The notes beneath the pieces are model-generated. The model did not search any database. It had not been told where the DNA came from and worked only from the letters and a program-made list of their open reading frames with translations. Below are positions 1 to 64,000 of a stretch of DNA of 64,000 nucleotides, piece by piece. Numbering within the stretch: position 1 is the first letter of the stretch; each line of letters opens with the position of its first letter. Source of the stretch: Flavobacterium dankookense (GTDB taxonomy: Bacteria; Bacteroidota; Bacteroidia; Flavobacteriales; Flavobacteriaceae); NCBI RefSeq assembly GCF_004362665.1, contig NZ_SNXR01000011.1, forward strand, positions 124,001 to 188,000, given 5' to 3'. Position numbers and translations under genes: made by a program.

Positions 1-660
1 GCTTTTTTTCATTATGGCTTTTTTCATTTGTTTTTTAACATGATGATTTTAAATTTTTCTAGCCGATTGTTTCTAACTTATTTTACTCAAAAACAATATT
101 TAGGATTATATTTTCTCGCCGCTATTTTTTCAGGTTTAGTATTTGTTTTGAGTTTTTATCTGTTAGGAAATTCTGCAATGATGGTTGGCGCTTCTGCTGC
201 AATAATGGCTTTGTTGGTTGCTACAACTACTTATCAACCTTTAATGGAAATTAGGTTGTTATTGATTGGCAATGTCAAACTTTGGCACATCACAGCCGTT
301 TTACTCTTAATTGATTTGTTGCAAATTCAAATGAGTAATACTGGTGGACATATTGCTCACTTGAGCGGCGCATTTTTTGGTTATATTTACATTAAATTAT
401 TACAAAACGGAACTGATTTAAGTAGAATAGTAACCAACACAATTACTTTTTTTGCCACTATTTTTGATAAAAAGAAAACAACTCCTTTTAAAAAAGTACA
501 TGTTAATGACAAAAAAACTATTGTTAAAAGAGAAAGTAAAATTGTTATTAAAGACAAAACCCAACAACAAATTGATGAAATTTTAGATAAAATTAGTCAA
601 TCGGGTTATGATAGTTTAACACAAGAGGAAAAAGAATTTTTATTTCAATCAGGGAAATAA
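1..660 (+). CDS. Rhomboid family intramembrane serine protease (5' end cut off)
   Basis: The frame is open from base 1, so the gene begins before the window. The first visible residues, HYGFFHLFFNM, match the rhomboid H-x-G-x-x-H-L-x-x-N-M helix. The catalytic serine is in VGASAAIMAL (rhomboid GxSx motif) and the catalytic histidine in GHIAHLSGAFFG. Rhomboids cleave transmembrane substrates inside the inner membrane. The remaining part has about four hydrophobic helices followed by a charged cytoplasmic tail ending in QEEKEFLFQSGK, typical of Bacteroidota rhomboids. It is followed seven bases later by the EEP-family gene on the same strand. Family confident; substrate unknown. Confidence 0.93.
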   Translation, partial: AFFHYGFFHLFFNMMILNFSSRLFLTYFTQKQYLGLYFLAAIFSGLVFVLSFYLLGNSAMMVGASAAIMALLVATTTYQPLMEIRLLLIGNVKLWHITAVLLLIDLLQIQMSNTGGHIAHLSGAFFGYIYIKLLQNGTDLSRIVTNTITFFATIFDKKKTTPFKKVHVNDKKTIVKRESKIVIKDKTQQQIDEILDKISQSGYDSLTQEEKEFLFQSGK

Positions 661-667
661 TTTATTG

Positions 668-1717
668 ATGAAAAAATTGTCATGGTTTAATAAAGTAGTT
701 TATGGTTTCAATATTATGTTGATACTATTGACCATTATTGCTTATGTTTTGCCATTTCTTGCGCCAAAAGCATTTCCATTACTTTCGGTTTTAACGCTGA
801 TTTTACCGCTTTTTTTGTTGTTGAATGCTTTGTTTTTTATTTATTGGTTGCTACAGTTGAAAAGACAATTGATTTTTTCAGGAATTATTCTATTACTTGG
901 GATAACGTTTATCAATAAGTTTTACAAATTTTCTTCCAATGAAGTTAAAACAGAAGAAAAAGATTTTACGGTGATGAGTTACAACGTTCGTTTATTTAAT
1001 CTTTTCGAATGGATTGAAGATGATACGGTTGGAGATCAAATTTTATCTTTTGTAAATGAGAAAAATCCCGATATACTTTGTGTTCAAGAATATTCAGAAA
1101 ATGCCAATATCGACTTAAGAGTTTATAAATACAAGGCTGTTTTTATGGAAGGCAACAAAATTAAAACAGGTCAAGCAATTTTTTCAAAGTTTCCCATTTT
1201 TAATCAAGGGAATTTGCAAATCAAAGATATTGGCAACAACATTACTTTTGCGGATATTAAAAAGGGAAAAGATACCATTAGAGTGTATAATATTCATTTG
1301 CAATCAATAAAAATTTCTCCTGATGTTAATGAAATTTCCGAACACGTTGAAACCATTAATAAAAATAAATCACAACAAGTTTTTACTAGAATTAGAGATG
1401 CTTTTAAAAAACAAGAACAACAAGCTGAAGTATTAGTTAATCACAGAAAAGAGTGCAATTACCCAATAATTATTGCTGGCGATATGAATAACAGTGCGTT
1501 CTCCTATGTGTATCGTAGCATCAAAGGAAATTTAAACGATTGTTTTGAAGAAGCTGGAAAAGGTTTTGGTCAAACCTATAAGTTCAAATATTATCCTGCT
1601 CGAATTGATTATATTTTTGCTGATAAACGAATGAAAGTGAAGAGCTTTACTAATTTTTCGGAATTTCAAAATTCGGATCATTTTCCGGTAATGGCCCGAG
1701 TTTCTTTTGTGGAGTAA
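668..1717 (+). CDS. Endonuclease/exonuclease/phosphatase family membrane protein
   Basis: About 350 residues. Roughly the first 85 residues contain three hydrophobic helices. The rest is an EEP domain with its landmarks in order: TVMSYNVRLFN, DILCVQEY (metal-binding Glu), HLQS, GDMNN (catalytic Asp/Asn) and C-terminal SDHFPV (catalytic His). The fold covers nucleases and phosphodiesterases and the substrate cannot be told from sequence. The ATG at 668 was preferred over the in-frame TTG immediately before it. It lies downstream of the rhomboid gene and converges on the WbqC-like gene with one base between the stop codons. Confidence 0.9.
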   Translation: MKKLSWFNKVVYGFNIMLILLTIIAYVLPFLAPKAFPLLSVLTLILPLFLLLNALFFIYWLLQLKRQLIFSGIILLLGITFINKFYKFSSNEVKTEEKDFTVMSYNVRLFNLFEWIEDDTVGDQILSFVNEKNPDILCVQEYSENANIDLRVYKYKAVFMEGNKIKTGQAIFSKFPIFNQGNLQIKDIGNNITFADIKKGKDTIRVYNIHLQSIKISPDVNEISEHVETINKNKSQQVFTRIRDAFKKQEQQAEVLVNHRKECNYPIIIAGDMNNSAFSYVYRSIKGNLNDCFEEAGKGFGQTYKFKYYPARIDYIFADKRMKVKSFTNFSEFQNSDHFPVMARVSFVE

Positions 1718-1718
1718 T

Positions 1719-2333
1719 TTACAATTGCTGCTTTTTCAAATACTCTAAAGCGTGTCTTCCTTCATTAAAAAGTAAATCTAAAATACTTAAATTGTTTAGA
1801 AAACCATTTTTTTCTTCAAAGACTTGAGTGTAAGGCTCAAAAATGGAAGTATCTTTTTTGCCATTAATTAAATGACGTAAATCGGTTTTATCATCAACGT
1901 TATGAAAGTATTCGGTAGTTTCGTTGTAATCAAATTCGAATCGTAAACATTTTGAAACAATTTCCATAGTTTGCAAATTCAAATCCATAAGGAATTTGTG
2001 CTTTTTTTCAAAAATTGGAACAATATCGTCTTCAAAATATTCAAAGAATGGTGAACTTCTGTAAGCTGCTTCCAAAGATTTAAAATGTTGCTTTTGCCAA
2101 TCGAAAGCGGTTTCAAGTTGAATGTCTTTGGTTTTTTGATGGGCAGTTTTTGAATGTTTTACAGGGATATTCAATAATTGAATTCCGTTTGGACTATAAA
2201 TATACATTCGGTTGCGATTGGTTTGTTTCTGAAAATTATCGTCCATTTCAAAAGTAACCAAATCGCTTTGTGCCATTGCCACGAAATGACTAATAGATGG
2301 AAAATAACCTGGATGTATTAATATGTTTTTCAT
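1719..2333 (-). CDS. WbqC family protein
   Basis: 204 residues resembling the WbqC-like family: N-terminal 'IHPGYFPSISHF', a conserved NRxxIxSPNGIQLLNIPV segment and the 'AYRSSPFF' block. Members elsewhere sit in O-antigen loci and their reaction is not established; here it is the last gene of the par-lepB run, ten bases after lepB. No signal peptide. In flavobacteria this gene commonly follows lepB, so it is probably a core gene and not a surface-polysaccharide gene. Family assignment good, function unknown. Confidence 0.85.
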   Translation of the reverse strand: MKNILIHPGYFPSISHFVAMAQSDLVTFEMDDNFQKQTNRNRMYIYSPNGIQLLNIPVKHSKTAHQKTKDIQLETAFDWQKQHFKSLEAAYRSSPFFEYFEDDIVPIFEKKHKFLMDLNLQTMEIVSKCLRFEFDYNETTEYFHNVDDKTDLRHLINGKKDTSIFEPYTQVFEEKNGFLNNLSILDLLFNEGRHALEYLKKQQL

Positions 2334-2343
2334 TTAGAATAAA

Positions 2344-4083
2344 CTATTCTTTTGCAGCTTTTCTCTTTTTCCAAAAGTGTTCGCCCACAAAATATAAACC
2401 AAGCAAAACTAGAAAATATTTAAAATAGGATTCAGGTTGACCTTCGCCATTAACAGTAGTAAACATTCTATCCCAACGAATTTTGTTCAACCCTTTACCG
2501 TTACTATCCCAACTTAACCAAATAAAAACTGGTTTTCCAACAATATGATCATCTGGCGTATAACCAAAATATCTTGCATCTAGCGAATTGTTTCGGTTGT
2601 CTCCCATCATCCAATAATAATTTTTGGTAAAAGTATATTTTGTAGCAATTTTGTCATTTACATAAATATCATTTCCAACAACTTTAAGTTGGTTTCCTTC
2701 GTATTCTGTGATTATTAATTTGTAAAATGGAAGCGATTTTAGATTTAAATCAACAGTTTCTCCTGCTTTTGGAATGTAAATTGGTCCAAAATTATCGCTA
2801 TTCCAATTGTTTGTTTTTGATGGAATTCCGTCCATAAAATCTGGGAAAACGCCATCTTCAGCACCGTTTTTAATATATTTATTTACTAATTCAATTCGGG
2901 AGTCTTTTTTTAATAATTCCGCCTTATCAACAGTTAAATTTGCTTGTATAAAATTATCTGATAAACTTAATTTTAGTTTGTCATAGATGTCTTGATCGAT
3001 AGCGCCAATAATATTTACGCTAGTTGAGTCTTTAGATAATTCAGTAACTTTTATTTTTTCCTTTATTATATAGTCTTTAATAATGTTATTTTCCCAAAGG
3101 TTACGCTCAATTTTGAACACACGATTATATTCAACAATTTCATATTGTTGCATCAATTCCGCATCAATAGTTGACTTAAACTTTAAATCATAACCAAACT
3201 GTGGCTTGGCTCTTTCCGGTAAAACAATTGCTTTTCCATTGATAAAAACATCACCATTTTTTATTTGTAAACTATCGCCTGGAATTCCAACGCATCGCTT
3301 CACATAATTTGTTTTCTTATCAATTGGTTTACTGTACCTTCTGTCAGCAGGTTTGTACATGTGAAATAAAGTATCTCTTGGCCAGTTGAAAACCACGATG
3401 TCATTATTTTTAATTTCTTGAAAACCAGGAAGTCGAAAATAGGGAAGTTGTAGTTTGTTTTTCCAAGAACTTGGATTGTTGTCATCATATAAATACGACT
3501 TCACTTTTACAATAGGCAAAGTGTCATGAAACATTGGTGCGGCAACTGTTGTCATTGAAGGTCTTGCACCATAATGAAATTTACTTACAAAAAGAAAATC
3601 ACCAATTAATAATGATTTTTCTAACGATGACGACGGAATCGTAAAGGGTTGCATTACATAGGTATGAACTAATGTTGCAACAACTATTGCAAATAATATA
3701 GAACTAACTGTATCTCCAATTTTTGTTGGCGCAACCAAACTTCTGTCTTTTATATGTGCGACATTTTGAGTATAATTGATGTAGTAGATATAAAAACCAA
3801 ATGTAAAAATGCCTAACCAAGTATCAATAGTTGAATTTCTTCCAAAACTTCGTAAGGTTTCAACCCAAACAACTGGAAACATTATTAAGTTAATTACTGG
3901 TATAAAAAGTAAAAATGTCCACCAACTTGGTCTGTTGATGATTTTCATTAAAATAATTGAATTATAAACAGGAACGAATGCTTCCCAGGATTTTCTTCCT
4001 GCTTTTTCATATAATTTCCATGTTCCAAGTCCATGAATTAATTGTATTACCAGAAAAAATATAAACCATTGATATGTAGACAT
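2344..4083 (-). CDS. lepB: Signal peptidase I (long Bacteroidota form)
   Basis: 579 residues, nearly twice the usual length. Three N-terminal hydrophobic helices (about 4-24, 55-75, 87-105) precede the anchor helix at about 128-146. Directly after it comes TIPSSSLEKSLLIGDFLFV, whose third serine (about 153) corresponds to the catalytic Ser. NYVKRCVGIPGD carries the general-base Lys and GDNRNNSLDARYFG is the conserved box near the C-terminus. The extra length lies between the Lys box and the last box. The enzyme removes signal peptides at the outer face of the inner membrane. It is transcribed with dapB upstream (104-bp gap) and the WbqC-like gene downstream. Confidence 0.96.
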   Translation of the reverse strand: MSTYQWFIFFLVIQLIHGLGTWKLYEKAGRKSWEAFVPVYNSIILMKIINRPSWWTFLLFIPVINLIMFPVVWVETLRSFGRNSTIDTWLGIFTFGFYIYYINYTQNVAHIKDRSLVAPTKIGDTVSSILFAIVVATLVHTYVMQPFTIPSSSLEKSLLIGDFLFVSKFHYGARPSMTTVAAPMFHDTLPIVKVKSYLYDDNNPSSWKNKLQLPYFRLPGFQEIKNNDIVVFNWPRDTLFHMYKPADRRYSKPIDKKTNYVKRCVGIPGDSLQIKNGDVFINGKAIVLPERAKPQFGYDLKFKSTIDAELMQQYEIVEYNRVFKIERNLWENNIIKDYIIKEKIKVTELSKDSTSVNIIGAIDQDIYDKLKLSLSDNFIQANLTVDKAELLKKDSRIELVNKYIKNGAEDGVFPDFMDGIPSKTNNWNSDNFGPIYIPKAGETVDLNLKSLPFYKLIITEYEGNQLKVVGNDIYVNDKIATKYTFTKNYYWMMGDNRNNSLDARYFGYTPDDHIVGKPVFIWLSWDSNGKGLNKIRWDRMFTTVNGEGQPESYFKYFLVLLGLYFVGEHFWKKRKAAKE

Positions 4084-4187
4084 AATAAAGATTTTTGATA
4101 TTAAATTTTAACTATTTACCTGTAGTAAGTATTCGTCTTGCTAGAAATGTTACAATTTTTAAAATTTCTCCCAAAACTTCGGGATTG

Positions 4188-4895
4188 TTATTTGGAATTT
4201 AAATTAAGTACATCTTTCATTGAAAATACGCCTTTTTTACCGATAATCCATTCTGCCGCAACAATTGAACCAAGCGCAAAGCCTTCACGATTGTGTGCTA
4301 CATGTTTTATTTCGATAAAATCAACTTCGGATGTATAAAGAACGCTGTGTGTTCCAGGAACATTTTCTATTCGTTGCACATCAATAAATAAATCGTCAGC
4401 TTTTGGATTTTCAATTGCCCAATTATTTTTATCCGTATGATTAATTATCGCATTGGCAAGAGAAATTGCTGTTCCGCTGGGTTTGTCAAGTTTTTGTGTA
4501 TGATGAATTTCTTCCATCGAAACATTATATTCTTTGAATTTTGACATCATTTGAGCCAAATAATCATTCAATTCAAAAAACAAATTAACACCCAAACTGA
4601 AGTTAGAACCATATAAAAATGCTGCATTTTTACTTTCGCAAAGTTGTACCATTTCATGATAATTTTCTAACCAACCTGTTGTTCCTGATATTACTGGAAT
4701 TCCATTGTTAATGCAAGTCGAAATATTTTCAACAGCAACACTTGGAACGCTAAAATCAATTGCAACATCGGCATTTTCTAATCCTTCAAAAGTTGTCGAG
4801 CTACTTTTTCTTAAAACAATTTCATGACCACGTTCTAAAGCAATTCTTTCAATTACTTTTCCCATTTTGCCATATCCTAGAAGTGCTATTTTCAT
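4188..4895 (-). CDS. dapB: 4-hydroxy-tetrahydrodipicolinate reductase
   Basis: 235 residues. N-terminal GYGKMGK dinucleotide-binding loop and the catalytic signature EIHHTQKLDKPSGTA (HH plus Lys) are present. It catalyses the NAD(P)H-dependent reduction step of the diaminopimelate/lysine pathway, supplying peptidoglycan. Its ATG is immediately adjacent to the stop of the DUF5683 gene, so the two are co-transcribed. The 104 bp between it and lepB show no clear terminator. Confidence 0.97.
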   Translation of the reverse strand: MKIALLGYGKMGKVIERIALERGHEIVLRKSSSTTFEGLENADVAIDFSVPSVAVENISTCINNGIPVISGTTGWLENYHEMVQLCESKNAAFLYGSNFSLGVNLFFELNDYLAQMMSKFKEYNVSMEEIHHTQKLDKPSGTAISLANAIINHTDKNNWAIENPKADDLFIDVQRIENVPGTHSVLYTSEVDFIEIKHVAHNREGFALGSIVAAEWIIGKKGVFSMKDVLNLNSK

Positions 4896-5453
4896 TTAGA
4901 ATGTATAATTAAAAGTCAGACCAACATTAGGTTTTGCAGTAAAATCAGTTTGATAAATATCTGGCGCAACGGAAAGATTATCGTTTACATTGAATTGTGT
5001 CAAATGCGCGTCAATATTAGCGTCAACAATATTTAAAACGTAAAAACCGATGGTTACAAGCAATGATAAATCTCTATTTCGTTGATAAAATCGTTGTCCA
5101 GCTATCAATCTTGTGTCGTCATATACTCCAAGGTATTTATCTGGCAAACCTTTTAATCTTTGTTTGTAAGCATCACGAAAATCGTGATATTTCTTATTAT
5201 TATCTAAATAAAAATACATACTTGTTCCAATCGCGCCATAAACTAGAGGAACTTTCCAATATTTTTTATTGTACGCTTGTCCTAAACCAGGTAAAATAGC
5301 CGAGTAAAAAGCCGCTTTTGATGGGCGTAATGGATCAATTGGTTTAAGCTTTAATGTATCTTTTGCAATGATTGGATTGCTAATATCTTGAGAATAGGAA
5401 AAGTCAGTTCCAAATAGGAAAATTAAAATAAATATGTAGCCAAAACTTCTCAC
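4896..5453 (-). CDS. DUF5683 domain-containing protein
   Basis: 185 residues with an N-terminal signal peptide (IFILIFLFGTDFSYSQ). The conserved region has SKAAFYSAILPGLGQAYNKKYWKVPLVYG and later helical segments, ending in an aromatic beta-type C-terminus (GLTFNYTF). The family is restricted to Bacteroidota and its function is unknown; an outer-envelope location is likely from the C-terminus. It overlaps parB by one base, and this parA-parB-DUF5683-dapB-lepB order recurs in flavobacteria. Confidence 0.88.
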   Translation of the reverse strand: MRSFGYIFILIFLFGTDFSYSQDISNPIIAKDTLKLKPIDPLRPSKAAFYSAILPGLGQAYNKKYWKVPLVYGAIGTSMYFYLDNNKKYHDFRDAYKQRLKGLPDKYLGVYDDTRLIAGQRFYQRNRDLSLLVTIGFYVLNIVDANIDAHLTQFNVNDNLSVAPDIYQTDFTAKPNVGLTFNYTF

Positions 5454-6352
5454 TATTTGTTGATTAGCTTGATAATTCTATTGAAATCTTCTTCAGAATG
5501 GAATGGAATAGTAATTTTTCCTTTGCCATTTCCTGCTATTTTAACTTCAATTTTACTACCAAAAAATTCAGTAAAAGCCTTTTTTTGTTCATCGGCAATG
5601 GCAAATGAAGTTGCTTTTTTCGCTTTTGCCGGAGCAGGTTTTAATCCATCTTGGTAGATTTTTACTAAAGCTTCGGTTTCGCGAACAGAAAGATTTTGAC
5701 TTACAATTTTTTGATAAATATCAGTTTGAACATCTTGATCTTCAACATTAATGATGGCACGACCATGTCCCATTGAAATAAATCCATCTCTAATTCCAGT
5801 TTGGATAATTGGGTCTAATTTTAGTAATCGTAAATAATTAGCAATAGTTGAACGTTTTTTTCCAACACGTTCACTCATTTGCTCTTGCGTTAATTGAATT
5901 TCATCAATCAATCGCTGGTAAGAAAGTGCAATTTCTATTGGGTCTAAATCGTGTCGTTGTATGTTTTCTACCAAAGCCATTACTAATGATTCGTTATCAT
6001 TAGCAATTCGGATGTAGGATGGAATTGTTGTAAGTCCAACTACTTTTGAAGCACGTAAACGTCTTTCTCCAGAAATCAGTTGGTATTTATTAAAGTCTAA
6101 TTTTCTAACCGTAATGGGCTGAATTACACCTAATTCTCTAATAGAACTAGCTAATTCTTTAATAGATTCTTCATTAAAATTGGTTCTCGGTTGAAACGGA
6201 TTGATTTCAATAGAGTCTATGTCGAGTTCGATGATGTTACCTACAACTTTGTCGGCATTTTTATCGCTAACTGATTTAATATCATTTTCAGGATCTTTTA
6301 ATAAGGCAGATAAACCTCTTCCCAATGCTTGTTTTTGAACAGCTTTTGCCAT
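5453..6352 (-). CDS. parB: Chromosome partitioning protein ParB
   Basis: 299 residues. N-terminal ALGRGLSALL, the CTP-binding/nuclease-like domain with NPFQPR and GERRLRA, then the helix-turn-helix region TQEQMSERVGKKRSTIANYL followed by RLLKLDP. It loads on parS near the origin and acts with ParA in origin segregation. Separated from parA by three bases. No good parS palindrome was found in this window. Confidence 0.97.
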   Translation of the reverse strand: MAKAVQKQALGRGLSALLKDPENDIKSVSDKNADKVVGNIIELDIDSIEINPFQPRTNFNEESIKELASSIRELGVIQPITVRKLDFNKYQLISGERRLRASKVVGLTTIPSYIRIANDNESLVMALVENIQRHDLDPIEIALSYQRLIDEIQLTQEQMSERVGKKRSTIANYLRLLKLDPIIQTGIRDGFISMGHGRAIINVEDQDVQTDIYQKIVSQNLSVRETEALVKIYQDGLKPAPAKAKKATSFAIADEQKKAFTEFFGSKIEVKIAGNGKGKITIPFHSEEDFNRIIKLINK

Positions 6353-6355
6353 ACA

Positions 6356-7123
6356 CTAATTGCTATTTTTTTTGATAATTTCATGAGCTAAGCTCAAATA
6401 ATTGCTTGCGCCTTTGCTTGTTGCATCAAAGTTGATGATGCTTTCGCCAAATGATGGAGCTTCGCTTAATTTTACATTTCTTTGGATTATAGTCTTGAAA
6501 ACCATGTCGTTAAAGTGTTTTTGAACTTCTTCAACCACTTGATTAGACAAGCGTAAACGAGAATCATACATGGTTAATAGTAATCCTTCAATATCTAACT
6601 CAGGATTGTGGATTTTTTGCACACTTTTTATAGTATTTAACAATTTCCCTAAACCTTCTAACGCAAAATACTCGCATTGAATTGGAATAATTACACTATC
6701 GGCAGCAGTTAACGCATTCAACGTCAGTAATCCCAACGATGGTGCGCAGTCAATCAAGATGTAATCGTACTCATCTTTTACTTTTTCCAATGCTTGTTTA
6801 AGCATGTACTCGCGATTGTCTTTGTCAACTAATTCAATTTCAATGGCAACCAAATCAATATGGGCAGGAATAACCGATACATTCGGAGCTGAACTTGAAA
6901 TAATAGCTTCTTGTGGTGTATTGCTGTGTTCTAGAATTTGATAGGTGCCAATTTCAACATTTTCTACATCAATGCCTAAACCTGAGCTGGCATTAGCTTG
7001 TGGATCAGCGTCAATTAGTAGCACTTTTTTTTCTAAAACACCTAGTGATGCAGCGAGATTGACCGTAGTTGTTGTCTTTCCAACACCACCTTTTTGATTA
7101 GCAATAGCAATGATTTTACCCAT
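6356..7123 (-). CDS. parA: Chromosome partitioning ATPase ParA
   Basis: 255 residues, usual length for the Soj/ParA family. The deviant Walker A motif KGGVGKTTTT is at residues 11-20, followed by LLIDADPQANAS and DYILIDCAPSLGLLT (Walker B region). It is the first gene of the minus-strand run. Upstream, minus-strand TTGACA near 7180 and TATTTTTA near 7155 form a plausible but imperfect Bacteroidota promoter. Confidence 0.97.
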   Translation of the reverse strand: MGKIIAIANQKGGVGKTTTTVNLAASLGVLEKKVLLIDADPQANASSGLGIDVENVEIGTYQILEHSNTPQEAIISSSAPNVSVIPAHIDLVAIEIELVDKDNREYMLKQALEKVKDEYDYILIDCAPSLGLLTLNALTAADSVIIPIQCEYFALEGLGKLLNTIKSVQKIHNPELDIEGLLLTMYDSRLRLSNQVVEEVQKHFNDMVFKTIIQRNVKLSEAPSFGESIINFDATSKGASNYLSLAHEIIKKNSN

Positions 7124-7299
7124 TTGTTCTTAGTAGATTTTGAGCGGTAAAAATACAATTATTTATGGGTTTGTCAAGGCTATTTTGTTAACATTCTTGT
7201 AAAGTTTTTAAAGGTTTAGTTTACAGTCATGGCCACGATAATCTGTAGTTTTTTTGCAAATAAAAATCTTCTTACTGAAAACTTAGATTGTTTATTGTT

Positions 7300-8181
7300 T
7301 TATTTACTTCCTTTATTTTTTATCATTGCTTCAAGCATATCCCACATTTCCTGTGGAATTTTTTCCAAAATATTGAATTGTCCTGCGCCTTGAAGCCATT
7401 CACCACCATCAATAGTAATTACTTCACCATTTACATAAGCGGAGAAATCAGAAACTAAATAGGCTGCAAGATTGGCCAATTCTTGGTGATCTCCAACTCT
7501 TCGAAGTGGCACTTTTTTAGCCATATCAAATTTCTCAGCTAAATCGCCTGGTAATAATCTATCCCAAGCACCTTTTGTTGGAAATGGTCCGGGAGCAATG
7601 GCGTTCATTCGAATTCCGTATTTTGCCCATTCAACTGCTAGACTTCTTGTCATTGCTAAAACTCCTGCTTTTGCAGTGGCACTTGGAACCACATAACCAG
7701 AACCTGTCCAAGCGTATGTTGTAACGATGTTTAAAACATTGCAATTGGTTTGTTTAGTCTCAATCCAATGTTTTCCAAAGGCTAACGTGCAGTTTTTTGA
7801 ACCTTTTAAAACAATATCGATAATAGTATCAAATGCATTTGCAGACAATCTTTCGGTAGGTGAAATAAAATTTCCTGCTGCATTATTCAATAAAACATCT
7901 ACTTTTCCAAATGTTTTTAAGACTTCGGCAAGCATGGCTTCCACTTGGTCGTAATGACGAACATCACATTGAATAGGCAAACATTTTGATCCAGTTGCAG
8001 CTTCTAATTCAGCTGCGGTAGTTTTCAATTTTTCTAAATCTCTTGATGTAATTGCCACATTGGCGCCCAATTCAAGAAAATATTTTGTCATTGCTTTACC
8101 CAAGCCGCTTCCGCCACCAGTAACCACAATTGTTTTGCCTTTTAGCGCGTCATCGCGAAGCATTTTTGCTGAAAAATCCAT
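7300..8181 (-). CDS. SDR family oxidoreductase, 2,4-dienoyl-CoA reductase-like
   Basis: 293 residues. Rossmann signature TGGGSGLGKAM near residue 21 and NNAAGNF near residue 100. Around the active site it has PSATAKAGV with the lysine but no YxxxK tyrosine, as in the dienoyl-CoA reductase (DECR) branch of the SDR family, which uses other residues. C-terminal GEVITIDGGEWLQGAGQF fits too. It probably serves degradation of unsaturated fatty acids. Monocistronic, with 176 bp of AT-rich DNA on its 3' side. Confidence 0.85.
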   Translation of the reverse strand: MDFSAKMLRDDALKGKTIVVTGGGSGLGKAMTKYFLELGANVAITSRDLEKLKTTAAELEAATGSKCLPIQCDVRHYDQVEAMLAEVLKTFGKVDVLLNNAAGNFISPTERLSANAFDTIIDIVLKGSKNCTLAFGKHWIETKQTNCNVLNIVTTYAWTGSGYVVPSATAKAGVLAMTRSLAVEWAKYGIRMNAIAPGPFPTKGAWDRLLPGDLAEKFDMAKKVPLRRVGDHQELANLAAYLVSDFSAYVNGEVITIDGGEWLQGAGQFNILEKIPQEMWDMLEAMIKNKGSK

Positions 8182-8247
8182 AGTCGTTTAATTTGTTTTT
8201 CAAATGTAATAAAAATAATTGTTATGCATGCATAGTACTTTTATTTT

Positions 8248-9375
8248 TTACAATTGCAATAATCGTTCGACAGCTGTTTGTAATGTGTTTTCATCTTTTG
8301 CAAAACAAAATCGAATACAGTTAGTTTGTTTTCCATCGGCATAAAAAGGTGAAAGTGGAATAGTAGCTACACCAAATTCTTGTACTAATCGTTTTGTAAA
8401 ATCTAAATCATTGTCTGATGAAATGGAAGCATACGATGCTATTTGAAAATAGGAACCTTCGCAAGGCAATAATTCAAATTTTGTTTGTTGAAGTAAGTTG
8501 CGAAAAAAGTCTCTTTTTTGTTGATAAAATTGTCCTAGCTCTTCAACATGAACAACATCCATGTAATCATTGATTGCATATTGAGCGATACTGTTGACAC
8601 TAAAAACTAAAAATTGATGTACTTTTTTAATTTCTTTCATCAAATGTTCGGGTGCAATCAAGTAGCCAATTTTCCAGCCAGTAATGTGAAATGATTTTCC
8701 AAAGGACGACACAATCACACTTTTATCTCTTAATTTTATTCGTTGATTTATCGAAAGATGTTTGTTTTCGAAAGTAATGTATTCATAAACTTCGTCGGAA
8801 AGAATAAGTAAATCGGGATGTAAATCTGCTATTTTTTCCAGCTGAATAAAATCATTTTCTGTCCAAGTTTTTCCAGTAGGATTGTGAGGATTATTGATGA
8901 TTATCATTCGAGTATTTGAATTGATAGCACGTTCTATAACTTCCCAATTTGGTGTGAAATCATCATTTAAATTAATGCGAATTGGTTTTGCGTTGCACAA
9001 CAAAACTGGAGTCTCATAACAATCATAACTTGGATCTAAAATGATTACTTCTTCGCCTTGATTTACTACTGCTTGAATGGTTGCAAAAATACCTTCTGTG
9101 GCACCAGCTGTTATTAAAATATCGGTTGAAGCAGTAACTTTTCGGTTATAGGATTTTTGCGTAAGCACAGCAATTTTATGTAACAAAGATGGAAAACCAG
9201 CCATGGGCAAGTATTGATGGACTTCTTCTTTTGCCCATTTAGCAACAAAATTTTTAAGTCGTTCATCTACTAGGAAATTTGGAAATCCTTGTGATAAATT
9301 AATGGCTTTGTACTCATTTGCCATTTGCGACATTACGGTAAAAATGCTAGTTGTGATGTGTGGTAGTTTTGACAT
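8248..9375 (-). CDS. PLP-dependent methionine-type aminotransferase
   Basis: 375 residues of fold-type I class I/II aminotransferase. Visible landmarks: NLSQGFPNF at the N-terminus, ITAGATEGIFATIQA, NNPHNPTGKTW, SDEVYEYITF, and SFGKSFHITGWKIGY in which the lysine forms the Schiff base with PLP. The motif set is closest to YbdL/kynurenine-aminotransferase-like enzymes often called methionine aminotransferase. Exact amino-acid preference cannot be read from sequence. Confidence 0.88.
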   Translation of the reverse strand: MSKLPHITTSIFTVMSQMANEYKAINLSQGFPNFLVDERLKNFVAKWAKEEVHQYLPMAGFPSLLHKIAVLTQKSYNRKVTASTDILITAGATEGIFATIQAVVNQGEEVIILDPSYDCYETPVLLCNAKPIRINLNDDFTPNWEVIERAINSNTRMIIINNPHNPTGKTWTENDFIQLEKIADLHPDLLILSDEVYEYITFENKHLSINQRIKLRDKSVIVSSFGKSFHITGWKIGYLIAPEHLMKEIKKVHQFLVFSVNSIAQYAINDYMDVVHVEELGQFYQQKRDFFRNLLQQTKFELLPCEGSYFQIASYASISSDNDLDFTKRLVQEFGVATIPLSPFYADGKQTNCIRFCFAKDENTLQTAVERLLQL

Positions 9376-9395
9376 TAAGTTGTTTTTTGTAAAAA

Positions 9396-9428
9396 TAAAA
9401 AAAGCACTTTAATTTAAAGTGCTTTTTA
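9396..9428 (-). terminator. Rho-independent terminator of the efflux operon side
   Basis: Nearly perfect palindrome AAAGCACTTTAA / TTAAAGTGCTTT with runs of A on one side and T on the other. It lies upstream of the aminotransferase start and 19 bp past the adaptor gene stop, so it ends the minus-strand efflux transcript. Confidence 0.8.
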
Positions 9429-9446
9429 TCTACTGGTTTATATTAT

Positions 9447-10580
9447 TTATTCCTCTGATTTATTTTTTAACTGCATTAATAGAGTGTAAGCACCTTTGCT
9501 TACTATTTTTCTATTAAGCAATTTTTCAGCGTTTATAATTTCGGTAAAGCCATTTTCATTTTTTCCTGCTTTTACTGAAGCCATCTCAAAAGTATGATTA
9601 TCTTTTTTTATGAAAACGTAATCAATTCCTTCATAAGTAACAATTGCATCATTTGATAAAGTTTGAACAGGTTCTCGTTTTAGTTCGATAGTAGCATTCA
9701 TATACATTCCTGGCAAAAGAGTTTTATCATAGTTGTTGAAATGACAATGTACTTGAGCACTATGCTCTTCTGACGAAATATCTTTACTAATTAAAATAAT
9801 TTCAGATTGATACTTTTTATCAGGTTGGGAATTTGTGTAAGCCATTATTTTTTGACCAATTGATAATCCGTTTATATCTTTTTCAAATATTTTTAAATTC
9901 AGGTGAATATCATCTGGGTTGATAAGTTCAAAAAGAATGTCAGATGGATTTACATACTTACCAATATTTACATTTACTTTAGATACAAAGCCGTTGATAG
10001 AAGAATAAATATTTACACTTTTAGAAATTGTTTTTTCTGTTAGCGAATTTGGATTAATGTTTATCAATCGTAATTTTTCGGCTAATGAATTGACCATGAT
10101 TCTAAGGCTTTTATATTCAGCATCAGCCATTTGAAATATTTTATCACTACTTGCTTTGTCTTTATTTAAATCCCTTTGGCGTTCATACTCTTTTTCAGCA
10201 AAAAATAATTTTGACTTTGCGGTTAAGTATTCTTGTTGCAACTGAATGTATTGTTGATCTTCCATCACGGCAATGATTTCATTTTTTTTGACAAACATAC
10301 CTGGAAGTAGTTTTGTGTATTTCAAATAACCTCCTAAAGGCATACTGATTGATATTAGATTTTGTGGAGGAACATCAATAACACCATTTGCAGTAATAGT
10401 TGCAGAAATATTTCTTTTTTCAATATTTTCAAAAGTCAATTCGGCATTTTTTAATTGTTTATCTGTAAGTGATATTATTTTTTCGGTAATAGGGTTCTTT
10501 GAAACATTTTGTTCTTCTTTCTTTGAATTGCAGCTATAACTTATTAGTAATAAAACTGCTATAATTATTTTTGTTTTCAT
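9447..10580 (-). CDS. RND efflux periplasmic adaptor (membrane fusion protein)
   Basis: 377 residues with a lipoprotein-type signal (LLLISYSCNSKK, lipobox Cys about 17). The barrel-sandwich/lipoyl halves surround a coiled hairpin (about 120-185). The C-terminal part has LLPGMYMNATIEL, typical of CzcB/CusB-like adaptors. It links the inner-membrane pump to the outer-membrane channel. It follows the pump gene by one base, so the two are translated from one message. Metal specificity not readable. Confidence 0.9.
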   Translation of the reverse strand: MKTKIIIAVLLLISYSCNSKKEEQNVSKNPITEKIISLTDKQLKNAELTFENIEKRNISATITANGVIDVPPQNLISISMPLGGYLKYTKLLPGMFVKKNEIIAVMEDQQYIQLQQEYLTAKSKLFFAEKEYERQRDLNKDKASSDKIFQMADAEYKSLRIMVNSLAEKLRLININPNSLTEKTISKSVNIYSSINGFVSKVNVNIGKYVNPSDILFELINPDDIHLNLKIFEKDINGLSIGQKIMAYTNSQPDKKYQSEIILISKDISSEEHSAQVHCHFNNYDKTLLPGMYMNATIELKREPVQTLSNDAIVTYEGIDYVFIKKDNHTFEMASVKAGKNENGFTEIINAEKLLNRKIVSKGAYTLLMQLKNKSEE

Positions 10581-10581
10581 T

Positions 10582-13500
10582 TTAATTTTTTGAAGTAAGA
10601 TAATTTAGTTCAATGATACTTTCGTTATACGTATTTACAGTATCAATAAAACTGTTATTAATGTTAATAGCTTGATTTACTAGCATTACCCAATCGAGAT
10701 AATTAATATCACCGCCTAGAAATTGACGATTTGCAGTTTCGGTAATTACTTCAGCATTTGCTAAACCAGTTTTTTCAAAATAACTGAGTTTTTCAAGGTT
10801 TTTTTCAACAGCCATTTTAGCTTGGTTCATTTGTAGTACTAGATTATTTTTTTCTTTTTGGTATTCTTCTTCGGCTATTTGTTCTTGTATTTTTGCAGCT
10901 TTAATTTTAGCTGTTTGAAAACCACCAAACAATGGAATGCCAATTCCAATTTGCGCCGAATGAAATCTAGTTGACTTGTCATATAAAATATTATTTGCAC
11001 CTGTTCCAGTTATAGACATGTTATTGTAACCAAGAGTAAGAATAGGTAATTTTCGTGCTTTTTCTAATTGAGTTTGTGCTGTTGCTGAAGCTTTTTGTTG
11101 TTCCATTGTTTGTAACATTGGATGTTGCTCAATAGAGTTTTCTGCCACTATATCAATATTGACAATTTTAATAGAATTAGCCACTGGCATAACAATGTTT
11201 TCTGAATTTAAAAGCAATTGGAATTTGCTAATCCATAATTCTTTATCTTGTTGAAGTTGTAGTAATTGGATTTTTAATAACCCTAATTGAGTTTCAGCAG
11301 TAGTTTTTTCTAAAATATTACTTTCGCCTTTTTGTAAACGTAAAGATGACTTTCTTAAAAATTCAGAATACAAAGTGTCACTTTTTTGTAATAATTTTTC
11401 TTTTTCAGTCAATAGTAGAATGGCATAAAAAGTGTGAGTAACCTCTTTTTTTAATGCTGTTTCTTTGAGTAAAACTAATGCAGAAGCCATTTTCCATTCT
11501 GATGTTAGCATTTTTTTCTGTCTGTTATATACAGTAGGAAATTCAAATGATTGCGAAATCCCAAAACGATTATCGGTATAATTACTATTGATTTGTCCAA
11601 ATTCTGAATTGATATTCGTTGTTGGTAAATTGGTTGCTGTATTGATTAATTTTTTTTGGTAATCAGATTTTAAGCGTTCAATTTTTATCGATTTATTATT
11701 CTTTAGGGCAAGTGTAATAGCTTCGTCTAGCGTTATTTTGTTTTGTGCATTTGCTGGAACAACAGCTAACGAAAATAACAAAAGCAAAATAGTTGTTTTA
11801 GTGATAGTCTTCATTTTAAATCCTTTTTCAAAAGTTACATAAAGTATGGGTAATACAAAAAGTGTCAATAAAGTGGCAATCATCAGTCCGCCAATAACCA
11901 CTGTAGCTAATGGTCGTTGCACTTCAGCACCTGAACCGTTGCTGATAGCCATAGGAAGAAAGCCTAACGATGCTACAAATGCTGTCATCAGTACTGGTCG
12001 TAAACGCACTTTAGTTCCCATTAATACAATTCGATTTAAATCGTCCATGCCTTCTGCTTTTAAACGATTAAATTCAGATACTAGTACTATACCATTTAGT
12101 ACCGCAACACCAAAAAGCGCAATAAAACCAATTCCTGCACTTATGCTAAAAGGCATTCCTCTTAAAGCCAGAAAAAATATACCACCAATAGCCGAAAGTG
12201 GGATAGCTGAATAAATTAATAGACCGTGTTTTACTGATTTAAAAGCAAAAAACAGCAAAATAAATATCAGTAGTAATGATATTGGTACAGCAATCATTAA
12301 TCTGTTTTTTGCTTTATTTAAATTTTCAAATGTTCCTCCATAAGTAGTGTAATAACCTACTGGAAGTTTAATTTTTTTGTCAACTTTAGTTTTTAATTCG
12401 TCAACAATACTTTCAACGTCACGACCTTCAACATTAAACCCTACAACAATTCTTCTTTTTGCATCTTCACGTTGAATTTGATTTGGACCATTTTTTATAG
12501 CTACATCTGCTAGTAGTGATAAAGGAATTTGTGTTCCTTGTGGAGTAGGAATTAAAAGGTTTCTAACATCTTCTATGTCTTTTCGTTTGTTATTGTCTAA
12601 GCGAACAACTAGCTCAAATCTTTTTTCTCCTTCAAAAACTAATCCTGTACTCTGTCCAGCAAAAGCGGTGTTTACTACTCGATTAATGTCATTAATATTT
12701 AAATGATATTGTGAAATAATTGAACGGTTATATTCAATAATTACTTGTGGCATACCAGTTACTGGTTCAACAAATAAATCTTTTGCACCTTCAACAGTAT
12801 TGACAATTTTTCCCAGTTTTTCTGCATATAAAGCCAAAGAGTCTAGGTTTTCACCAAATATTTTACAAACCACATCCTGTCTTGCACCAGTCATTAACTC
12901 ATTAAATCGCATCTGTACTGGATACTGAAAACCAGCAGTTATTCCTGGAACTTCTTGCAGTGCTTTACCCATTTTTTCGGCTAATTCGTCAAATGTTGTT
13001 GCAGAAGTCCATTCAGATTTGTCTTTAAGAATTACCATCATATCGCTAGCTTCCATCGGCATTGGATCTGTTGGCACTTCACCGCTTCCTATTTTGGTTA
13101 CTACTTTTTCTACTTCAGGAAATTGACTTTTGAGAATATGTGCTGCTTTCTGTGTGCTTTCAATTGTAGTGCTAAGATTACTACCAGTTAAAACCCTTGT
13201 GTCAACAGCAAAATCACCTTCTTCAAGTGCCGGAATAAATTCGCCTCCTAAAGAACTTAATATTATAATAGCACTAATAAATAATGTTATAACAATTCCT
13301 ATTATAACTTTAGGAATATTTAAAGCACTTTGCAACCAATGTTGGTATTTGCGTTCAACTTTAAACATTAATCGGTCTGAAAAATTTGGTTCGTGCTTGA
13401 TTTTTTTACTCAAAAATAAAGCACTCATCATCGGAATGTAAGTGAGTGATAAAAGGAATGCTCCCAAAAGAGCAAAAGCAACAGTTTGTGCCATTGGTTT

Positions 13501-14931
13501 GAACATTTTTCCTTCAATTCCCTCAAGAGTAAAAATAGGTAGATATACAATTAAAATTATAATTTGACCAAATACTGCGCTATTCATCATTTTTCCAGCA
13601 GCACTTTTTACTTCTTCATCCATCTTGTTTTGTGATAGACTATTCAAACTATTAAATTTCTTGCTGTGGCTAAGTTGATGCATCACTGCTTCTACAATAA
13701 TGACAGCACCATCTACAATCAATCCAAAGTCTAAAGCACCTAAACTCATTAAGTTTCCACTAACACCAAACGTGTTCATCAAAATAATAGCAAAAAGCAT
13801 TGCGAGTGGAATTACTGAAGCTACAATTAAACCTGCTCTAAAGTTTCCGAGAAAAAGAACCAAAACAAAAATGACTATAAGCGCACCTTCCATTAAATTT
13901 TTTTCAACAGTTCCAATAGCGTTGTTCACCATTTTAGTGCGGTCAAGAAATGGTTCAATAGTCACACCTTTGGGCAAAGTTTTTTTAATTTGTTCTATAC
14001 GGTCTTTAACATCTTTGATTACATCACTACTGTTGGCACCTTTAAGCATCATTACTATTGCACCAGCAACTTCACCTTCATCATTGTAACACATTGCACC
14101 ATATCGAGTAGCATATCCAGTTGTAACTTTTGCAATATCTTTTAAGAATAATGGTGTTCCACTTGGAGATGATTTTACGGCTATATTTTCAATATCTTCA
14201 ATTTTCCCAATTAATCCTTCACTTCTTATAAATAAATTAGTTGCTCCTTTTTCAATATAAGCACCACCAGTATTTTGATTGTTTTTTTCTAAAGCGGTAA
14301 AAACATCTTCAATTGTTAAACCATGAGAGTGTAGTTTATTAGGTTCAATTACAACTTCAAATTGTTTTAATTTTCCACCAAAACTACTGACTTCAGCAAC
14401 GCCTTTCACGCCTAAAAGTTGCCTACGAACAGTCCAATCTTGAATGGTTCTCAATTCGGTTTCATCATATTGGTCTTCATACCCTTTTTCTGGACGAACC
14501 ATATATTGGTAAATTTCTCCTAATCCTGTAGAAACTGGACCAAGTTCTGGAGTTCCAATGCCTGTGGGAATTTGATTTTGTACTTGTTGTAATCGTTCCG
14601 CAACTTGTTGTCTTGCCCAATAAATATCGGTTTCATCATCAAAAACGATAGTCACTAATGATAATCCAAACCTAGAAAAACTTCTAATTTCTTTTAAACC
14701 AGAAATATTATTGTTTGCCTGTTCAATGGGAAAAGTAACCAAACGTTCGATATCGGTAGCACCAAAAGAAGGTGCAATTGTGATGACTTGAACCTGATTA
14801 TTAGTTATATCAGGAACAGCATCAATTGGTAATTTAGTGGTTTCATATATACCATATAGTAATAACCCTATGGTAAATAAACCAACTATAAGCTTATTCG
14901 CTATGGAAAAAGCAATAATTTTATTTAACAT
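10582..14931 (-). CDS. CzcA/CusA-type heavy-metal RND pump fused to a TolC-like channel
   Basis: 1449 residues: a full HME-RND pump (about 1-1036, twelve transmembrane helices) followed in the same frame by an outer-membrane efflux protein (about 1040-1449). The pump has FGATDIERLVTFPIE near the N-terminus and DFGLIVDGAVIIVEAV in helix 4, closer to the Czc-type motif than to that of CusA. Residues 1040-1063 (MKTITKTTILLLLFSLAVV...) look like a complete signal peptide, so the second half was once a separate gene with its start at 11814. The TolC part shows ITLDEAITLALKNN and two coiled-coil repeats. This pump-channel fusion is known from Bacteroidota. It presumably exports divalent metal ions with the adaptor encoded downstream. 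Confidence 0.93.
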   Translation of the reverse strand: MLNKIIAFSIANKLIVGLFTIGLLLYGIYETTKLPIDAVPDITNNQVQVITIAPSFGATDIERLVTFPIEQANNNISGLKEIRSFSRFGLSLVTIVFDDETDIYWARQQVAERLQQVQNQIPTGIGTPELGPVSTGLGEIYQYMVRPEKGYEDQYDETELRTIQDWTVRRQLLGVKGVAEVSSFGGKLKQFEVVIEPNKLHSHGLTIEDVFTALEKNNQNTGGAYIEKGATNLFIRSEGLIGKIEDIENIAVKSSPSGTPLFLKDIAKVTTGYATRYGAMCYNDEGEVAGAIVMMLKGANSSDVIKDVKDRIEQIKKTLPKGVTIEPFLDRTKMVNNAIGTVEKNLMEGALIVIFVLVLFLGNFRAGLIVASVIPLAMLFAIILMNTFGVSGNLMSLGALDFGLIVDGAVIIVEAVMHQLSHSKKFNSLNSLSQNKMDEEVKSAAGKMMNSAVFGQIIILIVYLPIFTLEGIEGKMFKPMAQTVAFALLGAFLLSLTYIPMMSALFLSKKIKHEPNFSDRLMFKVERKYQHWLQSALNIPKVIIGIVITLFISAIIILSSLGGEFIPALEEGDFAVDTRVLTGSNLSTTIESTQKAAHILKSQFPEVEKVVTKIGSGEVPTDPMPMEASDMMVILKDKSEWTSATTFDELAEKMGKALQEVPGITAGFQYPVQMRFNELMTGARQDVVCKIFGENLDSLALYAEKLGKIVNTVEGAKDLFVEPVTGMPQVIIEYNRSIISQYHLNINDINRVVNTAFAGQSTGLVFEGEKRFELVVRLDNNKRKDIEDVRNLLIPTPQGTQIPLSLLADVAIKNGPNQIQREDAKRRIVVGFNVEGRDVESIVDELKTKVDKKIKLPVGYYTTYGGTFENLNKAKNRLMIAVPISLLLIFILLFFAFKSVKHGLLIYSAIPLSAIGGIFFLALRGMPFSISAGIGFIALFGVAVLNGIVLVSEFNRLKAEGMDDLNRIVLMGTKVRLRPVLMTAFVASLGFLPMAISNGSGAEVQRPLATVVIGGLMIATLLTLFVLPILYVTFEKGFKMKTITKTTILLLLFSLAVVPANAQNKITLDEAITLALKNNKSIKIERLKSDYQKKLINTATNLPTTNINSEFGQINSNYTDNRFGISQSFEFPTVYNRQKKMLTSEWKMASALVLLKETALKKEVTHTFYAILLLTEKEKLLQKSDTLYSEFLRKSSLRLQKGESNILEKTTAETQLGLLKIQLLQLQQDKELWISKFQLLLNSENIVMPVANSIKIVNIDIVAENSIEQHPMLQTMEQQKASATAQTQLEKARKLPILTLGYNNMSITGTGANNILYDKSTRFHSAQIGIGIPLFGGFQTAKIKAAKIQEQIAEEEYQKEKNNLVLQMNQAKMAVEKNLEKLSYFEKTGLANAEVITETANRQFLGGDINYLDWVMLVNQAININNSFIDTVNTYNESIIELNYLTSKN

Positions 14932-14999
14932 GATTTATAAATAACTTAATTAATATTCAGTAAAGTAGCGATAATTGAAAAGTGAATTATCTTAAATAT

Positions 15000-15383
15000 T
15001 TAAGCTATTTTAGGTGGTTGCCAAATCGAACTGTGGCTGGAAGAAATGAAGCAATTTCGATAAAAATTATTTTTTACCTTGTCTTCTTTTTTAAATTTAA
15101 AATTAACTAATTCAAAGTTATCGTTTGGAATAAGTGTTATTGTGGAAAAACTACTATTATCTATACTTTTGAAAGGTAATTTCATATCTTCATCTCTGTC
15201 TGAATCATTAACATCACCATGAGCATAATGCATACAAAGAAAAGTCCAAAGATTAATTGACTTATCTTCTTCTTTATGATTGTAAAAGTGATCTATCAAA
15301 ACAGGAAGTTTGAACAACTCAAAACATTCGGTTGATGAAAACATATAAAGCGATAAAAAAGCTATTGCTAGTAGTTTACGCAT
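15000..15383 (-). CDS. Small exported protein upstream of the metal efflux pump
   Basis: 127 residues from the ATG at 15383; a longer in-frame start at 15419 would put a charged stretch before the signal peptide and is less likely. Signal sequence MRKLLAIAFLSLYMFSS, then LFKLPVLIDHFYNHKEE and TFLCMHYAHGDVND, which contain several His, Asp and Cys residues. Proteins of this type often precede CzcA-like operons in Bacteroidota. A metal-related periplasmic role is an inference; no domain was recognised. Confidence 0.7.
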   Translation of the reverse strand: MRKLLAIAFLSLYMFSSTECFELFKLPVLIDHFYNHKEEDKSINLWTFLCMHYAHGDVNDSDRDEDMKLPFKSIDNSSFSTITLIPNDNFELVNFKFKKEDKVKNNFYRNCFISSSHSSIWQPPKIA

Positions 15384-15416
15384 GAAATTTTTTTTTTTGG
15401 AACAAAAAATACTAAA

Positions 15417-15424
15417 CAAATTTA
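15417..15424 (-). promoter_or_regulatory. -7 box of the efflux operon promoter
   Basis: On the minus strand TAAATTTG matches TAnnTTTG, 33 bases ahead of the ATG at 15383. No convincing -33 TTTG was found at the usual distance. Confidence 0.45.
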
Positions 15425-15763
15425 TGAATTTTTGTTCATCATTCTTATTTCGGAAGCTACTTTATACTTAATCTAAGTAAATGAGATTTGCATTAAATCA
15501 TTAAAGGGATAGTGACAATAAAAAGAAGACGAATTGATTGGTAAAGAGCGACAGGATTTATAGCTCTTTTTTCTATTGGTCTCATTGATAATTAACAATA
15601 TGCACTATAGCTATATACTACTTTTAAAAAGTAAATCTGTAGTAAATAAAGATAATTGAAATTGTAGTCTTTTTTTTTCAAAATATAAATAGTAGCTTTA
15701 CTTCATAATAATTTCAAGTATAAATGGTATAACATGCAACTTGATGCAAAAAAAAATCTAATT

Positions 15764-16249
15764 ATGGCGAATATCAATTACAACAGAATTAATGTGGTAC
15801 TTCCAGAAGCAGATACCGACAGTATGCTTCAAGACATTGCTGCCTTTATTTCTAAAATTCCAGAGTGTGGCGGACTTACTCCAGAAGAGCGAAAAAAGTT
15901 AAAAACAATAGATGTTGCCAATAAAATTTTTTCCGAGAATGTGCTAAACGCTGCCAAAACCTTGCCTGATGTATTGCCTACTTACATTGATTTATCTTCA
16001 TTAGAAAATGATTTGAAGGTATTTACTCAGTTAGACCAACTAGAATCGGTTCTTCTGCAAGGCTTAAAAAAACTACAAGATGCTAAACGAATTGCTGGAC
16101 ACGAAGCCTATATGACGTCTAATGTTACCTATGAATTCATAAAGAATGCTTCCAAAGTAGGTGTGCCAGGAACCAAGAGTGCTTATGAAACCTTAAAAGC
16201 ACGCTATACTAGTAAAAATCAAGGTAAAAACAGTGATGATATTATATAA
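15764..16249 (+). CDS. Conserved-looking hypothetical protein
   Basis: 161 residues from ATG 15764 (an upstream in-frame ATG at 15734 would add ten residues). No signal peptide or membrane helix. The protein looks all-helical, with LTPEERKKLKTID near residue 45 and a C-terminal KSAYETLKARY. Not recognised. It is preceded by 340 bp without genes. In that stretch there is a hairpin with a T-run near 15543-15572 and a TAGCTTTA element at 15693-15700 that could be its -7 box. The 22-bp repeat array follows it. Confidence 0.7.
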   Translation: MANINYNRINVVLPEADTDSMLQDIAAFISKIPECGGLTPEERKKLKTIDVANKIFSENVLNAAKTLPDVLPTYIDLSSLENDLKVFTQLDQLESVLLQGLKKLQDAKRIAGHEAYMTSNVTYEFIKNASKVGVPGTKSAYETLKARYTSKNQGKNSDDII

Positions 16250-16285
16250 GTGAATATAAAATTCACTTTAATCAACTTTTAATTA

Positions 16286-16439
16286 TAATTAATACTGTTT
16301 TATATTGTAATTAATAAACTATTTAAATATAATAAATACTATTGTATGTAATAATTAATACTATATTTAATAGTAATTAATATAATTTTTTGTAGTAATT
16401 ATTATAATAATAAATAGTAATTAATATAGTAAAAAGTTA
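16286..16439 (+). repeat. 22-bp tandem array, seven copies, iteron-like
   Basis: Seven units start at 16286, 16308, 16330, 16352, 16374, 16396 and 16418, an exact 22-bp period. Each opens with TAATTAATA (copies 3 and 6 have one mismatch) followed by 13 variable A/T-rich bases. Two helical turns per unit puts all cores on the same face of the DNA. The array ends about 19 bp before the TACTTTTG -7 box of the HTH-like gene, so it covers the place where a regulator would bind. Confidence 0.85.
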
Positions 16440-16457
16440 AGTTTTAATAAAAATAAG

Positions 16458-16465
16458 TACTTTTG
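16458..16465 (+). promoter_or_regulatory. -7 box for the HTH-like gene
   Basis: TACTTTTG matches TAnnTTTG and lies 23 bp before the ATG at 16489. The last 22-bp repeat runs into the -33 region, suggesting control by whatever binds the array. Confidence 0.55.
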
Positions 16466-16488
16466 TTTAATTTTAAAAGCATAATGAC

Positions 16489-16830
16489 ATGACAAATCAA
16501 CAATTGAATGTTGGCGCAATACTAACCAACTATATAGAAGCTAAAAGGATACGACGAGCAGCCTTAGCCCGAAAAATGGGGATATTGTTGCAATCACTTT
16601 TAAGTTATCAAAAAAAGGCAAGCCTCCAAACGGATAAATTATGGGAACTAAGTCATGCTTTAGAACATAATTTTTTTGCAGATATAGCCAATCAATTGCC
16701 TACCAAATACACAACAACCATTAATGCACAAGCAGAAAGCCAACAGAAAATTGCCGACCTCGAATTAGAAATCGAGAAGCTAAAAATTGAAAAGGAAGTG
16801 TTGATGGATATTGTAAAGGCTAAATTGTAG
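16489..16830 (+). CDS. HTH (Xre-like) protein with C-terminal coiled coil
   Basis: 113 residues. About 8-65 form a helix-turn-helix-like region (VGAILTNYIEAKRIRRAALARKM...), a degenerate Xre/Cro-like fold. Residues 85-113 are a heptad-rich coiled coil (IADLELEIEKLKIEKEVL) suited to dimerisation. A DNA-binding role is an inference. The seven-copy repeat directly upstream is an obvious candidate target. Downstream, 313 bp to the next gene hold nothing recognisable apart from its promoter. Confidence 0.7.
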   Translation: MTNQQLNVGAILTNYIEAKRIRRAALARKMGILLQSLLSYQKKASLQTDKLWELSHALEHNFFADIANQLPTKYTTTINAQAESQQKIADLELEIEKLKIEKEVLMDIVKAKL

Positions 16831-17114
16831 TACGCTGCATTTTTTTATAAAAAAATGGACGAATTGAATGGGTTTTGGGTGTTTTTAGGATTAATTAAGT
16901 TAGGAAATTTTAGAGTGCTTAGTTAACATAGTAACTAAAAGAGTGGGGAAAGTAAGGAGACTTCGCAGAGCTTGGGTACCATTTATTCATTTAGTTAATT
17001 ATAATAACAAGCAAAATAAAAACAAGAGTATTATTAATTTAGATTTTGTAATCATTTGTGTAAAAATTAAATAAAAAGAAAAGTTTTATAAAAGTTATCG
17101 AATTTTTTCTATTT

Positions 17115-17123
17115 TAGCTTTTG
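17115..17123 (+). promoter_or_regulatory. -7-like element for the lipocalin-like gene
   Basis: TAGCTTTTG resembles TAnnTTTG with one extra T, 20 bp ahead of the ATG at 17144. The preceding 280 bp otherwise show no feature. Confidence 0.35.
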
Positions 17124-17143
17124 AATTTAAACCTAATCTAATT

Positions 17144-17563
17144 ATGAAAAAATTATTTTTATTTGCTTTTGTTTCATTATCACTATTTTCATCTTGTTCT
17201 TCAGATGATTCAATAAATGTTACAGAGGAAAAATTGGCAAAAAAATGGTATTACAAAAGTTATAAAGTAAATGGAACTACAGAAGCTTATGACCACCTTT
17301 CATGTGGAAAGGATTACATTGAGCTTTTACCGGATGGAATTTACAGAGAGTTTTATATAAATGATTGTAATCCAACAGTTTCAGGCACTTCTACTGGAAG
17401 TTGGATTATAGATGGAACTACAATAGCCATTGCAATTGAAGGTGATAGCTATAGTGGTAAAATAACAAAACTAAGTGCTACAGACTTACAGATAAAAGCT
17501 ACTACTGATTTCGATGAAGATGGAGAAGACGAAGTTGTATTACTAAATTACACAAGTAATTAA
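17144..17563 (+). CDS. Lipocalin-like lipoprotein
   Basis: 139 residues with a lipoprotein signal (FVSLSLFSSCSSDD, Cys about 19) followed by a negatively charged stretch, the Bacteroidota surface-export type. The mature part has the lipocalin-like layout: KLAKKWYYKSYK, then DYIELLPDGIYRE, GSWIIDGTTIAI, and alternating strands to the end. Ligand unknown. Another protein of similar design lies at 47302-47739. A strong terminator follows. Confidence 0.75.
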   Translation: MKKLFLFAFVSLSLFSSCSSDDSINVTEEKLAKKWYYKSYKVNGTTEAYDHLSCGKDYIELLPDGIYREFYINDCNPTVSGTSTGSWIIDGTTIAIAIEGDSYSGKITKLSATDLQIKATTDFDEDGEDEVVLLNYTSN

Positions 17564-17587
17564 TTATTAAAAACTTAAATAAAAAAA

Positions 17588-17619
17588 AACATTAACAGTC
17601 AGTTAATGTTTTTTTTTAT
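17588..17619. terminator. Bidirectional terminator
   Basis: AACATTAAC-agtca-GTTAATGTT flanked by A9 and T9. It serves the converging lipocalin-like gene and the mutase gene. Confidence 0.85.
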
Positions 17620-17627
17620 GTTAATAA

Positions 17628-19766
17628 TCAATCCTCCATCAAAACCTCCAAAATACTAATTGCTGCTTCACTAATTTTAGTTCCAGGACCAAAAACGGCA
17701 ACTGCACCAGCATCAAAAAGGAACTGGTAATCTTGCGCAGGAATTACACCACCAACAATGACCATAATATCTTCGCGTCCGTATTTTTTTAGTTCTTCAA
17801 TAACTTGTGGTACTAGCGTTTTGTGTCCAGCAGCCAATGAAGAAACTCCAAGAATGTGAACGTCGTTTTCTACGGCTTGTTTCGCCGCTTCGGCAGGTGT
17901 TTGAAATAATGGTCCAATGTCTACGTCAAAACCTACGTCGGCATAACCTGTGGCAACTACTTTGGCACCGCGATCGTGTCCGTCTTGTCCCATTTTAGCA
18001 ATCATAATTCTAGGACGACGACCTTCTTTTTTGGCGAAGGCATCGGCTAGTTGTTTTGCTTTTTCAAAACTTTCGTCGTTTTTTATTTCTTTACTATACA
18101 CGCCGCTAAAACTTCTAATTTGTGCTTTATATCTTCCGAAAACTGCTTCCAAAGCATCACTAATTTCACCCAATGTGGCTCTGTTTCTTGCTGCTTCTAC
18201 TGCCAAATCTAATAAATTATTTTTATTGTCATTCGCATGCATGTGGGAATTAGCACAATCGGTCAATTTTGCTAAACATTCGGCAACTTTGGTGTTATCT
18301 CGTGTGGCTTTTATTTGTGTCAAACGCTCAATTTGTTGCTTGCGCACCATATCGTTATCGACATCCAAAATCTGTAATGGATCTTCTTTTTCTAATCTGA
18401 ATTTGTTAACGCCAACAATAATATCTTGACTGCTGTCAATTCTGGCTTGTTTTCGAGCGGCAGCTTCTTCAATACGTAATTTCGGAATTCCAGCTTCGAT
18501 GGCTTTGGTCATTCCGCCTAATTCTTCTACTTCTTCGATAAGTTTCCAAGCGTTTTGTGCGATTTCGTTGGTCAAACTTTCAACATAATAACTTCCTGCC
18601 CAAGGATCAACTGTTTTGCAAATTTTGGTTTCTTCTTGTAAAAATATTTGGGTATTTCTAGCAATTCTAGCTGAGAAATCGGTTGGTAACGCAATGGCTT
18701 CGTCTAGTGCGTTGGTGTGTAATGATTGTGTTCCACCAAAGGCTGCTGCTGCTGCTTCAATGGCAGTTCGAGCCACATTATTAAAAGGATCTTGCTCGGT
18801 TAAACTCCAACCTGATGTTTGGCAATGGGTTCGCAATGCCAAAGATTTTTCGTCTTGTGGATTGAATTGTTTTAGCAATTTTGCCCATAACATTCGTCCA
18901 GCACGCATTTTGGCGATTTCCATAAAATGGTTCATTCCAATTGCCCAGAAAAAAGATAGGCGAGGAGCGAACTCATCGATTTTCATTCCGGTTGCTAAAC
19001 CTGTTCGGATGTATTCTAAACCGTCTGCTAAAGTGTACGCCAACTCAATATCGGCAGTTGCTCCAGCTTCTTGCATGTGATAGCCCGAAATAGATATCGA
19101 GTTGAATTTTGGCATTTTTTTGCTTGTATATTCAAAAATATCAGCAATGATTTTCATCGAAGGTGTTGGCGGATAGATGTAGGTATTTCGAACCATGAAT
19201 TCCTTCAAAATATCGTTTTGAATGGTTCCTGAAAGTAATTCGGGTGCAACACCTTGTTCTTCTGCGGCAACAATGTAAAATGCCATGATTGGTAAAACCG
19301 CACCATTCATAGTCATGGAAACCGACATTTCATCGAGTGGAATTTGGTCGAATAGTATTTTCATATCTTCCACCGAATCGATGGCAACACCAGCTTTTCC
19401 TACGTCGCCAAAAACGCGTTCGTGATCAGAATCGTAACCTCTGTGAGTCGCTAAATCGAATGCTACTGAAAGACCTTTTTGTCCAGCAGCAAGATTTCTT
19501 CTGTAGAAAGCGTTACTTTCTTCGGCAGTTGAAAATCCTGCGTATTGGCGAATGGTCCAAGGACGACGAACGTACATGGTAGCATAAGGTCCGCGAAGAT
19601 TAGGTGCAAATCCTGCTCCAAAACCAATGTGTTCTAAGTTTTCAATATCTTCTTTAGAATAACTTGGTTTTATTTCAATGTCTTCTGCAGTGAGGAAAAT
19701 TTTATCTTCCGATTTTACACTTTTTGCTTCTGACTTTAACTTTATATGTTGGATATTTTTTCTCAT
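17628..19766 (-). CDS. mutB: Methylmalonyl-CoA mutase large subunit
   Basis: 712 residues, family length. The TIM-barrel part has [20 protein letters not shown] and [15 protein letters not shown]. The C-terminal cobalamin-binding domain has [11 protein letters not shown] (the DxHxxG motif whose His coordinates cobalt). It isomerises methylmalonyl-CoA and succinyl-CoA with adenosylcobalamin. The small subunit is encoded upstream in the same transcript, with a small unknown gene in between. Confidence 0.97.
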
Positions 19767-19788
19767 TTTTTATTTGAGATAATCTTGA

Positions 19789-20064
19789 TTAAATATCATC
19801 AATATTATCATTTATATCATTCAAAGAATCAGGGTTGAACCATGATGGAAAACTATCAAGAACATCATCACTTCTAGTACTTTTCAAATTACTAGTTAAA
19901 TTTGAAATTTCACTTTTATTAGTTTTTTTCAAGGTAGTAATCGACTTTGTTTTTTTATCTTCAGAAGTTATTTTTAATTCAATTTTTCCACCAATAAATT
20001 CATCGGGTACATTTATAACGATTCGATTTTTATCTACTTCAATTTGTAAGTTAAAAATTTTCAT
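19789..20064 (-). CDS. Small unknown protein between the mutase subunit genes
   Basis: 91 residues: a beta-rich start (FNLQIEVDKNRIVINVPDEF) and a Ser/Asp-rich tail ending SLNDINDNIDDI. The layout recalls short antitoxin-like proteins (beta start, acidic tail), but no toxin-like partner is next to it. It splits a gene pair that is usually adjacent. Not recognised; moderately confident that it is real because of its size, in-operon position and intact frame. Confidence 0.55.
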   Translation of the reverse strand: MKIFNLQIEVDKNRIVINVPDEFIGGKIELKITSEDKKTKSITTLKKTNKSEISNLTSNLKSTRSDDVLDSFPSWFNPDSLNDINDNIDDI

Positions 20065-20102
20065 AACGAGTTATTTTCTAAGCTTATAAGTTTACTGTTT
20101 TT

Positions 20103-21461
20103 TTATTTTTCTTCGTTTAATCGTGCTTGTTCTAATTTTTCAGCTAATCGTTTTTCAATGATAGGTGTGATTTGAGTTTTACGAGGATTTTGTTTTACAA
20201 ATGGATATAATTCTAAATCATCTTTCATTCGGTCATTTTTGTTAGGATATTTATTGGTTCCTAATAAAATTTCTTTACCGCTATCGAATAAATCTTGTTC
20301 TTTTTGAGCGCTTTCTGAAATCTTTCTTTGAATAATTCCTTCAATTAATTGCGTAATTAAACCATCTTTATCTTCAATTTCTTTAAATAACAGTAGTGCT
20401 TTTTCTGCTAATTGTTCTGTTAGGTTTTCGATGTAGTAACTTCCATCAGCAGGATTGTTTACTTTATCAAAATAACTTTCGTTTTTTAAAATTAGCAATT
20501 GATTTCTAGCAATTCTATCACCAAATTCATTGTCTTTGTGATACAAACTGTCGTATGGTAAATTTGAAATTGAGTTGGCACCACCAAGAATTGCACTCAT
20601 ACATTCAGTAGTTGTACGCAACATATTTACGTTATAATCATAAATTGTTTTGTTCCTTTTAGTTGGTGTTACTATAATGTGACAGTCGAAATTGTGATTA
20701 TATTCGGCAGCTAAGGTTTTAAATAATAGACGTAACGCACGTAGTTTAGCAATCTCGAAAAAATAATTTGTTCCCACTGAAACTTCAATCGTTATGGGTT
20801 GATTTATAGATTGAATTCTATTGAAATATTCATTGATATGAGCAAGAGTGTATGCTAATTGCTGCACCATATTTGCTCCAGCATTTTGGTAAATTCCTGC
20901 TTTGATATTGATTGTTGAAAAGGTAAGTTTTGAAATTGTATTTAGCTTTTCAAAATCATTTTTTATGTTTTCAAACCAATTTCCGTCTTTGCAAAATTGA
21001 CCAATTGGATCTAATTGAATTATAAAATCAGCATTATTTTTAGTTGTAAATTCGCTTAATTTAGTTACGAAATCGATTGAAAGGAAAGGCAAATAAAAAA
21101 AATACGTTGTTTTTTCAAGAGGTAAGTTTTGCATTAATTCCTCAATAGAAACGGTTTCGTTTTCAATTGTAAAACGAATACTTTCAGCTCCTCGACTTAA
21201 AGTTTCTTTTGCTCTGAGATTGGATTTTTTTACATCGTGAACAAAAATATTTTGAACAATAGTAAACTTTTTTTGTGCAGAATCTACTTGGAACTTTACT
21301 TGTGTTTCATCAGCGTGATAAAATGGTTTTACCTTGATGCCTTCTGGACTTTCCCAAATTAAAGTTTCGTTATAATCTAAGCCTTTAAGTTCATACTGAA
21401 TTTGTTGTTTCCATTGTTTAGAGGAAACAGATTCGAACTCTTGAAATAGTTGGTCAGCCAT
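20103..21461 (-). CDS. mutA: Methylmalonyl-CoA mutase small subunit
   Basis: 452 residues aligning with the barrel half of the mutase (QWKQQIQYELKGLDYNETLIWESPEG; later PADGSYYIENLTEQLAEKA). The C-terminal cobalamin-like domain of longer small subunits is absent, as in other Bacteroidota. It pairs with the large subunit, which alone carries the cobalamin-binding motif. It follows the septum-initiator gene by nine bases. Confidence 0.93.
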   Translation of the reverse strand: MADQLFQEFESVSSKQWKQQIQYELKGLDYNETLIWESPEGIKVKPFYHADETQVKFQVDSAQKKFTIVQNIFVHDVKKSNLRAKETLSRGAESIRFTIENETVSIEELMQNLPLEKTTYFFYLPFLSIDFVTKLSEFTTKNNADFIIQLDPIGQFCKDGNWFENIKNDFEKLNTISKLTFSTINIKAGIYQNAGANMVQQLAYTLAHINEYFNRIQSINQPITIEVSVGTNYFFEIAKLRALRLLFKTLAAEYNHNFDCHIIVTPTKRNKTIYDYNVNMLRTTTECMSAILGGANSISNLPYDSLYHKDNEFGDRIARNQLLILKNESYFDKVNNPADGSYYIENLTEQLAEKALLLFKEIEDKDGLITQLIEGIIQRKISESAQKEQDLFDSGKEILLGTNKYPNKNDRMKDDLELYPFVKQNPRKTQITPIIEKRLAEKLEQARLNEEK

Positions 21462-21470
21462 ACAGTTGCT

Positions 21471-21818
21471 TTATAAAGATTTTGATTTTTCGTCAGGAAG
21501 CGTTTCTTCTTCAAATTCAATGATATAAATATCTTCGCTATCGCGCTTCATATAGTATTTTTCGCGAGCGTATTTTTCTATTTGATCAGGATTTTTGAGT
21601 AACTTGATGTTTTCGTCATCTTTTTTTATCTCATCCTGATAATATTTTTTATTATCTTCAAGTTCCTCAAGTTCTTTGTTGAGTACTCGATGTTCCATAT
21701 AAGAAGTATTATCTAAAAAAAGCATCCAAACAACAAAAAAAACTAACACAATAAGATACCTATTTCCAAGAACTTTTAGAATAGGATATTTTTCAGTTAG
21801 ATTTTTAAAATTGCTCAT
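21471..21818 (-). CDS. Septum formation initiator (FtsB/DivIC family)
   Basis: 115 residues: one transmembrane helix (about 21-38, YLIVLVFFVVWMLFL), then a coiled coil (LNKELEELEDNKKYYQDEI) and the family end motif EKYAREKYYMKRDSEDIYII. It belongs to the cell-division complex with FtsL/FtsQ-like partners. Located between udk and the mutase genes. Confidence 0.9.
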   Translation of the reverse strand: MSNFKNLTEKYPILKVLGNRYLIVLVFFVVWMLFLDNTSYMEHRVLNKELEELEDNKKYYQDEIKKDDENIKLLKNPDQIEKYAREKYYMKRDSEDIYIIEFEEETLPDEKSKSL

Positions 21819-21842
21819 AATAGAAATTATACTTTCGTAAAA

Positions 21843-22451
21843 TTACGTAATTCTTTGGTTAATTACAGCTCTAACTACATCAATTGCTACGGTATTGTAT
21901 TTGTCATTAGGAATAATGATATCGGCAAATGCTTTTGTAGGTTCAATAAACTGTTGGTGCATTGGTTTTAAAGTTGTTTGATAACGGTTTAGAACTTCTT
22001 CCATATCGCGACCACGTTCAGCAATATCTCTTTTTAATCTTCTTATTAATCGTTCGTCGGAATCAGCGTGAACAAAAACTTTTACATCAAACAAATCTCT
22101 TAATTCAGCATTTGCCAAAATAAGAATTCCTTCTACAATCATTACTTTTCTTGGATGAGTAACGATTGTGTCATCCGTTCGATTATGAGTAATAAAAGAA
22201 TAAACAGGTTGTTCGATGGTTTTTCCTTCTTTTAATTCTTTTAAATGTTTACCCAATAAGTCAAAATCTATTGCACGTGGATGATCAAAATTGATTAGTG
22301 ATCTTTCTTCAAAACTTAAATTATGATTCTCTTTATAGTATGAATCTTGAGAAATGACACCAACTTCAGTTTCGGGAAGTTCATTCATAATTTGGTGAAC
22401 AACAGTGGTTTTTCCGCTACCTGTTCCGCCAGCAATTCCAATAATTAGCAT
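21843..22451 (-). CDS. udk: Uridine kinase
   Basis: 202 residues, normal length. P-loop GGTGSGKTTV at residues 8-17, SQDSYYKE, NFDHPRAIDFDL and the RRLKRDIAERGRD lid region. It phosphorylates uridine and cytidine in pyrimidine salvage. First gene of the minus-strand run udk-divIC-mutA-small gene-mutB. Confidence 0.97.
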   Translation of the reverse strand: MLIIGIAGGTGSGKTTVVHQIMNELPETEVGVISQDSYYKENHNLSFEERSLINFDHPRAIDFDLLGKHLKELKEGKTIEQPVYSFITHNRTDDTIVTHPRKVMIVEGILILANAELRDLFDVKVFVHADSDERLIRRLKRDIAERGRDMEEVLNRYQTTLKPMHQQFIEPTKAFADIIIPNDKYNTVAIDVVRAVINQRIT

Positions 22452-22574
22452 AGTTAGTTGTGTTTTTTACTGCAACAAAAATAGAAATTATATCGAAAGC
22501 ATTTTTCGTTTTTTTGAGAAATGTTTAATGAGGAAAGTTTTTGTTTTAAAAATCATAAATAGTTAAAAAAATAT

Positions 22575-22604
22575 TTTGTTTGCTCATTAATAGTAGTATA
22601 TTTG
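22575..22604 (+). promoter_or_regulatory. Promoter of tRNA-Pro
   Basis: TTTG at 22575-22578, 18 bases, then TATATTTG at 22597-22604, ending 11 bp before the tRNA. It is a full match to the Bacteroidota -33/-7 pattern. Confidence 0.8.
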
Positions 22605-22615
22605 CACCCACTTTT

Positions 22616-22690
22616 CGGGGTGTAGCGTAGCCCGGTTATCGCGCCTGCTTTGGGAGCAGGAGGCCGCAGGTTCGAATCCTGCCACCCCGA
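22616..22690 (+). tRNA. tRNA-Pro (anticodon TGG)
   Basis: 75 nt. The acceptor stem CGGGGTG pairs with CACCCCG, the anticodon arm is CCTGCTTTGGGAGCAGG with TGG in the loop, and the T-arm is GCAGGTTCGAATCCTGC. The discriminator is A and CCA is not encoded. A promoter and a terminator bracket it, so it is a single transcription unit. Confidence 0.96.
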
Positions 22691-22691
22691 C

Positions 22692-22728
22692 AAAAAGAGA
22701 TTTCTAGATTTTAGAAATCTCTTTTTTT
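22692..22728 (+). terminator. Terminator after tRNA-Pro
   Basis: Stem AAAGAGATTTCT / AGAAATCTCTTT with a following T-run, directly after the tRNA. Confidence 0.85.
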
Positions 22729-22784
22729 GTTTTATGATATTGTTATTTCTTATCAAAATATAGCTTTTTGTAATCTACTTTACT

Positions 22785-22814
22785 TTTGCTATTTCTCATA
22801 AAAGAGTACATTTG
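22785..22814 (+). promoter_or_regulatory. Promoter of trxB
   Basis: TTTG at 22785-22788, 18 bases, TACATTTG at 22807-22814. The ATG of trxB is 21 bp further on. The spacing is identical to that of the tRNA-Pro promoter. Confidence 0.8.
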
Positions 22815-22834
22815 CAACCAAATAAATTTCAATC

Positions 22835-23782
22835 ATGTCAGATACAATAGAAAAAGTAAAATGTTTAATTATAGGTTCTGGTCCTGCGGGTTATACTGCC
22901 GCTATTTATGCAGCTAGAGCAAATATGAATCCAGTTTTATATCAAGGAACGCAACCTGGTGGACAATTAACAACCACAAATGAAGTAGAAAATTGGCCAG
23001 GAAATCCAGAAGGAATAACTGGACCTGAAATGATGATTAGTATTCAAGCTCAAGCACAACGATTTGGAACTGATGTTCGCGATGGTTGGGCTACGAAAGT
23101 TGATTTTTCGGGAAGTATTCATAAAGTTTGGATTAATGAAACAAAGGAAATACATGCAGAAACCGTAATTATTTCTACTGGTGCTTCTGCAAAATATTTA
23201 GGATTACCATCGGAGCAACACTATTTACAAACTGGTGGCGGTGTTTCTGCTTGTGCCGTTTGTGATGGTTTTTTCTATAGAAATCAAGAAGTTGTAATTG
23301 TTGGAGCAGGTGATTCAGCTTGTGAAGAAGCACATTATTTATCTAAGCTTTGTAAAAAAGTGACAATGTTAGTTAGAAGTGAAAAATTTAGAGCTTCTAA
23401 AATTATGGAGGAACGCGTTCGCAAAACGGAGAATATCACTATACTTATGAATCATGATACAGAAGAAGTTGTTGGTGATGGACAAGTGGTTAATTTGATA
23501 AAAGCAAAAAACAAAACTACAGGAGAAATTATTGATATTCCTGCGACTGGTTTCTTTGTTGCTATTGGTCACAAACCAAATACAGATATTTTTAAAGACT
23601 TTATTACTCTTGATGAAACAGGTTATATTGTTAATGTTCCTGGAAGTTCAAAAACGAACATAACTGGTGTTTTTGTAGCTGGTGATGCTGCTGATCATGT
23701 CTATCGTCAAGCGATTACTGCTGCTGGAACAGGATGTATGGCTGCTTTAGATGCTGAGCGTTATTTAGCTTCTTTGGAATAA
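22835..23782 (+). CDS. trxB: Thioredoxin reductase
   Basis: 315 residues. FAD-binding GSGPAGYTAAIYAARA near the N-terminus, redox centre CAVCDGFF (about 146-149), NADPH loop GAGDSACEEA and C-terminal GDAADHVYRQAITAAGTG. It reduces thioredoxin with NADPH in the cytoplasm. It has its own promoter and terminator. Confidence 0.97.
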   Translation: MSDTIEKVKCLIIGSGPAGYTAAIYAARANMNPVLYQGTQPGGQLTTTNEVENWPGNPEGITGPEMMISIQAQAQRFGTDVRDGWATKVDFSGSIHKVWINETKEIHAETVIISTGASAKYLGLPSEQHYLQTGGGVSACAVCDGFFYRNQEVVIVGAGDSACEEAHYLSKLCKKVTMLVRSEKFRASKIMEERVRKTENITILMNHDTEEVVGDGQVVNLIKAKNKTTGEIIDIPATGFFVAIGHKPNTDIFKDFITLDETGYIVNVPGSSKTNITGVFVAGDAADHVYRQAITAAGTGCMAALDAERYLASLE

Positions 23783-23805
23783 CAATTAATTTATTATTTG
23801 AAATA

Positions 23806-23836
23806 AAAAATCCCGTCAATTGATGGGATTTTGTTT
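23806..23836. terminator. Bidirectional terminator after trxB
   Basis: AAAATCCCGTCAATTGATGGGATTTT with flanking A and T runs, between the convergent trxB and GIN-domain genes. Confidence 0.8.
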
Positions 23837-23839
23837 TTT

Positions 23840-24673
23840 TTATTTGATTGGTTTTTTCATTAGTGTTGCGCTGTCTGTAAACCTTTTTACTTCAATTTTT
23901 GGCTCACCAAATAGTTGTATTTCACTTTTACCAGCAATATCTAACGCTACATTTGTTTTTACATTTATTTTTCCATTAGCATAACCTTCGGCAAAAATTT
24001 GTGCATTTACAGCAGTTAGTTTACTTCCAACAAAATCAGCATTATTGTCTAATCGGAGTTTTAAGTTGTTAACGTCACCTTCGATAGTCGCATTTGATTT
24101 TTGGTACATGTCAAAGATTAAATCCGTGCTTGCAATTAGTGCTTTTACTTGAGCACTTTTGCTCACATCAATTGTAGCTTTGTCTGATTTTAGGTTTAAT
24201 TCTATTTTTGATTTATCATTAGCCATTAATGTAAAGTTCTTGCACTTTGCATTCAAATAGAGTTTAGCAAAATCATAACTTTTAAATGTAACAATATCTA
24301 AATCAACATCGGATAGAGCTGTTACATTGGTTTCGTTTTTGGCAATAACCATATCTAATCCGTCAGTATAGGTTATACGGACACTTAATTTTTTAAAGCT
24401 TGTTAATTCTTTTGTAGTTGTAACTCTTAGATTGCTTCCAGATAATTTGAAGTCAATAAATTCATGAAGATTATCATCAGCCTCTATTTCAAATGCGCAT
24501 TCAGTTCCTTTTACTAAAAAAACTTCTAAATTATCTTCTACTTCAATCGATTTGAAGCTGGCTACTTCTTTTTGTTCCATTGTTACAATCTTGGAACCTT
24601 TTACTTTCTCTTTCTTTTGAGCAAAGTTGTTTATAGAAGATAACAGCAGTACGAGCAGTATAATTTTTTTCAT
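23840..24673 (-). CDS. GIN-domain (DUF2807) exported protein
   Basis: 277 residues with signal peptide MKKIILLVLLLSSINNFAQ. The mature part is a right-handed beta-type repeat of short strands (ITYTDGLDMVIAKNETNV, then repeated LDIV/LYLNAK/FTLMAN) typical of putative auto-transporter adhesin head GIN domains. Probably envelope-located; function unknown. It is separated from the downstream-numbered GIN/PspC operon by its own terminator-bearing gap. Confidence 0.82.
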   Translation of the reverse strand: MKKIILLVLLLSSINNFAQKKEKVKGSKIVTMEQKEVASFKSIEVEDNLEVFLVKGTECAFEIEADDNLHEFIDFKLSGSNLRVTTTKELTSFKKLSVRITYTDGLDMVIAKNETNVTALSDVDLDIVTFKSYDFAKLYLNAKCKNFTLMANDKSKIELNLKSDKATIDVSKSAQVKALIASTDLIFDMYQKSNATIEGDVNNLKLRLDNNADFVGSKLTAVNAQIFAEGYANGKINVKTNVALDIAGKSEIQLFGEPKIEVKRFTDSATLMKKPIK

Positions 24674-24704
24674 TTTTCTTCTGAATGATTATTTTGTCAA
24701 AAAT

Positions 24705-24738
24705 AGAAAAAAAAACATCCCAATTTTCATTGAGATGC
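24705..24738 (-). terminator. Terminator of the PadR-PspC-GIN operon
   Basis: On the minus strand CATCTCAA-tgaaaa-TTGGGATG followed by a run of T; one G-T pair in the stem. Confidence 0.75.
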
Positions 24739-24752
24739 TTTATTACACTTTT

Positions 24753-25487
24753 TTAATTTGAAACGCTTCCGCCAGAACTTTCTTCTTTATTGACTTTCTT
24801 TGGATTGTTTTTGTAATGAATTGAACTTCCGCTAGATGCTTTTCCATCAAGAGAAACAACTGGATTAACATCAATTGAACTTCCGCTTGAAGATTGAGCA
24901 GCAACTTCATTTGCTATTAATTCATCTGCATCAATATTACTTCCGCTAGACGATGTTGCATATAGTTTTAATGCTTTTCCTCTGATGTTTTGTTCACTTC
25001 CACTAGATGTTTCGAGTGAAATAGTGTCTGATTCAACGGTTGCATTCATACTACTTCCACTGCTGGATTTTAGTGAAATATTTGTTCCTGTCAGCGTGTT
25101 TAATGATTTTAGAGTAGATCCACTTGAACTTTCTAAGTTGTTTATTATTGGCATGTAGACAGTAACTTTTTTTGTTACGTTATGAAAACTATTAAAATCA
25201 GATTCTATAACCAATGTTCCGTTTTCAACTCGAGTTTTGATTTCTTTTATCACATTGTCATCTGCTTCAACTGTTACTTGAAAGTCTGTTGCTTGTTTAA
25301 TTTCGCAGTCAATTCCTGTTTTTACTGATACATTTGTAAAAGAATTTAACTTTCTTTCCTCTTTCACAATATTTCCGCTACCCGTAATATCATTTCCTAA
25401 ATCGATTTTGTAATTGCAAGATGTTAATAGTAATCCCGCAATTGTTGCTGTGATTGCTTTTGAGCAAAAAATTATAAATTTTATCAT
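24753..25487 (-). CDS. GIN-domain lipoprotein with SSGSS ladder
   Basis: 244 residues, lipoprotein signal (ATIAGLLLTSCNYKIDLG). GIN/DUF2807 domain in which SSGS(S) recurs about every 15-20 residues (SSSGSTLKSL, SSSGSSMNAT, TSSGSEQNI, SSSGSNIDAD, SSSGSSIDVN, ASSGSSIHYK), marking turns of a beta-helix. Two bases separate it from the PspC gene, so it belongs to the PadR-PspC-GIN operon, a common envelope-stress-like arrangement in Bacteroidota. Ligand unknown. Confidence 0.85.
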   Translation of the reverse strand: MIKFIIFCSKAITATIAGLLLTSCNYKIDLGNDITGSGNIVKEERKLNSFTNVSVKTGIDCEIKQATDFQVTVEADDNVIKEIKTRVENGTLVIESDFNSFHNVTKKVTVYMPIINNLESSSGSTLKSLNTLTGTNISLKSSSGSSMNATVESDTISLETSSGSEQNIRGKALKLYATSSSGSNIDADELIANEVAAQSSSGSSIDVNPVVSLDGKASSGSSIHYKNNPKKVNKEESSGGSVSN

Positions 25488-25489
25488 GA

Positions 25490-27244
25490 TTATTCTGTTT
25501 TAATGATTACACCATCGTTATTAATTTCTAATTTTCCTTTTTTATTTGATTTTTCCGACTTGGTTTCGTTAACTACTTTACCGTTTAGTTTAATTGTTAC
25601 TGTTTCTGAAGAATCGTTTACTTTAATGTTAACGTTATTGTTGTTAATTTCCCCTTGGATATCAACATCATTGTGTTCATTTTCATCAGCTGGACAATTT
25701 AGACATTTGATTTGATCAGCTTCTACTTTATAAATGTAGTCATCTGAACTGTAATGTAGATTGAAATACTCATCATCAGAATAATCGTAGTCTTCTACTT
25801 TATCATCAACTTTAAAAACTGTACCAACTGGAAGATATAAATACAATTCTACCGTTTGGTCTCTATACTTACTTGCCATTTCTGTTAGTAAATAATTATC
25901 TAAAAGTAATTGATTTCCAGAAACTTTAAAAGAATATTTGATTTTTTCTGCTCTTTCGTTGGCTTCTTTGAATGATTTTCCCTCGGCTAGTTTTTCAACT
26001 TGAATGTAGGCTTGTTTTTTGTCGGTTTCTTTGATGTAGAATTTAATATTGTTTGAATATATTACCTCATTTTTCAAAGAGTCTTGAGTGAAAACAAAAT
26101 CCTCTCTATGATGAACGTTTTTTGAAAAATAATCATTACCCACAAATTTGATGTTTAAAGTATCGTTGGGTTGAATTGAGATGGTATGTTTTTCTACAGT
26201 TTTACCTTCAAAAGCACTTTCTGTTGATTGTTGAATTCCTATTACAATTAAAGCACCAACTGCAAAAATCCAAATAGCTAATAAACTATATTTAGCAACA
26301 CTTCCAATTGATTTTAAGTTAGTTACTAATAGTTTTAAACCTAATAGCATGAAGAAAAATAACGGAATTCCTATAGCAAAAAACGATAGTATTCCAAATA
26401 ACCAAAGCGGAATATCAGTGTAGTTTACTGCGTCAATATAACGTTGCCATGGCGCATCAATGAAAGAAGTACTTCCAAGAGTAAATAATCCTATAAATAA
26501 ACCTGCTAGCGTCAAAGCTGAGAATATTAAAATTAAAGCTCCAAGAACTTTTGCAAAAGCTCCAAAAATTTTCACAATAACATTTCCAAGCCCATTGGCA
26601 ACTCTCTCAGCGCCATTTTTTACTTGGTTTCCCATTTCATCATAATTTGCATTTTTAAATTTATTAGAAACGCTATCATATTCTTCTCTAACTTTTTTTT
26701 CAATGTTAGATATGGTTACTGGTTCACCAGTCATTTCAAGTTTTTCTGTAGTTGTGATTGCTTTTGGAGTAATTGCCCATAAAATTAAATAAGCTAATAT
26801 TCCAGAACCACCAGCCCAAACCAATAGGATGAAACCTATTTTAATCCAGATTGAATCGATACCAAAATAATGTCCTAAACCTGTACAAACTCCACCAATT
26901 AAACCTCTGTCTTTGTCGCGATATAGTTTTTTTCTACCAGTTGAAGTATAAGCAGTGTTTGTTGTTTCAGTTGAATCGTCGTCAATTCTATAATCTTCCG
27001 GCTGTCCCATTACGGCAACAACATCATCTACATCTTTAAGATTGATTACGTGTTTGTCTGATTTTTGTTTGTCAGTCAAAAGTTCGGCTACACGCATTTC
27101 GATATCTTTCATGATTTCATCTTTTCCGCCAGCGTTTGAAAGTGAACGTTTTATGGCGTCAAAATAGCGTGATAATTTTTGGTATGCATCTTCATCTATG
27201 TGAAAGAATAAACCACCTATATTAATATTTACTGTTTTGTTCAT
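25490..27244 (-). CDS. PspC-domain membrane protein
   Basis: 584 residues. N-terminal cytoplasmic segment (KTVNINIGGLFFHIDEDAY) of the kind that precedes PspC in this group. The PspC domain lies at about 112-165 (DRGLIGGVCTGLGHYFGID, then AYLILWAITP), followed by four further transmembrane helices (about 225-330). The long C-terminal beta-rich part ends in KLEINNDGVIIKTE. PspC proteins sense or respond to membrane stress; here regulation probably comes from the PadR gene six bases upstream. Confidence 0.88.
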   Translation of the reverse strand: MNKTVNINIGGLFFHIDEDAYQKLSRYFDAIKRSLSNAGGKDEIMKDIEMRVAELLTDKQKSDKHVINLKDVDDVVAVMGQPEDYRIDDDSTETTNTAYTSTGRKKLYRDKDRGLIGGVCTGLGHYFGIDSIWIKIGFILLVWAGGSGILAYLILWAITPKAITTTEKLEMTGEPVTISNIEKKVREEYDSVSNKFKNANYDEMGNQVKNGAERVANGLGNVIVKIFGAFAKVLGALILIFSALTLAGLFIGLFTLGSTSFIDAPWQRYIDAVNYTDIPLWLFGILSFFAIGIPLFFFMLLGLKLLVTNLKSIGSVAKYSLLAIWIFAVGALIVIGIQQSTESAFEGKTVEKHTISIQPNDTLNIKFVGNDYFSKNVHHREDFVFTQDSLKNEVIYSNNIKFYIKETDKKQAYIQVEKLAEGKSFKEANERAEKIKYSFKVSGNQLLLDNYLLTEMASKYRDQTVELYLYLPVGTVFKVDDKVEDYDYSDDEYFNLHYSSDDYIYKVEADQIKCLNCPADENEHNDVDIQGEINNNNVNIKVNDSSETVTIKLNGKVVNETKSEKSNKKGKLEINNDGVIIKTE

Positions 27245-27250
27245 GATTTG

Positions 27251-27580
27251 TTATTTTTTAGTTGTGATGATGTTTACTGCATCGGACAATTCTGTCCAAG
27301 TGCTATTTAATTCAGTTAAAAATGTTTTTCCTAATTCGGTCAAGCCATAATATTTTCTTGGTGGACCAGAAGTTGATTCTTCCCAACGGTAGTTTAATAA
27401 ACCGTCATTTTTTAATCTTGTCAGTAGCGGATAAACCGTTCCTTCTACTACAAGCAATTTTGCGTTTTTCAAGGTGTCGAGAATTTCAGAAGTGTAGGCA
27501 TCTTTTTCTTTTAAAACAGATAAGATACAGAACTCTAAAACTCCTTTTCGCATCTGGGCTTTTGTGTTCTCAATGTTCAT
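27251..27580 (-). CDS. PadR family transcriptional regulator
   Basis: 109 residues: a winged helix with KGVLEFCILSVLKEKDAYTSEILD, VEGTVYPLLTRLKNDGLL and the wing GPPRKYYGLTELG. It lacks the long C-terminal helix domain of larger PadRs (PadR-s2 type). As first gene of the operon it probably represses PspC and GIN genes and itself. Confidence 0.93.
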   Translation of the reverse strand: MNIENTKAQMRKGVLEFCILSVLKEKDAYTSEILDTLKNAKLLVVEGTVYPLLTRLKNDGLLNYRWEESTSGPPRKYYGLTELGKTFLTELNSTWTELSDAVNIITTKK

Positions 27581-27651
27581 AATAAGATTTTGATTTTTTT
27601 CTGATGATTAGTCAGATTGATTAAACTGTTCATTTTTTGATTGATTGATGA

Positions 27652-28107
27652 TTATTTTAAAAAGTTGATTGATAAAGGATATTTATAAACCTCACCATTT
27701 GAAGTTTTTACTGAACCATATATTATTAGTATAAACTCAATTACTTTCAAAAAGCTAAATAATACCACTGCCACTATAGCTAGAATAACTATTCCTGAAA
27801 TGTTTCCAGCACTAAAGTTTTCTATTATGAAATCATTTCCATCTGAAATAGTAGTGAAAGAAATATTTTTGAAAATGCAATAAATAAATACTGGAATTGC
27901 AATTAGTAAAGTTGTAAGTGTGTATAAAAACATACTTAACTGAAAGTTTAAAACACTTTTTCCACTAGCGTCAACTAATTCCGACTCGTTTTTCTTTGCA
28001 CTCCAAATAAGTATTGGAAAAATATAATTTCCAAATGGAAAAAAATACTGAGTTAACGCACTCAAGTGAAGTAATGTTGCTGTGTTGGTTCCGTTTGTTG
28101 ATGTCAT
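27652..28107 (-). CDS. DUF4870 (Tic20-like) membrane protein
   Basis: 151 residues with four hydrophobic helices. The family pattern is present: LSALTQYFFPFGNYIFPILIW, KSVLNFQLSMFLY, and a C-terminal VIEFILIIYGSVKTSNGEVYKYPLSINFLK. Function unknown. It is 71 bp upstream of padR on the same strand and may be co-regulated with the PspC operon. Confidence 0.87.
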   Translation of the reverse strand: MTSTNGTNTATLLHLSALTQYFFPFGNYIFPILIWSAKKNESELVDASGKSVLNFQLSMFLYTLTTLLIAIPVFIYCIFKNISFTTISDGNDFIIENFSAGNISGIVILAIVAVVLFSFLKVIEFILIIYGSVKTSNGEVYKYPLSINFLK

Positions 28108-28305
28108 GATTATTATTTTTTTTGATGATGATTAAAACTAAATTCAAATAATACTATTGTATAGCTATTAATTTCTTATACAAAGATAAGGTTAAAAAAA
28201 GATACTGTGCAATACAAAGTACTAAGATTTAACAAAATATTAACATTTATAAATAATGATTTTTAAGTCCATATTTTTGTATATTTACAACAAAATCAAT
28301 ACTTC

Positions 28306-28767
28306 ATGCAATTTTCTCCATCAAAATTAAATACTTTTTTATTTTTTAAATTGCCTTCTGCATTTTGGTCTGGAGTTCGAGTAAAGTCACTTTCGGCTGA
28401 TAAATGTGAAGCAACCGTTAGACACCAATGGTTCAATCAAAATCCTTTTAACTCAATGTATTTTGCAGTTCAGGCGATGGCTGCAGAGTTAACAACAGGA
28501 GCTTTAGTAATGATGAAAATTAAAATGAGCAAAAGAAACATTTCTATGCTTGTAGCTAATAACAAGAGTAATTTTTCTAAAAAAGCTACAGGTTTAATTA
28601 CGTTTACTTGCTCTGACGGATTACTTATAGATGTAGCTATTCAAAAAACTATTTCTACAGGCGAAGGACAAACAATATGGATGAAATCTGTTGGTATAGA
28701 CAGTAAAGGTGATCAAGTTTCCGAAATGGAATTCGAATGGAGTATAAAATTGAAAGCTAAACAATAG
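28306..28767 (+). CDS. DUF4442 hotdog-fold protein (PaaI-thioesterase-like)
   Basis: 153 residues. KLPSAFWSGVRVKSLSADKCEATVRHQWFNQNPFNSMYFAVQAMAAELTTGA shows the hotdog central helix with its acidic residue. DUF4442 proteins resemble acyl-CoA thioesterases; no substrate can be assigned. A TATATTTA element near 28279 is a likely -7 box. Confidence 0.85.
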   Translation: MQFSPSKLNTFLFFKLPSAFWSGVRVKSLSADKCEATVRHQWFNQNPFNSMYFAVQAMAAELTTGALVMMKIKMSKRNISMLVANNKSNFSKKATGLITFTCSDGLLIDVAIQKTISTGEGQTIWMKSVGIDSKGDQVSEMEFEWSIKLKAKQ

Positions 28768-28809
28768 TTAAACTTTTCCAATTCATTTACTTTCCATTTG
28801 AAATGTCAA

Positions 28810-28817
28810 TAAATTTG
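28810..28817 (+). promoter_or_regulatory. -7 box of the TIGR01777-type gene
   Basis: TAAATTTG matches TAnnTTTG, 16 bp before the ATG at 28834; no clear -33. Confidence 0.4.
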
Positions 28818-28833
28818 ACACAAACATATACTA

Positions 28834-29739
28834 ATGAAAATTCTAATTACTGGTGCAACAGGATTTATTGGTTCAAAATTAGTGAATCTACTTTTGGAAA
28901 AAAATCATACTGTACATTATTTAACTACATCAAAAAATAAGATTAGAAATAGAATTAATTATAAAGGATTTTACTGGAATCCGGTTTTACAAGAAATTGA
29001 TAGTAATTGTTTCGAAGGAGTTGAAACGATTATTCATCTGGCTGGAGCAACTATAGCCAAACGCTGGACATCTAGTTATAAAAAAGAACTTCTCTCCAGT
29101 AGAATTCAATCATCCGATTTACTTTTCAAAATAATCAAAGAAAATAATTTTACCATAAAAAATATCATTTCAGCTTCTGGTACGGCTATTTATCCTGAAA
29201 GTTTTGATAAAATATACGCAGAGGATACAACTCAAACTGCAAATGATTTTTTGGCAGATGTAGTAAAGCAATGGGAAAAAAGTGTTGACCAATTTGAATC
29301 ACTATCTATTAAAGTTACCAAAATAAGAACGGGTGTTGTTTTTGCTAATAACGGTGGTGCTTTTCTAGAAATGATTAAACCAATTAAACTTGGTCTTGGC
29401 GCATTTATGGGCAACGGAAATCAGATCCAATCATGGATTCATCTCGATGATTTGGTTCGATTATATTATTTTGTTTTAGAAAATGATTTAGAAGGAACTT
29501 TTAATGCTGTAGCACCAAATACAGTTTCTAATATGGACTTGACTAAACTTGTGGCAAAAAAGCTCAAGAAACCATTATTTCTTCCAAACATTCCTCAGTT
29601 TATGATGAAATTAATTTTAGGTGAGATGTCAATTTTACTTTTTAGTAGTAAAAAATTAAGTTCCAAAAAAATACAAGATTTGGGTTTTCAATTTGAATAT
29701 CCCGATTTAGAAAGTAGTCTAGATAACTTATTATCATAA
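28834..29739 (+). CDS. TIGR01777 family epimerase-like oxidoreductase
   Basis: 301 residues of extended SDR. NAD(P)-binding ITGATGFIGSKLV at the start, IIHLAGATIAKRW, SASGTAIYP (YxxxK modified), IRTGVVFANNGGAFLEM and IHLDDLV. The C-terminal FLPNIPQFMMKLILGEMS is characteristic of the TIGR01777/SDR39U1 group (DUF1731). Substrate unknown. A strong terminator follows the stop codon. Confidence 0.9.
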   Translation: MKILITGATGFIGSKLVNLLLEKNHTVHYLTTSKNKIRNRINYKGFYWNPVLQEIDSNCFEGVETIIHLAGATIAKRWTSSYKKELLSSRIQSSDLLFKIIKENNFTIKNIISASGTAIYPESFDKIYAEDTTQTANDFLADVVKQWEKSVDQFESLSIKVTKIRTGVVFANNGGAFLEMIKPIKLGLGAFMGNGNQIQSWIHLDDLVRLYYFVLENDLEGTFNAVAPNTVSNMDLTKLVAKKLKKPLFLPNIPQFMMKLILGEMSILLFSSKKLSSKKIQDLGFQFEYPDLESSLDNLLS

Positions 29740-29770
29740 AAAAAAGTGCTGTTTTGCAGCACTTTTTTTT
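29740..29770 (+). terminator. Terminator
   Basis: AAAGTGCTG-ttttg-CAGCACTTT between A8 and T8, beginning at the stop codon. The rest of the 250-bp gap up to grpE is AT-rich and contains only the grpE promoter. Confidence 0.88.
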
Positions 29771-29929
29771 ATTCAGTTGTTGAATTAATAATTGTAAATA
29801 ACCTTTATTTATACTAACCTTTAAATTTTAATATCAACAAATATAATAAACCGAAAACGATATAGTCTTAAAATTATATTAAATTTTGAATAATTTAAAT
29901 ACGTTTAGGAAAACAAAAAGCTATGACAA

Positions 29930-29962
29930 TTTGACATTTTTAGAGAATTGGCAGTACTTTTG
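29930..29962 (+). promoter_or_regulatory. Promoter of grpE-dnaJ
   Basis: TTTGACA at 29930, 21 bases after its TTTG comes TACTTTTG at 29955-29962; the ATG is 29 bp downstream. It fits the Bacteroidota vegetative pattern. No CIRCE-like repeat was seen. Confidence 0.7.
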
Positions 29963-29991
29963 CATTCAAGAAAGCGGATTAAACCAATAAA

Positions 29992-30561
29992 ATGAAAATT
30001 AAAGATATTTTTAAAAATAAGACACAAATGAATACTGAAAACACTGAAAAAGAACCAATCGAAAACGAAAATGAAAACGTCGTAAATGAAGTAGAAACCG
30101 CAGAAGAATTAAGTGTTGAAGAGCAGTTGCAAGAAGAATTAGCCAAAGAAAAAGATAAATTTTTACGTCTTTTTGCAGAATTTGAAAATTATAAAAAGCG
30201 AACCACAAAAGAACGTATTGATTTATTTAGAACTGCCAATCAAGAAGTGCTGCAAGCCATTCTGCCAGTTTTAGATGATTTTGATAGAGCAATGGTTCAA
30301 ATTGCAAAATCGGAAGATGAAACATTATTGAAAGGTGTTCAACTTATTCATGAAAAATTAAAAAGCACACTAGAATCTAAAGGTTTAGAGCAAGTTGATT
30401 TAAAAGTAGGAGATGTTTTTAATGCTGATTTTGCTGAAGCAATTACTCAAATTCCTGCACCGTCAGACGATTTGAAAGGAAAAATTGTTGATGTAGTTGA
30501 AAAAGGATATAAACTAGGTGACAAGATAATTCGTTTTCCAAAAGTTGTAATTGGAAACTAG
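29992..30561 (+). CDS. grpE: Nucleotide exchange factor GrpE
   Basis: 189 residues. An acidic, disordered N-terminus, a long coiled coil (EEQLQEELAKEKDKFLRLFAEFENYKKR) and the beta-wing with VLDDFDRAMVQ and the C-terminal GYKLGDKIIRFPKVVIGN. It releases ADP from DnaK. The ATG at 29992 was chosen; an in-frame ATG twelve residues later is also possible. dnaJ follows after 65 bp. Confidence 0.95.
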   Translation: MKIKDIFKNKTQMNTENTEKEPIENENENVVNEVETAEELSVEEQLQEELAKEKDKFLRLFAEFENYKKRTTKERIDLFRTANQEVLQAILPVLDDFDRAMVQIAKSEDETLLKGVQLIHEKLKSTLESKGLEQVDLKVGDVFNADFAEAITQIPAPSDDLKGKIVDVVEKGYKLGDKIIRFPKVVIGN

Positions 30562-30626
30562 TATATTTTTCGAGTACTACTTTTGAATAGAAATGTGATT
30601 TATCACGTTTTTTTAAATTAAAAATT

Positions 30627-31742
30627 ATGAGCAAAAAAGATTTTTACGAAATATTAGGTATTTCTAAAGGTGCTACAGCCGAAGAAATAAAAAAAGCATA
30701 CCGAAAAAAAGCGATTGAATTTCATCCTGACAAAAACCCAGGAAATCCAACGGCTGAGGAGAATTTTAAATTAGCTGCCGAAGCTTATGAAGTACTAAGC
30801 GATCCAAATAAAAAGGCAAAATACGATCAATACGGTCATCAAGCTTTTGATGGTGCTGGAGGATTTGGCGGTGGTCATGGACACATGAACATGGACGATA
30901 TTTTCAGTCAGTTTGGAGATATTTTCGGAAGTGCTTTTGGTGGCGGTTTTGGAGGAAATTCAGGTGGACAAAGACGTGTTAAAGGAAGCAATCTTCGTAT
31001 TAAAGTGAAATTGACTTTAGAAGAAATTGCCAATGGTGTTGAGAAAAAAGTAAAAGTAAAGAGAAAAATTCAAGCGCCAGGTGTTCGATATAAAACTTGT
31101 TCTACTTGTAATGGTCAAGGACAAGTCTTACGAGTAACCAATACTATTTTAGGTAGAATGCAATCTGCTACAACATGTAATGTTTGTGGTGGTTCTGGAC
31201 AAACAATTGATAGCAAACCAAACAATGCTGATGCTTATGGAATGATACTAGAAGACGAAACCGTTTCTATCAAAATCCCTGCAGGTGTTGTAGATGGAAT
31301 GCAACTAAAGGTTTCTAGCAAAGGAAATGATGCACCAGGAAATGGAATTCCAGGTGATTTAATCGTTGCCATCGAAGAGCAAGAACATGAGTTTTTGAAA
31401 AGAGAAGGTGAAAATTTGCATTATGATTTATACATCAGTTTTGCTGAAGCTGTGCTTGGAGTTTCGAAAGATATTGATGCTATCAACGGCAAAGTAAGAA
31501 TTAAATTAGAAGAAGGAATTCAATCTGGAAAGATTTTACGTCTAAAAGGAAAAGGAATTCCTAGTTTAAATAGTTATGGAAATGGCGATTTATTAGTTCA
31601 TGTAAACGTCTGGACACCAAAGTCTTTGAGTAAAGAACAACGCCAATTCTTTGAAAAATCGCTAACTGACGATAATTTTATTCCGCATCCTGAAAAGAGT
31701 GATAAATCTTTTTTTGAAAAAGTAAAAGATATGTTTTCGTAA
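30627..31742 (+). CDS. dnaJ: Co-chaperone DnaJ
   Basis: 371 residues. J-domain with HPD (EFHPDKNPGN), a Gly/Phe-rich linker (FGGGHGHMNMD...), a zinc region and the C-terminal substrate domain. The zinc region contains only two CxxCxGxG repeats (CSTCNGQGQ and CNVCGGSGQ) where the canonical protein has four, so it can build one zinc site instead of two; this reduced form is usual in Flavobacteriaceae. It stimulates DnaK ATPase. The C-terminal FEKVKDMFS is family-typical. Confidence 0.96.
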   Translation: MSKKDFYEILGISKGATAEEIKKAYRKKAIEFHPDKNPGNPTAEENFKLAAEAYEVLSDPNKKAKYDQYGHQAFDGAGGFGGGHGHMNMDDIFSQFGDIFGSAFGGGFGGNSGGQRRVKGSNLRIKVKLTLEEIANGVEKKVKVKRKIQAPGVRYKTCSTCNGQGQVLRVTNTILGRMQSATTCNVCGGSGQTIDSKPNNADAYGMILEDETVSIKIPAGVVDGMQLKVSSKGNDAPGNGIPGDLIVAIEEQEHEFLKREGENLHYDLYISFAEAVLGVSKDIDAINGKVRIKLEEGIQSGKILRLKGKGIPSLNSYGNGDLLVHVNVWTPKSLSKEQRQFFEKSLTDDNFIPHPEKSDKSFFEKVKDMFS

Positions 31743-31809
31743 TTAAAAAATTAATTATACATTTGAATATTACTTGGAAACAAGTAATTTCTTTTTCATA
31801 GCAATTTTT

Positions 31810-31847
31810 CCCATCCTGTAATTCATTTTATTGGGTGGGTTTTTTTT
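31810..31847 (+). terminator. Terminator after dnaJ
   Basis: CCCATCC / GGGTGGG stem with one G-T pair followed by a run of eight T. Confidence 0.75.
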
Positions 31848-31908
31848 GTAACAAAAATTCGCAGTTACTTACTTATTCTTTACTTTTACAAAAAACCAAA
31901 ATAGAAGT

Positions 31909-32829
31909 ATGAATACTATACTTGAAGTAAAAAATGTAGTCAAACAATATGGTGATTACACTGCACTAAACGAAGTCTCTTTAACGGTTCCAAAAGGAAG
32001 TATCTATGGACTCCTTGGTCCAAATGGAGCTGGAAAAACTTCTTTAATTCGTATAATCAATCAAATTACAATGCCTGATAGCGGCGAAATTATTCTCGAT
32101 GGAGAAAAATTAAATCCTTCACATGTTGGCACAATTGGCTATATGCCCGAAGAACGCGGCTTGTACAAAACAATGAAAGTAGGCGAGCAATGCTTGTATT
32201 TGGCACAATTAAAAGGACTTTCAAAAGCTGAAGCAAAACACGAACTTGATTATTGGTTTGAACGATTGGAAATAAAAGGTTGGTGGGATAAAAAAATTCA
32301 AGAATTATCTAAAGGAATGGCACAAAAAGTACAGTTTGTTGTCACTGTTTTACACAAACCTAAACTATTAATACTCGATGAACCATTTTCTGGTTTTGAT
32401 CCCGTAAATGCCAATTTGATTAAAGATGAAATCATCGAGTTAAATAAACAAGGAACATCGGTCATTTTTTCAACCCACCGAATGGAAAGTGTAGAAGAAA
32501 TGTGCGATCATATTGCATTGATTCACAAGTCCAATAAGTTAATTGAAGGAAAATTGACTGATGTCAAGAAACAATTCAGAACAAACAATTATGAAGTTGG
32601 TGTTTTAACCAATAATGTTGAAGGACTAATGTATGATTTAACACAAAAGTTTACGATTGCGCAAACTGATTTCAAATCTTTGAACGACGAATTAAAACTA
32701 GAAGTTAACTTGGGAAATGCCACTCCAAATGAGCTATTAACTATTTTAGTTCAGCGCGGACAAGTAACCCATTTTATGGAAAAAATCCCGAGTGTGAATG
32801 ATATTTTTATTAAAACAGTAACTGATTAG
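31909..32829 (+). CDS. ABC transporter ATP-binding protein (NatA-like)
   Basis: 306 residues. Walker A GPNGAGKTS (about 39-46), signature ELSKGMAQKVQ, Walker B LLILDEPFSGFDPVN and the H-loop STHR. The C-terminal extension after residue 220 is typical of NatA/DUF4162-type ATPases. It works with the permease encoded next; Na+ or drug export is suggested by family only. Confidence 0.92.
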   Translation: MNTILEVKNVVKQYGDYTALNEVSLTVPKGSIYGLLGPNGAGKTSLIRIINQITMPDSGEIILDGEKLNPSHVGTIGYMPEERGLYKTMKVGEQCLYLAQLKGLSKAEAKHELDYWFERLEIKGWWDKKIQELSKGMAQKVQFVVTVLHKPKLLILDEPFSGFDPVNANLIKDEIIELNKQGTSVIFSTHRMESVEEMCDHIALIHKSNKLIEGKLTDVKKQFRTNNYEVGVLTNNVEGLMYDLTQKFTIAQTDFKSLNDELKLEVNLGNATPNELLTILVQRGQVTHFMEKIPSVNDIFIKTVTD

Positions 32830-32927
32830 ATAGCTAGAAAGTTAGATTGTTAGAATTTTAGAAAAAAAAATTTAGCAATCATTAAAATCCAAGAAGTCTA
32901 ATAATCCAAAAATCTAAGAAGTCTAAA
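32827..32927 (+). repeat. 8-bp-period inverted repeat filling the natA-natB spacer
   Basis: Starting at the natA stop codon, five octamers TAGATAGC, TAGAAAGT, TAGATTGT, TAGAATTT and TAGAAAAA run in exact 8-bp register (32827-32866). The second half of the spacer carries the complementary CTA-type units (for example TCTAAGAAGTCTAA), so the whole can fold into a long imperfect hairpin. It ends at the natB start. Confidence 0.65.
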
Positions 32928-32929
32928 AA

Positions 32930-34234
32930 ATGAGTAAATTAAGTCTTATAATCAAAAGAGAATTTGTAGCAAAAGTGCGCAACAAATCATTCATCGTCAT
33001 GACTTTTTTAAGTCCGTTATTATTTGTTGGAATTGCTGTTTTTGTGGGTTATCTAAGTACTATGAAAGCCGATTTGAAAACCATAGTTGTTCATGACCAA
33101 TCGGGTAAATTTTTCAATGAATTTAAAAGCGATGAAGAATATAAATATGTAGATTTTTCAGAAGTAAATCTTCAAGTTTTAAAAGATAGTATTGTTTCTG
33201 AAGCTTATGAAGGTCTTCTGGTTATTCCTAAAAATGAAAATAGTGCTACATTCCAAAAAGGAATTCAATACATCTCCAACGATAGTCCAAGTGTCATGTT
33301 TATTAGTGATATAGAGGAAACCATCAATCATAAATTGACACAAGAAAATTTTCAAAAAGCAGGTTTAGATACGTTAGCAATCAAAAAGGCTAAGTCGGAT
33401 ATTGAAATCAAATTATCAAAAGCCTCTGGAGAAGCTTCACTAAAAGGATTGAACGAAATCAAAATTGGAATTGGTGGTGCTTTTGGCTATTTAATCATGA
33501 TGTTTATTGTTATTTATGGCAATATGGTTATGCGAAGTGTGATTGAAGAAAAAGTTTCCCGAATTATAGAAGTTATCATTTCTTCTGTAAAACCATTTCA
33601 ACTCATGATGGGAAAAATTATTGGAACATCATTGGCTGGAATTTTACAATTTATGATTTGGGCAATATTAGGACTAACAGCCATGTTTATTCTTTCTACG
33701 GTTTTTGGAATTCAAATGGGAGCAACATCAGGAATGGAAGACCAAGCCATGAAAGCTGCACAAAGTGAAATGGGCGGAACAATTCAAATGTATATTCAAG
33801 AATTGTGGAATTTACCAATCGCAACGATACTTATTTCATTTATTTTCTATTTCATCGGAGGATATTTTCTATACAGTTCGTTTTATGCGTCTATTGGTGC
33901 GGCAGTTGATAACGAAACAGATTCGCAACAGTTTCTTTTGCCAATTATTATGCCATTGATTTTAGGAGTTTATATAGGTTTCTTTACCGTAATGAATGAT
34001 CCACACGGAACTGTGGCAACAGTTTTCTCTATGATTCCGTTGACTTCTCCAATCGTTATGATGATGCGAATTCCGTTTGGCGTTCCACTTTGGCAAATCT
34101 TAGTTTCATTGGTATTACTTTTTGCAACCTTCTTTTTAGTGGTTTGGTTTGCAGCAAAAATTTACCGCGTTGGAATATTAATGTATGGAAAAAAACCAAC
34201 ATGGAAAGAATTGTATAAATGGTCTAAATATTAA
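32930..34234 (+). CDS. ABC transporter permease (NatB-like)
   Basis: 434 residues. One N-terminal helix (VMTFLSPLLFVGIAVFVGYL), a large extracytoplasmic domain (about 45-180), then five or six helices. KVSRIIEVIISSVKPFQLMMGKIIG is the conserved NatB/ABC2 segment. It forms the channel with the upstream ATPase. The NTF2-like gene starts four bases after its stop. Confidence 0.9.
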   Translation: MSKLSLIIKREFVAKVRNKSFIVMTFLSPLLFVGIAVFVGYLSTMKADLKTIVVHDQSGKFFNEFKSDEEYKYVDFSEVNLQVLKDSIVSEAYEGLLVIPKNENSATFQKGIQYISNDSPSVMFISDIEETINHKLTQENFQKAGLDTLAIKKAKSDIEIKLSKASGEASLKGLNEIKIGIGGAFGYLIMMFIVIYGNMVMRSVIEEKVSRIIEVIISSVKPFQLMMGKIIGTSLAGILQFMIWAILGLTAMFILSTVFGIQMGATSGMEDQAMKAAQSEMGGTIQMYIQELWNLPIATILISFIFYFIGGYFLYSSFYASIGAAVDNETDSQQFLLPIIMPLILGVYIGFFTVMNDPHGTVATVFSMIPLTSPIVMMMRIPFGVPLWQILVSLVLLFATFFLVVWFAAKIYRVGILMYGKKPTWKELYKWSKY

Positions 34235-34237
34235 GAA

Positions 34238-34669
34238 ATGAAAAGAGTTTCATTAGTAATAAGTCTATTTTTTGTTTTTCTTGCTAATGCGCAAAAAGAA
34301 GAAGTCCAAAAAACAATTGAAACTTTCTTTGAAGGATTTCATGCTAAAGATACAGTGAAAATGAAATCGGTTTGTAGTGAAAAGTTGATTTTACAATCGA
34401 TTTCAGAAAGTATAAAAGGTAACAAACTAACTGATGAAAAAGCAAAGGAATTTTATTTTTCAATTGCCTCAATTCCGAGTGACTTTAAATTTAATGAAAA
34501 GATTTTGAGTTATTCCATTCAAGTCGATGGAACAATGGCGCATGCTTGGACACCTTATGAATTTTATATCAACGATAAAATAAGTCATTCTGGCGTTAAC
34601 GCTTTTACACTTTTTAAAGAGCAAAATGGATGGAAGATAATTCATGTAATTGATACCAGAAGAAAGTAA
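34238..34669 (+). CDS. NTF2-like (putative lumazine-binding type) exported protein
   Basis: 143 residues with signal peptide MKRVSLVISLFFVFLANAQ. The mature part is a single NTF2/SnoaL-like cone: QKTIETFFEGFHAKD, SYSIQVDGTMAHAWTPYEFY and the closing strand NGWKIIHVIDTRRK. Such domains bind small ligands or act as enzymes; nothing more can be said. Four bases after natB, so probably co-transcribed. Confidence 0.8.
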   Translation: MKRVSLVISLFFVFLANAQKEEVQKTIETFFEGFHAKDTVKMKSVCSEKLILQSISESIKGNKLTDEKAKEFYFSIASIPSDFKFNEKILSYSIQVDGTMAHAWTPYEFYINDKISHSGVNAFTLFKEQNGWKIIHVIDTRRK

Positions 34670-34702
34670 AAATGTAATTTTGCAGAAATTAATTGTTTTC
34701 AT

Positions 34703-36043
34703 TTGAAAAATATCCTAATCATAGACGACGAAGAAAAACTTCGCGGACTTTTGGCTCGAATAGTAAAATCTGAAGGATTTGATGTCATTGAAGCACCCGA
34801 TTTAAAATCAGGTTTCAAAAAGTTGGAGCAAAATGATATTGACGTCGTTTTATGTGATGTCAAACTTCCCGATGGAAATGGTGTTGATTTTGTACAAAAA
34901 ATTAAAACAAGTTTTCCTCTAGTAGAAGTTATTTTGATGACTGCTTATGGCAATATTCCCGATGGCGTTCAAGCTATGAAAAATGGCGCTTTTGATTATA
35001 TTGTAAAAGGCGATGATAACGATAAAATCATTCCATTACTTTACAAAGCCTTTGATAAAGTACAATTACAAAAAAAAGTCAAACAACTCGAAAAACGTAT
35101 TTCGGATAAATATTCATTTGATACCATAATAGGAAAATCAAAAGCAATTGAACAAGTAATTGATTTGGCTAAAAAAGTAGCTAAAACCGATTCTACCGTA
35201 TTACTTACCGGTGAAACTGGAACCGGAAAAGAAGTTTTTGCGCAAGCCATTCACGAAAACAGTCATCGAGTTGGCAAATCTTTTGTAGCATTAAATTGCA
35301 GCACATTCAGCAAAGAGATTCTAGAAAGCGAATTATTTGGGCACAAACAAGGTGCTTTTACAGGAGCAATCAAAGACAAGAAAGGATTTATTGAAGAAGC
35401 AAACGGAGGAACATTGTTTTTGGATGAAATTGGAGAAATGCCTATAGAATTACAAGCTAAATTACTTCGAGTTCTAGAAACTAATGAGTTTATTCCCGTT
35501 GGAGATACCACTCCAAAAAAATCAAATTTCAGATTAATTGCGGCAACAAATCGTGATTTAAAAGTAGAAAGCGACGAACACCGTTTTCGTTCCGATTTAT
35601 ATTTTCGATTGAATATTTTTGAAATCAATATTCCGCCATTGCGAGAAAGAGTTAAGGATATTGCACCTTTAGTAGATTTTTTTGTAGATAAATTTTCTAC
35701 TTCAATAAATAAAAAAACATTGCAAATTCAAGATAATTTTCTTCACAAATTAGAAGCCTATCATTGGCCAGGAAACGTCAGAGAATTAAAAAATGTGATT
35801 GAAAGAGCCGTTATTTTAGCTAACAATGATGTGCTAACCCTTGATGTGTTGCCTTATGAAATAAAACATCAAAGCGATAATCAAAATAAATCAATGTCAG
35901 CATTTTCAATGAATAGTGTTGAAAAACTGCATATTCAAAAAGTACTAAATTATACTAAAGGTAATAAAGCAGAAACCGCAAGATTACTAGAAATAGGTAT
36001 TGCCACTTTATACAGAAAATTAGACGAATACAATATTCAATAG
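34703..36043 (+). CDS. Sigma-54-dependent response regulator (NtrC family)
   Basis: 446 residues from a TTG start. Receiver domain (1-120) with the phosphorylated Asp in VLCDVKLPDG (about 52). AAA+ domain with Walker A GETGTGKE (about 171-178), the sigma-54 contact loop GAFTGA and Walker B GGTLFLDEIGEM. C-terminal Fis-type HTH (NKAETARLLEIGIATLYRKL). It lies directly before the kdp genes, where other bacteria have KdpE, and sigma-54-like promoter sequences follow it. It probably activates kdp after phosphorylation by the kinase at 44295-46013. Confidence 0.93.
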   Translation: MKNILIIDDEEKLRGLLARIVKSEGFDVIEAPDLKSGFKKLEQNDIDVVLCDVKLPDGNGVDFVQKIKTSFPLVEVILMTAYGNIPDGVQAMKNGAFDYIVKGDDNDKIIPLLYKAFDKVQLQKKVKQLEKRISDKYSFDTIIGKSKAIEQVIDLAKKVAKTDSTVLLTGETGTGKEVFAQAIHENSHRVGKSFVALNCSTFSKEILESELFGHKQGAFTGAIKDKKGFIEEANGGTLFLDEIGEMPIELQAKLLRVLETNEFIPVGDTTPKKSNFRLIAATNRDLKVESDEHRFRSDLYFRLNIFEINIPPLRERVKDIAPLVDFFVDKFSTSINKKTLQIQDNFLHKLEAYHWPGNVRELKNVIERAVILANNDVLTLDVLPYEIKHQSDNQNKSMSAFSMNSVEKLHIQKVLNYTKGNKAETARLLEIGIATLYRKLDEYNIQ

Positions 36044-36063
36044 ACAACCTTATCATTTTAATA

Positions 36064-36091
36064 AAAGCCTATCATTTTGATAGGTTTTTTT
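36064..36091 (+). terminator. Terminator
   Basis: AAGCCTATCA-ttt-TGATAGGTTTTTTT, a short perfect stem with T-run, 20 bp after the sigma-54 regulator gene. Confidence 0.85.
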
Positions 36092-36102
36092 ATGCTCAAT
36101 TT

Positions 36103-36175
36103 TTGGCACGATAATCACAGAATCAACAATAACAATACCTTACGGAATTTTATTTTTATTGGAACACCTTTTGGC
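36103..36175 (+). promoter_or_regulatory. Candidate sigma-54 promoter region of the kdp operon
   Basis: TTGGCACG at 36103-36110 is a full -24 element, though its -12 part at 36115-36119 (TCACA) is poor. TTGGAACACCTTTTGGCA at 36159-36176 has TTGG-AC and TTGG at the -24/-12 distance with mismatches at the C positions. Both stand between a terminator and the first gene of the kdp operon, and an NtrC-type activator is encoded just upstream. Assignment is by pattern only. Confidence 0.45.
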
Positions 36176-36207
36176 ATAAGCGATGAAGAACAAACAAATT
36201 CATCGTT

Positions 36208-36489
36208 ATGAAAAACAAAATAAATACCATTTACAAACAAGCGGAACGCTTCGCAGAAATCACCAACAAAGCCATTATTTCTGGAAACATTTCTAGAGCA
36301 AAAAAACTATTGGCTGTTGCAGAAAATCTTTTGGAAACAGGCAGCAATGAAACTAAAAATGTAATCTCAAATGTTTATGTCTATTCCGTTTCTTCATTTA
36401 TGGAATTGAGACATTGCAGTATTTCCAATCTTTTTCCTAAAGCATTGCGAGCAGAATACATCAAGCAAATCAATGCAACTTCTGTATAA
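36208..36489 (+). CDS. Small conserved-type protein at the head of the kdp operon (DUF7674-like)
   Basis: 93 residues, soluble and helical. INTIYKQAERFAEITNK and RAKKLLAVAENLLETGSNETKNVISNVYVYSVSSFMELRHCSISNLFPKALRAEYIKQINAT read like the small proteins that accompany kdp operons in Bacteroidota (my recollection is DUF7674). Role unknown; the position suggests a link to potassium control. Confidence 0.7.
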   Translation: MKNKINTIYKQAERFAEITNKAIISGNISRAKKLLAVAENLLETGSNETKNVISNVYVYSVSSFMELRHCSISNLFPKALRAEYIKQINATSV

Positions 36490-36512
36490 TCCTAAACTAA
36501 TAAATTAACTAT

Positions 36513-36599
36513 ATGATAAGCACTATTCTTTTACTCGCATTAGGAATTTTTCTTTTTGCCATTTGTTTTAAATCGGTCGAATTTTTTGAAAAAATCTAA
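36513..36599 (+). CDS. 28-residue single-helix membrane peptide
   Basis: ATG at 36513 to TAA at 36599. It encodes MISTILLLALGIFLFAICFK followed by SVEFFEKI, that is one transmembrane helix plus a short charged tail. It lies 23 bp after the previous gene and three bases before kdpF. Its size and position suggest a second small Kdp accessory peptide. Too short to identify by family. Confidence 0.55.
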   Translation: MISTILLLALGIFLFAICFKSVEFFEKI

Positions 36600-36602
36600 A
36601 TT

Positions 36603-36680
36603 ATGATAGCACTTTTTATTGTCGCTTTAGCTGTATTTGGCTATTTGGTTTATGTCTTAATTAAACCCGAAAAATTTTAA
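36603..36680 (+). CDS. kdpF: Potassium-transporting ATPase subunit F
   Basis: 25 residues: one helix ending in YLVYVLIKPEKF, the KdpF pattern (Y-L-x-x-x-L-x-x-P-E-x-F). KdpF stabilises the KdpABC complex in the inner membrane. It is 22 bp before kdpA. Confidence 0.85.
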   Translation: MIALFIVALAVFGYLVYVLIKPEKF

Positions 36681-36702
36681 ACATTCTTTTAATAAATATA
36701 TT

Positions 36703-38424
36703 ATGAATACAGAAATTCTTGGAGTTATAACTGTTTTTCTTCTCACCATTGTTTTGGCAATCCCAATCGGGAAATATATTGCTAAAGTTTACACAGGAGA
36801 TAAAACACTTTTAGACCCAATTTTTAATCCTATTGAACGCCTAATTTTCAAAATAAGTGGTATCAATGACAAAGAAGAAATGAATTGGAAGCAACATCTT
36901 AAAGCACTTTTGAGTGTCAATTTGGGATGGTTTATTCTTTGTTTTTTTGTCTTACTTTTTCAAGGAAGCTTGCCTTTAAACCCAGATGGAAATCCATCAA
37001 TGAGTCCCGATTTAGCTTTTAATACCGCTATTTCATTTGTTGTCAATTGTAATCTTCAGCATTATTCCGGTGAGTCTGGTTTGTCTTATTTAGGGCAATT
37101 AATGTTGATGTTTTTACAGTTCGTTTCAGCAGGTGTTGGAATGGCAGCCGCAGCTATGGTTTTCAATGCCATGAAAGAGAGAACAACCGAACATTTGGGT
37201 AATTTCTATAATTATTTCATCAAAAGTTGTACTCGTATTTTATTACCTCTTTCAGCAATTGTTGCTCTCGTATTGATTTTCAGTGGAACACCAATGACAT
37301 TTGAAGGTAAAGATAGCATTACTACTTTACAAGGTGATACAGTTGAAGTATCTCGAGGTCCAGCTGCAGCTTTTATTGGTATTAAACATATAGGTACCAA
37401 TGGTGGTGGTTTCTTTGGAGTGAATTCAGCACATCCATTTGAAAATCCAACTTATTTTACTAATGCTGTTGAATTAGTTGCTCAATTGATTATTCCTTTT
37501 GCAATGATTTTTGCATTAGGATTTTATCTCAAAAAACGTAAATTTTCTCATGTCGTTTTTGGTGTAATGACTATCGGGTTTTTGCTTTTGGTCATTCCAA
37601 CAATTAGTTCCGAATTAAACGGAAATCCAGCTATTGAAAGAATGGGAATAACCCAAACTACTGGAGCAATGGAAGGTAAAGAAGTGCGATTTGGTCCAGC
37701 CATTTCAGGTTTTTGGAGTATTGCCACGACCGTAATTTCTACAGGTTCTGTGAATAGCATGCACGATAGTTCAATGCCAATGTCAGGAGCAATGCAATTG
37801 TTAGCTATGATGGTCAATGCTTTTTATGGCGGTTGCGGTGTTGGATGGTTGAATTTCTACATATTCATAATACTTGCTGTTTTCATTTCAGGATTAATGG
37901 TTGGTAGAACTCCAGAGTTTTTAGGGAAGAAAATCGAAGCTCGTGAAGTTAAAATCGCCGCATTTATTGCCATTCTTCATCCTTTATTAATTTTATCTGG
38001 AACTGCTTTAGCCTCATATTTAGCTGCCAATGATACTCCAATGGGATATTGGTTTAATGGAAATGCTACAAGTTGGTTAAACAATCCTGGTAATCATGGC
38101 TTTTCTGAAATGCTTTATGAGTTTACCTCAAGTGCTGCCAACAATGGTTCTGGTTTTGAAGGTTTAGGCGATAATAATCCGTTTTGGAATATCACAACCG
38201 GAATTGTGTTACTATTAGGTAGATTTCTCCCAATTATTGGACCGCTTGCCATCGCAGGATTATTAGCCAATAAAAAATACATTCCAGAAAGTGCAGGAAC
38301 TTTAAAAACGGATACTACCATTTTTGGTATTATGGTCTTTGCAGTAATCGCAATTATTGCAGCACTATCCTTCTTTCCAGCATTGGCTTTAGGTCCATTA
38401 GCAGAATATTTTACTTTGAGGTGA
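36703..38424 (+). CDS. kdpA: Potassium-transporting ATPase subunit A
   Basis: 573 residues, family length, about ten transmembrane helices. Selectivity-filter segments are visible: NCNLQHYSGES, GTNGGGFFGVNSAHPFEN, FYGGCGVGW and SSAANNGSGFEGL. It is the K+-channel-like subunit of the KdpFABC pump. The stop codon lies inside the first unit of a 7-bp-period hairpin. Confidence 0.97.
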   Translation: MNTEILGVITVFLLTIVLAIPIGKYIAKVYTGDKTLLDPIFNPIERLIFKISGINDKEEMNWKQHLKALLSVNLGWFILCFFVLLFQGSLPLNPDGNPSMSPDLAFNTAISFVVNCNLQHYSGESGLSYLGQLMLMFLQFVSAGVGMAAAAMVFNAMKERTTEHLGNFYNYFIKSCTRILLPLSAIVALVLIFSGTPMTFEGKDSITTLQGDTVEVSRGPAAAFIGIKHIGTNGGGFFGVNSAHPFENPTYFTNAVELVAQLIIPFAMIFALGFYLKKRKFSHVVFGVMTIGFLLLVIPTISSELNGNPAIERMGITQTTGAMEGKEVRFGPAISGFWSIATTVISTGSVNSMHDSSMPMSGAMQLLAMMVNAFYGGCGVGWLNFYIFIILAVFISGLMVGRTPEFLGKKIEAREVKIAAFIAILHPLLILSGTALASYLAANDTPMGYWFNGNATSWLNNPGNHGFSEMLYEFTSSAANNGSGFEGLGDNNPFWNITTGIVLLLGRFLPIIGPLAIAGLLANKKYIPESAGTLKTDTTIFGIMVFAVIAIIAALSFFPALALGPLAEYFTLR

Positions 38425-38537
38425 AATGCGAAATGTTAGATGTGAAATGTAAAATATGAGAAGTTAAATGAAAAAAAATAATAATCACTTTTCACTAGAA
38501 AAAACGAACCTTTTACTTCTAACATATCACATATCAC
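38421..38537 (+). repeat. 7-bp-period hairpin between kdpA and the antisense gene
   Basis: Left arm: seven heptamers in register from 38421 (GTGAAAT, GCGAAAT, GTTAGAT, GTGAAAT, GTAAAAT, ATGAGAA, GTTAAAT). Right arm 38503-38537 is the complement type (…TTCTAAC, ATATCAC, ATATCAC). The first 23 bases of the left arm and the last 23 of the right pair with five mismatches. It spans exactly from the kdpA stop to the stop of the convergent gene. Confidence 0.8.
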
Positions 38538-38893
38538 AATCTACTATCAAGGCTTTTTATCAAACCATAAATAAGTTTTCCTATGATGTCTAATTTTTCA
38601 ATTAATTGTTCACATTCTTTTTCGTTGATAAAATCTAATTCTTTACTCAATAAAATTAATGTATCAAGTTCAGATAAAGACCCTAGTGAAATATGCAAAA
38701 AATGGATAAATTCTTTTGTGCCTTTTCTAGCTGCTCCTTCGGCAATATTTACTGGAACTGAAACAGAAGCTCTTCTTATTTGGGAGGTTAATCCAAATTT
38801 TTCATCAGTCGGGAATCGGTTTGTAACTAAATATATTTCTTTAACAAATTCAAAACTTTTAATCCAAGAATTTAATTTTTTATGAGGTTTCAT
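38534..38893 (-). CDS. Four-helix-bundle protein (23S rRNA intervening-sequence family)
   Basis: 119 residues: KLNSWIKSFEFVKEIYLVTNRFP, then FGLTSQIRRASVSVPVNIAEGAARKG and FLHISLGSLSELDTLILLSKEL, the S23/IVP four-helix-bundle signature. Relatives are encoded in 23S rRNA intervening sequences or stand alone, and the fold is shared with Avd of diversity-generating retroelements. Here it is on the opposite strand between kdpA and kdpB, bracketed on both sides by 7-bp-period repeats. No reverse transcriptase or variable repeat is nearby. Confidence 0.92.
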   Translation of the reverse strand: MKPHKKLNSWIKSFEFVKEIYLVTNRFPTDEKFGLTSQIRRASVSVPVNIAEGAARKGTKEFIHFLHISLGSLSELDTLILLSKELDFINEKECEQLIEKLDIIGKLIYGLIKSLDSRL

Positions 38894-38940
38894 ATTTTAT
38901 AATAATTTAAATGAATATCAAACATATTCAAAATCATGAC

Positions 38941-38968
38941 ATTTTACATTTTACAAATAACATTTTAC
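38941..38968 (+). repeat. Four heptamer units before kdpB
   Basis: ATTTTAC, ATTTTAC, AAATAAC, ATTTTAC in exact 7-bp register, 11 bp before the kdpB ATG. These are reverse complements of the GTAAAAT-type units after kdpA, so the antisense four-helix-bundle gene sits between opposed repeats. Confidence 0.7.
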
Positions 38969-38979
38969 TTAATAAAAAA

Positions 38980-41052
38980 ATGACTAAAAATAAATCCAAT
39001 TCATTATTTGAAAGTAAGCAAGTAAAAGAAGCTTTAGTGCAATCTTTTGTAAAGCTTAATCCAAAAGTAATGTTCAAAAACCCAGTAATGTTTACTGTAG
39101 AAATTGGAACTGCCATTATGTTTATTGTGTGTATTGCCATTTTAATGGGCGCACAAAATCAAGGTAGTTTCATTTATAATTTCGTAGTATTCTTAATATT
39201 ATTTGTCACACTTTTGTTTGCCAATTTTGCTGAAGCTATAGCCGAAGCAAGAGGAAAAGCACAAGCCGATAGTTTAAGAAAAACAAGAGAAGAAACTCCA
39301 GCCAAAAAAGTTGTAGCAATTGGAAAAGTCAGTTCAAGTGAAATTGAATTGATTTCTTCATCTCAACTTAAAAAAGGAGATATGTTCTTTTGTGAAGCAG
39401 GTGATGTTATCCCAACCGATGGCGAAATTATTGAAGGTTTAGCCACTATTGATGAAAGTGCAATCACAGGAGAAAGCGCACCAGTTATTCGTGAAGCTGG
39501 TGGTGATAAAAGTTCGGTGACTGGTGGAACAAAAGTGTTAAGTGATAGAATAACCGTAAAAGTAACAACCGAACCCGGAGAAAGCTTTCTTGACAAAATG
39601 ATTGCTTTAGTAGAAGGTGCAAGTCGTCAAAAAACACCCAATGAAATTGCGTTAACTATTTTATTAGCAGCCTTTACTTTAATCTTTGTAATCGTTTGTG
39701 TAACACTAAAACCTTTTGCAGATTATGCTAATGCACCGATAACAATCGCTGCTTTTATCTCACTTTTTGTTTGTTTAATACCAACAACAATTGGAGGATT
39801 GTTATCAGCCATTGGAATTGCAGGAATGGATAGAGCTTTAAGAGCTAACGTAATCACAAAATCAGGTAAAGCCGTTGAAACAGCAGGCGATATTGATGTT
39901 TTATTGTTAGATAAAACAGGTACAATCACTATCGGAAATAGAAAAGCAACTAATTTTTATCCAACAAATGGTGTTTCGCTTGAAGAATTTATTCAATCTG
40001 CTGTTTTAAGTTCTCTAGCAGATGACACTCCAGAAGGAAAAAGTATTCTTGAGTTAAGTGAAATGTTAGATGTAAATGGTGAAATGAAAACAAGCATCTC
40101 ACATCTCACATCTCACATCTCACAAACAATAAAATTCACAGCTGAAACGAGAACTTCGGGAGTAGTTTTAAAAGATGGAACTAACATTAGAAAAGGTGCT
40201 CAAGATGCTGCCAAAAACATTTCGGAACAAGCAGGATATACATTCCCTGAAGATACAGCTAAAAAAGTCATTGAAATTTCTTCCAATGGTGGAACGCCTT
40301 TAGTAGTAATTAAAAACAGTCAAGTTCAAGGTGTAGTGGAATTGCAAGACATTATCAAAACAGGAATGAAAGAACGTTTTGATCGTTTGAGAAAAATGGG
40401 TGTAAAAACGGTTATGGTTACAGGAGATAATCCACTAACAGCCAAATTCATTGCAGAAAAAGCAGGTGTAGACGATTTTATCGCAGAAGCCAAACCTGAG
40501 GACAAAATGAACTACATCAAAAATGAGCAACAAAACGGAAAATTAGTCGCCATGATGGGTGACGGAACCAATGATGCTCCTGCTTTAGCGCAAGCCGATG
40601 TAGGTGTAGCCATGAATAGTGGAACGCAAGCCGCTAAAGAAGCAGGAAATATGGTGGATTTAGACAATGATCCAACCAAATTAATTGAAATAGTAGAAAT
40701 TGGAAAACAACTTTTAATGACAAGAGGAACGCTAACTACATTCTCAATTGCTAATGATGTTGCCAAATATTTTGCCATTGTTCCAGCGCTATTTATAGCT
40801 TCAATTCCAGCGCTTCAAGGATTGAATATTATGCAATTGCATAGTCCTGAAAGTGCCATTTTATCAGCAGTAATTTTTAATGCAATCATAATTCCAATAC
40901 TAATTCCGTTGGCACTACGAGGTGTGGATTACAAACCAATTGGAGCAAGCGCCATTCTAAAAAGAAACCTTTTAATTTATGGATTAGGTGGAATTATTAT
41001 CCCATTTATTGGTATCAAATTAATTGATTTAGTAGTAGCAATGTTCTTTTAA
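38980..41052 (+). CDS. kdpB: Potassium-transporting ATPase subunit B
   Basis: 690 residues from ATG 38980; an in-frame ATG at 38911 would add translated repeat DNA and is rejected. P-type ATPase landmarks: TGESAPV, phosphorylation site DKTGT (Asp about 311), and [19 protein letters not shown]. It hydrolyses ATP to drive K+ uptake through KdpA. Residues about 360-381 in the nucleotide-binding domain are encoded by the same 7-bp repeat that fills the operon's spacers; the frame is kept. Confidence 0.97.
40058..40123 (+). repeat. 7-bp-period repeat inside the kdpB coding sequence
   Basis: Units GTGAAAT, GTTAGAT, GTAAATG, GTGAAAT (40058-40085), then four perfect ATCTCAC heptamers (40096-40123) of the complementary type. 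The unit vocabulary is identical to the spacer repeats at 38421, 38941 and 41057. It encodes roughly [20 protein letters not shown] between the conserved TPEGKSI and FTAETR blocks. Confidence 0.85.
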
Positions 41053-41056
41053 TTAT

Positions 41057-41150
41057 GTAAAAAGTAAAAAGTAAAAATTAAAAAGTAAAATTTATTAAGT
41101 TATTCAATATTTTACATCTCACAACTCACAACTCACTTTTCACATCTAAC
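41057..41150 (+). repeat. 7-bp-period hairpin between kdpB and kdpC
   Basis: Left arm GTAAAAA x3, TTAAAAA, GTAAAAT (41057-41091). Right arm ATTTTAC, ATCTCAC, AACTCAC, AACTCAC, TTTTCAC, ATCTAAC (41109-41150), all in strict 7-bp register. It begins four bases after the kdpB stop and ends ten bases before the kdpC ATG. Confidence 0.8.
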
Positions 41151-41160
41151 AAATAAAAAA

Positions 41161-41715
41161 ATGAAAAATACAATAGCAATAATTAAATTCACAGCATTAA
41201 TAGTAATTTTGTTTGCAGTAATCTATCCTTTAGCCATGTTAGGAATAGCGCAATTGGCACCAAATAAAGGTAAAGGCGAAACCATTTCGGTAAACGGTAG
41301 AGTAGTTGGTTATCAAAAAATAGGTCAAAAATTTGATAAAGCAAACTATTTTTGGGGAAGACCATCAGCCGTAGATTACAATGCTGCTGGAAGTGGAGGA
41401 AGTAATAAAGGTGCAAGTAATGAAGATTATTTGGCACAAGTTCAGAAACGAATTGATACTTTTCTACTAGTTCATCCTTATTTGAAAAAAGCGGACATTC
41501 CATCTGACATGGTTACAGCTTCAGGTAGTGGTTTGGATCCAAATATTTCGCCACAAGGCGCTTTAATTCAAGTGAAAAGAATAGCAGCTACTAGAAAATT
41601 ACCTGAAGAAAAAGTAAAATCTTTGGTAGAAAAAATGAGTAACAAACCAACAGCTATAGGAACCGAAACAATTAATGTTTTAGAATTGAATATAGCTTTA
41701 GATGACTTGAAGTAA
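41161..41715 (+). CDS. kdpC: Potassium-transporting ATPase subunit C
   Basis: 184 residues with one N-terminal transmembrane helix (IIKFTALIVILFAVIYPLAML). The family core is present: KANYFWGRPSAVDYNAAGSGGSN, ASGSGLDPNISPQGALIQVKRIA and the final INVLELNIALDDL. It is the periplasmic-facing subunit of the pump. The 21-bp tandem array starts eight bases after its stop. Confidence 0.96.
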   Translation: MKNTIAIIKFTALIVILFAVIYPLAMLGIAQLAPNKGKGETISVNGRVVGYQKIGQKFDKANYFWGRPSAVDYNAAGSGGSNKGASNEDYLAQVQKRIDTFLLVHPYLKKADIPSDMVTASGSGLDPNISPQGALIQVKRIAATRKLPEEKVKSLVEKMSNKPTAIGTETINVLELNIALDDLK

Positions 41716-41722
41716 TAATTAA

Positions 41723-41974
41723 TAAGCAAAACTCGATTTGGTTTAAGCAAAACTCAATTAGTAATAAGCAAAACTCGATTTGGTTTAAACAAAACTCAAT
41801 TAGTAATAAGCAAAACTCGATTAGGTTTAAGCAAAACTCGATTAGGTTTAAACAAAACTCAATTAGTATTAAGCAAAACTCGATTAGGTTTAAACAAAAC
41901 TCGATTAGGTTTAAACAAAACTCAATTAGTAGTAAGCATAACTCGATTTGGTTTAAACAAAACTCAATTAGTAA
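41723..41974 (+). repeat. 21-bp tandem array, twelve copies
   Basis: Twelve units of exactly 21 bp, all beginning TAA(G/A)CA(A/T)AACTC. Two unit types alternate: type A ends CGATTTGGTT or CGATTAGGTT, type B ends CAATTAGTA plus A, T or G. The order is A B A B A A B A A B A B. A thirteenth unit is started (TAAG at 41975). The array fills the kdpC-porin spacer and ends 25 bp before the porin ATG. Confidence 0.92.
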
Positions 41975-41999
41975 TAAGTAAAATAAAAATAATAAAAAA

Positions 42000-43070
42000 A
42001 TGAAAAAAATAATAGCTTTACTAGCTTTAACCTTTACAACAGTTTACGCTCAAGAGAAAGAAAAAAGTCCTCTAACTTTTTCAGGATATATAGAAACCTA
42101 TTATAGTTATGATTTCGGAAATCCTGATAATCATTTGCGACCAGGATTTATATACAGCCATAATAAGCACAACGAGTTAAACCTTAATTTAGGTTTTGCA
42201 AAAGTAAATTATGCCAAAGATAATGTTAGAGGAAACTTGGCACTTATGGCTGGAACGTATGCCGAATACAATTTGGCAGCCGAACAAGATTTATTGCGTA
42301 ATGTTTTTGAAGCCAATGTAGGAGTTAAAATTTCCTCAAAACATAATTTATGGATTGATGCAGGAATTATGCCTTCGCATATTGGTTTTGAAAGTGCTAT
42401 TGGAAAAGATTGTCAAACATTAACAAGAAGCATTTTAGCTGATAACTCTCCTTATTATGAAGCAGGAGTAAAAATCGGTTATACTTCTTCATCCGAAAAA
42501 TGGTATTTAGCTGCCATGTATTTAAACGGTTGGCAACGTATTCAAAAAATAGATTGTAATCAAACACCTGCTTTTGGAACGCAAATAACGTATAAACCAT
42601 CTGGTAAAATAACATGGAATTGGAGTACATACATTGGAAACGAGCAACCGGATAGTGATAGAAAATGGCGTTATTTCAATAATTTTTATGGACAATTTAA
42701 AGTTTCTGATAAAACCAATGTAACTGCTGGTTTTGATATTGGAGCGCAACAAACTGCAAACGGAAGTAGCGATTATGATGTTTGGTATTCGCCAGTTGTA
42801 ATTGTGCAATACAAACCAACTGCTAAAATTCAATTGGCAGCAAGAGGTGAATATTATCAAGACAAACAAGGTGTAATTATTGCAACGGGAAACGAAAACG
42901 GATTTAAAACCTATGGATTTTCAGCCAACTTTGATTATCTAGTTTCAGATAATGTGATGTTTAGAGTTGAAGCTAGAAATTTATCAAGTAAAGATGATAT
43001 CTTTTTGAAAGATGGAAACCCGACGGATAGCAATACTTTTTTGACAACTTCATTGGCTATTTCGTTTTAA
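42000..43070 (+). CDS. Outer-membrane porin, BBP2/OmpL-like
   Basis: 356 residues with signal peptide MKKIIALLALTFTTVYAQ. An alternating beta-barrel pattern follows: LTFSGYIETYYSYDFG, NLNLGFAKVNYA, LWIDAGIMPSHIGFESAIG, MYLNGWQRI and the C-terminal strand TFLTTSLAISF ending in Phe. It matches the putative beta-barrel porin-2 family. Its place between kdpC and kdpD suggests a route for K+ through the outer membrane. Confidence 0.85.
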   Translation: MKKIIALLALTFTTVYAQEKEKSPLTFSGYIETYYSYDFGNPDNHLRPGFIYSHNKHNELNLNLGFAKVNYAKDNVRGNLALMAGTYAEYNLAAEQDLLRNVFEANVGVKISSKHNLWIDAGIMPSHIGFESAIGKDCQTLTRSILADNSPYYEAGVKIGYTSSSEKWYLAAMYLNGWQRIQKIDCNQTPAFGTQITYKPSGKITWNWSTYIGNEQPDSDRKWRYFNNFYGQFKVSDKTNVTAGFDIGAQQTANGSSDYDVWYSPVVIVQYKPTAKIQLAARGEYYQDKQGVIIATGNENGFKTYGFSANFDYLVSDNVMFRVEARNLSSKDDIFLKDGNPTDSNTFLTTSLAISF

Positions 43071-43090
43071 ACTACTATAAACTGCATATT

Positions 43091-43132
43091 GTATTATTGT
43101 ATATTGATTTTCAGATTAGTATACAATAATAC
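43091..43132 (+). repeat. Perfect 13-bp inverted repeat between porin and kdpD
   Basis: GTATTATTGTATA at 43091-43103 and its exact reverse complement at 43120-43132. Further TGTATAC/ATTGTAT-like heptamers lie on both sides, down to 43154. There is no T-run, so a simple terminator is unlikely. It is the same kind of short-period hairpin as the other kdp spacers but with a different unit. Confidence 0.7.
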
Positions 43133-43167
43133 AGTATACAACAATACAATTTACAAATCCTAAAATC

Positions 43168-44295
43168 ATGGATGCTGAAAAAGAAAAAAGTGTAAAGCAT
43201 TTTTTAGATTTAATTCAAAAATCGAGAAAAGGAAAATTCAAAATCTACATCGGAATGAGTGCTGGCGTGGGCAAAACATTTCGTATGCTACAAGAAGCAC
43301 ATACACTTTTGAAGAAAGGCATTGATGTTAAGATTGGTTATATTGAAACGCACAATCGCAAAGAAACCCACGAGTTATTAGCCGGACTTCCTGTTATTCC
43401 GCGAAGAACTATTTTCTATAAAGGAAAAGAATTGGAAGAAATGGACGTGCAAGCTATAATCAATCTACGACCAGAAATTGTAATTGTAGATGAATTGGCA
43501 CACACCAATATTGAAGGAAGCAAAAATGAAAAGCGTTGGCAAGATGTATTAGAAATTTTAGAAGCTGGTATCAATGTAATTTCGGCGGTAAATATCCAAC
43601 ATATTGAAAGTTTAAATCAAAATGTAAAACAAATTACCAATGTTGATGTACAAGAACGAGTTCCAGATAATGTTTTAAGACTAGCAGACGAAGTAGTAAA
43701 TATTGACTTAACTTCAGATGAATTGATTTCCAGATTAAAAGAAGGAAAGATTTATACGGAAGACAAAATACAAGCAGCGTTAAACAATTTTTTTAAATCA
43801 GATCAAATTCTACAATTGCGCGAATTGGCTTTGAAAGAAGTTGCCAGTCAAGTAGTTCGAAAGGTAGAAAATGAAGTCCCAAAAAATGTAGCGTTACGAC
43901 ACGAAAAGCTTTTAGCTTGTATCAGTAGTAATGATAAAACTGCCAAAATAATAATCAGAAAAACGGCTCGTTTAGCTAGTTATTATAACAGTGATTGGTA
44001 TGTTTTGTATGTTGAAACTCCCAAAGAAAGTAGCGATAAAATTGCTTTAGACAAACAACGTCATTTGATAAATAATTTCAAGTTAGCCACCGAACTTGGT
44101 GCAGAAATTATCAAAGTTGAAAACGCAAAAATAACCGATGCCATTTTAGACGTTGTAGAACAAAAAAAAATAACAACCGTTTGTATTGGAAAACCTCACT
44201 TAAATTTATTTAAAGTAATTTTGTCTACCAGTATATTCAATAAATTATTGAATAGTTTATCATCTTCAAATATTGACCTAGTAATTCTTTCCTGA
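43168..44295 (+). CDS. kdpD: KdpD N-terminal sensor protein (stand-alone)
   Basis: 375 residues: the KdpD domain (about 20-230) with Walker A GMSAGVGKTFRML and VIVDELAHTN, followed by a universal-stress-type domain (about 245-375, LLACISSNDKTAKIIIRKTARLA). Transmembrane and kinase parts of the full-length enzyme are missing. They are supplied by the next gene, whose ATG overlaps this stop codon (TGATG). A split KdpD is common in Bacteroidota. The USP-like domain may bind nucleotides such as c-di-AMP, by analogy only. Confidence 0.93.
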   Translation: MDAEKEKSVKHFLDLIQKSRKGKFKIYIGMSAGVGKTFRMLQEAHTLLKKGIDVKIGYIETHNRKETHELLAGLPVIPRRTIFYKGKELEEMDVQAIINLRPEIVIVDELAHTNIEGSKNEKRWQDVLEILEAGINVISAVNIQHIESLNQNVKQITNVDVQERVPDNVLRLADEVVNIDLTSDELISRLKEGKIYTEDKIQAALNNFFKSDQILQLRELALKEVASQVVRKVENEVPKNVALRHEKLLACISSNDKTAKIIIRKTARLASYYNSDWYVLYVETPKESSDKIALDKQRHLINNFKLATELGAEIIKVENAKITDAILDVVEQKKITTVCIGKPHLNLFKVILSTSIFNKLLNSLSSSNIDLVILS

Positions 44296-46013
44296 TGAGA
44301 ATAAAAACCAAATTAAATTTAGGCGTTGGATTGTTATTTGTTTTAATAATTGTCCTTTCATTAGTGAGTGCCTTTTATATTTATTCGATAAAAAAAGATA
44401 CTCAAAATATTCTTAAAGCCAATTATGAAACTTTAGAATATTCTCGAAATATGCTTTCTTCATTAGATGAAATTGAAGTTAATGAAACGAAAGCGATTGT
44501 GTTATTTGAAACCAATTTAAAAAAACAAATAGCAAATATTTCAGAAGTTGGAGAAGATAAAGTTACTTATGATTTACAAAGGAAATTCCAAATTTTAGAG
44601 CAAGATAGAAACAATGCTACTTTAAAATCTCAAATTAGAAATGACATCTTTGAGATTATGAAACTCAACATGAATGCCATAAAAGTGAAAGGTGATATTG
44701 CAAAGAAAACGGCAGAAACGGCTAATTTATGGATTGCAATTGTTGGTTCATTATGTTTCTTAATTGCATTTAATTTGTTGGTTAATTTGCCCAATAATAT
44801 TGCCAATCCAATCAAAGAATTAACCGCTAGTATCAAAGAAATTGCCAATAGAAATTACTCAGAACGCGTTCATTTTCATAATCATAACGAATATGGAGAT
44901 TTGGCAAAATCGTTCAATACAATGGCTGAAAAATTAGAAGAATACTCCAATAGTAATTTGCATAAACTGACTTTTGAAAAGAAACGATTGGAAACGTTAA
45001 TCAATAATATGCACGATCCAATAATTGGTTTGGATAGTGAAGGAATAATTCTGTTTGTTAACGATGAAGCATTAAAGATTATTGGTCTTCGACAAGAAGA
45101 AGTTATAGGTCAATCGGCTACAACATTAGCATTGAAAAACGATTTGATGAGGTCATTAATCATCAACGAATTGGAAAGTTCAAAAGCACATCCAATGAAA
45201 ATTTTCGCTGACGGTAAAGAAAGTTATTTTGAAAAAGAAACTGTAAATATTACCATTACACCAACAGGTGAAGACAAATCAATTGATATAGGTAATGTAA
45301 TTATTTTGCGAAACATTACTATTTTCAAAGAATTAGATTTTGCTAAAACCAATTTTATTGCAACAGTTTCACACGAATTAAAAACTCCAATTTCTTCAAT
45401 AAAATTAAGTTTACAATTATTAGAAAAATCGGAAACAGGAACTATAAACGATGAACAAAAACAGCTAATTGAGAGTATAAAAGAGGATAGTGAACGGTTA
45501 TTAAAGATCACAGGAGAATTGCTTGATATTTCACAATTAGAAACAGGAAACATTCATCTAAACATCGAAAAAAGTAATCCGTATGATATTGTCAACTATG
45601 CTGTAGATGCTGTTAAAGTTCAAGCAGAGCAAAAGCAAATAGAGCTAATTATTGATTTAGAAAAAGAGTTACCAGAAGTGAAAGCAGATAGCGAAAAAAC
45701 AGGTTGGGTTTTAATTAATTTTTTAACAAACGCCATCACATATTCCTCAAGTCAAAGTAAAATTATTGTCAAATTAAAGAAAGAAAACAATCAAGTTGTA
45801 TTTCAAGTTATCGATTATGGAAAAGGAATTGACAAACGATATCAATCGAAAGTTTTTGATAAATATTTTCAAATTCCAGGAAGTAACAAATCGGGAACAG
45901 GATTGGGTTTAGCAATTTCTAAAGAGTTTATTGAAGCACAAAACGGTACCATTTCGGTAGAAAGTGAATTAGGTTTAGGAAGTACTTTTAGTATTGGATT
46001 GAATTGGGTTTAA
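44295..46013 (+). CDS. Membrane sensor histidine kinase of the kdp locus
   Basis: 572 residues. Two transmembrane helices (about 8-27 and 148-168) enclose a periplasmic helical sensor domain. Then HAMP (NPIKELTASIKEIANRNY), PAS (about 235-345), HisKA with SHELKTPISS (His about 360) and HATPase with GKGIDKRYQ and GTGLGLAISK. Translationally coupled to kdpD, so the two proteins probably act as one sensor. The likely partner is the NtrC-type regulator at 34703, since no KdpE-type regulator is present. Confidence 0.93.
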   Translation: MRIKTKLNLGVGLLFVLIIVLSLVSAFYIYSIKKDTQNILKANYETLEYSRNMLSSLDEIEVNETKAIVLFETNLKKQIANISEVGEDKVTYDLQRKFQILEQDRNNATLKSQIRNDIFEIMKLNMNAIKVKGDIAKKTAETANLWIAIVGSLCFLIAFNLLVNLPNNIANPIKELTASIKEIANRNYSERVHFHNHNEYGDLAKSFNTMAEKLEEYSNSNLHKLTFEKKRLETLINNMHDPIIGLDSEGIILFVNDEALKIIGLRQEEVIGQSATTLALKNDLMRSLIINELESSKAHPMKIFADGKESYFEKETVNITITPTGEDKSIDIGNVIILRNITIFKELDFAKTNFIATVSHELKTPISSIKLSLQLLEKSETGTINDEQKQLIESIKEDSERLLKITGELLDISQLETGNIHLNIEKSNPYDIVNYAVDAVKVQAEQKQIELIIDLEKELPEVKADSEKTGWVLINFLTNAITYSSSQSKIIVKLKKENNQVVFQVIDYGKGIDKRYQSKVFDKYFQIPGSNKSGTGLGLAISKEFIEAQNGTISVESELGLGSTFSIGLNWV

Positions 46014-46022
46014 TATTTAAAA

Positions 46023-46030
46023 TATATTTG
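46023..46030 (+). promoter_or_regulatory. -7 box before the DUF389 gene
   Basis: TATATTTG matches TAnnTTTG, with a TTG 16 bp upstream. It would give the DUF389 gene its own promoter. Confidence 0.4.
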
Positions 46031-46090
46031 TCCAGTCTTGTAATGCTTTAAGTATTAATTCTAATTTAGCATCGCAATCAATACTGAAAA

Positions 46091-47152
46091 ATGAGTACAA
46101 ATACTAAAGTCATAAAACGTTATTTTCGTTCTCTTTTTGATTTAAAAGGAAGTCAAGAAGATGAAACCATTACGGATAAAGAAGTACACGAAGGTGTTAT
46201 TTTTAAAGGTAAAAATCTTTGGCTTCTAGCGTTTGCAATATTTATTTCCTGCATTGGTTTGAATATTAATTCAAAAGCAGCTGTTATTGGTGCAATGATA
46301 ATCTCGCCATTAATGGGACCAATTTTTGGAATAGGTTTTTCCCTCGGAGTTTCCGATTTAGATTTATTGAAAGTTAGTATTCAAAACGCAGTTAGAATTA
46401 TTTTAATAAGTCTTTTAGTAGCAACAATTTATTACTTAATTACGCCTTATGCTATTCCAACCGATGAATTATTGTCATTCTCGCATCCAACTATTTTTGA
46501 TGTTTTATTAGCATTTCTTGGTGGAATGGCTGGTTTTATAGCAATTTCTCGTCATAACGGAACGCAGGTTTTAATTGGTGTTGCTGTTGCTACTTCGTGT
46601 ATTCCACCATTGTGTACAGCAAGTTTTGGATTGGCAACGTTGCAATGGGAATACTTTGTTGGCGGACTTTATACTTATTTTATAAACGCACTTTTTATTT
46701 GCGTTGGAAGTTACATCATTGTCAAGTATTTGAAGTTTAAACCACATTCTTCTGATAATGTAAAAAATGTAAACAGTTGGTTTGGAATATTGATATTTCT
46801 CGCCATAATTCCAGCGGTATATTTAGCTTATAATTTTGCTGTCGCAAATATTTTTACTGCAAAAGCCAATCAATTTGTTACCAATGAAATAGATGCTAAA
46901 TACCATGTTGTTCAAACAAAAATTGATGATAAATCCAAACTAATTGAGGTTGACGTAATGGTTGAACAATATGATGAATTGCTTCAAAACGTAGTTGAAA
47001 AAAAACTTAAGAACTACGGAATACAAAACGCAAAGCTTAAAATTTATCAATCCATTGAAGCAAGAAAAACCAATAGAGAAGAATTTGATAAATTAAATTC
47101 TGAAATCGAATTATTGAAAAAAGAGATTAAAGAGTTGAAAGTTAGTAAGTAA
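46091..47152 (+). CDS. DUF389 (TIGR00341-type) membrane protein
   Basis: 353 residues. Six or so helices with NSKAAVIGAMIISPLMGPIFGIGFSLG, FLGGMAGFIAISRHNGTQVLIGVAVATSCIPPLCTASFGLA and YFINALFICVGSYIIV, all hallmarks of DUF389. A C-terminal soluble domain with a coiled coil (about 255-353) follows. Function unknown. Confidence 0.9.
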   Translation: MSTNTKVIKRYFRSLFDLKGSQEDETITDKEVHEGVIFKGKNLWLLAFAIFISCIGLNINSKAAVIGAMIISPLMGPIFGIGFSLGVSDLDLLKVSIQNAVRIILISLLVATIYYLITPYAIPTDELLSFSHPTIFDVLLAFLGGMAGFIAISRHNGTQVLIGVAVATSCIPPLCTASFGLATLQWEYFVGGLYTYFINALFICVGSYIIVKYLKFKPHSSDNVKNVNSWFGILIFLAIIPAVYLAYNFAVANIFTAKANQFVTNEIDAKYHVVQTKIDDKSKLIEVDVMVEQYDELLQNVVEKKLKNYGIQNAKLKIYQSIEARKTNREEFDKLNSEIELLKKEIKELKVSK

Positions 47153-47267
47153 AGTTTTCTTTAACAATCAAAAGTATTTAAATTACTATTTCCCCTTATT
47201 ATTACTCTTCATGTAATTATACAAGTTATAAAAATAATTGTATAACAGGCTTCGTTGGCTTCACAAC

Positions 47268-47275
47268 TAACTTTG
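47268..47275 (+). promoter_or_regulatory. -7 box of the lipocalin-like gene
   Basis: TAACTTTG matches TAnnTTTG, 26 bp before the ATG at 47302. Confidence 0.5.
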
Positions 47276-47301
47276 TATCTAACAAAATAACAAAGGAATT
47301 T

Positions 47302-47739
47302 ATGAAAAGAGTAAGCATGAACAGTAGAAGTATGGTAGCGGCTTTATTAATTGGTAGCTTAGGATTGTTTGGAACTTCTTGTAGTGACGATGATAATGAC
47401 GGAGAATCATTAGCGCCTTTGGTTGGAAAATGGAATATTAGTAAAGTAGGGACAATAGTTGGAGGAACAGAAACGCTAATCGATGCGCCTCAAAACGAAA
47501 CGGGTTGCGATAAAGATTTTATTCAATTAAAATCGGATAATACTGTTGAAGAAGGAAATTATGATTCAACAATTGATCCATGTGCATTGTTTACTGACGA
47601 AGGTATTTATTCTAGATCACATAATAATCTAACACGAGTTGTTGATGGTATAACTACAACTCAAGATATTATGAATCTAACGCTCAATGAATTGAAATTG
47701 AAAGATGCTAGCGGAAACATTGAATTATACACTCGATAA
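47302..47739 (+). CDS. Lipocalin-like lipoprotein
   Basis: 145 residues with a lipoprotein signal (LIGSLGLFGTSCSDDDNDGE, Cys about 27) and an acidic export-type tail after the Cys. The mature part starts LVGKWNISKVG and has CDKDFIQLKSDNTVEEGNYD, like the protein at 17144-17563. Ligand unknown. Own promoter and a strong terminator. Confidence 0.75.
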   Translation: MKRVSMNSRSMVAALLIGSLGLFGTSCSDDDNDGESLAPLVGKWNISKVGTIVGGTETLIDAPQNETGCDKDFIQLKSDNTVEEGNYDSTIDPCALFTDEGIYSRSHNNLTRVVDGITTTQDIMNLTLNELKLKDASGNIELYTR

Positions 47740-47791
47740 GACTGTATATTCATAACCACAAGCTCGGAAGTTTTTAACTATTGAGTAGGAC

Positions 47792-47828
47792 ACGGAGATA
47801 ACTTTTATAGTTGTCTCCGTTTCTTTTT
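47792..47828 (+). terminator. Terminator
   Basis: ACGGAGATAACT / AGTTGTCTCCGT, a twelve-base stem with one G-T pair followed by a T-rich stretch. Confidence 0.85.
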
Positions 47829-47840
47829 GTAAAAAATTGA

Positions 47841-49268
47841 TTAACAGTCAGCCATGTTTACTGAAAGCGCTAATCCGCCTTCGGAGGTTTCTTTATATTT
47901 AGAATTCATGTCTTTTGCTGTTTGCCACATGGTATCAATTACTTTATCCAATGGTACTTTGGCATTTTTAGCATCCGTTTCCATGGCGAGTTCAGCGGCG
48001 TTGATGGCTTTTATTGCTCCCATAGTATTGCGCTCAATACACGGAATTTGAACCAATCCGCCAATAGGATCACAAGTTAATCCTAGATGATGTTCCATGG
48101 CAATTTCGGCAGCCATAAGAACTTGGTCTGGTGTTCCGCCCATTACTTCACACAAAGCTGCGGCAGCCATGGCTGATGAAACGCCAATCTCGGCTTGGCA
48201 TCCGCCCATTGCAGCAGATATGGTTGAACCTTTTTTGAAAATACTTCCAATTTCTCCAGCAACCATCAAGAATTGTTTGATTTCTTTTTCGCCTGCATTG
48301 TGGTTTTCAATAACCAAATAATACATCAAAACGGCTGGAATAACACCAGCACTTCCGTTGGTTGGTGCTGTAACTACTCTTCCTAGTGCGGCATTGACTT
48401 CATTTACAGCAAGTGCAAAACAAGAAACCCACTTTAATATTTGACGAAATTTAACTTCCGTTTTTCTAATTTGTTCTAACCATTCTTGTGGATTGGAATA
48501 ATTGGCTAATCCAATCAATCCTTGATGCATATCGAAAGCGCGACGTCTAACATTTAATCCACCAGGAAGTATGCCTTCGCTGTGGCAACCAATATACATA
48601 CATTCCAGCATGGTGTTCCAGATGCGCATTAGCTCGGTGTGAATTACTTCTTCACTGCGCATGGATTTTTCGTTTTCATAAACGATTTCTGAAATGGATT
48701 TATTTAAATCAATGGTATAGTTTAGTAACTCTTCTGCGTTTTGGATAGGATAAGGAAACGCACATTTAATTTCGTGCTTTTTCTTGGCGTTAACGCGCTC
48801 TTCTTTGACTACAAATCCGCCACCGATGGAGTAGAAGGTAGCTTCATATTCGCTATCGTCATTTAGGAAAGCAGTAAATTTTAATCCATTGGCATGAAAC
48901 GGTAGGAAGTTTTTATTGAATGTTATGTCTTGAAGAAAGTAAAACGGAATGGTCACTTCGTTGGCTAAAATGATTTCGTTTTTGTCTTCTATTGTTTTGA
49001 TGATACCAGCAATATTTTGTACGGGAATATACTCTGGATCTTGGCCAGATAGTCCGAGCATAACGGCTAAATCAGTGGCGTGTCCTTTTCCGGTTAAGGA
49101 TAATGAACCATATAAATCTACTCTTACACGGGTAGTTATTTGGAGTTTGTTTTCTGTACGTAATTCAGATAAAAAACGTTCAGCAGCACGCCAAGGTCCA
49201 AGTGTGTGTGAACTTGATGGACCTACGCCAATTTTTAGCATATCAAAAACGGAGATGCATTCTTCCAT
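47841..49268 (-). CDS. sdaA: L-serine ammonia-lyase (iron-sulfur, single chain)
   Basis: 475 residues. The beta part starts with SVFDMLKIGVGPSSSHTLGP, the alpha part has APTNGSAGVIPAVLMYY, a 4Fe-4S site with cysteines in MYIGCHSEG and LTCDPIGGLVQIPCIERN, and the C-terminal Cys (SVNMADC) that acts as tail ligand. It deaminates L-serine to pyruvate. A minus-strand TATATTTG at 49291-49298 is a likely -7 box. Confidence 0.95.
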   Translation of the reverse strand: MEECISVFDMLKIGVGPSSSHTLGPWRAAERFLSELRTENKLQITTRVRVDLYGSLSLTGKGHATDLAVMLGLSGQDPEYIPVQNIAGIIKTIEDKNEIILANEVTIPFYFLQDITFNKNFLPFHANGLKFTAFLNDDSEYEATFYSIGGGFVVKEERVNAKKKHEIKCAFPYPIQNAEELLNYTIDLNKSISEIVYENEKSMRSEEVIHTELMRIWNTMLECMYIGCHSEGILPGGLNVRRRAFDMHQGLIGLANYSNPQEWLEQIRKTEVKFRQILKWVSCFALAVNEVNAALGRVVTAPTNGSAGVIPAVLMYYLVIENHNAGEKEIKQFLMVAGEIGSIFKKGSTISAAMGGCQAEIGVSSAMAAAALCEVMGGTPDQVLMAAEIAMEHHLGLTCDPIGGLVQIPCIERNTMGAIKAINAAELAMETDAKNAKVPLDKVIDTMWQTAKDMNSKYKETSEGGLALSVNMADC

Positions 49269-49330
49269 AGACTATATCGTTTTAGTGGAGCAAATATAGA
49301 CAATTTAGATGGTTGGGTTTTTAGATTTTT

Positions 49331-49390
49331 GTTCTCGATACCAATTTACTCTAAAAATTTTACTCGAACGGATGGGGATTGGAGGTATTC
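49331..49390 (+). repeat. Dispersed intergenic repeat, copy 1
   Basis: GTTCTCGATACCAATTT… and ACTCGAACGGATGGGGATTGG. The same order of words occurs at 56335-56411. The two copies, in direct orientation, bracket the 21-bp array and the cassette array. Confidence 0.5.
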
Positions 49391-49425
49391 TATTTTTTCT
49401 TTTGTTGTTATCTATTGGCGGATGC

Positions 49426-49698
49426 CTTGTTTATTTGAGCCAAAGGCTTGTTTACTTTAGCTAGTGTCTTGTTTACTTTGGCCGGTGTCTTGTTTATTTG
49501 AGCCAAAGGCTTGTTCACTTTGGCCAGTGTCTTGTTTACTTTGGCCGTTGTCTTGTTTATTTTGGCGGATGCCTTGTTTATTTTGGCGGAAGCCTTGTTC
49601 ACTTTGGCGGAAGCCTTGTTTAGTTTGGCGGAAGCCTTGTTCACTTTGGCGGAAGCCTTGTTTAGTTTGGCGGATGTCTTGTTTACTTTGGCGGATGC
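49426..49698 (+). repeat. 21-bp tandem array, thirteen copies
   Basis: Thirteen units of exactly 21 bp, each beginning CTTGTT(T/C)A, for example CTTGTTTACTTTGGCGGATG plus C. Two outlying units (1 and 4) read CTTGTTTATTTGAGCCAAAG plus G. On the minus strand the units would encode heptads of the form NK-x-SAK-(V/L/I), open for 106 codons, but only from a TTG start and with no other coding evidence. The array fills most of the 548 bp between sdaA and the cassette array. Confidence 0.92.
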
Positions 49699-49715
49699 CT
49701 TGTTTATCTTTTGAA

Positions 49716-49821
49716 AAGTTAGTTTCAAAGCTACTTTTCGGTTTTTTTGAACGTGAATTTGCTTTATTGCAAAATTTTGGAGAAGCTAGCTTTTAACTGC
49801 TGTTAGCAGTAGCCGTTTAAT
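49716..49821 (-). repeat. attC-like site S0 (partial)
   Basis: The right half CTGTTAGCAGTAGCCGTTTAA matches the right end of S2 (CTGTTGGCAGTAGTGCCGTT). AAAGCTA…CTT at 49735 can pair with AAGCTAGCTTT near 49780. The left TAACGTTYC is missing, so it looks like a degraded terminal site. The stop codon of block 1 lies in its right end. Confidence 0.5.
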
Positions 49822-50155
49822 AAAATGATTTTATTAAACCAATTATTAATAAAAATACAATTACTAAACATCCATATTTCACTGTATCTCCTTTTCTTTC
49901 ATCATTATCAATTTTTCGTTTTGCATTATGTTCTTTTAGAAAATAGCCGCGCCAATGATTATCTGAATCTGAAAACCACCAAAGTTGATTGCAATTACTA
50001 CATTTATAAACTGCATGTGAATCGCTTCTGTATTTTCCATTCTCAACAAAATGAACTGACTTTGCAATTTTAGAGTCGAACTCTTTGTTGAATTCTTCAA
50101 ATTCAGAATAAGTGTCAAATTCGTTATATTCTCTATCAAAACAGGCTTTACACAT
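49817..50155 (-). CDS. Cassette gene 1: zinc-ribbon-like small membrane protein
   Basis: 112 residues. N-terminal CKACF and central KCSNCNQLWWFSD give two Cys pairs that could bind one zinc; a hydrophobic helix (VKYGCLVIVFLLIIGLIKSF) closes the protein. Not recognised. The stop codon is in the S0 core and the start is 23 bp from the S1 core, so the gene fills its block completely. Confidence 0.7.
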   Translation of the reverse strand: MCKACFDREYNEFDTYSEFEEFNKEFDSKIAKSVHFVENGKYRSDSHAVYKCSNCNQLWWFSDSDNHWRGYFLKEHNAKRKIDNDERKGDTVKYGCLVIVFLLIIGLIKSFY

Positions 50156-50177
50156 TTTTTAGGTTTTCGTTTTCATA

Positions 50178-50316
50178 GGTTAACGTTTCGTGTCTATCTG
50201 TCTACAGCGAAGCTAACGAACTGCGGACATGTCGTCTGCTAAGATAATAGTTTTACGTGAAAAATAGGAGTGAAGCAAAGAAAAACCAGCTATAGCGGAT
50301 AACCACTGATATATGC
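50178..50316 (-). repeat. attC-like site S1
   Basis: Plus strand GGTTAACGTTTC at the left and CCACTGATATATGC at the right. The internal part (AGCGAAG…GAACTGCG, CTGCTAAGATAA, TTTACGTGAA, AAAAACCAGCTATAGC) is shared with S3 and S6. The right core reads GATA where GTTA is expected, a one-base decay: the block-2 start reads GTTATATGC. Confidence 0.75.
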
Positions 50317-50321
50317 TATTT

Positions 50322-50744
50322 TTACTTTTTCACATTTAAATTAAAAAACTCAGGGAAGATTATTGTCAAAAAAACAAGTAACAAGCATAAACATGAACTC
50401 ACAAGGAAGTATTTAGTTCCTAAATTTTTTGAGTTTTGACTTTCAAATTTATCTAGCAATGATTTGTGTTTATTGTCATTTATTAATAAAAAATAGTTAG
50501 GCAATAAGAATATAAGTAGAATTGTTAGACTTCTGAGAAATTTATTTTCAGGCAAAATCTCAAGAAAATTAACTTCAATTCCTGATAAAAATATTAAACA
50601 AGCAATAAAAAAAACATTTAAAAAGTTAGTTAAACTCAAAGTAATGAGTGAAAGCAAAATAGCAGATTTTTCATTTCCCTTTTGTGAATGTTTTATGCTA
50701 AGAAATAAGCTAACCCAGATTCTATAGTAAATTTTCAACATTCT
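50322..50744 (-). CDS. Cassette gene 2: small membrane protein
   Basis: 140 residues from ATG 50744 (MLKIYYRIWVSLFLSIKHSQ). A longer frame starts at 50798 inside the S2 core and is less likely. Three hydrophobic helices (about 38-55, 75-95, 115-135). The KIYYRIWV start is reminiscent of small membrane proteins that recur in Bacteroidota accessory regions. Function unknown. Confidence 0.65.
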   Translation of the reverse strand, partial: RMLKIYYRIWVSLFLSIKHSQKGNEKSAILLSLITLSLTNFLNVFFIACLIFLSGIEVNFLEILPENKFLRSLTILLIFLLPNYFLLINDNKHKSLLDKFESQNSKNLGTKYFLVSSCLCLLLVFLTIIFPEFFNLNVKK

Positions 50745-50794
50745 GATTTTTTCAATTACAAAGTTAATTTTCTCGGTTGTCTTCTTCCAAAATA

Positions 50795-50943
50795 GCATAT
50801 AACGTTCCGGCGCTTGGCGAGGTTGCGAACTTCGGAACTGTTTATTTTCTGTTAAAGATAAAATTTCTTGCGAAATGTAAATATGATTTTACTACAAAAT
50901 TCGCAATCTTGCCAAACGTCTGTTGGCAGTAGTGCCGTTATTC
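50795..50943 (-). repeat. attC-like site S2 (double right core)
   Basis: Left GCATATAACGTTCCGGCG; right arm TTCGCAATCTTGCCAAACG, then CTGTTGGCAGTAGTGCCGTTATTC. Its inner 110 bp are nearly identical to S4. Between the two GTT cores is a small hairpin (GGCA-gtag-TGCC) absent from S4, as if a remnant of an excised or failed insertion. The stop codon of gene 3 is in the outer core. Confidence 0.78.
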
Positions 50944-51408
50944 TTTACTTTTCCAAATGTTATTAAAAGCAAAACTAAAAGCAAGTAAGATTGGTAAAGA
51001 AAGCCAAGCTGAAAAACCTAGCTCCAAACCATTTTGTCCACCACTTCCATAACACAATGTTTCTGAGTTTGACATTAATGAGCCGAAACTTGCTTGAATG
51101 AATATATATTCTAATGAATTAAATAAAATTAACTTCCTCGATAATAATCTTCTTTCACGCCAGTTCTCAGATTTTAAATATTTAATAAAAAAAGTAGGAG
51201 TAAGGAGCATTCCAACCCAAGTGATGAACCAGATTAACTTCCAAGCGTCAGTGCATTCTATTCCTAATTTTGTTAAAGCCATTTGTATTCCGAATAATAA
51301 TATTGCAGAAAAACCAGGAATGAATAATCCAACAGCACAAAATTTTAGCGTTCTGCTAACAAAGTCAAAAGTTATTTTAGACTTAACTTCTTCCATATTT
51401 TTCAACAT
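50938..51408 (-). CDS. Cassette gene 3: four-helix membrane protein
   Basis: 156 residues with about four hydrophobic helices (25-45, 58-80, 95-112, 135-150). Not recognised. An alternative start is five residues in (MEEVK). It is the one block of the central five whose ends are not clearly complementary (start core GTTATCA, end core GAATAAC), suggesting exchange or decay. Confidence 0.68.
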   Translation of the reverse strand: MLKNMEEVKSKITFDFVSRTLKFCAVGLFIPGFSAILLFGIQMALTKLGIECTDAWKLIWFITWVGMLLTPTFFIKYLKSENWRERRLLSRKLILFNSLEYIFIQASFGSLMSNSETLCYGSGGQNGLELGFSAWLSLPILLAFSFAFNNIWKSKE

Positions 51409-51420
51409 CGGGAGGCTTTA

Positions 51421-51557
51421 TTGATAACGTTTCGCGGCTAGTGGCTTTTTGCGAAGCCAGCGAACTGCGTACTGTCTGCTAAGATAAAATTTTTTCGTGA
51501 AGAAATGAGTACAACTTAAGAAAAACCAGCTATAGCTGATAACCACGGTTATGCTCT
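51421..51557 (-). repeat. attC-like site S3
   Basis: Left TTGATAACGTTTCGCGGCTA, right ACCACGGTTATGCTCT. The 55 bp after the left core are almost identical to S6. Read on the gene strand it begins AGAGCATAAC, the exact reverse complement of the GTTATGCTCT that opens the same block at S4. Confidence 0.82.
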
Positions 51558-52121
51558 GTCATTTATTTTGTTCATGATATATTCCTTAGTTATTGGTTTT
51601 ATATAATCTACTTCAATAACTCTCCATTCTAAATCTAAAAATTCTGTTTTTAAAAAGTTAATGAAGTCTTTTCTCTCACGATATGATTTTTCCCATCTCT
51701 CTTCAATTTCTTCGAGATACTTTTCAAAGCTAGCATTAGGTGGGTTTTGACAAAATTGAATTTTGTAAGTGTCTGGATCTTTTTGTTTAACATACCAAAT
51801 TTTATTTACTGTTAAACCTAGAGAATTTAGGGAGTTTTTAATAATTTTCAAACTCTCTTTCGAGTATAGACCGACACAAAGAATGTTTGATGATTTAAAC
51901 TCAATAAACTTATTGATTAAAAAAGATTCAAGGACATAATCAGGAATAATTTCAGCTTCATCAATAAGTTTTTTTACATTACTATTTTCTTCTAATTTTA
52001 TAAAATGTGTAAACTCATTTCTAAAATTAAGAATTTTAGAATTTTCCTCATCTGAAATTGCCTCTGATGTTTTGGATTCAGAAATATAGATGTCAACTAG
52101 CAGAATGTTGATTTTATTCAT
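51549..52121 (-). CDS. Cassette gene 4: soluble unknown protein
   Basis: 190 residues, no signal or membrane segment. N-terminal INILLVDIYISES and a central ILCVGLYSKESLKIIKN look like alpha/beta strands; the second half is helical and charged (YLEEIEERWEKSYRERKDF). Not recognised. The TAA stop is supplied by the TAAC core of S3. Confidence 0.68.
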   Translation of the reverse strand: MNKINILLVDIYISESKTSEAISDEENSKILNFRNEFTHFIKLEENSNVKKLIDEAEIIPDYVLESFLINKFIEFKSSNILCVGLYSKESLKIIKNSLNSLGLTVNKIWYVKQKDPDTYKIQFCQNPPNASFEKYLEEIEERWEKSYRERKDFINFLKTEFLDLEWRVIEVDYIKPITKEYIMNKINDRA

Positions 52122-52134
52122 ATTTTTCTATGAT

Positions 52135-52272
52135 AGAGCATAACGTTCCGGCGCTTCACGCAGTTGCGAACTTCGGAACTGATTATTTTCTGTTAAAGAT
52201 AAAAATTCTTGCGAAATGTAAATATGATTTTACTACAAAATTCGCAATCTTGCCAAACGCCTGTTAGGCGAA
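52135..52272 (-). repeat. attC-like site S4
   Basis: Left AGAGCATAACGTTCCGGCG, right GCCAAACGCCTGTTAGGCGAA. From 52163 to 52258 it is almost identical to S2. On the gene strand it starts TTCGCCTAAC, the exact reverse complement of GTTAGGCGAA that opens its block at S5. GCCTAAC/GTTAGGC is also the classic attC core form. Confidence 0.85.
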
Positions 52273-53385
52273 GTATTTGTTCATTTTGTATAAGTAGTAA
52301 ATACCGTCTTTTTTTGCTTCTTTAATTCTAGCGTAATGTTCTAGTCCAACATTTAAACCAACTATACCAGCACTAATTAATAAAATCATTGAGTTTGATA
52401 TTTGGTCAGAAAAAGTAAGTAAAAGAGGTGAATAAGATTTTGGGTCTTTCGCTTCTTTAATTAATTCTTGCATAACTTTATATTTTGAATTATCTAAAGT
52501 ATGATTGATATTTTCAATTAGTGGACGAATTTTTAGATCTGCAATTTTTTGAGCATTGGTGTTAATATAATTGTAATCGTAATTATTTAGTAAATCGAAA
52601 GTTAAATTCTCTAATTTTGATTGAAACTCTAATAATTCATCTTTTGAATTTTCTTTAAATCTTAGGATTTCTTCAGGTGGAAATTTGCCCAAATTTGGGA
52701 CGCCTAATTTAATAGCCTCAAGAGCAAATGAAGGAGTTACGTTGAATTCGTTTTTAAATGCTATTTGAGCATTTTTAAATCTATCAGTTTTGTTTATTTC
52801 TTTGAAAAGATCATTAACATATTTACTGGAAGTTAAAACATCTTTTCCTTGTTCATAATAATTTACAAAAGTTTTGAAAACTCTAGCATAATAAGATAAT
52901 AGTTGATTAACATTATCAGTTTTATTGAAAAGTTTTTCTGAAAGTATTGAAGATTCTTTATTAAGCTCTAAGTCATAACTTAATACAATTCTTCCTTTTT
53001 CATCAACAATTTGTTGTTCATTATGCTTTTTTCCCACTAGTTCTGAATGAAAAAGTACTAGGTCATTTATTTGCATATCACTACTTACTGAACTGATTCC
53101 TTTTTCCGGACTTTCTCCAACACTATCGATATCAATTTGATATTTAATATTTTTATTTTTTTCAAACTCTTTTAAATGTAATAAAAATTTTTCATCAGTA
53201 AAATCATTTGTTGAAATTACTTGAGCTTTAACCTTTCCGTTTCTGTCAGGTTTTGCATTGGTTGGAGCCACGATATGAAGATGTCTTTGCTCGATAATGT
53301 TTATTTGGTCAAAATACAATACTAAGGCTTTTATTTCCTCAATATTATCTTCAAGCATATGTGATATGTAGTTTACTGTTTTCAT
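52264..53385 (-). CDS. Cassette gene 5b: unknown protein, possible partner of 5a
   Basis: 373 residues. Soluble for the most part: N-terminal EEIKALVLYFDQINIIEQRHLHIVAP, a long helical middle, and one hydrophobic stretch near the C-terminus (NSMILLISAGIVGLNVG). The stop codon TAA is in the S4 core. It follows gene 5a by 33 bp inside the same block, so this cassette carries two genes. Not recognised; a pair of long unknown genes in an accessory array might be a defence or toxin-type module, which is speculation. Confidence 0.72.
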   Translation of the reverse strand: MKTVNYISHMLEDNIEEIKALVLYFDQINIIEQRHLHIVAPTNAKPDRNGKVKAQVISTNDFTDEKFLLHLKEFEKNKNIKYQIDIDSVGESPEKGISSVSSDMQINDLVLFHSELVGKKHNEQQIVDEKGRIVLSYDLELNKESSILSEKLFNKTDNVNQLLSYYARVFKTFVNYYEQGKDVLTSSKYVNDLFKEINKTDRFKNAQIAFKNEFNVTPSFALEAIKLGVPNLGKFPPEEILRFKENSKDELLEFQSKLENLTFDLLNNYDYNYINTNAQKIADLKIRPLIENINHTLDNSKYKVMQELIKEAKDPKSYSPLLLTFSDQISNSMILLISAGIVGLNVGLEHYARIKEAKKDGIYYLYKMNKYFA

Positions 53386-53418
53386 AATATTTCGAAAAAC
53401 TGCTGTTGAGCGATGTGA

Positions 53419-54270
53419 TTATTTTAAATCTAATTTATTTTGATTATCAGTTTTTGAAATATGTTCAAAAACTTGTTCAATAACATAACTATTTTGGTCA
53501 ACTATATAAGTTTGTAAGTCTTCATCATAAGTTCTGTTTCTTGCTAAAATTACTTTAAAAGTATCACCTTTTCTAAATGCTTCATTATTTAGTTTAATTA
53601 TAAAGTTAGGGTCTTTTATTGATGCTTTGATTGGATATCCACGAAAAATAAAAACCCATTTTGCATTACCTTCAAAATGTATTGTTTTTACAATTAATAA
53701 TGCTTCATCTCTAATTATATCTTTTTTGGGTTCGTTTTCAATTTCAATTTGTTCTTCTCTATTTATAAGGTTTGCAAATTGTGATTTTGGGATATTAATA
53801 ATTTCTTTGTCATTCTTATCAATTTTTAAATCTGTAATATTTTCATCTTCATTAACGATAATAAATGATTGCTTTATCTTTTGTTCAGCTCCAGTATTTT
53901 GATAAAAATTATAAACATTATTTATAATTTCTGGCTCAACATTTTGTTTTTCTAAAAGTGATTTTATTTCTTTTAGAGTATTGTCTTCTTTTGGTTTAGT
54001 TAAGTAATAAAGTAAAAGACCTGCTAAAGTTGAAACAACAATTGTTTCAAAAGATTTTAGCAGCATTTTTTCATATTTTGGTGAAATCTTTATTTTAAAA
54101 CTTCCATTTTCTGGTGGTGAAACTTCAATAATCAAATCGTCAACAAAATATCCTAATTGATTATTTACGCTATAAATTAATTCTTTATAAATTTCAAGAA
54201 ATTCAGTTAAAGTGTCAACCTTAATATTTCCATCACCTCCAAATTTTATTGTTAAATAGTTGTTGTTCAT
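53419..54270 (-). CDS. Cassette gene 5a: unknown protein with one membrane segment
   Basis: 283 residues. N-terminal domain YLTIKFGGDGNIKVDTLTEF … SPPENGSFKIKI recalls the DUF7946-type N-domain. One hydrophobic helix at about 73-90 (FETIVVSTLAGLLLYYL) follows. Then comes a coil, and a beta-rich C-domain (about 185-270, KWVFIFRGYPIKA, GDTFKVILARNRTY). First gene of the two-gene cassette; its ATG is 17 bp from the S5 core. Confidence 0.72.
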   Translation of the reverse strand: MNNNYLTIKFGGDGNIKVDTLTEFLEIYKELIYSVNNQLGYFVDDLIIEVSPPENGSFKIKISPKYEKMLLKSFETIVVSTLAGLLLYYLTKPKEDNTLKEIKSLLEKQNVEPEIINNVYNFYQNTGAEQKIKQSFIIVNEDENITDLKIDKNDKEIINIPKSQFANLINREEQIEIENEPKKDIIRDEALLIVKTIHFEGNAKWVFIFRGYPIKASIKDPNFIIKLNNEAFRKGDTFKVILARNRTYDEDLQTYIVDQNSYVIEQVFEHISKTDNQNKLDLK

Positions 54271-54286
54271 ATATTTGTTGTAATAT

Positions 54287-54425
54287 TTCGCCTAACGTTT
54301 CGGGGCTTTGCGTTCGGGCGGGTTTAAATGCACTACCGCTCGAATAATTTACAAAAGTTTTTAAAATGCACAAACGTTGAGGCTTGCACTTCAGCCCGCC
54401 TGACGCAAAACCCTTGTTAGCGGTT
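54287..54425 (-). repeat. attC-like site S5
   Basis: Left TTCGCCTAACGTTTCGGGG, right ACCCTTGTTAGCGGTTC. The arms TTTGCGTTCGGGCGGG and CCCGCCTGACGCAAA pair with a displaced base, the sort of extrahelical base that orients attC recombination. Its loop differs from S1-S4 and S6. On the gene strand it starts GAACCGCTAAC, matching GTTAGCGGTC at the start of block 6 (S6) except one base. Confidence 0.85.
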
Positions 54426-54436
54426 CGTTGTTTTTG

Positions 54437-54703
54437 TCACTCAATTTGTTTTAATATTTTTTCAGCAATCTGTTCGCAATGAATTTTATTCCCGGTCATT
54501 CCCATATTTACGGTTTCTATTTCATAAAGATGCTTTGCAATTTTTACTTTGTCCGCTCCTTGAATTGTCAAACTGAAAATGTGTGGCGTGTAACCTTGAT
54601 ATTCGTCTCTAACTTCTTCAATATCATTTAGTCCAATTGGGTCCCAATCTTTCCATAGAATTTCATCAATTGCTTTGTATAATATTTTTTGCTTCTCTGT
54701 CAT
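54437..54703 (-). CDS. Cassette gene 6b: small soluble protein (DUF1871-like)
   Basis: 88 residues from ATG 54703; a GTG at 54715 is also possible. LYKAIDEILWKDWDPIGLNDIEE, YTPHIFSLTIQGADKVKIAKHLYEIETVNMGM resembles small DUF1871-type proteins found in accessory regions of many bacteria. Eleven bases after the stop of gene 6a, so co-translated. Confidence 0.68.
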   Translation of the reverse strand: MTEKQKILYKAIDEILWKDWDPIGLNDIEEVRDEYQGYTPHIFSLTIQGADKVKIAKHLYEIETVNMGMTGNKIHCEQIAEKILKQIE

Positions 54704-54714
54704 TTTTCTTGTCA

Positions 54715-55122
54715 CTATTCCATTTTTTTTAGTTGATTTTTATTGTCTTCCCAAATCTGTCTAAACAGTGGTGTGATTTTCCAGCAATCTTCAAGATTTT
54801 CATTGTCAAAGCAAGACCAATAGTAAATTGTGAATTCGTGAAGTTTAAAGTCAATCTCTAAAATTGGTTTAATTGCTTCACAATACTTTTGAAAAAGTTC
54901 TTCGGTGTTTTGTTCCTCTGTCGCTTGAATAATAATCTCCATTAGAACAAATTTCTTGTCGTCATCCTTTGTCGAGCCGTAATGGGATATGTATTTGTCA
55001 ATGTCGTTTGGATTTGCAACTTCGTAAGACCAATCTTGCATAGTCAATTTGTTAGGAAGATTTAGTTCTTCTGCTAACTCGTCAATTGCTTTTCTTGTTC
55101 CACATCTAAAAGTCGGTTCCAT
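54715..55122 (-). CDS. Cassette gene 6a: soluble unknown protein
   Basis: 135 residues without signal or membrane segment; acidic. EPTFRCGTRKAIDELAEELN, QDWSYEVANPNDIDKYI and a C-terminal CWKITPLFRQIWEDNK. Not recognised. With 6b it forms the second two-gene cassette of the array. Confidence 0.68.
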   Translation of the reverse strand: MEPTFRCGTRKAIDELAEELNLPNKLTMQDWSYEVANPNDIDKYISHYGSTKDDDKKFVLMEIIIQATEEQNTEELFQKYCEAIKPILEIDFKLHEFTIYYWSCFDNENLEDCWKITPLFRQIWEDNKNQLKKME

Positions 55123-55157
55123 TTATTTTTTATTATCGGTTGGTGTCGTTTTACAAT

Positions 55158-55300
55158 GACCGCTAACGTTCCGCGGCTAGTGGCTTTTTGCGAAGCCAGC
55201 GAACTGCGTACTTTCAGCTAAGATAAAATATTTACGTGAAAAACAAACGTGAAACTAAGAAAATCCAGCAATGGCCACTAACCGCTGTTACCGGCTGTTG
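55158..55300 (-). repeat. attC-like site S6
   Basis: Left GACCGCTAACGTTCCGCGG, right GCCACTAACCGCTGTTACCG. Pairing from outside in: TAAC/GTTA, unpaired GTTCC against one T, GCGG/CCGC, one C-A mismatch, TAGTGGC/GCCACTA. On the gene strand it starts CAACAGCCGGTAAC, the reverse complement (13 of 14) of the block-7 opening at S7. Confidence 0.86.
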
Positions 55301-55758
55301 TTATCGTCTAATTGCGTAAACATGTATTCTTTTTCAGTTTCCACAAAATTCAGCCTAGATTTTATTTTATTCACTTTCGAAGCTGCTTTAAACATTTCTT
55401 TCTCCGAATCCTTTCTATATGGAAACGATTTTGGCATTTCGCCATCGCCTAGTATTGAGAAACGAAAGTAAATGTCATTAACGTTTCCGTATTCTTGGTG
55501 ACTAAAATATTCGGGCTTTTCAATTTCCACAATAATTTTCGAAAGTTCTTCGCCTTGTTTTTCACTCATTACAGAATAATAGTTTTTTCTGTTTATTTCG
55601 TCAGTCAGGTACAAAGTATCTTTTCCAGAATATTTTATTACGTAATCATTCTTTGAATCTACGTAGTTAAAAGCAAAAATTGGCATTTTGTAGCTTTGGG
55701 TTTGTCTTCCACAGCTTGTCAGAAGTATAAATGATATTAAAAATATTGTCTTTTTCAT
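55288..55758 (-). CDS. Cassette gene 7: lipoprotein of unknown function
   Basis: 156 residues from ATG 55758; an upstream in-frame start at 55824 would run through the half site and is rejected. Lipoprotein signal KKTIFLISFILLTSCGRQ (Cys about 17). The mature part has DYVIKYSGKDTLYLTDE and FRFSILGDGEMPKSFP. Not recognised. The stop codon TAA lies in the S6 core. It is the cassette closest to the putative array promoter. Confidence 0.72.
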   Translation of the reverse strand: MKKTIFLISFILLTSCGRQTQSYKMPIFAFNYVDSKNDYVIKYSGKDTLYLTDEINRKNYYSVMSEKQGEELSKIIVEIEKPEYFSHQEYGNVNDIYFRFSILGDGEMPKSFPYRKDSEKEMFKAASKVNKIKSRLNFVETEKEYMFTQLDDNNSR

Positions 55759-55772
55759 GCGGTTTTGGTCTA

Positions 55773-55786
55773 CAATAGCCGGTAAC
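55773..55786 (-). repeat. Half site S7 at the array edge (attI-like position)
   Basis: CAATAGCCGGTAAC, reverse complement GTTACCGGCTATTG. It matches the block-7 end at S6 but is not followed by TAACGTTYC or a long palindrome; only a short hairpin (GCTCA…TTGAGC, 55797-55822) follows. This is what a cassette inserted at a primary, non-attC site would look like. Confidence 0.5.
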
Positions 55787-55821
55787 TTGTTTATATGCTC
55801 AGTTTTTATTATTAAGTTGAG

Positions 55822-55829
55822 CAAATCTA
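55822..55829 (-). promoter_or_regulatory. -7 box reading into the cassette array
   Basis: Minus-strand TAGATTTG matches TAnnTTTG, with TTCG 20 bp upstream in the -33 position. It points toward gene 7 and could serve as the common array promoter. The rest of 55830-55967 is AT-rich and without other features. Confidence 0.45.
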
Positions 55830-55967
55830 TCCTAATTTGGGTGTATTGGCGAATCTTTTTTATTTTCTACTTTTCAAATATACAACTCTCTTTATTTTTA
55901 TTCTACGTATAAATACGTATTTTACACAAACGTAAAAGTTCAATTTATATCGCGCAGTTAGTTTATT

Positions 55968-56192
55968 TTAAGAATTGTCTTTTTTCTGAAAATTACCTAT
56001 TTTAAAATACATATTTAAAAAACCAAGTACTAATCCTGTGCCAACGGCAACGACAAAAGACCTCCATAACAGTGAAATGAGTTCATCGCTATTACTAAAA
56101 TCAATATCAAATAGTCCATAGACTAATGTGCCTACAAAAATGCCAGCAGCCCAGGATAGAAAAGTAACTTTAAAGTAGAAAAATCGGTTCAT
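55968..56192 (-). CDS. Small two-helix membrane protein
   Basis: 74 residues: helices at about 5-28 (FKVTFLSWAAGIFVGTLVYGLF) and 42-62 (WRSFVVAVGTGLVLGFLNMYF). Not recognised. It stands alone between the array edge and the Pr6Pr gene. The 192 bp upstream contain repeat copy 2 and little else. Confidence 0.65.
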   Translation of the reverse strand: MNRFFYFKVTFLSWAAGIFVGTLVYGLFDIDFSNSDELISLLWRSFVVAVGTGLVLGFLNMYFKIGNFQKKDNS

Positions 56193-56334
56193 GGTTTTTG
56201 TTTTAGAGTGTGTTGTTATTTATTGAAATGGTATAGCATGTTGATAAAAAACAATGCCGTCATTGAAACAAATGTAGTAATTTTTTTTTGTGAGTAGTGT
56301 TAGTAGATTTATGTTATTAGTTTTTTTGTTTATG

Positions 56335-56411
56335 GTTCTCGATACTATTTTCTATAGTAAAAATTGCATTTTTAATATAGAAAATCACTCGAACTGACGG
56401 GAATGGGATGG
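56335..56411 (+). repeat. Dispersed intergenic repeat, copy 2
   Basis: GGTTCTCGATACTATTTT…, a hairpin ATTTTCTATA / TATAGAAAAT, then ACTCGAACTGACGGGAATGGG. The outer words match copy 1 at 49331. It covers the stop codon of the Pr6Pr gene and may serve as its terminator. Confidence 0.5.
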
Positions 56412-57026
56412 GTTTTTGCTAATCCATCGGCTAATGCTAATAAAAATAACTGCTGCCAAGATAAAGACAAGGACCAAAACACCACTGTTAATAAGTACTT
56501 GTTGTAAACCAAGTTGGGTTACATTCACAAAAGGATAGGGGTAAAAGTTAGAAAAATTACCTCTAACCAAGATATAAACCAAGTAAAGCGAAGGGTAAAT
56601 TAGCCAACTCGGAATGAATTTCCATTGGTTCTCTTTGTGGTTTTCATATACATACCAAAAGACAATAACAAACAACGGAATGATGGAATGCAAGAGTTCG
56701 TCAACGAGTTTTTGCATACCTGTTGGCGACCAAATACTGCGTAAAACCACTTGATAAACCAAACCTACGATGGAAATGTATAGCGTAACGGCTGAAAGAA
56801 CGCCTGGTTTTTCTAACCGAAATAGTAATGAAGTTGTTTTTTTTAGTCTAAGCACGGTGAAATAGATAGCTACAATCAGATTGGTCAAAATAGTAAAGAA
56901 ACTGAAGAAGCGAATAGTGGTTTCGGGCACAGATGCTATTCGGTTATCTATCATTAAAATATATTGCGTGATGACAGCAAACCATCCTAAAACAGCTCCA
57001 ATGAGCAGTATATTGTTTTTGACCAT
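56385..57026 (-). CDS. Pr6Pr family membrane protein
   Basis: 213 residues with six hydrophobic helices. FFSFFTILTNLIVAIYFTVL, VYQVVLRSIWSPTG, LLHSIIPLFVIVFW and VRGNFSNFYPYPFVNV are the Pr6Pr marks. Function unknown. First of three minus-strand genes ending near the META gene? It is in fact the last: META and lipoprotein genes lie upstream with gaps of 10 and 18 bp. Confidence 0.9.
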   Translation of the reverse strand: MVKNNILLIGAVLGWFAVITQYILMIDNRIASVPETTIRFFSFFTILTNLIVAIYFTVLRLKKTTSLLFRLEKPGVLSAVTLYISIVGLVYQVVLRSIWSPTGMQKLVDELLHSIIPLFVIVFWYVYENHKENQWKFIPSWLIYPSLYLVYILVRGNFSNFYPYPFVNVTQLGLQQVLINSGVLVLVFILAAVIFISISRWISKNPSHSRQFE

Positions 57027-57044
57027 AATGATAATCAGTAAAAG

Positions 57045-57506
57045 TTAATTGCAGTTAATTTCGCTTAGCGGCATGTTAGAATTAAAAGTTAGTTTGCTCA
57101 CGTCTTTAAATTTTGTTCCGTCAGCGGTTGGTTCTCCAAAACCTTCGATAAGCTTTCCGTCTTTTAATTGAAATGCTACTTGGCGAACACTTTCAACTCC
57201 TTCCGATTGAAAAGTGTAATCAGCGATAAGGATGTTGTTTTTGAAAGTTCCTTCAAAGGTTCCTTTGTTTTTATCTTTTTCTTTAAAGTTGTATTTTAAT
57301 GAACCTGAGGCTTTTTCACCATTTAGCTGAAGCTGAAGTTTAATCTCATTGTCATTTGTTTTATATTCATAACAAGTTGATTTTGGTTCTTCAATAGCGC
57401 TTTCCTCTACTGTTGGTGTAGTGGTTTCGGGTTGGGATGTTTCTTCTTTTTTACAGCTAACAAGCAATGCCGTTGTCGCCAAAAAGAGTAGTAATTGTTT
57501 TTTCAT
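57045..57506 (-). CDS. Lipoprotein of unknown function
   Basis: 153 residues, lipoprotein signal KKQLLLFLATTALLVSCKKE (Cys about 18), a Thr/Glu-rich linker, then a beta domain (CYEYKTNDNEIKLQLQLNG, GSLKYNFKEKDKNKGTFEG). No family recognised. It lies between the META-domain and Pr6Pr genes in one transcript. Confidence 0.75.
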   Translation of the reverse strand: MKKQLLLFLATTALLVSCKKEETSQPETTTPTVEESAIEEPKSTCYEYKTNDNEIKLQLQLNGEKASGSLKYNFKEKDKNKGTFEGTFKNNILIADYTFQSEGVESVRQVAFQLKDGKLIEGFGEPTADGTKFKDVSKLTFNSNMPLSEINCN

Positions 57507-57516
57507 AATGTTGGAT

Positions 57517-57954
57517 TTATTGTCGTTTTACGATTTTTTTAAAACGCATCATCGGGATGTCATCAAGTAGTAGTAATAACTTTCCTTCGCTGTCAAAAGC
57601 GACTTTGTTTATTTTTTTCATCATTCCTTGAAAGGCTTGTTCGCCGCCACCTTCGCAAAAACGCATGGTTTGCATTATTTCGCCAATTTTAATTTGGTTC
57701 TCTGTCAAAGTGAAATCGCCGCTATAACCATTGCAAGAAGAATTACCGCTAACACGCATCTCGGTTTTGTCAAACATAACGGTTGGTTTGTTCTCTGGAT
57801 AAAGACCGTCAAAAGCAATTCTTGAACCTGAGATGTATTCTAATTCCCAAGCATTGTCATAGATAGAAGGTGTTGCAGTTACTGTTTTAGTGCAGTTGCA
57901 GCTTATAAAAACCGAAGTCAGTAGCAATAGGAGTAAGGTTGTGTTTTTCATCAT
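57517..57954 (-). CDS. META-domain (HslJ-like) lipoprotein
   Basis: 145 residues, lipoprotein signal LLLLLLTSVFISCNCTK. META domain: NAWELEYISGSRIAF, KPTVMFDKTEMRVSGNSSCNGYSGDFTL, IKIGEIMQTMRFCEG and LLLLLDDIPMMRFKKI. Relatives include HslJ, linked to novobiocin resistance and motility in other bacteria. First gene of the run with the next lipoprotein and Pr6Pr. Confidence 0.9.
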   Translation of the reverse strand: MMKNTTLLLLLLTSVFISCNCTKTVTATPSIYDNAWELEYISGSRIAFDGLYPENKPTVMFDKTEMRVSGNSSCNGYSGDFTLTENQIKIGEIMQTMRFCEGGGEQAFQGMMKKINKVAFDSEGKLLLLLDDIPMMRFKKIVKRQ

Positions 57955-58096
57955 TTGGAAGTTTGTTGTTTAACGATACTAATTTACGTCATTTTATCTT
58001 CGGTTGAGGTAATTTGTTGTGAATATTGATTAAAAAGTACCAATAGTTACATCGAAACAATCTATTTTATCGTAAGTATTATAAAAATGGAATTTG

Positions 58097-58104
58097 TATT
58101 TTTG
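58097..58104 (+). promoter_or_regulatory. -7 box of yaaA
   Basis: TATTTTTG matches TAnnTTTG, 20 bp before the ATG at 58125. Confidence 0.45.
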
Positions 58105-58124
58105 AATCACAATAAAAGAACGCT

Positions 58125-58883
58125 ATGAAAATTGTTATATCTCCAGCCAAATCCTTGAATTTTGAGAAAGAATTGCCTACTCGTCGTTTCACAGAGCCAA
58201 AATTTCTAAAAGAAGCCACAGTCATTCAGACTACTTTGAAAAAGAAAAAGCCAAAGCAATTGATGGAACTAATGGCTATTTCAGATAAGTTGGCAGAACT
58301 CAATTGGCAGCGAAATCAAGACTGGCAAACGCCATTTACTACTGCAAATTCTCGTGCTGCTGTTTATGCTTTTGATGGCGATGTGTATCAAGGTTTGGAT
58401 ATTTACACCTTGCCTGAAGCAAAATTAGACGTTTTGCAGAGCAAACTAAGAATTCTTTCGGGTTTGTATGGATTATTACAACCATTGGATTTAATACAGC
58501 CCTATCGTCTTGAAATGGGAACTTCAATGACTATTGGTAAAAACAAAAACTTATATGAGTTTTGGAAAAAGACAATTACAAAAACTTTGAACGATGAATT
58601 GACTGAAAATGAATTGTTTGTTAATTTAGCTAGTAATGAATACTTCAGTGCGGTTGATTTTAAATCTTTGAAAGTTCCTGTTATAACTCCTGAATTTAAG
58701 GATTTTAAAGACGGTAAACTGAAGATGATAAGCTTCTTTGCTAAAAAGGCACGTGGCTTAATGGTTCGATATATTATTGATAATGATATCGAAACGATTG
58801 ATGGATTAAAAGGATTTAATTACGAAGGATATTCTTTTGATGCCACTTTGAGTAGTGGAAACAAATTAGTTTTTACGCGATAA
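58125..58883 (+). CDS. yaaA: Peroxide stress protein YaaA
   Basis: 252 residues. MKIVISPAKSLNFE at the start, RAAVYAFDGDVYQGLD, ILSGLYGLLQPLDLIQPYRLEMG and NLASNEYFSAVD are all family blocks. YaaA lowers free iron during peroxide stress and binds DNA. Single gene, converging on the next with four bases between. Confidence 0.95.
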   Translation: MKIVISPAKSLNFEKELPTRRFTEPKFLKEATVIQTTLKKKKPKQLMELMAISDKLAELNWQRNQDWQTPFTTANSRAAVYAFDGDVYQGLDIYTLPEAKLDVLQSKLRILSGLYGLLQPLDLIQPYRLEMGTSMTIGKNKNLYEFWKKTITKTLNDELTENELFVNLASNEYFSAVDFKSLKVPVITPEFKDFKDGKLKMISFFAKKARGLMVRYIIDNDIETIDGLKGFNYEGYSFDATLSSGNKLVFTR

Positions 58884-58887
58884 AAAA

Positions 58888-59235
58888 TTAAACATAAAGG
58901 TATTCTTGATATTCTCTAATTGTTTCGCGTGTGGCCTTCTTTTGATCACGAGCTATTTCTCTCATGGCTTCCACACCTTTTTTTGCGCAACGTTTAATCT
59001 TATATAATTTGGATGAAAAGGATTGAAGCTGTTCTAATTCTTCTGGATTCAGCTTGTTTTCCATTGTCGAAACAAAGGTGTTGAATTCTTTTAGAATGAC
59101 TTTGTTTGCTTCATACTCCGTTTTTAAATCTTCGAGTAGTTCGTTGATTTCATTGGTGATATCATTACCGATGTCTTCACTCTTCTTGCAAAGCTCAATT
59201 AGAACTTTTTTCTCGTGATTATTAAAAATTCCCAT
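58888..59235 (-). CDS. Helical unknown protein
   Basis: 115 residues, almost entirely coiled-coil helices (IELCKKSEDIGNDITNEINELLEDLKTEYE and the basic C-terminal GVEAMREIARDQKKATRETIREY). No family recognised. A minus-strand TACATTTG at 59274-59281 gives it a promoter. The 317 bp upstream to the amidotransferase gene hold nothing else. Confidence 0.65.
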   Translation of the reverse strand: MGIFNNHEKKVLIELCKKSEDIGNDITNEINELLEDLKTEYEANKVILKEFNTFVSTMENKLNPEELEQLQSFSSKLYKIKRCAKKGVEAMREIARDQKKATRETIREYQEYLYV

Positions 59236-59273
59236 AGCTTGTGGTTTTGGTTGGTAAATTGTTATGAATCAAT

Positions 59274-59281
59274 CAAATGTA
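59274..59281 (-). promoter_or_regulatory. -7 box of the helical unknown gene
   Basis: Minus-strand TACATTTG matches TAnnTTTG, 39 bp ahead of the ATG at 59235; a TTTG is only 12 bp further up. Confidence 0.4.
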
Positions 59282-59552
59282 TTAATTTTTATTCAAACAG
59301 TTTGCATGTTGTTGATAAGTTATAAATTCCGTTCAAAAGTAACGCAACTTCAGGTGAAGTAAATGACCGAAATGTGATGTTTAGGTTAAATAAAGGGGAG
59401 ATAGATAAAATCTATCGTGTTGTTTTATTTAAATGATTATCAATTTAATAAATGTCATAATTTAAATAATAAATTTAATAAACAATCAAAATTTTTATTT
59501 CAGTGAATGGTTTGCTGTTTTTGTTTGTACGCGAGTAGAAAAAATATTTTTT

Positions 59553-60122
59553 TTAGCTTTCAAGCCAGTTTTTGAGGATTTGTTTTCCGTGTTCTGTCAT
59601 GATGCTTTCAGGATGAAATTGAACACCTCTAACGTCAAATTCTTTGTGCTTTATTGACATGATATTTCCTTCCTCGTCAACCGAAGTTATTATCAAATCA
59701 TCAGAAATAGTATTAGGTTCTACAACCCAAGAATGGTAATGACCAATATTGAATTGATTTGGGATTTCGTCAAAAAGCAGTTCGCTTTTATCTAGTACAG
59801 TAACTTTAGATGAAACTCCGTGAAGTGTTGATTTTAAGTTTTTTAATTTTGAATTAAAAACTTCGGCAATCGCTTGATGACCTAAGCATATACCTAAAAT
59901 GCTCTTGCTTGAAGCATAAGTGATAATTACTTCCTTTAGTAATCCAGCTTCATCAGGCATTCCTGGTCCAGGTGATAAGATTATTTTGTCGAAAGCATTA
60001 ATTTCTGCTAATTCAAATTCATCGTTTCTAAAGACGGTAACTTCAGCATTCAAGTCTTCTAAATAGTGAACTAAATTGAAGGTAAAGCTATCATAGTTAT
60101 CAATAATCACTACTTTTTTCAT
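59553..60122 (-). CDS. Glutamine amidotransferase, anthranilate/aminodeoxychorismate synthase component II
   Basis: 189 residues. DNYDSFTFNLVHYLE at the start, oxyanion loop SPGPGMP, nucleophile GICLGHQAIAE, and the His/Glu pair in GVQFHPESIMTEHG. It supplies ammonia to chorismate amination (folate or tryptophan). No component I gene adjoins it, so trpG and pabA cannot be told apart. Confidence 0.92.
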   Translation of the reverse strand: MKKVVIIDNYDSFTFNLVHYLEDLNAEVTVFRNDEFELAEINAFDKIILSPGPGMPDEAGLLKEVIITYASSKSILGICLGHQAIAEVFNSKLKNLKSTLHGVSSKVTVLDKSELLFDEIPNQFNIGHYHSWVVEPNTISDDLIITSVDEEGNIMSIKHKEFDVRGVQFHPESIMTEHGKQILKNWLES

Positions 60123-60170
60123 ACGTTTAATTTGAATTGCTGTTGCAAATATTGGTTATTTATTTCAATT

Positions 60171-60201
60171 AAAAAACCCCGAAGATTAATTCGGGGTTTC
60201 C
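60171..60201 (-). terminator. Terminator of the MarR-nitroreductase-YceI operon
   Basis: AACCCCGAAtTAATCTTCGGGGTT with a T-run on the minus-strand 3' side, 28 bp after the YceI stop. Confidence 0.85.
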
Positions 60202-60228
60202 TTTTTCATAGCAAGATTTTGAATTGAA

Positions 60229-60795
60229 TTAGAACTGTAAATTAACAGTCAATTCAAATTCGTCGTTAATCACATTGTCACCAAGGTTTTCAAAGAAATT
60301 CTTTGATTTGTATTTGATGTCATATTTTGTTCTGTCAACATTTAATTTAGCAATAGCTGTATTTCCTTTAACTGTTATAGGGAAAGTGATTGGCTTTGTA
60401 ATTCCTTTGATTGTCAAATCAGCAGTTACATTATACGTTCCATCACCATTATCAGAGATTAATTTGAAGTCTAATTTTGCAGTTGGATGTTTGTCAACAC
60501 CAAAGAAATCATCCGCTTTCAAATGTCCATCAAGATTTTTCTTGTAATCACCAGTTAAATCAGTTGTGTTGATGCTTGTCATATCAACTGTAAAAGTTCC
60601 ACCTTTCAATTTGTTTTTAGTAAATACTAAAGTTCCTTCTTTGAAAGTAATTGTTCCACTGTGTTCTCCAGTTAATTTTTTTCCAACCCAGTTGATTTTA
60701 CTTTTCTCAACATTGATTTTTTTGTTTTGTGCGGTAGCAACAGTCGTTCCGAAAGCTACTAATAATGCAAGAGCAATAGTTTTTAAATTTTTCAT
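60229..60795 (-). CDS. YceI family exported protein
   Basis: 188 residues, signal peptide MKNLKTIALALLVAFGTTVATAQ. The lipocalin-like YceI barrel follows: SKINWVGKKLTGEHSGTITFKEG, ADDFFGVDKHPTAKL, ADLTIKGITKPITFPI and KYDIKYKSKNFFENLGDNVINDEFEL. YceI proteins bind isoprenoid lipids or quinones in the periplasm. Third gene of the MarR operon. Confidence 0.93.
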   Translation of the reverse strand: MKNLKTIALALLVAFGTTVATAQNKKINVEKSKINWVGKKLTGEHSGTITFKEGTLVFTKNKLKGGTFTVDMTSINTTDLTGDYKKNLDGHLKADDFFGVDKHPTAKLDFKLISDNGDGTYNVTADLTIKGITKPITFPITVKGNTAIAKLNVDRTKYDIKYKSKNFFENLGDNVINDEFELTVNLQF

Positions 60796-60815
60796 GATAA
60801 TAATTGTTTATAGAT

Positions 60816-61448
60816 TTATAAATTGATAAAAAGTTCTTCGTTCGATTTACGCACTTTTACGTAGTGTTGTGTAGCATCATCTTCATGACGATAGCCAATT
60901 GTTGCAAGCAAACTTGCGTTTAAACCTAGTTTTTCTAAACCTAAAATTTCGTTAACAGCAGCAGGATCAAATCCTTCCATTGGTGTTACATCAATCTTTA
61001 ATTCCGCTGCGGCATTCAATAGATTCCCTAACGCTAAATAAGTTTGTTTTGCTGTCCAATTGTTTCTTTGTTCAACAGAAAGTGCTGTTATTTTTGATTT
61101 CATGAAATCACCATATCCTTGAATGCTTTCAACAGGAATTCCTCTTGTTTCAGACATATTTTTGATGTAAGCATCGATTTCAGTTTCGCCAAAATTAGTA
61201 ACATTAGCAAACACTATCAACTGAGAAGCATCTACAATTTGTGATTGTCCCCAAGCAACAGGTTGTATTTTTGCTCTTATTTCAGGATTTTCAATAATAA
61301 ATACTTTATATGGTTGTAAACCATACGATGAAGCAGTTAGTCTAATAGCTTCTTTTAAAGTTTCTAAATCTTCATTCGATAATTTCTTTGTTGTATCGAA
61401 TTTTTTTGTTGCATAACGCCAGTTTGCGTCGTTAATAAAATTACTCAT
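60816..61448 (-). CDS. Nitroreductase family NAD(P)H-dependent flavoprotein
   Basis: 210 residues. WRYATKKFDTTKKLS, RLTASSYGLQPYKVFII, WTAKQTYLALGNLLNAAAELKIDVTPMEGFDP and LLATIGYRHEDD correspond to the NfsB-like FMN fold. It reduces nitro or quinone compounds. Eleven bases after marR and 20 before yceI, so it is controlled with them. Confidence 0.93.
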   Translation of the reverse strand: MSNFINDANWRYATKKFDTTKKLSNEDLETLKEAIRLTASSYGLQPYKVFIIENPEIRAKIQPVAWGQSQIVDASQLIVFANVTNFGETEIDAYIKNMSETRGIPVESIQGYGDFMKSKITALSVEQRNNWTAKQTYLALGNLLNAAAELKIDVTPMEGFDPAAVNEILGLEKLGLNASLLATIGYRHEDDATQHYVKVRKSNEELFINL

Positions 61449-61459
61449 AGCAGTTTTGA

Positions 61460-61918
61460 TTATTTAATTGTTCTGTATTTTTCTAATAAAATATTTAATT
61501 CGGATAATTCTGTTTTGGTTAAGTTATTTGCAAAAAATCGTTCGTGCTCAATCACTTTTGGATCAAGTTCTGTTAATAATTGCAAGCCTTTTGTTGTAAT
61601 TTGAACTTCGATTTTTCTTCTGTTGTCTGGACAAACTTCTCTCGTTACCAAATCTTTAAGAAGTAATTTGTCAATCAATCGAGTAGTGTTACTGTTTTTG
61701 GCAATCATTCGCTCTTGGATAACACACATGTTAGCAGGATTTCCTTTTTGTCCTCTAAGAATACGCAACACATTGTATTGTTCACTTGACAAATCATAAG
61801 GTTTAAGTAATTCACCAAATTTTTCACCTAGAACATTTTGTGTAAACATAATATTGAGGATAACTTTTTTGCTATCATCAATACTAACGGTTGATTTTAT
61901 TACGTCTTCGATTTTCAT
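61460..61918 (-). CDS. MarR family transcriptional regulator
   Basis: 152 residues: a winged helix with LSSEQYNVLRILRGQKG, QERMIAKNSNTTRLIDKLLLKDLVTREVCPDNRRKIEVQITTKG (the D-x-R-wing) and dimer helices at both ends. It is the first gene of the operon. Its probable operators are the two palindromes directly upstream, which cover its own promoter, so it is probably autorepressed and responds to an aromatic or quinone-like ligand. Confidence 0.94.
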   Translation of the reverse strand: MKIEDVIKSTVSIDDSKKVILNIMFTQNVLGEKFGELLKPYDLSSEQYNVLRILRGQKGNPANMCVIQERMIAKNSNTTRLIDKLLLKDLVTREVCPDNRRKIEVQITTKGLQLLTELDPKVIEHERFFANNLTKTELSELNILLEKYRTIK

Positions 61919-61933
61919 ATTTGTATTATCGAT

Positions 61934-61977
61934 ATTTGTAGGTACAAATGTAAATAGTTTTTCATTTGTATATACAA
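61934..61977 (-). promoter_or_regulatory. Double palindromic operator and promoter of the MarR operon
   Basis: ATTTGTA-gg-TACAAAT at 61934-61949 (both arms perfect) and ATTTGTA-ta-TACAACT at 61964-61979 are exactly 30 bp apart. The first overlaps the minus-strand -7 box TACATTTG (61952-61945), the second the -33 region. Both have the arm length and 2-bp centre common for MarR dimers. Confidence 0.75.
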
Positions 61978-62026
61978 CTGTTGTGTTATTTTTTTGTTAA
62001 AGTTTAAAAAGGGGAAAATGAATAGG

Positions 62027-62058
62027 GTTGTATTAAATACCTAAAAAGAGTATATTTG
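62027..62058 (+). promoter_or_regulatory. Promoter of the rhodanese-flavoprotein pair
   Basis: GTTG at 62027-62030, 20 bases, TATATTTG at 62051-62058; the ATG is 19 bp downstream. Confidence 0.6.
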
Positions 62059-62077
62059 TTAGGCAAAATTAGTAACG

Positions 62078-62398
62078 ATGAATTTATCACAACAAGACTG
62101 GATTTCACAATTAGAAGCCGATACAAACGCTGTTATACTTGACGTAAGAACGGAAGACGAATGCAATGAGGGAATAATTCCGAATGCCATTATGATTGAT
62201 ATTTATAAAGGACAAGGATTTATTTATCAAGTGGAAGAATTAGAAAAAAACAAAAACTATTATGTGTATTGCAAAGCTGGTGGAAGAAGTGCACAAGCTT
62301 GTGCTATAATGAATCAATTAGGTTTTGAGAATACATTTAACCTCGAAGGCGGTTTTATGCAATGGAAAGGCGAAGTTGCTTTTCCAGAAGAAAAATAA
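62078..62398 (+). CDS. Rhodanese-like domain protein
   Basis: 106 residues, single domain. VILDVRTEDECNEGIIPNAIMID and the active-site loop YCKAGGRSAQAC with catalytic Cys, then NLEGGFMQWKGEV. It carries persulfide sulfur; the acceptor is unknown. Six bases before the NDH-2-like gene, so the two share a transcript. Confidence 0.92.
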   Translation: MNLSQQDWISQLEADTNAVILDVRTEDECNEGIIPNAIMIDIYKGQGFIYQVEELEKNKNYYVYCKAGGRSAQACAIMNQLGFENTFNLEGGFMQWKGEVAFPEEK

Positions 62399-62404
62399 AA
62401 AATC

Positions 62405-63709
62405 ATGAACATTCCCGTTTCAAAAAATCCTAGAATTGTCATTATTGGTGGCGGTTTTGCAGGTATTGCTTTGGCAAAAAAACTAAAAAATACCAATTAT
62501 CAAGTTGTGATGTTGGATAAACATAACTATCATACATTTCAACCATTGTTGTATCAAGTAGCAACTGGCGGATTAGAAGCGGGTTCGATTGCTTATCCTA
62601 TTCGAAAAGTCATTCAACAATATAAGGATTTCTATTTTCGATTGACTTCGGTAAAAGAAATAGATACTGTTAATCAAAAGATTATCTCCGAAATTGGCGA
62701 TTTGCATTATGATTATTTAGTAATTGCTACAGGTTCTAAAACCAATTATTTTGGTAATAAAGAAATTGAACGCAATGCTATGTCAATGAAAACAATTCCA
62801 CAATCATTGAATATCCGAAGTTTTATTCTCGAGAATTTTGAACAAGCCGTTTTAACTAAAGATGAAGCCGATAGAAATGCTTTGATGAATTTTGTTCTTG
62901 TTGGCGCCGGACCAACTGGTGTTGAGTTGGCCGGAGCTTTGGCAGAAATGAAAAAAGAAATTCTACAAAAAGATTATCCCGATTTGGATATTTCCAAAAT
63001 GCAAATTAATTTAATCCAAAGCGGTGATCGAGTTTTGAATACCATGAGTGAAAAATCATCCGTTGCAGCCGAGAAATTTCTGGATAATCTGGGTGTGAAA
63101 GTATGGAAAAACGTTCGTGTAACTAATTATGATGGAAGAATTATTTCAACCAATTCTGATTTAAGTTTTGATTCAGCTACCGTTATTTGGACTGCTGGTG
63201 TTCAAGGTGCTACGGTTCACGGATTAGACGCAAAATCGTTGGTCGAAAGGGTAGAGCGCATTCGAGTAAATCAATTCAATTTGGTAAATGGTTATGACAA
63301 TATCTTTGCCGTTGGCGATATTGCCTCAATGGAAACCCAAAAGTTTCCGCAAGGTCATCCAATGATGGCACAACCAGCAATACAACAAGGCGATTTGTTA
63401 GGAGATAATTTTATCAAACTTTCTCAAAATAAACTAATGAAACCTTTTGAATATAACGACAAAGGTTCAATGGCAACTATTGGCAGAAACAAAGCTGTTG
63501 TTGATTTGCCTAAATACCATTTCAGCGGATTTTTTGCTTGGGTTGTTTGGATGTTTGTGCATTTATTTTCGCTAATTGGTTTTAAAAATAAAGCCGTTGT
63601 TTTCATGAACTGGATGTACAATTACATTCGTTTTGACCGCGAAGGTCGATTAATTGTTAGACCATTTAAAAAGAGAAGTTTTACGACTTTTACGAGTGAT
63701 GAAATTTAA
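62405..63709 (+). CDS. Type II NADH dehydrogenase-like flavoprotein
   Basis: 434 residues. FAD loop IIGGGFAGIALAKKL, DKHNYHTFQPLLYQVATGGLEAGSIAYPIR, second nucleotide loop VGAGPTGVELAGALAEM, and FAVGDIAS. The C-terminal amphipathic/hydrophobic helix (FFAWVVWMFVHLFSLIGFKNK) anchors it to the membrane, as in NDH-2. It passes electrons from NADH to quinone without proton pumping. Confidence 0.93.
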   Translation: MNIPVSKNPRIVIIGGGFAGIALAKKLKNTNYQVVMLDKHNYHTFQPLLYQVATGGLEAGSIAYPIRKVIQQYKDFYFRLTSVKEIDTVNQKIISEIGDLHYDYLVIATGSKTNYFGNKEIERNAMSMKTIPQSLNIRSFILENFEQAVLTKDEADRNALMNFVLVGAGPTGVELAGALAEMKKEILQKDYPDLDISKMQINLIQSGDRVLNTMSEKSSVAAEKFLDNLGVKVWKNVRVTNYDGRIISTNSDLSFDSATVIWTAGVQGATVHGLDAKSLVERVERIRVNQFNLVNGYDNIFAVGDIASMETQKFPQGHPMMAQPAIQQGDLLGDNFIKLSQNKLMKPFEYNDKGSMATIGRNKAVVDLPKYHFSGFFAWVVWMFVHLFSLIGFKNKAVVFMNWMYNYIRFDREGRLIVRPFKKRSFTTFTSDEI

Positions 63710-64000
63710 TAAGATAGTTTTGGTTTTGTGTTTTGCAGGAATATTACTTTCCTGCAAATCCTATCTTGATTCCACCAAATCAACGACACTTTTAGATATT
63801 ACTGCTGAAACGGATGAAGATAAATTCGTCAACTTAAAGAATTATAGCAACGATTTCATTTACGACATGAAATATGCTACAGCCGATAATTTCCTTAAAG
63901 AAAAAGTATATCCTTGTGACGAATGTTTTCTACGCGTAAAAACGGTTAAATCATTACTTGCTGCTAATAAAAATTTCATCGAAAAAGGATTTAAAATCAA
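63699..64000 (+). CDS. D-alanyl-D-alanine dipeptidase-like M15 lipoprotein (3' end cut off)
   Basis: Starts 11 bases inside the preceding gene (ATG at 63699) and is open to the window end. Lipoprotein signal KIVLVLCFAGILLSCKSYL, then KNYSNDFIYDMKYATADNFL and YPCDECFLRVKT, the N-terminal part of VanX/DdpX-type peptidases. The zinc-binding motifs lie beyond the window. It would cleave D-Ala-D-Ala in the periplasm. Confidence 0.85.
   Translation, partial: MKFNKIVLVLCFAGILLSCKSYLDSTKSTTLLDITAETDEDKFVNLKNYSNDFIYDMKYATADNFLKEKVYPCDECFLRVKTVKSLLAANKNFIEKGFKI

Follow-up and report, generated by a model that had tools for sequence, protein, structure and literature searches.

Repeat-armed hairpins in the kdp operon of Flavobacterium dankookense and around IVP/S23p genes of its relatives

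Described elements built on heptamers or stem-loops

The closest described counterpart of the elements analysed here is the intervening sequence (IVS) of 23S rRNA, reported from Coxiella and Leptospira, which has an inverted-repeat stem and an S23p gene in its loop and which in Coxiella is excised by RNase III and contains, in the 5' region, heptamers repeated in tandem (PMC4990558). In the available portion of that article, the Coxiella heptamer is given as GACAGAT with a copy number differing between strains, S23p is considered not to be produced in this organism, and what IVS elements do is called unclear (PMC4990558). Stem, loop gene and tandem heptamers are all found again in the present elements taken as a class. 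The kdp copies differ from the rRNA ones by their location between or within protein genes (once, without an IVP gene, inside a coding sequence) and not in rRNA; moreover both arms are here built of repeats, and the elements come in more than one arm family and in solo forms, with several of them in one genome. RNase III excision is in our case an inferred step.

A second parallel is the P6b stem-loop of the group I intron in the Nostoc tRNA-Leu(UAA) gene, whose stem consists of 7-nt repeats drawn from either of two motif classes (PMC4476775). As in the present elements, one class replaces the other over the whole region while the fold stays similar, and length changes by whole units; P6b differs in belonging to a self-splicing intron of one cyanobacterial gene, and the portion of the article at hand mentions no IVP gene (PMC4476775). 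Direct repeats of the heptamer TAACTGA have been reported in Beggiatoaceae, cyanobacteria and some Bacteroidetes (MacGregor 2015, PMC4679880). They are likewise intergenic, with many near start codons, and other heptamers are noted in Bacteroidetes spacers, but the repeat is one fixed word in direct orientation (one indirect case) and an IVP gene is unmentioned in the portion available (PMC4679880). The words of our locus are not tandem direct TAACTGA; they are of the GTGAAAT type with a complementary second arm. REP sequences, which have a conserved short palindrome, are intergenic palindromes as well, whereas the arms described here repeat several unrelated words in tandem. A table in PMC12306157 names two Flavobacterium genomes. 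Among openly licensed PMC papers, a weak basis for such a statement, no account of this element was found under heptamer repeats or REPs in Flavobacterium, nor any description of IVP genes outside rRNA or of hairpins around them.

Heptamer arrays and an antisense IVP gene in the kdp operon

A cyclic 7-state scan over the whole 64,000-nt stretch of DNA analysed (the window) called seven heptamer arrays, all within 38418-41151 and arranged as three pairs of a left and a right arm, with a single right arm left over (Table 1); none was called in 20 dinucleotide shuffles of the window. Words of the GTGAAAT, GTTAGAT and GTAAAAT types followed by their complements occupy the kdpA-kdpB and kdpB-kdpC spacers. 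The phased degenerate 7-mers claimed for these spacers by the sequence-only reading are real, as their period holds under autocorrelation: 7 or 14 is the best lag in 7/7 arrays, the lag-7 self-match is 0.59-1.0 (lag 14/7 in array 38418-38475: 0.68/0.65) and P, for the maximum over lags, ranges from 0/1000 shuffles to 0.033. The strict 7-nt register, held along each array despite substitutions, and the sharing of words between different spacers are borne out. The arrays had also been said to begin at stop codons and to finish shortly before starts, which agrees with the position of the kdpA stop TGA (38422-38424) within the first left-arm unit GTGAAAT and with the right arms 5' of kdpB and of kdpC, which stop about 10 nt short of the ATG (the kdpB start being the one common to relatives; the longest frame opens at 38911).

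Table 1. Coordinates of the kdp genes, heptamer arms and IVP gene in the window
Feature	Position	Strand	Support
kdpA	36703..38424	+	TIGR00680 E 5e-183
Left heptamer arm (GTGAAAT GCGAAAT GTTAGAT GTGAAAT GTAAAAT ...)	38421..38475		array 38418-38475, score 39.4
Near right arm, complement orientation	38508..38538		array score 19.9
IVP/S23p gene, 119 aa, four helix bundle protein	38534..38893	-	TIGR02436 E 3.7e-37; PF05635 E 2e-37
Far right arm directly 5' of kdpB	38939..38968		array score 20.7
kdpB	38980..41052	+	TIGR01497 E 0
Left heptamer arm within kdpB coding sequence	40058..40086		array score 22.6
Right heptamer arm within kdpB (CATCTCA x4.3, perfect)	40095..40124		array score 32.7; TRF score 60
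Left heptamer arm, kdpB-kdpC spacer	41055..41091		array score 19.3
Right heptamer arm, kdpB-kdpC spacer	41109..41151		array score 35.6
kdpC	41161..41715	+	NF010606 E 6e-89

The predicted RNA fold of 38418-38540 reaches -25.8 kcal/mol (z -5.3), that of the kdpB-internal pair (40058-40124) is also strong (z -4.8), and that of the kdpB-kdpC pair is weak (z -1.3, matched by 27/200 shuffles). Six Rfam matches were obtained over 36000-46500, none at gathering score. The arm pair inside kdpB, across which the reading frame is uninterrupted, was missing from the earlier list of spacers; its perfect right arm has no equally perfect left arm.

More than a spacer, the stretch 38421-38968 holds besides its arrays an intact gene, antisense to kdp, for a member of the family of the 23S rRNA intervening-sequence protein (IVP). 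Its product exceeds the curated cut-offs of both models (126.9 bits vs 24 for TIGR02436; 128 bits vs 33.8 for PF05635) and matches the solved relative 2gsc with E 1.2e-26. Against Avd of diversity-generating retroelements (NF033474) it scores 36.1 bits for a cut-off of 80, and is only a remote homologue of that protein. The IVP stop codon (TGA, minus strand, 38534-38536) is part of the near right arm, in its outermost unit. The gene is flanked on one side by the left arm at 38421 and on the other by the far right arm; pairing of the left arm scores 18.4 with the far right arm vs 16.8 with the near one. IVP homologues occupy the same kdp position in the loci L080, L081, L091 and L092.

In F. 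dankookense all matches of the word family lie at kdp (8/8 pattern matches in the genome, 7/7 arrays in 400 kb). The genome-wide heptamer search that had been proposed found this family only here, but the class itself is neither kdp-specific nor made of a single family: several arm families with periods of 7 and 8 occur, and a feature of kdp only was rejected for the class. When three units of the word family were taken as a pattern, 31/150 genus genomes had it, and many species have arrays at these kdp junctions, which upholds the earlier view of a repeat element and not random drift. In 41 kdp operons (our own and the best-matching 40 of 56 relatives with kdpB), the kdpA-kdpB spacer is at most 18 nt in 16, so that the short spacers named in advance as counter-evidence exist in part of these operons; in the rest the spacer is longer or has taken up inserts, which are of several kinds. 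A right arm lies directly 5' of kdpB in 10/41 operons.

IVP genes in loops closed by repeat arms

An IVP gene is present in 146/150 genus genomes and in 114/148 genomes of the phylum sample. Enclosure by an inverted repeat was scored against ten shuffles with 120-nt flanks at 39 IVP loci of 13 genus genomes, nine being those of F. dankookense and 30 being taken among 93 matches in 12 genomes picked for their heptamer matches. It was detected at 31/39 loci (7/9 in the own genome), the threshold being missed by eight, vs 7/301 control genes of 80-250 aa, from which any gene within 400 nt of a known IVP was excluded. A terminal inverted-repeat stem thus appears to be a feature of the class; the window copy just misses the threshold (pairing score 19.4 vs 17.6+2). 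Because 11 of the 30 relative loci represent one orthologous junction, loci were also counted by distinct junction, and 14/18 junctions have a majority of their IVP loci enclosed. The arms around genus IVP genes are degenerate 7-8-mers. The IVP/S23p reading frame in the loop is found in the window and in relatives, and the same kinds of arms also form solo hairpins in spacers, without it.

Both neighbours are co-directional with the IVP gene at 34/39 loci vs 158/301 control genes (91/156 and 67/145). There are 27 co-directional loci with a pairing score of at least 17; in 22 of them no more than 10 nt separate the start of the left arm from the upstream stop codon, and in 20 the end of the right arm falls in a range from 13 nt before to 8 nt past the next start. 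The class would extend from Flavobacterium to the wider Bacteroidota, judging from a smaller phylum sample of IVP loci scored with six shuffles and 140-nt flanks: 28 were fetched, three were dropped for want of a clean open frame, and 14/25 were enclosed, this sample containing no control genes. The left-arm period in these 14 is 7 in eight and 8 in three.

Turnover was followed at one junction, on the 30 loci with the best matches out of 100 genomes that gave one when 101 were searched. An IVP cassette is present in 23/30, and in six of the other seven loci a different stem stands above 20 shuffles, in one of them barely. Both arms belong to the same subfamily in 23/23 cassettes (by majority of units; three left arms are mixed). 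Matched arms score 21.96 vs 15.76 for swapped ones, a value as high being reached in 0/5000 permutations, which ignore relatedness. IVP identity to one reference is at least 69% for one arm type and at most 64% for the other, so that arm type tracks IVP type among these 23 cassettes. The frame is open in all 23 and the median dN/dS of 0.15 (135 of 253 pairs) indicates purifying selection on the IVP at this junction.

Candidate explanations

The heptamer spacers can be explained as intercistronic repeat-armed hairpins with the anatomy of the 23S rRNA IVS moved among protein-coding genes, most likely cut by RNase III in mRNA, a reading to which we give an even chance. Each opens near the upstream stop codon with a left arm in which degenerate 7- or 8-mers follow one another in tandem, and closes near the next start with a complementary right arm; the loop is short, as in solo hairpins, or carries an IVP/S23p gene. 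In polycistronic RNA the arms would pair as a double-stranded stem, RNase III would presumably cleave it, the loop would be set free together with the IVP message when present, and the flanking cistrons would be separated into mRNAs of their own, of which the downstream one would begin with a short A-rich leader. The stem could outlast fast sequence turnover because repeat units allow it to lengthen or shorten by whole units and to pair again in a shifted register, and the elements at a junction are swapped one for another as a whole unit. Several observations weigh against this reading. At kdp the gene is antisense, which keeps the IVP message out of the transcript, and cleavage at the copy inside kdpB could hardly be useful. 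The enclosure threshold missed at eight loci, that of the window included, the GTGAAAT hairpins without arm-specific covariation, arm similarity independent of IVP identity between non-orthologous loci, the frequency of stems in convergent spacers and the Coxiella S23p considered not to be produced also count against it.

Should the sample be typical and the loops of repeat-built intergenic hairpins be where most IVP genes are found, this so far unexplained family would gain a defined and testable RNA context, and IVP function would become directly testable in Flavobacterium. Three scattered observations of heptamers and stems (Coxiella IVS, Nostoc P6b and Bacteroidetes spacers) could also be joined in one testable class. 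A wider version, which we put forward tentatively and consider doubtful, supposes a large class of intercistronic RNA hairpins spread over Bacteroidota, so far without a name and either selfish or domesticated; IVP/S23p would be both their cargo and the protein that maintains or moves them, with the rRNA IVS as a special habitat. This protein forms a pentameric barrel of four-helix bundles and is a remote relative of Avd; it would recognise or help write its cognate 7-8-nt arms, and kdp-type solo hairpins would be non-coding derivatives.

It is unlikely that the elements are dispersed mobile DNA palindromes of REP/MITE type, moved to gene boundaries by a transposase or by the IVP, with RNA structure as a by-product. 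Such mobility would fit one word family at many loci and species, one junction holding different families in different species, and three IVPs of the own genome that lie at different junctions between AATTA-type arms and resemble one another more than any other IVP compared (58-70%, vs at most 34% for the next best of the 64). By eye, the arm families share no evident terminal sequence beyond the period, and a general linkage of IVP and arms is lacking: among 989 pairs of non-orthologous IVPs, similarity of the arms is uncorrelated with identity of the proteins (rho 0.04, P 0.31), and joint movement of IVP and arms across distant loci was rejected for want of a signal in these pairs.

The sequence-only reading had favoured active copying; in one form of it, template switching within the hairpin lets the first arm serve as template for the second. 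The words and register common to both arms, the single subfamily of the two arms of each IVP cassette and the advantage of matched over swapped arms within subfamilies (P 0.033 and 0.0024, permutations ignoring relatedness) speak for it. Conversely, in 49 GTGAAAT-family kdp hairpins a left arm gains nothing from being paired with its own right arm instead of one from another hairpin (13.0 vs 13.5, P 0.92), and the perfect CATCTCA x4.3 arm in kdpB has no such left counterpart; the proposal is left unsupported and distinctly improbable. At KdpD|HK the own partner even scores below the swapped one (13.0 vs 16.4), and smaller IVP sets gave P 0.04 (B), 0.25 (C) and 0.33 (D), the 11-locus set A overlapping largely with the 23 junction cassettes. 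Some concerted change of the two arms is seen in IVP-bearing cassettes, in which a copying or conversion process is possible.

Neutral growth of heptamers by slippage in weakly constrained spacers would account for the fast variation of unit number and words, for the GTGAAAT family without arm covariation and for the kdpB-internal copy, which lies at a site of variable length (kdpB matches of 2055-2103 nt in 17 operons with an internal array called vs 1998-2058 nt in 24 without, the ranges overlapping). We regard it as very unlikely, since slippage yields direct repeats and not complementary arms in fixed order, the forward arm coming first in 49/49 adjacent opposed arrays of kdp operons and the reverse order in 0/49. 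Purifying selection on the IVP and the placement of arms at stop and start codons also argue against it, as does a lag-7 excess that is clear only in co-directional spacers (z 7.4 in the own genome and 7.7 in genome G060, vs 1.6 and -0.4 in divergent and 1.8 and 0.6 in convergent ones). Period 7/8 is moreover absent from co-directional spacers of five IVP-lacking genomes (0/92 vs 9/102 in IVP-bearing ones; 0/39 vs 2/42 within the own family), a small contrast confounded with lineage and GC.

Intrinsic terminators or attenuators, suggested by hairpins 3' of stop codons (38421-38537 lies between two convergent stops) and by the frequency of stems of any kind in convergent spacers (10/25 and 13/36, vs 37/156 and 31/157 in co-directional ones), are highly improbable given one hairpin within kdpB, IVP cassettes between co-directional genes and, after the right arms 5' of kdpB and kdpC, no T-run on the plus strand, the only one read, but the A-rich leaders TTAATAAAAAAATG and AATAAAAAAATG. 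Doubly periodic solo stems, at 2/61 convergent spacers, are not clearly fewer there than in co-directional ones (17/313), divergent spacers having 0/90.

Phased heptamers and an antisense gene in the kdp operon

The sequence-only reading had proposed that spacers of the potassium-pump (kdp) operon consist of phased heptamers in opposed arms, GTGAAAT/GTTAGAT/GTAAAAT-type units on the left facing their complements on the right. This observation is real, as borne out by a cyclic heptamer scan and a lag analysis, and larger than first stated. The scan detected seven arrays in the 64-kb window, all inside 38418-41151, and none in 20 dinucleotide shuffles of it; the period did not vanish on autocorrelation, the best lag being 7 or 14 in every array. 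The predicted RNA fold lay well under shuffles for pairs 1 and 2 (z -5.3 and -4.8) and not far under them for pair 3 (41055-41151, z -1.3). At many unit boundaries of the left arm at 38421-38475 and of other left arms, ATGTGA or ATGTAA reads as a start codon with a stop directly after it; GTTAGAT units have no such reading.

Heptamer arrays in the window
Feature	Left arm	Right arm	Remark
Pair 1	38421-38475	38508-38538	
Pair 2	40058-40086	40095-40124	within kdpB; absent from the sequence-only reading
Pair 3	41055-41091	41109-41151	
Single extra right arm		38939-38968	

Between the first hairpin and kdpB sits a minus-strand gene (38534-38893) whose predicted 119-aa product is, by sequence, a clear member of the four-helix-bundle or 23S rRNA intervening-sequence (IVS) protein family, hereafter IVP, with 2gsc as a solved structural relative. 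The first hairpin is flanked by the convergent stop codons of kdpA and of this antisense gene, both of them TGA within the outermost heptamer of an arm. Two pairings are possible for its left arm, one to the near right arm (score 16.8), the other to the far right arm that encloses the gene (18.4).

Hairpins at kdp junctions and in other spacers

kdpB occurs in 57 of 150 genus genomes, own genome included, and the best-matching 40 relatives' operons were compared, 41 with the window. GTGAAAT-family arrays were present in 30 of the 40, single weak ones counted, recurring before kdpA, within kdpB, and at the kdpA-kdpB, kdpB-kdpC, porin-kdpD and kdpD-kinase junctions. At least one opposed pair was found in 20 of the 41 operons, and the forward arm came first in all 49 pairs. 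Four of the 40 relatives share the antisense IVP of the window at the same kdpA-kdpB place. A right arm directly precedes kdpB in 10 of 41 operons, of which five lack IVP. Among them is that of the closest relative (G141, kdpB 94% identical), where this arm is the sole array at that place. Short spacers in relatives, which the sequence-only reading had named as counter-evidence, do occur, the kdpA-kdpB spacer being at most 18 nt in 16 of 41 operons. In other species these junctions bear hairpins of other families (for example CTAAG-type 8-mers, a CCTGACAGG palindrome or a ACAGATTAAAAGG type), and the kdpD-kinase junction of one relative (L082) shows an apparent remnant of heptamers and, after it, a different family, all by eye among the sequences listed; the hairpin is thus more constant than its sequence. 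The porin-kdpD spacer of the window holds a TATTGTATTATTGTATA-type hairpin (43083-43156), and GTGAAAT hairpins occupy that junction in four relatives.

A genome-wide search, as had been proposed, matched the three-unit pattern (at most two mismatches) eight times in the whole 3.2-Mb own genome, every time at kdp. With at most one mismatch it was present in 31 of 150 genus genomes, the reversed control pattern giving mostly 0 matches and a maximum of 8 (genome G054). A scan of genome contigs for hairpins with two units per arm matched 22 stretches, 13 from Flavobacterium and 4 from other Bacteroidota (Dyadobacter 2, Cytophagaceae 1, Chitinophagaceae 1); five (L192, L198, L202, L203, L204) come from assemblies labelled Oscillospiraceae, Ruminococcaceae and Anaerolineae and may reflect horizontal spread, independent origin or contamination. 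One locus (L018, genome G017) has several same-direction arrays of GTGAGTT/GTGAATC/GTGAGAA-type heptamers across about 2 kb, with no opposed arms.

Spacers were also surveyed in 400 kb of the own genome and 400 kb of a second genome (G060), where a stem counted if its score was at least 14 and exceeded those of all 12 shuffles. Stems occurred in 37/156 and 31/157 co-directional, 10/25 and 13/36 convergent, and 5/42 and 7/48 divergent spacers, respectively. The period was the same in both arms for 11 and 6 of the stems in co-directional spacers, for 2 and 0 of those in convergent spacers and for none in divergent spacers, the kdpA-IVP hairpin being one of the two convergent cases. The lag-7 autocorrelation peak reached z 7.4 and 7.7 in co-directional spacers, 1.8 and 0.6 in convergent and 1.6 and -0.4 in divergent ones. 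Significant local period 7 was found in 16/148 and 10/155 co-directional spacers, and period 8 in five of each genome. The kdpC-porin spacer (41720-41983) is filled by about 12 tandem 21-bp units of TAAGCAAAACTCGATTAGGTT type, 21 being three times seven; other long arrays of about 21-bp units, with other words, lie in own-genome spacers at window 49415-49711 and on contig C1 near 285572 and 383675.

Enclosure of IVP genes and likeness to intervening sequences

Thirty-nine IVP genes were examined, 9 own and 30 from 12 relatives picked for heptamer hits, by pairing one flank with the other and requiring a score more than 2 higher than the best of ten shuffles. Enclosure was found for 31/39 IVP genes vs 7/301 other small genes from two of the same genomes, or for 14 of 18 distinct junctions; the window IVP falls narrowly under the threshold. 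Both neighbours were co-directional for 34/39 IVP genes vs 158/301 controls, and the arms lie near the stop codon of the gene upstream and the start codon of the gene downstream. In a phylum sample comprising IVP loci only, 14 of 25 scored loci were enclosed. Of 148 genomes of the phylum 114 have the family, as do 146 of 150 in the genus. A period of 7 or 8 was seen in 0/92 co-directional spacers of five IVP-lacking genomes vs 9/102 of seven with IVP (Fisher P 0.0036, lineage and GC uncontrolled); inside the own family the contrast was 0/39 vs 2/42.

In anatomy, the repeat-armed hairpins match the 23S rRNA intervening sequence. According to excerpts of PMC4990558, the Coxiella IVS, like the hairpins here, has tandem heptamers, located in its 5' region and strain-variable in copy number, and an S23p gene in the loop; it is excised by RNase III. 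The Nostoc P6b stem is likewise built of 7-nt units, of two alternative classes replacing each other (excerpts of PMC4476775). Parts of PMC10053308 describe PF05635 as similar to Avd in sequence and structure, and parts of PMC4679880 (MacGregor) report heptamer repeats, TAACTGA and others, from spacers of Bacteroidetes. A literature search of limited reach found no description of IVP genes within repeat arms in mRNA spacers. On the reading preferred here, which likens them to the IVS, the intercistronic hairpins would be cut by RNase III, and the IVP would be their optional cargo. The anatomy by itself is very probable; the whole mechanism, RNase III cutting included, we regard as evenly balanced between right and wrong.

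Arm turnover and the question of copying

The sequence-only reading had attributed the heptamers to active copying. The GTGAAAT family at kdp shows no arm-specific covariation, which argues against direct arm-to-arm copying there. At a single junction the 30 loci that matched best out of 100 were compared, and 23 of them have an IVP cassette. Judged by the majority of their units, the two arms fall into one subfamily in all 23 (CTRAG in 12, CARAG in 11), with three of the left arms mixed. The subfamilies track identity to one reference IVP (at least 69% vs at most 64%) and may reflect a single historical split, so the 23 cassettes are not 23 independent events. Own arms outpair swapped arms at this junction, within subfamilies too; in smaller IVP sets the same comparison gave P 0.04, 0.25 and 0.33. 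The IVP frame is open in all 23 cassettes, with a median dN/dS of 0.15 (135 of 253 pairs, those with pS below 0.6). In six of the seven IVP-less species a different stem scores above 20 shuffles, in one case barely. Over all 989 non-orthologous pairs, arm similarity did not track IVP identity. Three own IVPs, each at a different junction and with AATTA-type arms, are mutual nearest relatives among 64 compared. At the kdpD-kinase junction (L079, L080, L081, L084, L092, L096, L106; n 7), own arms pair worse than swapped ones (13.0 vs 16.4), as if perfect stems were avoided.
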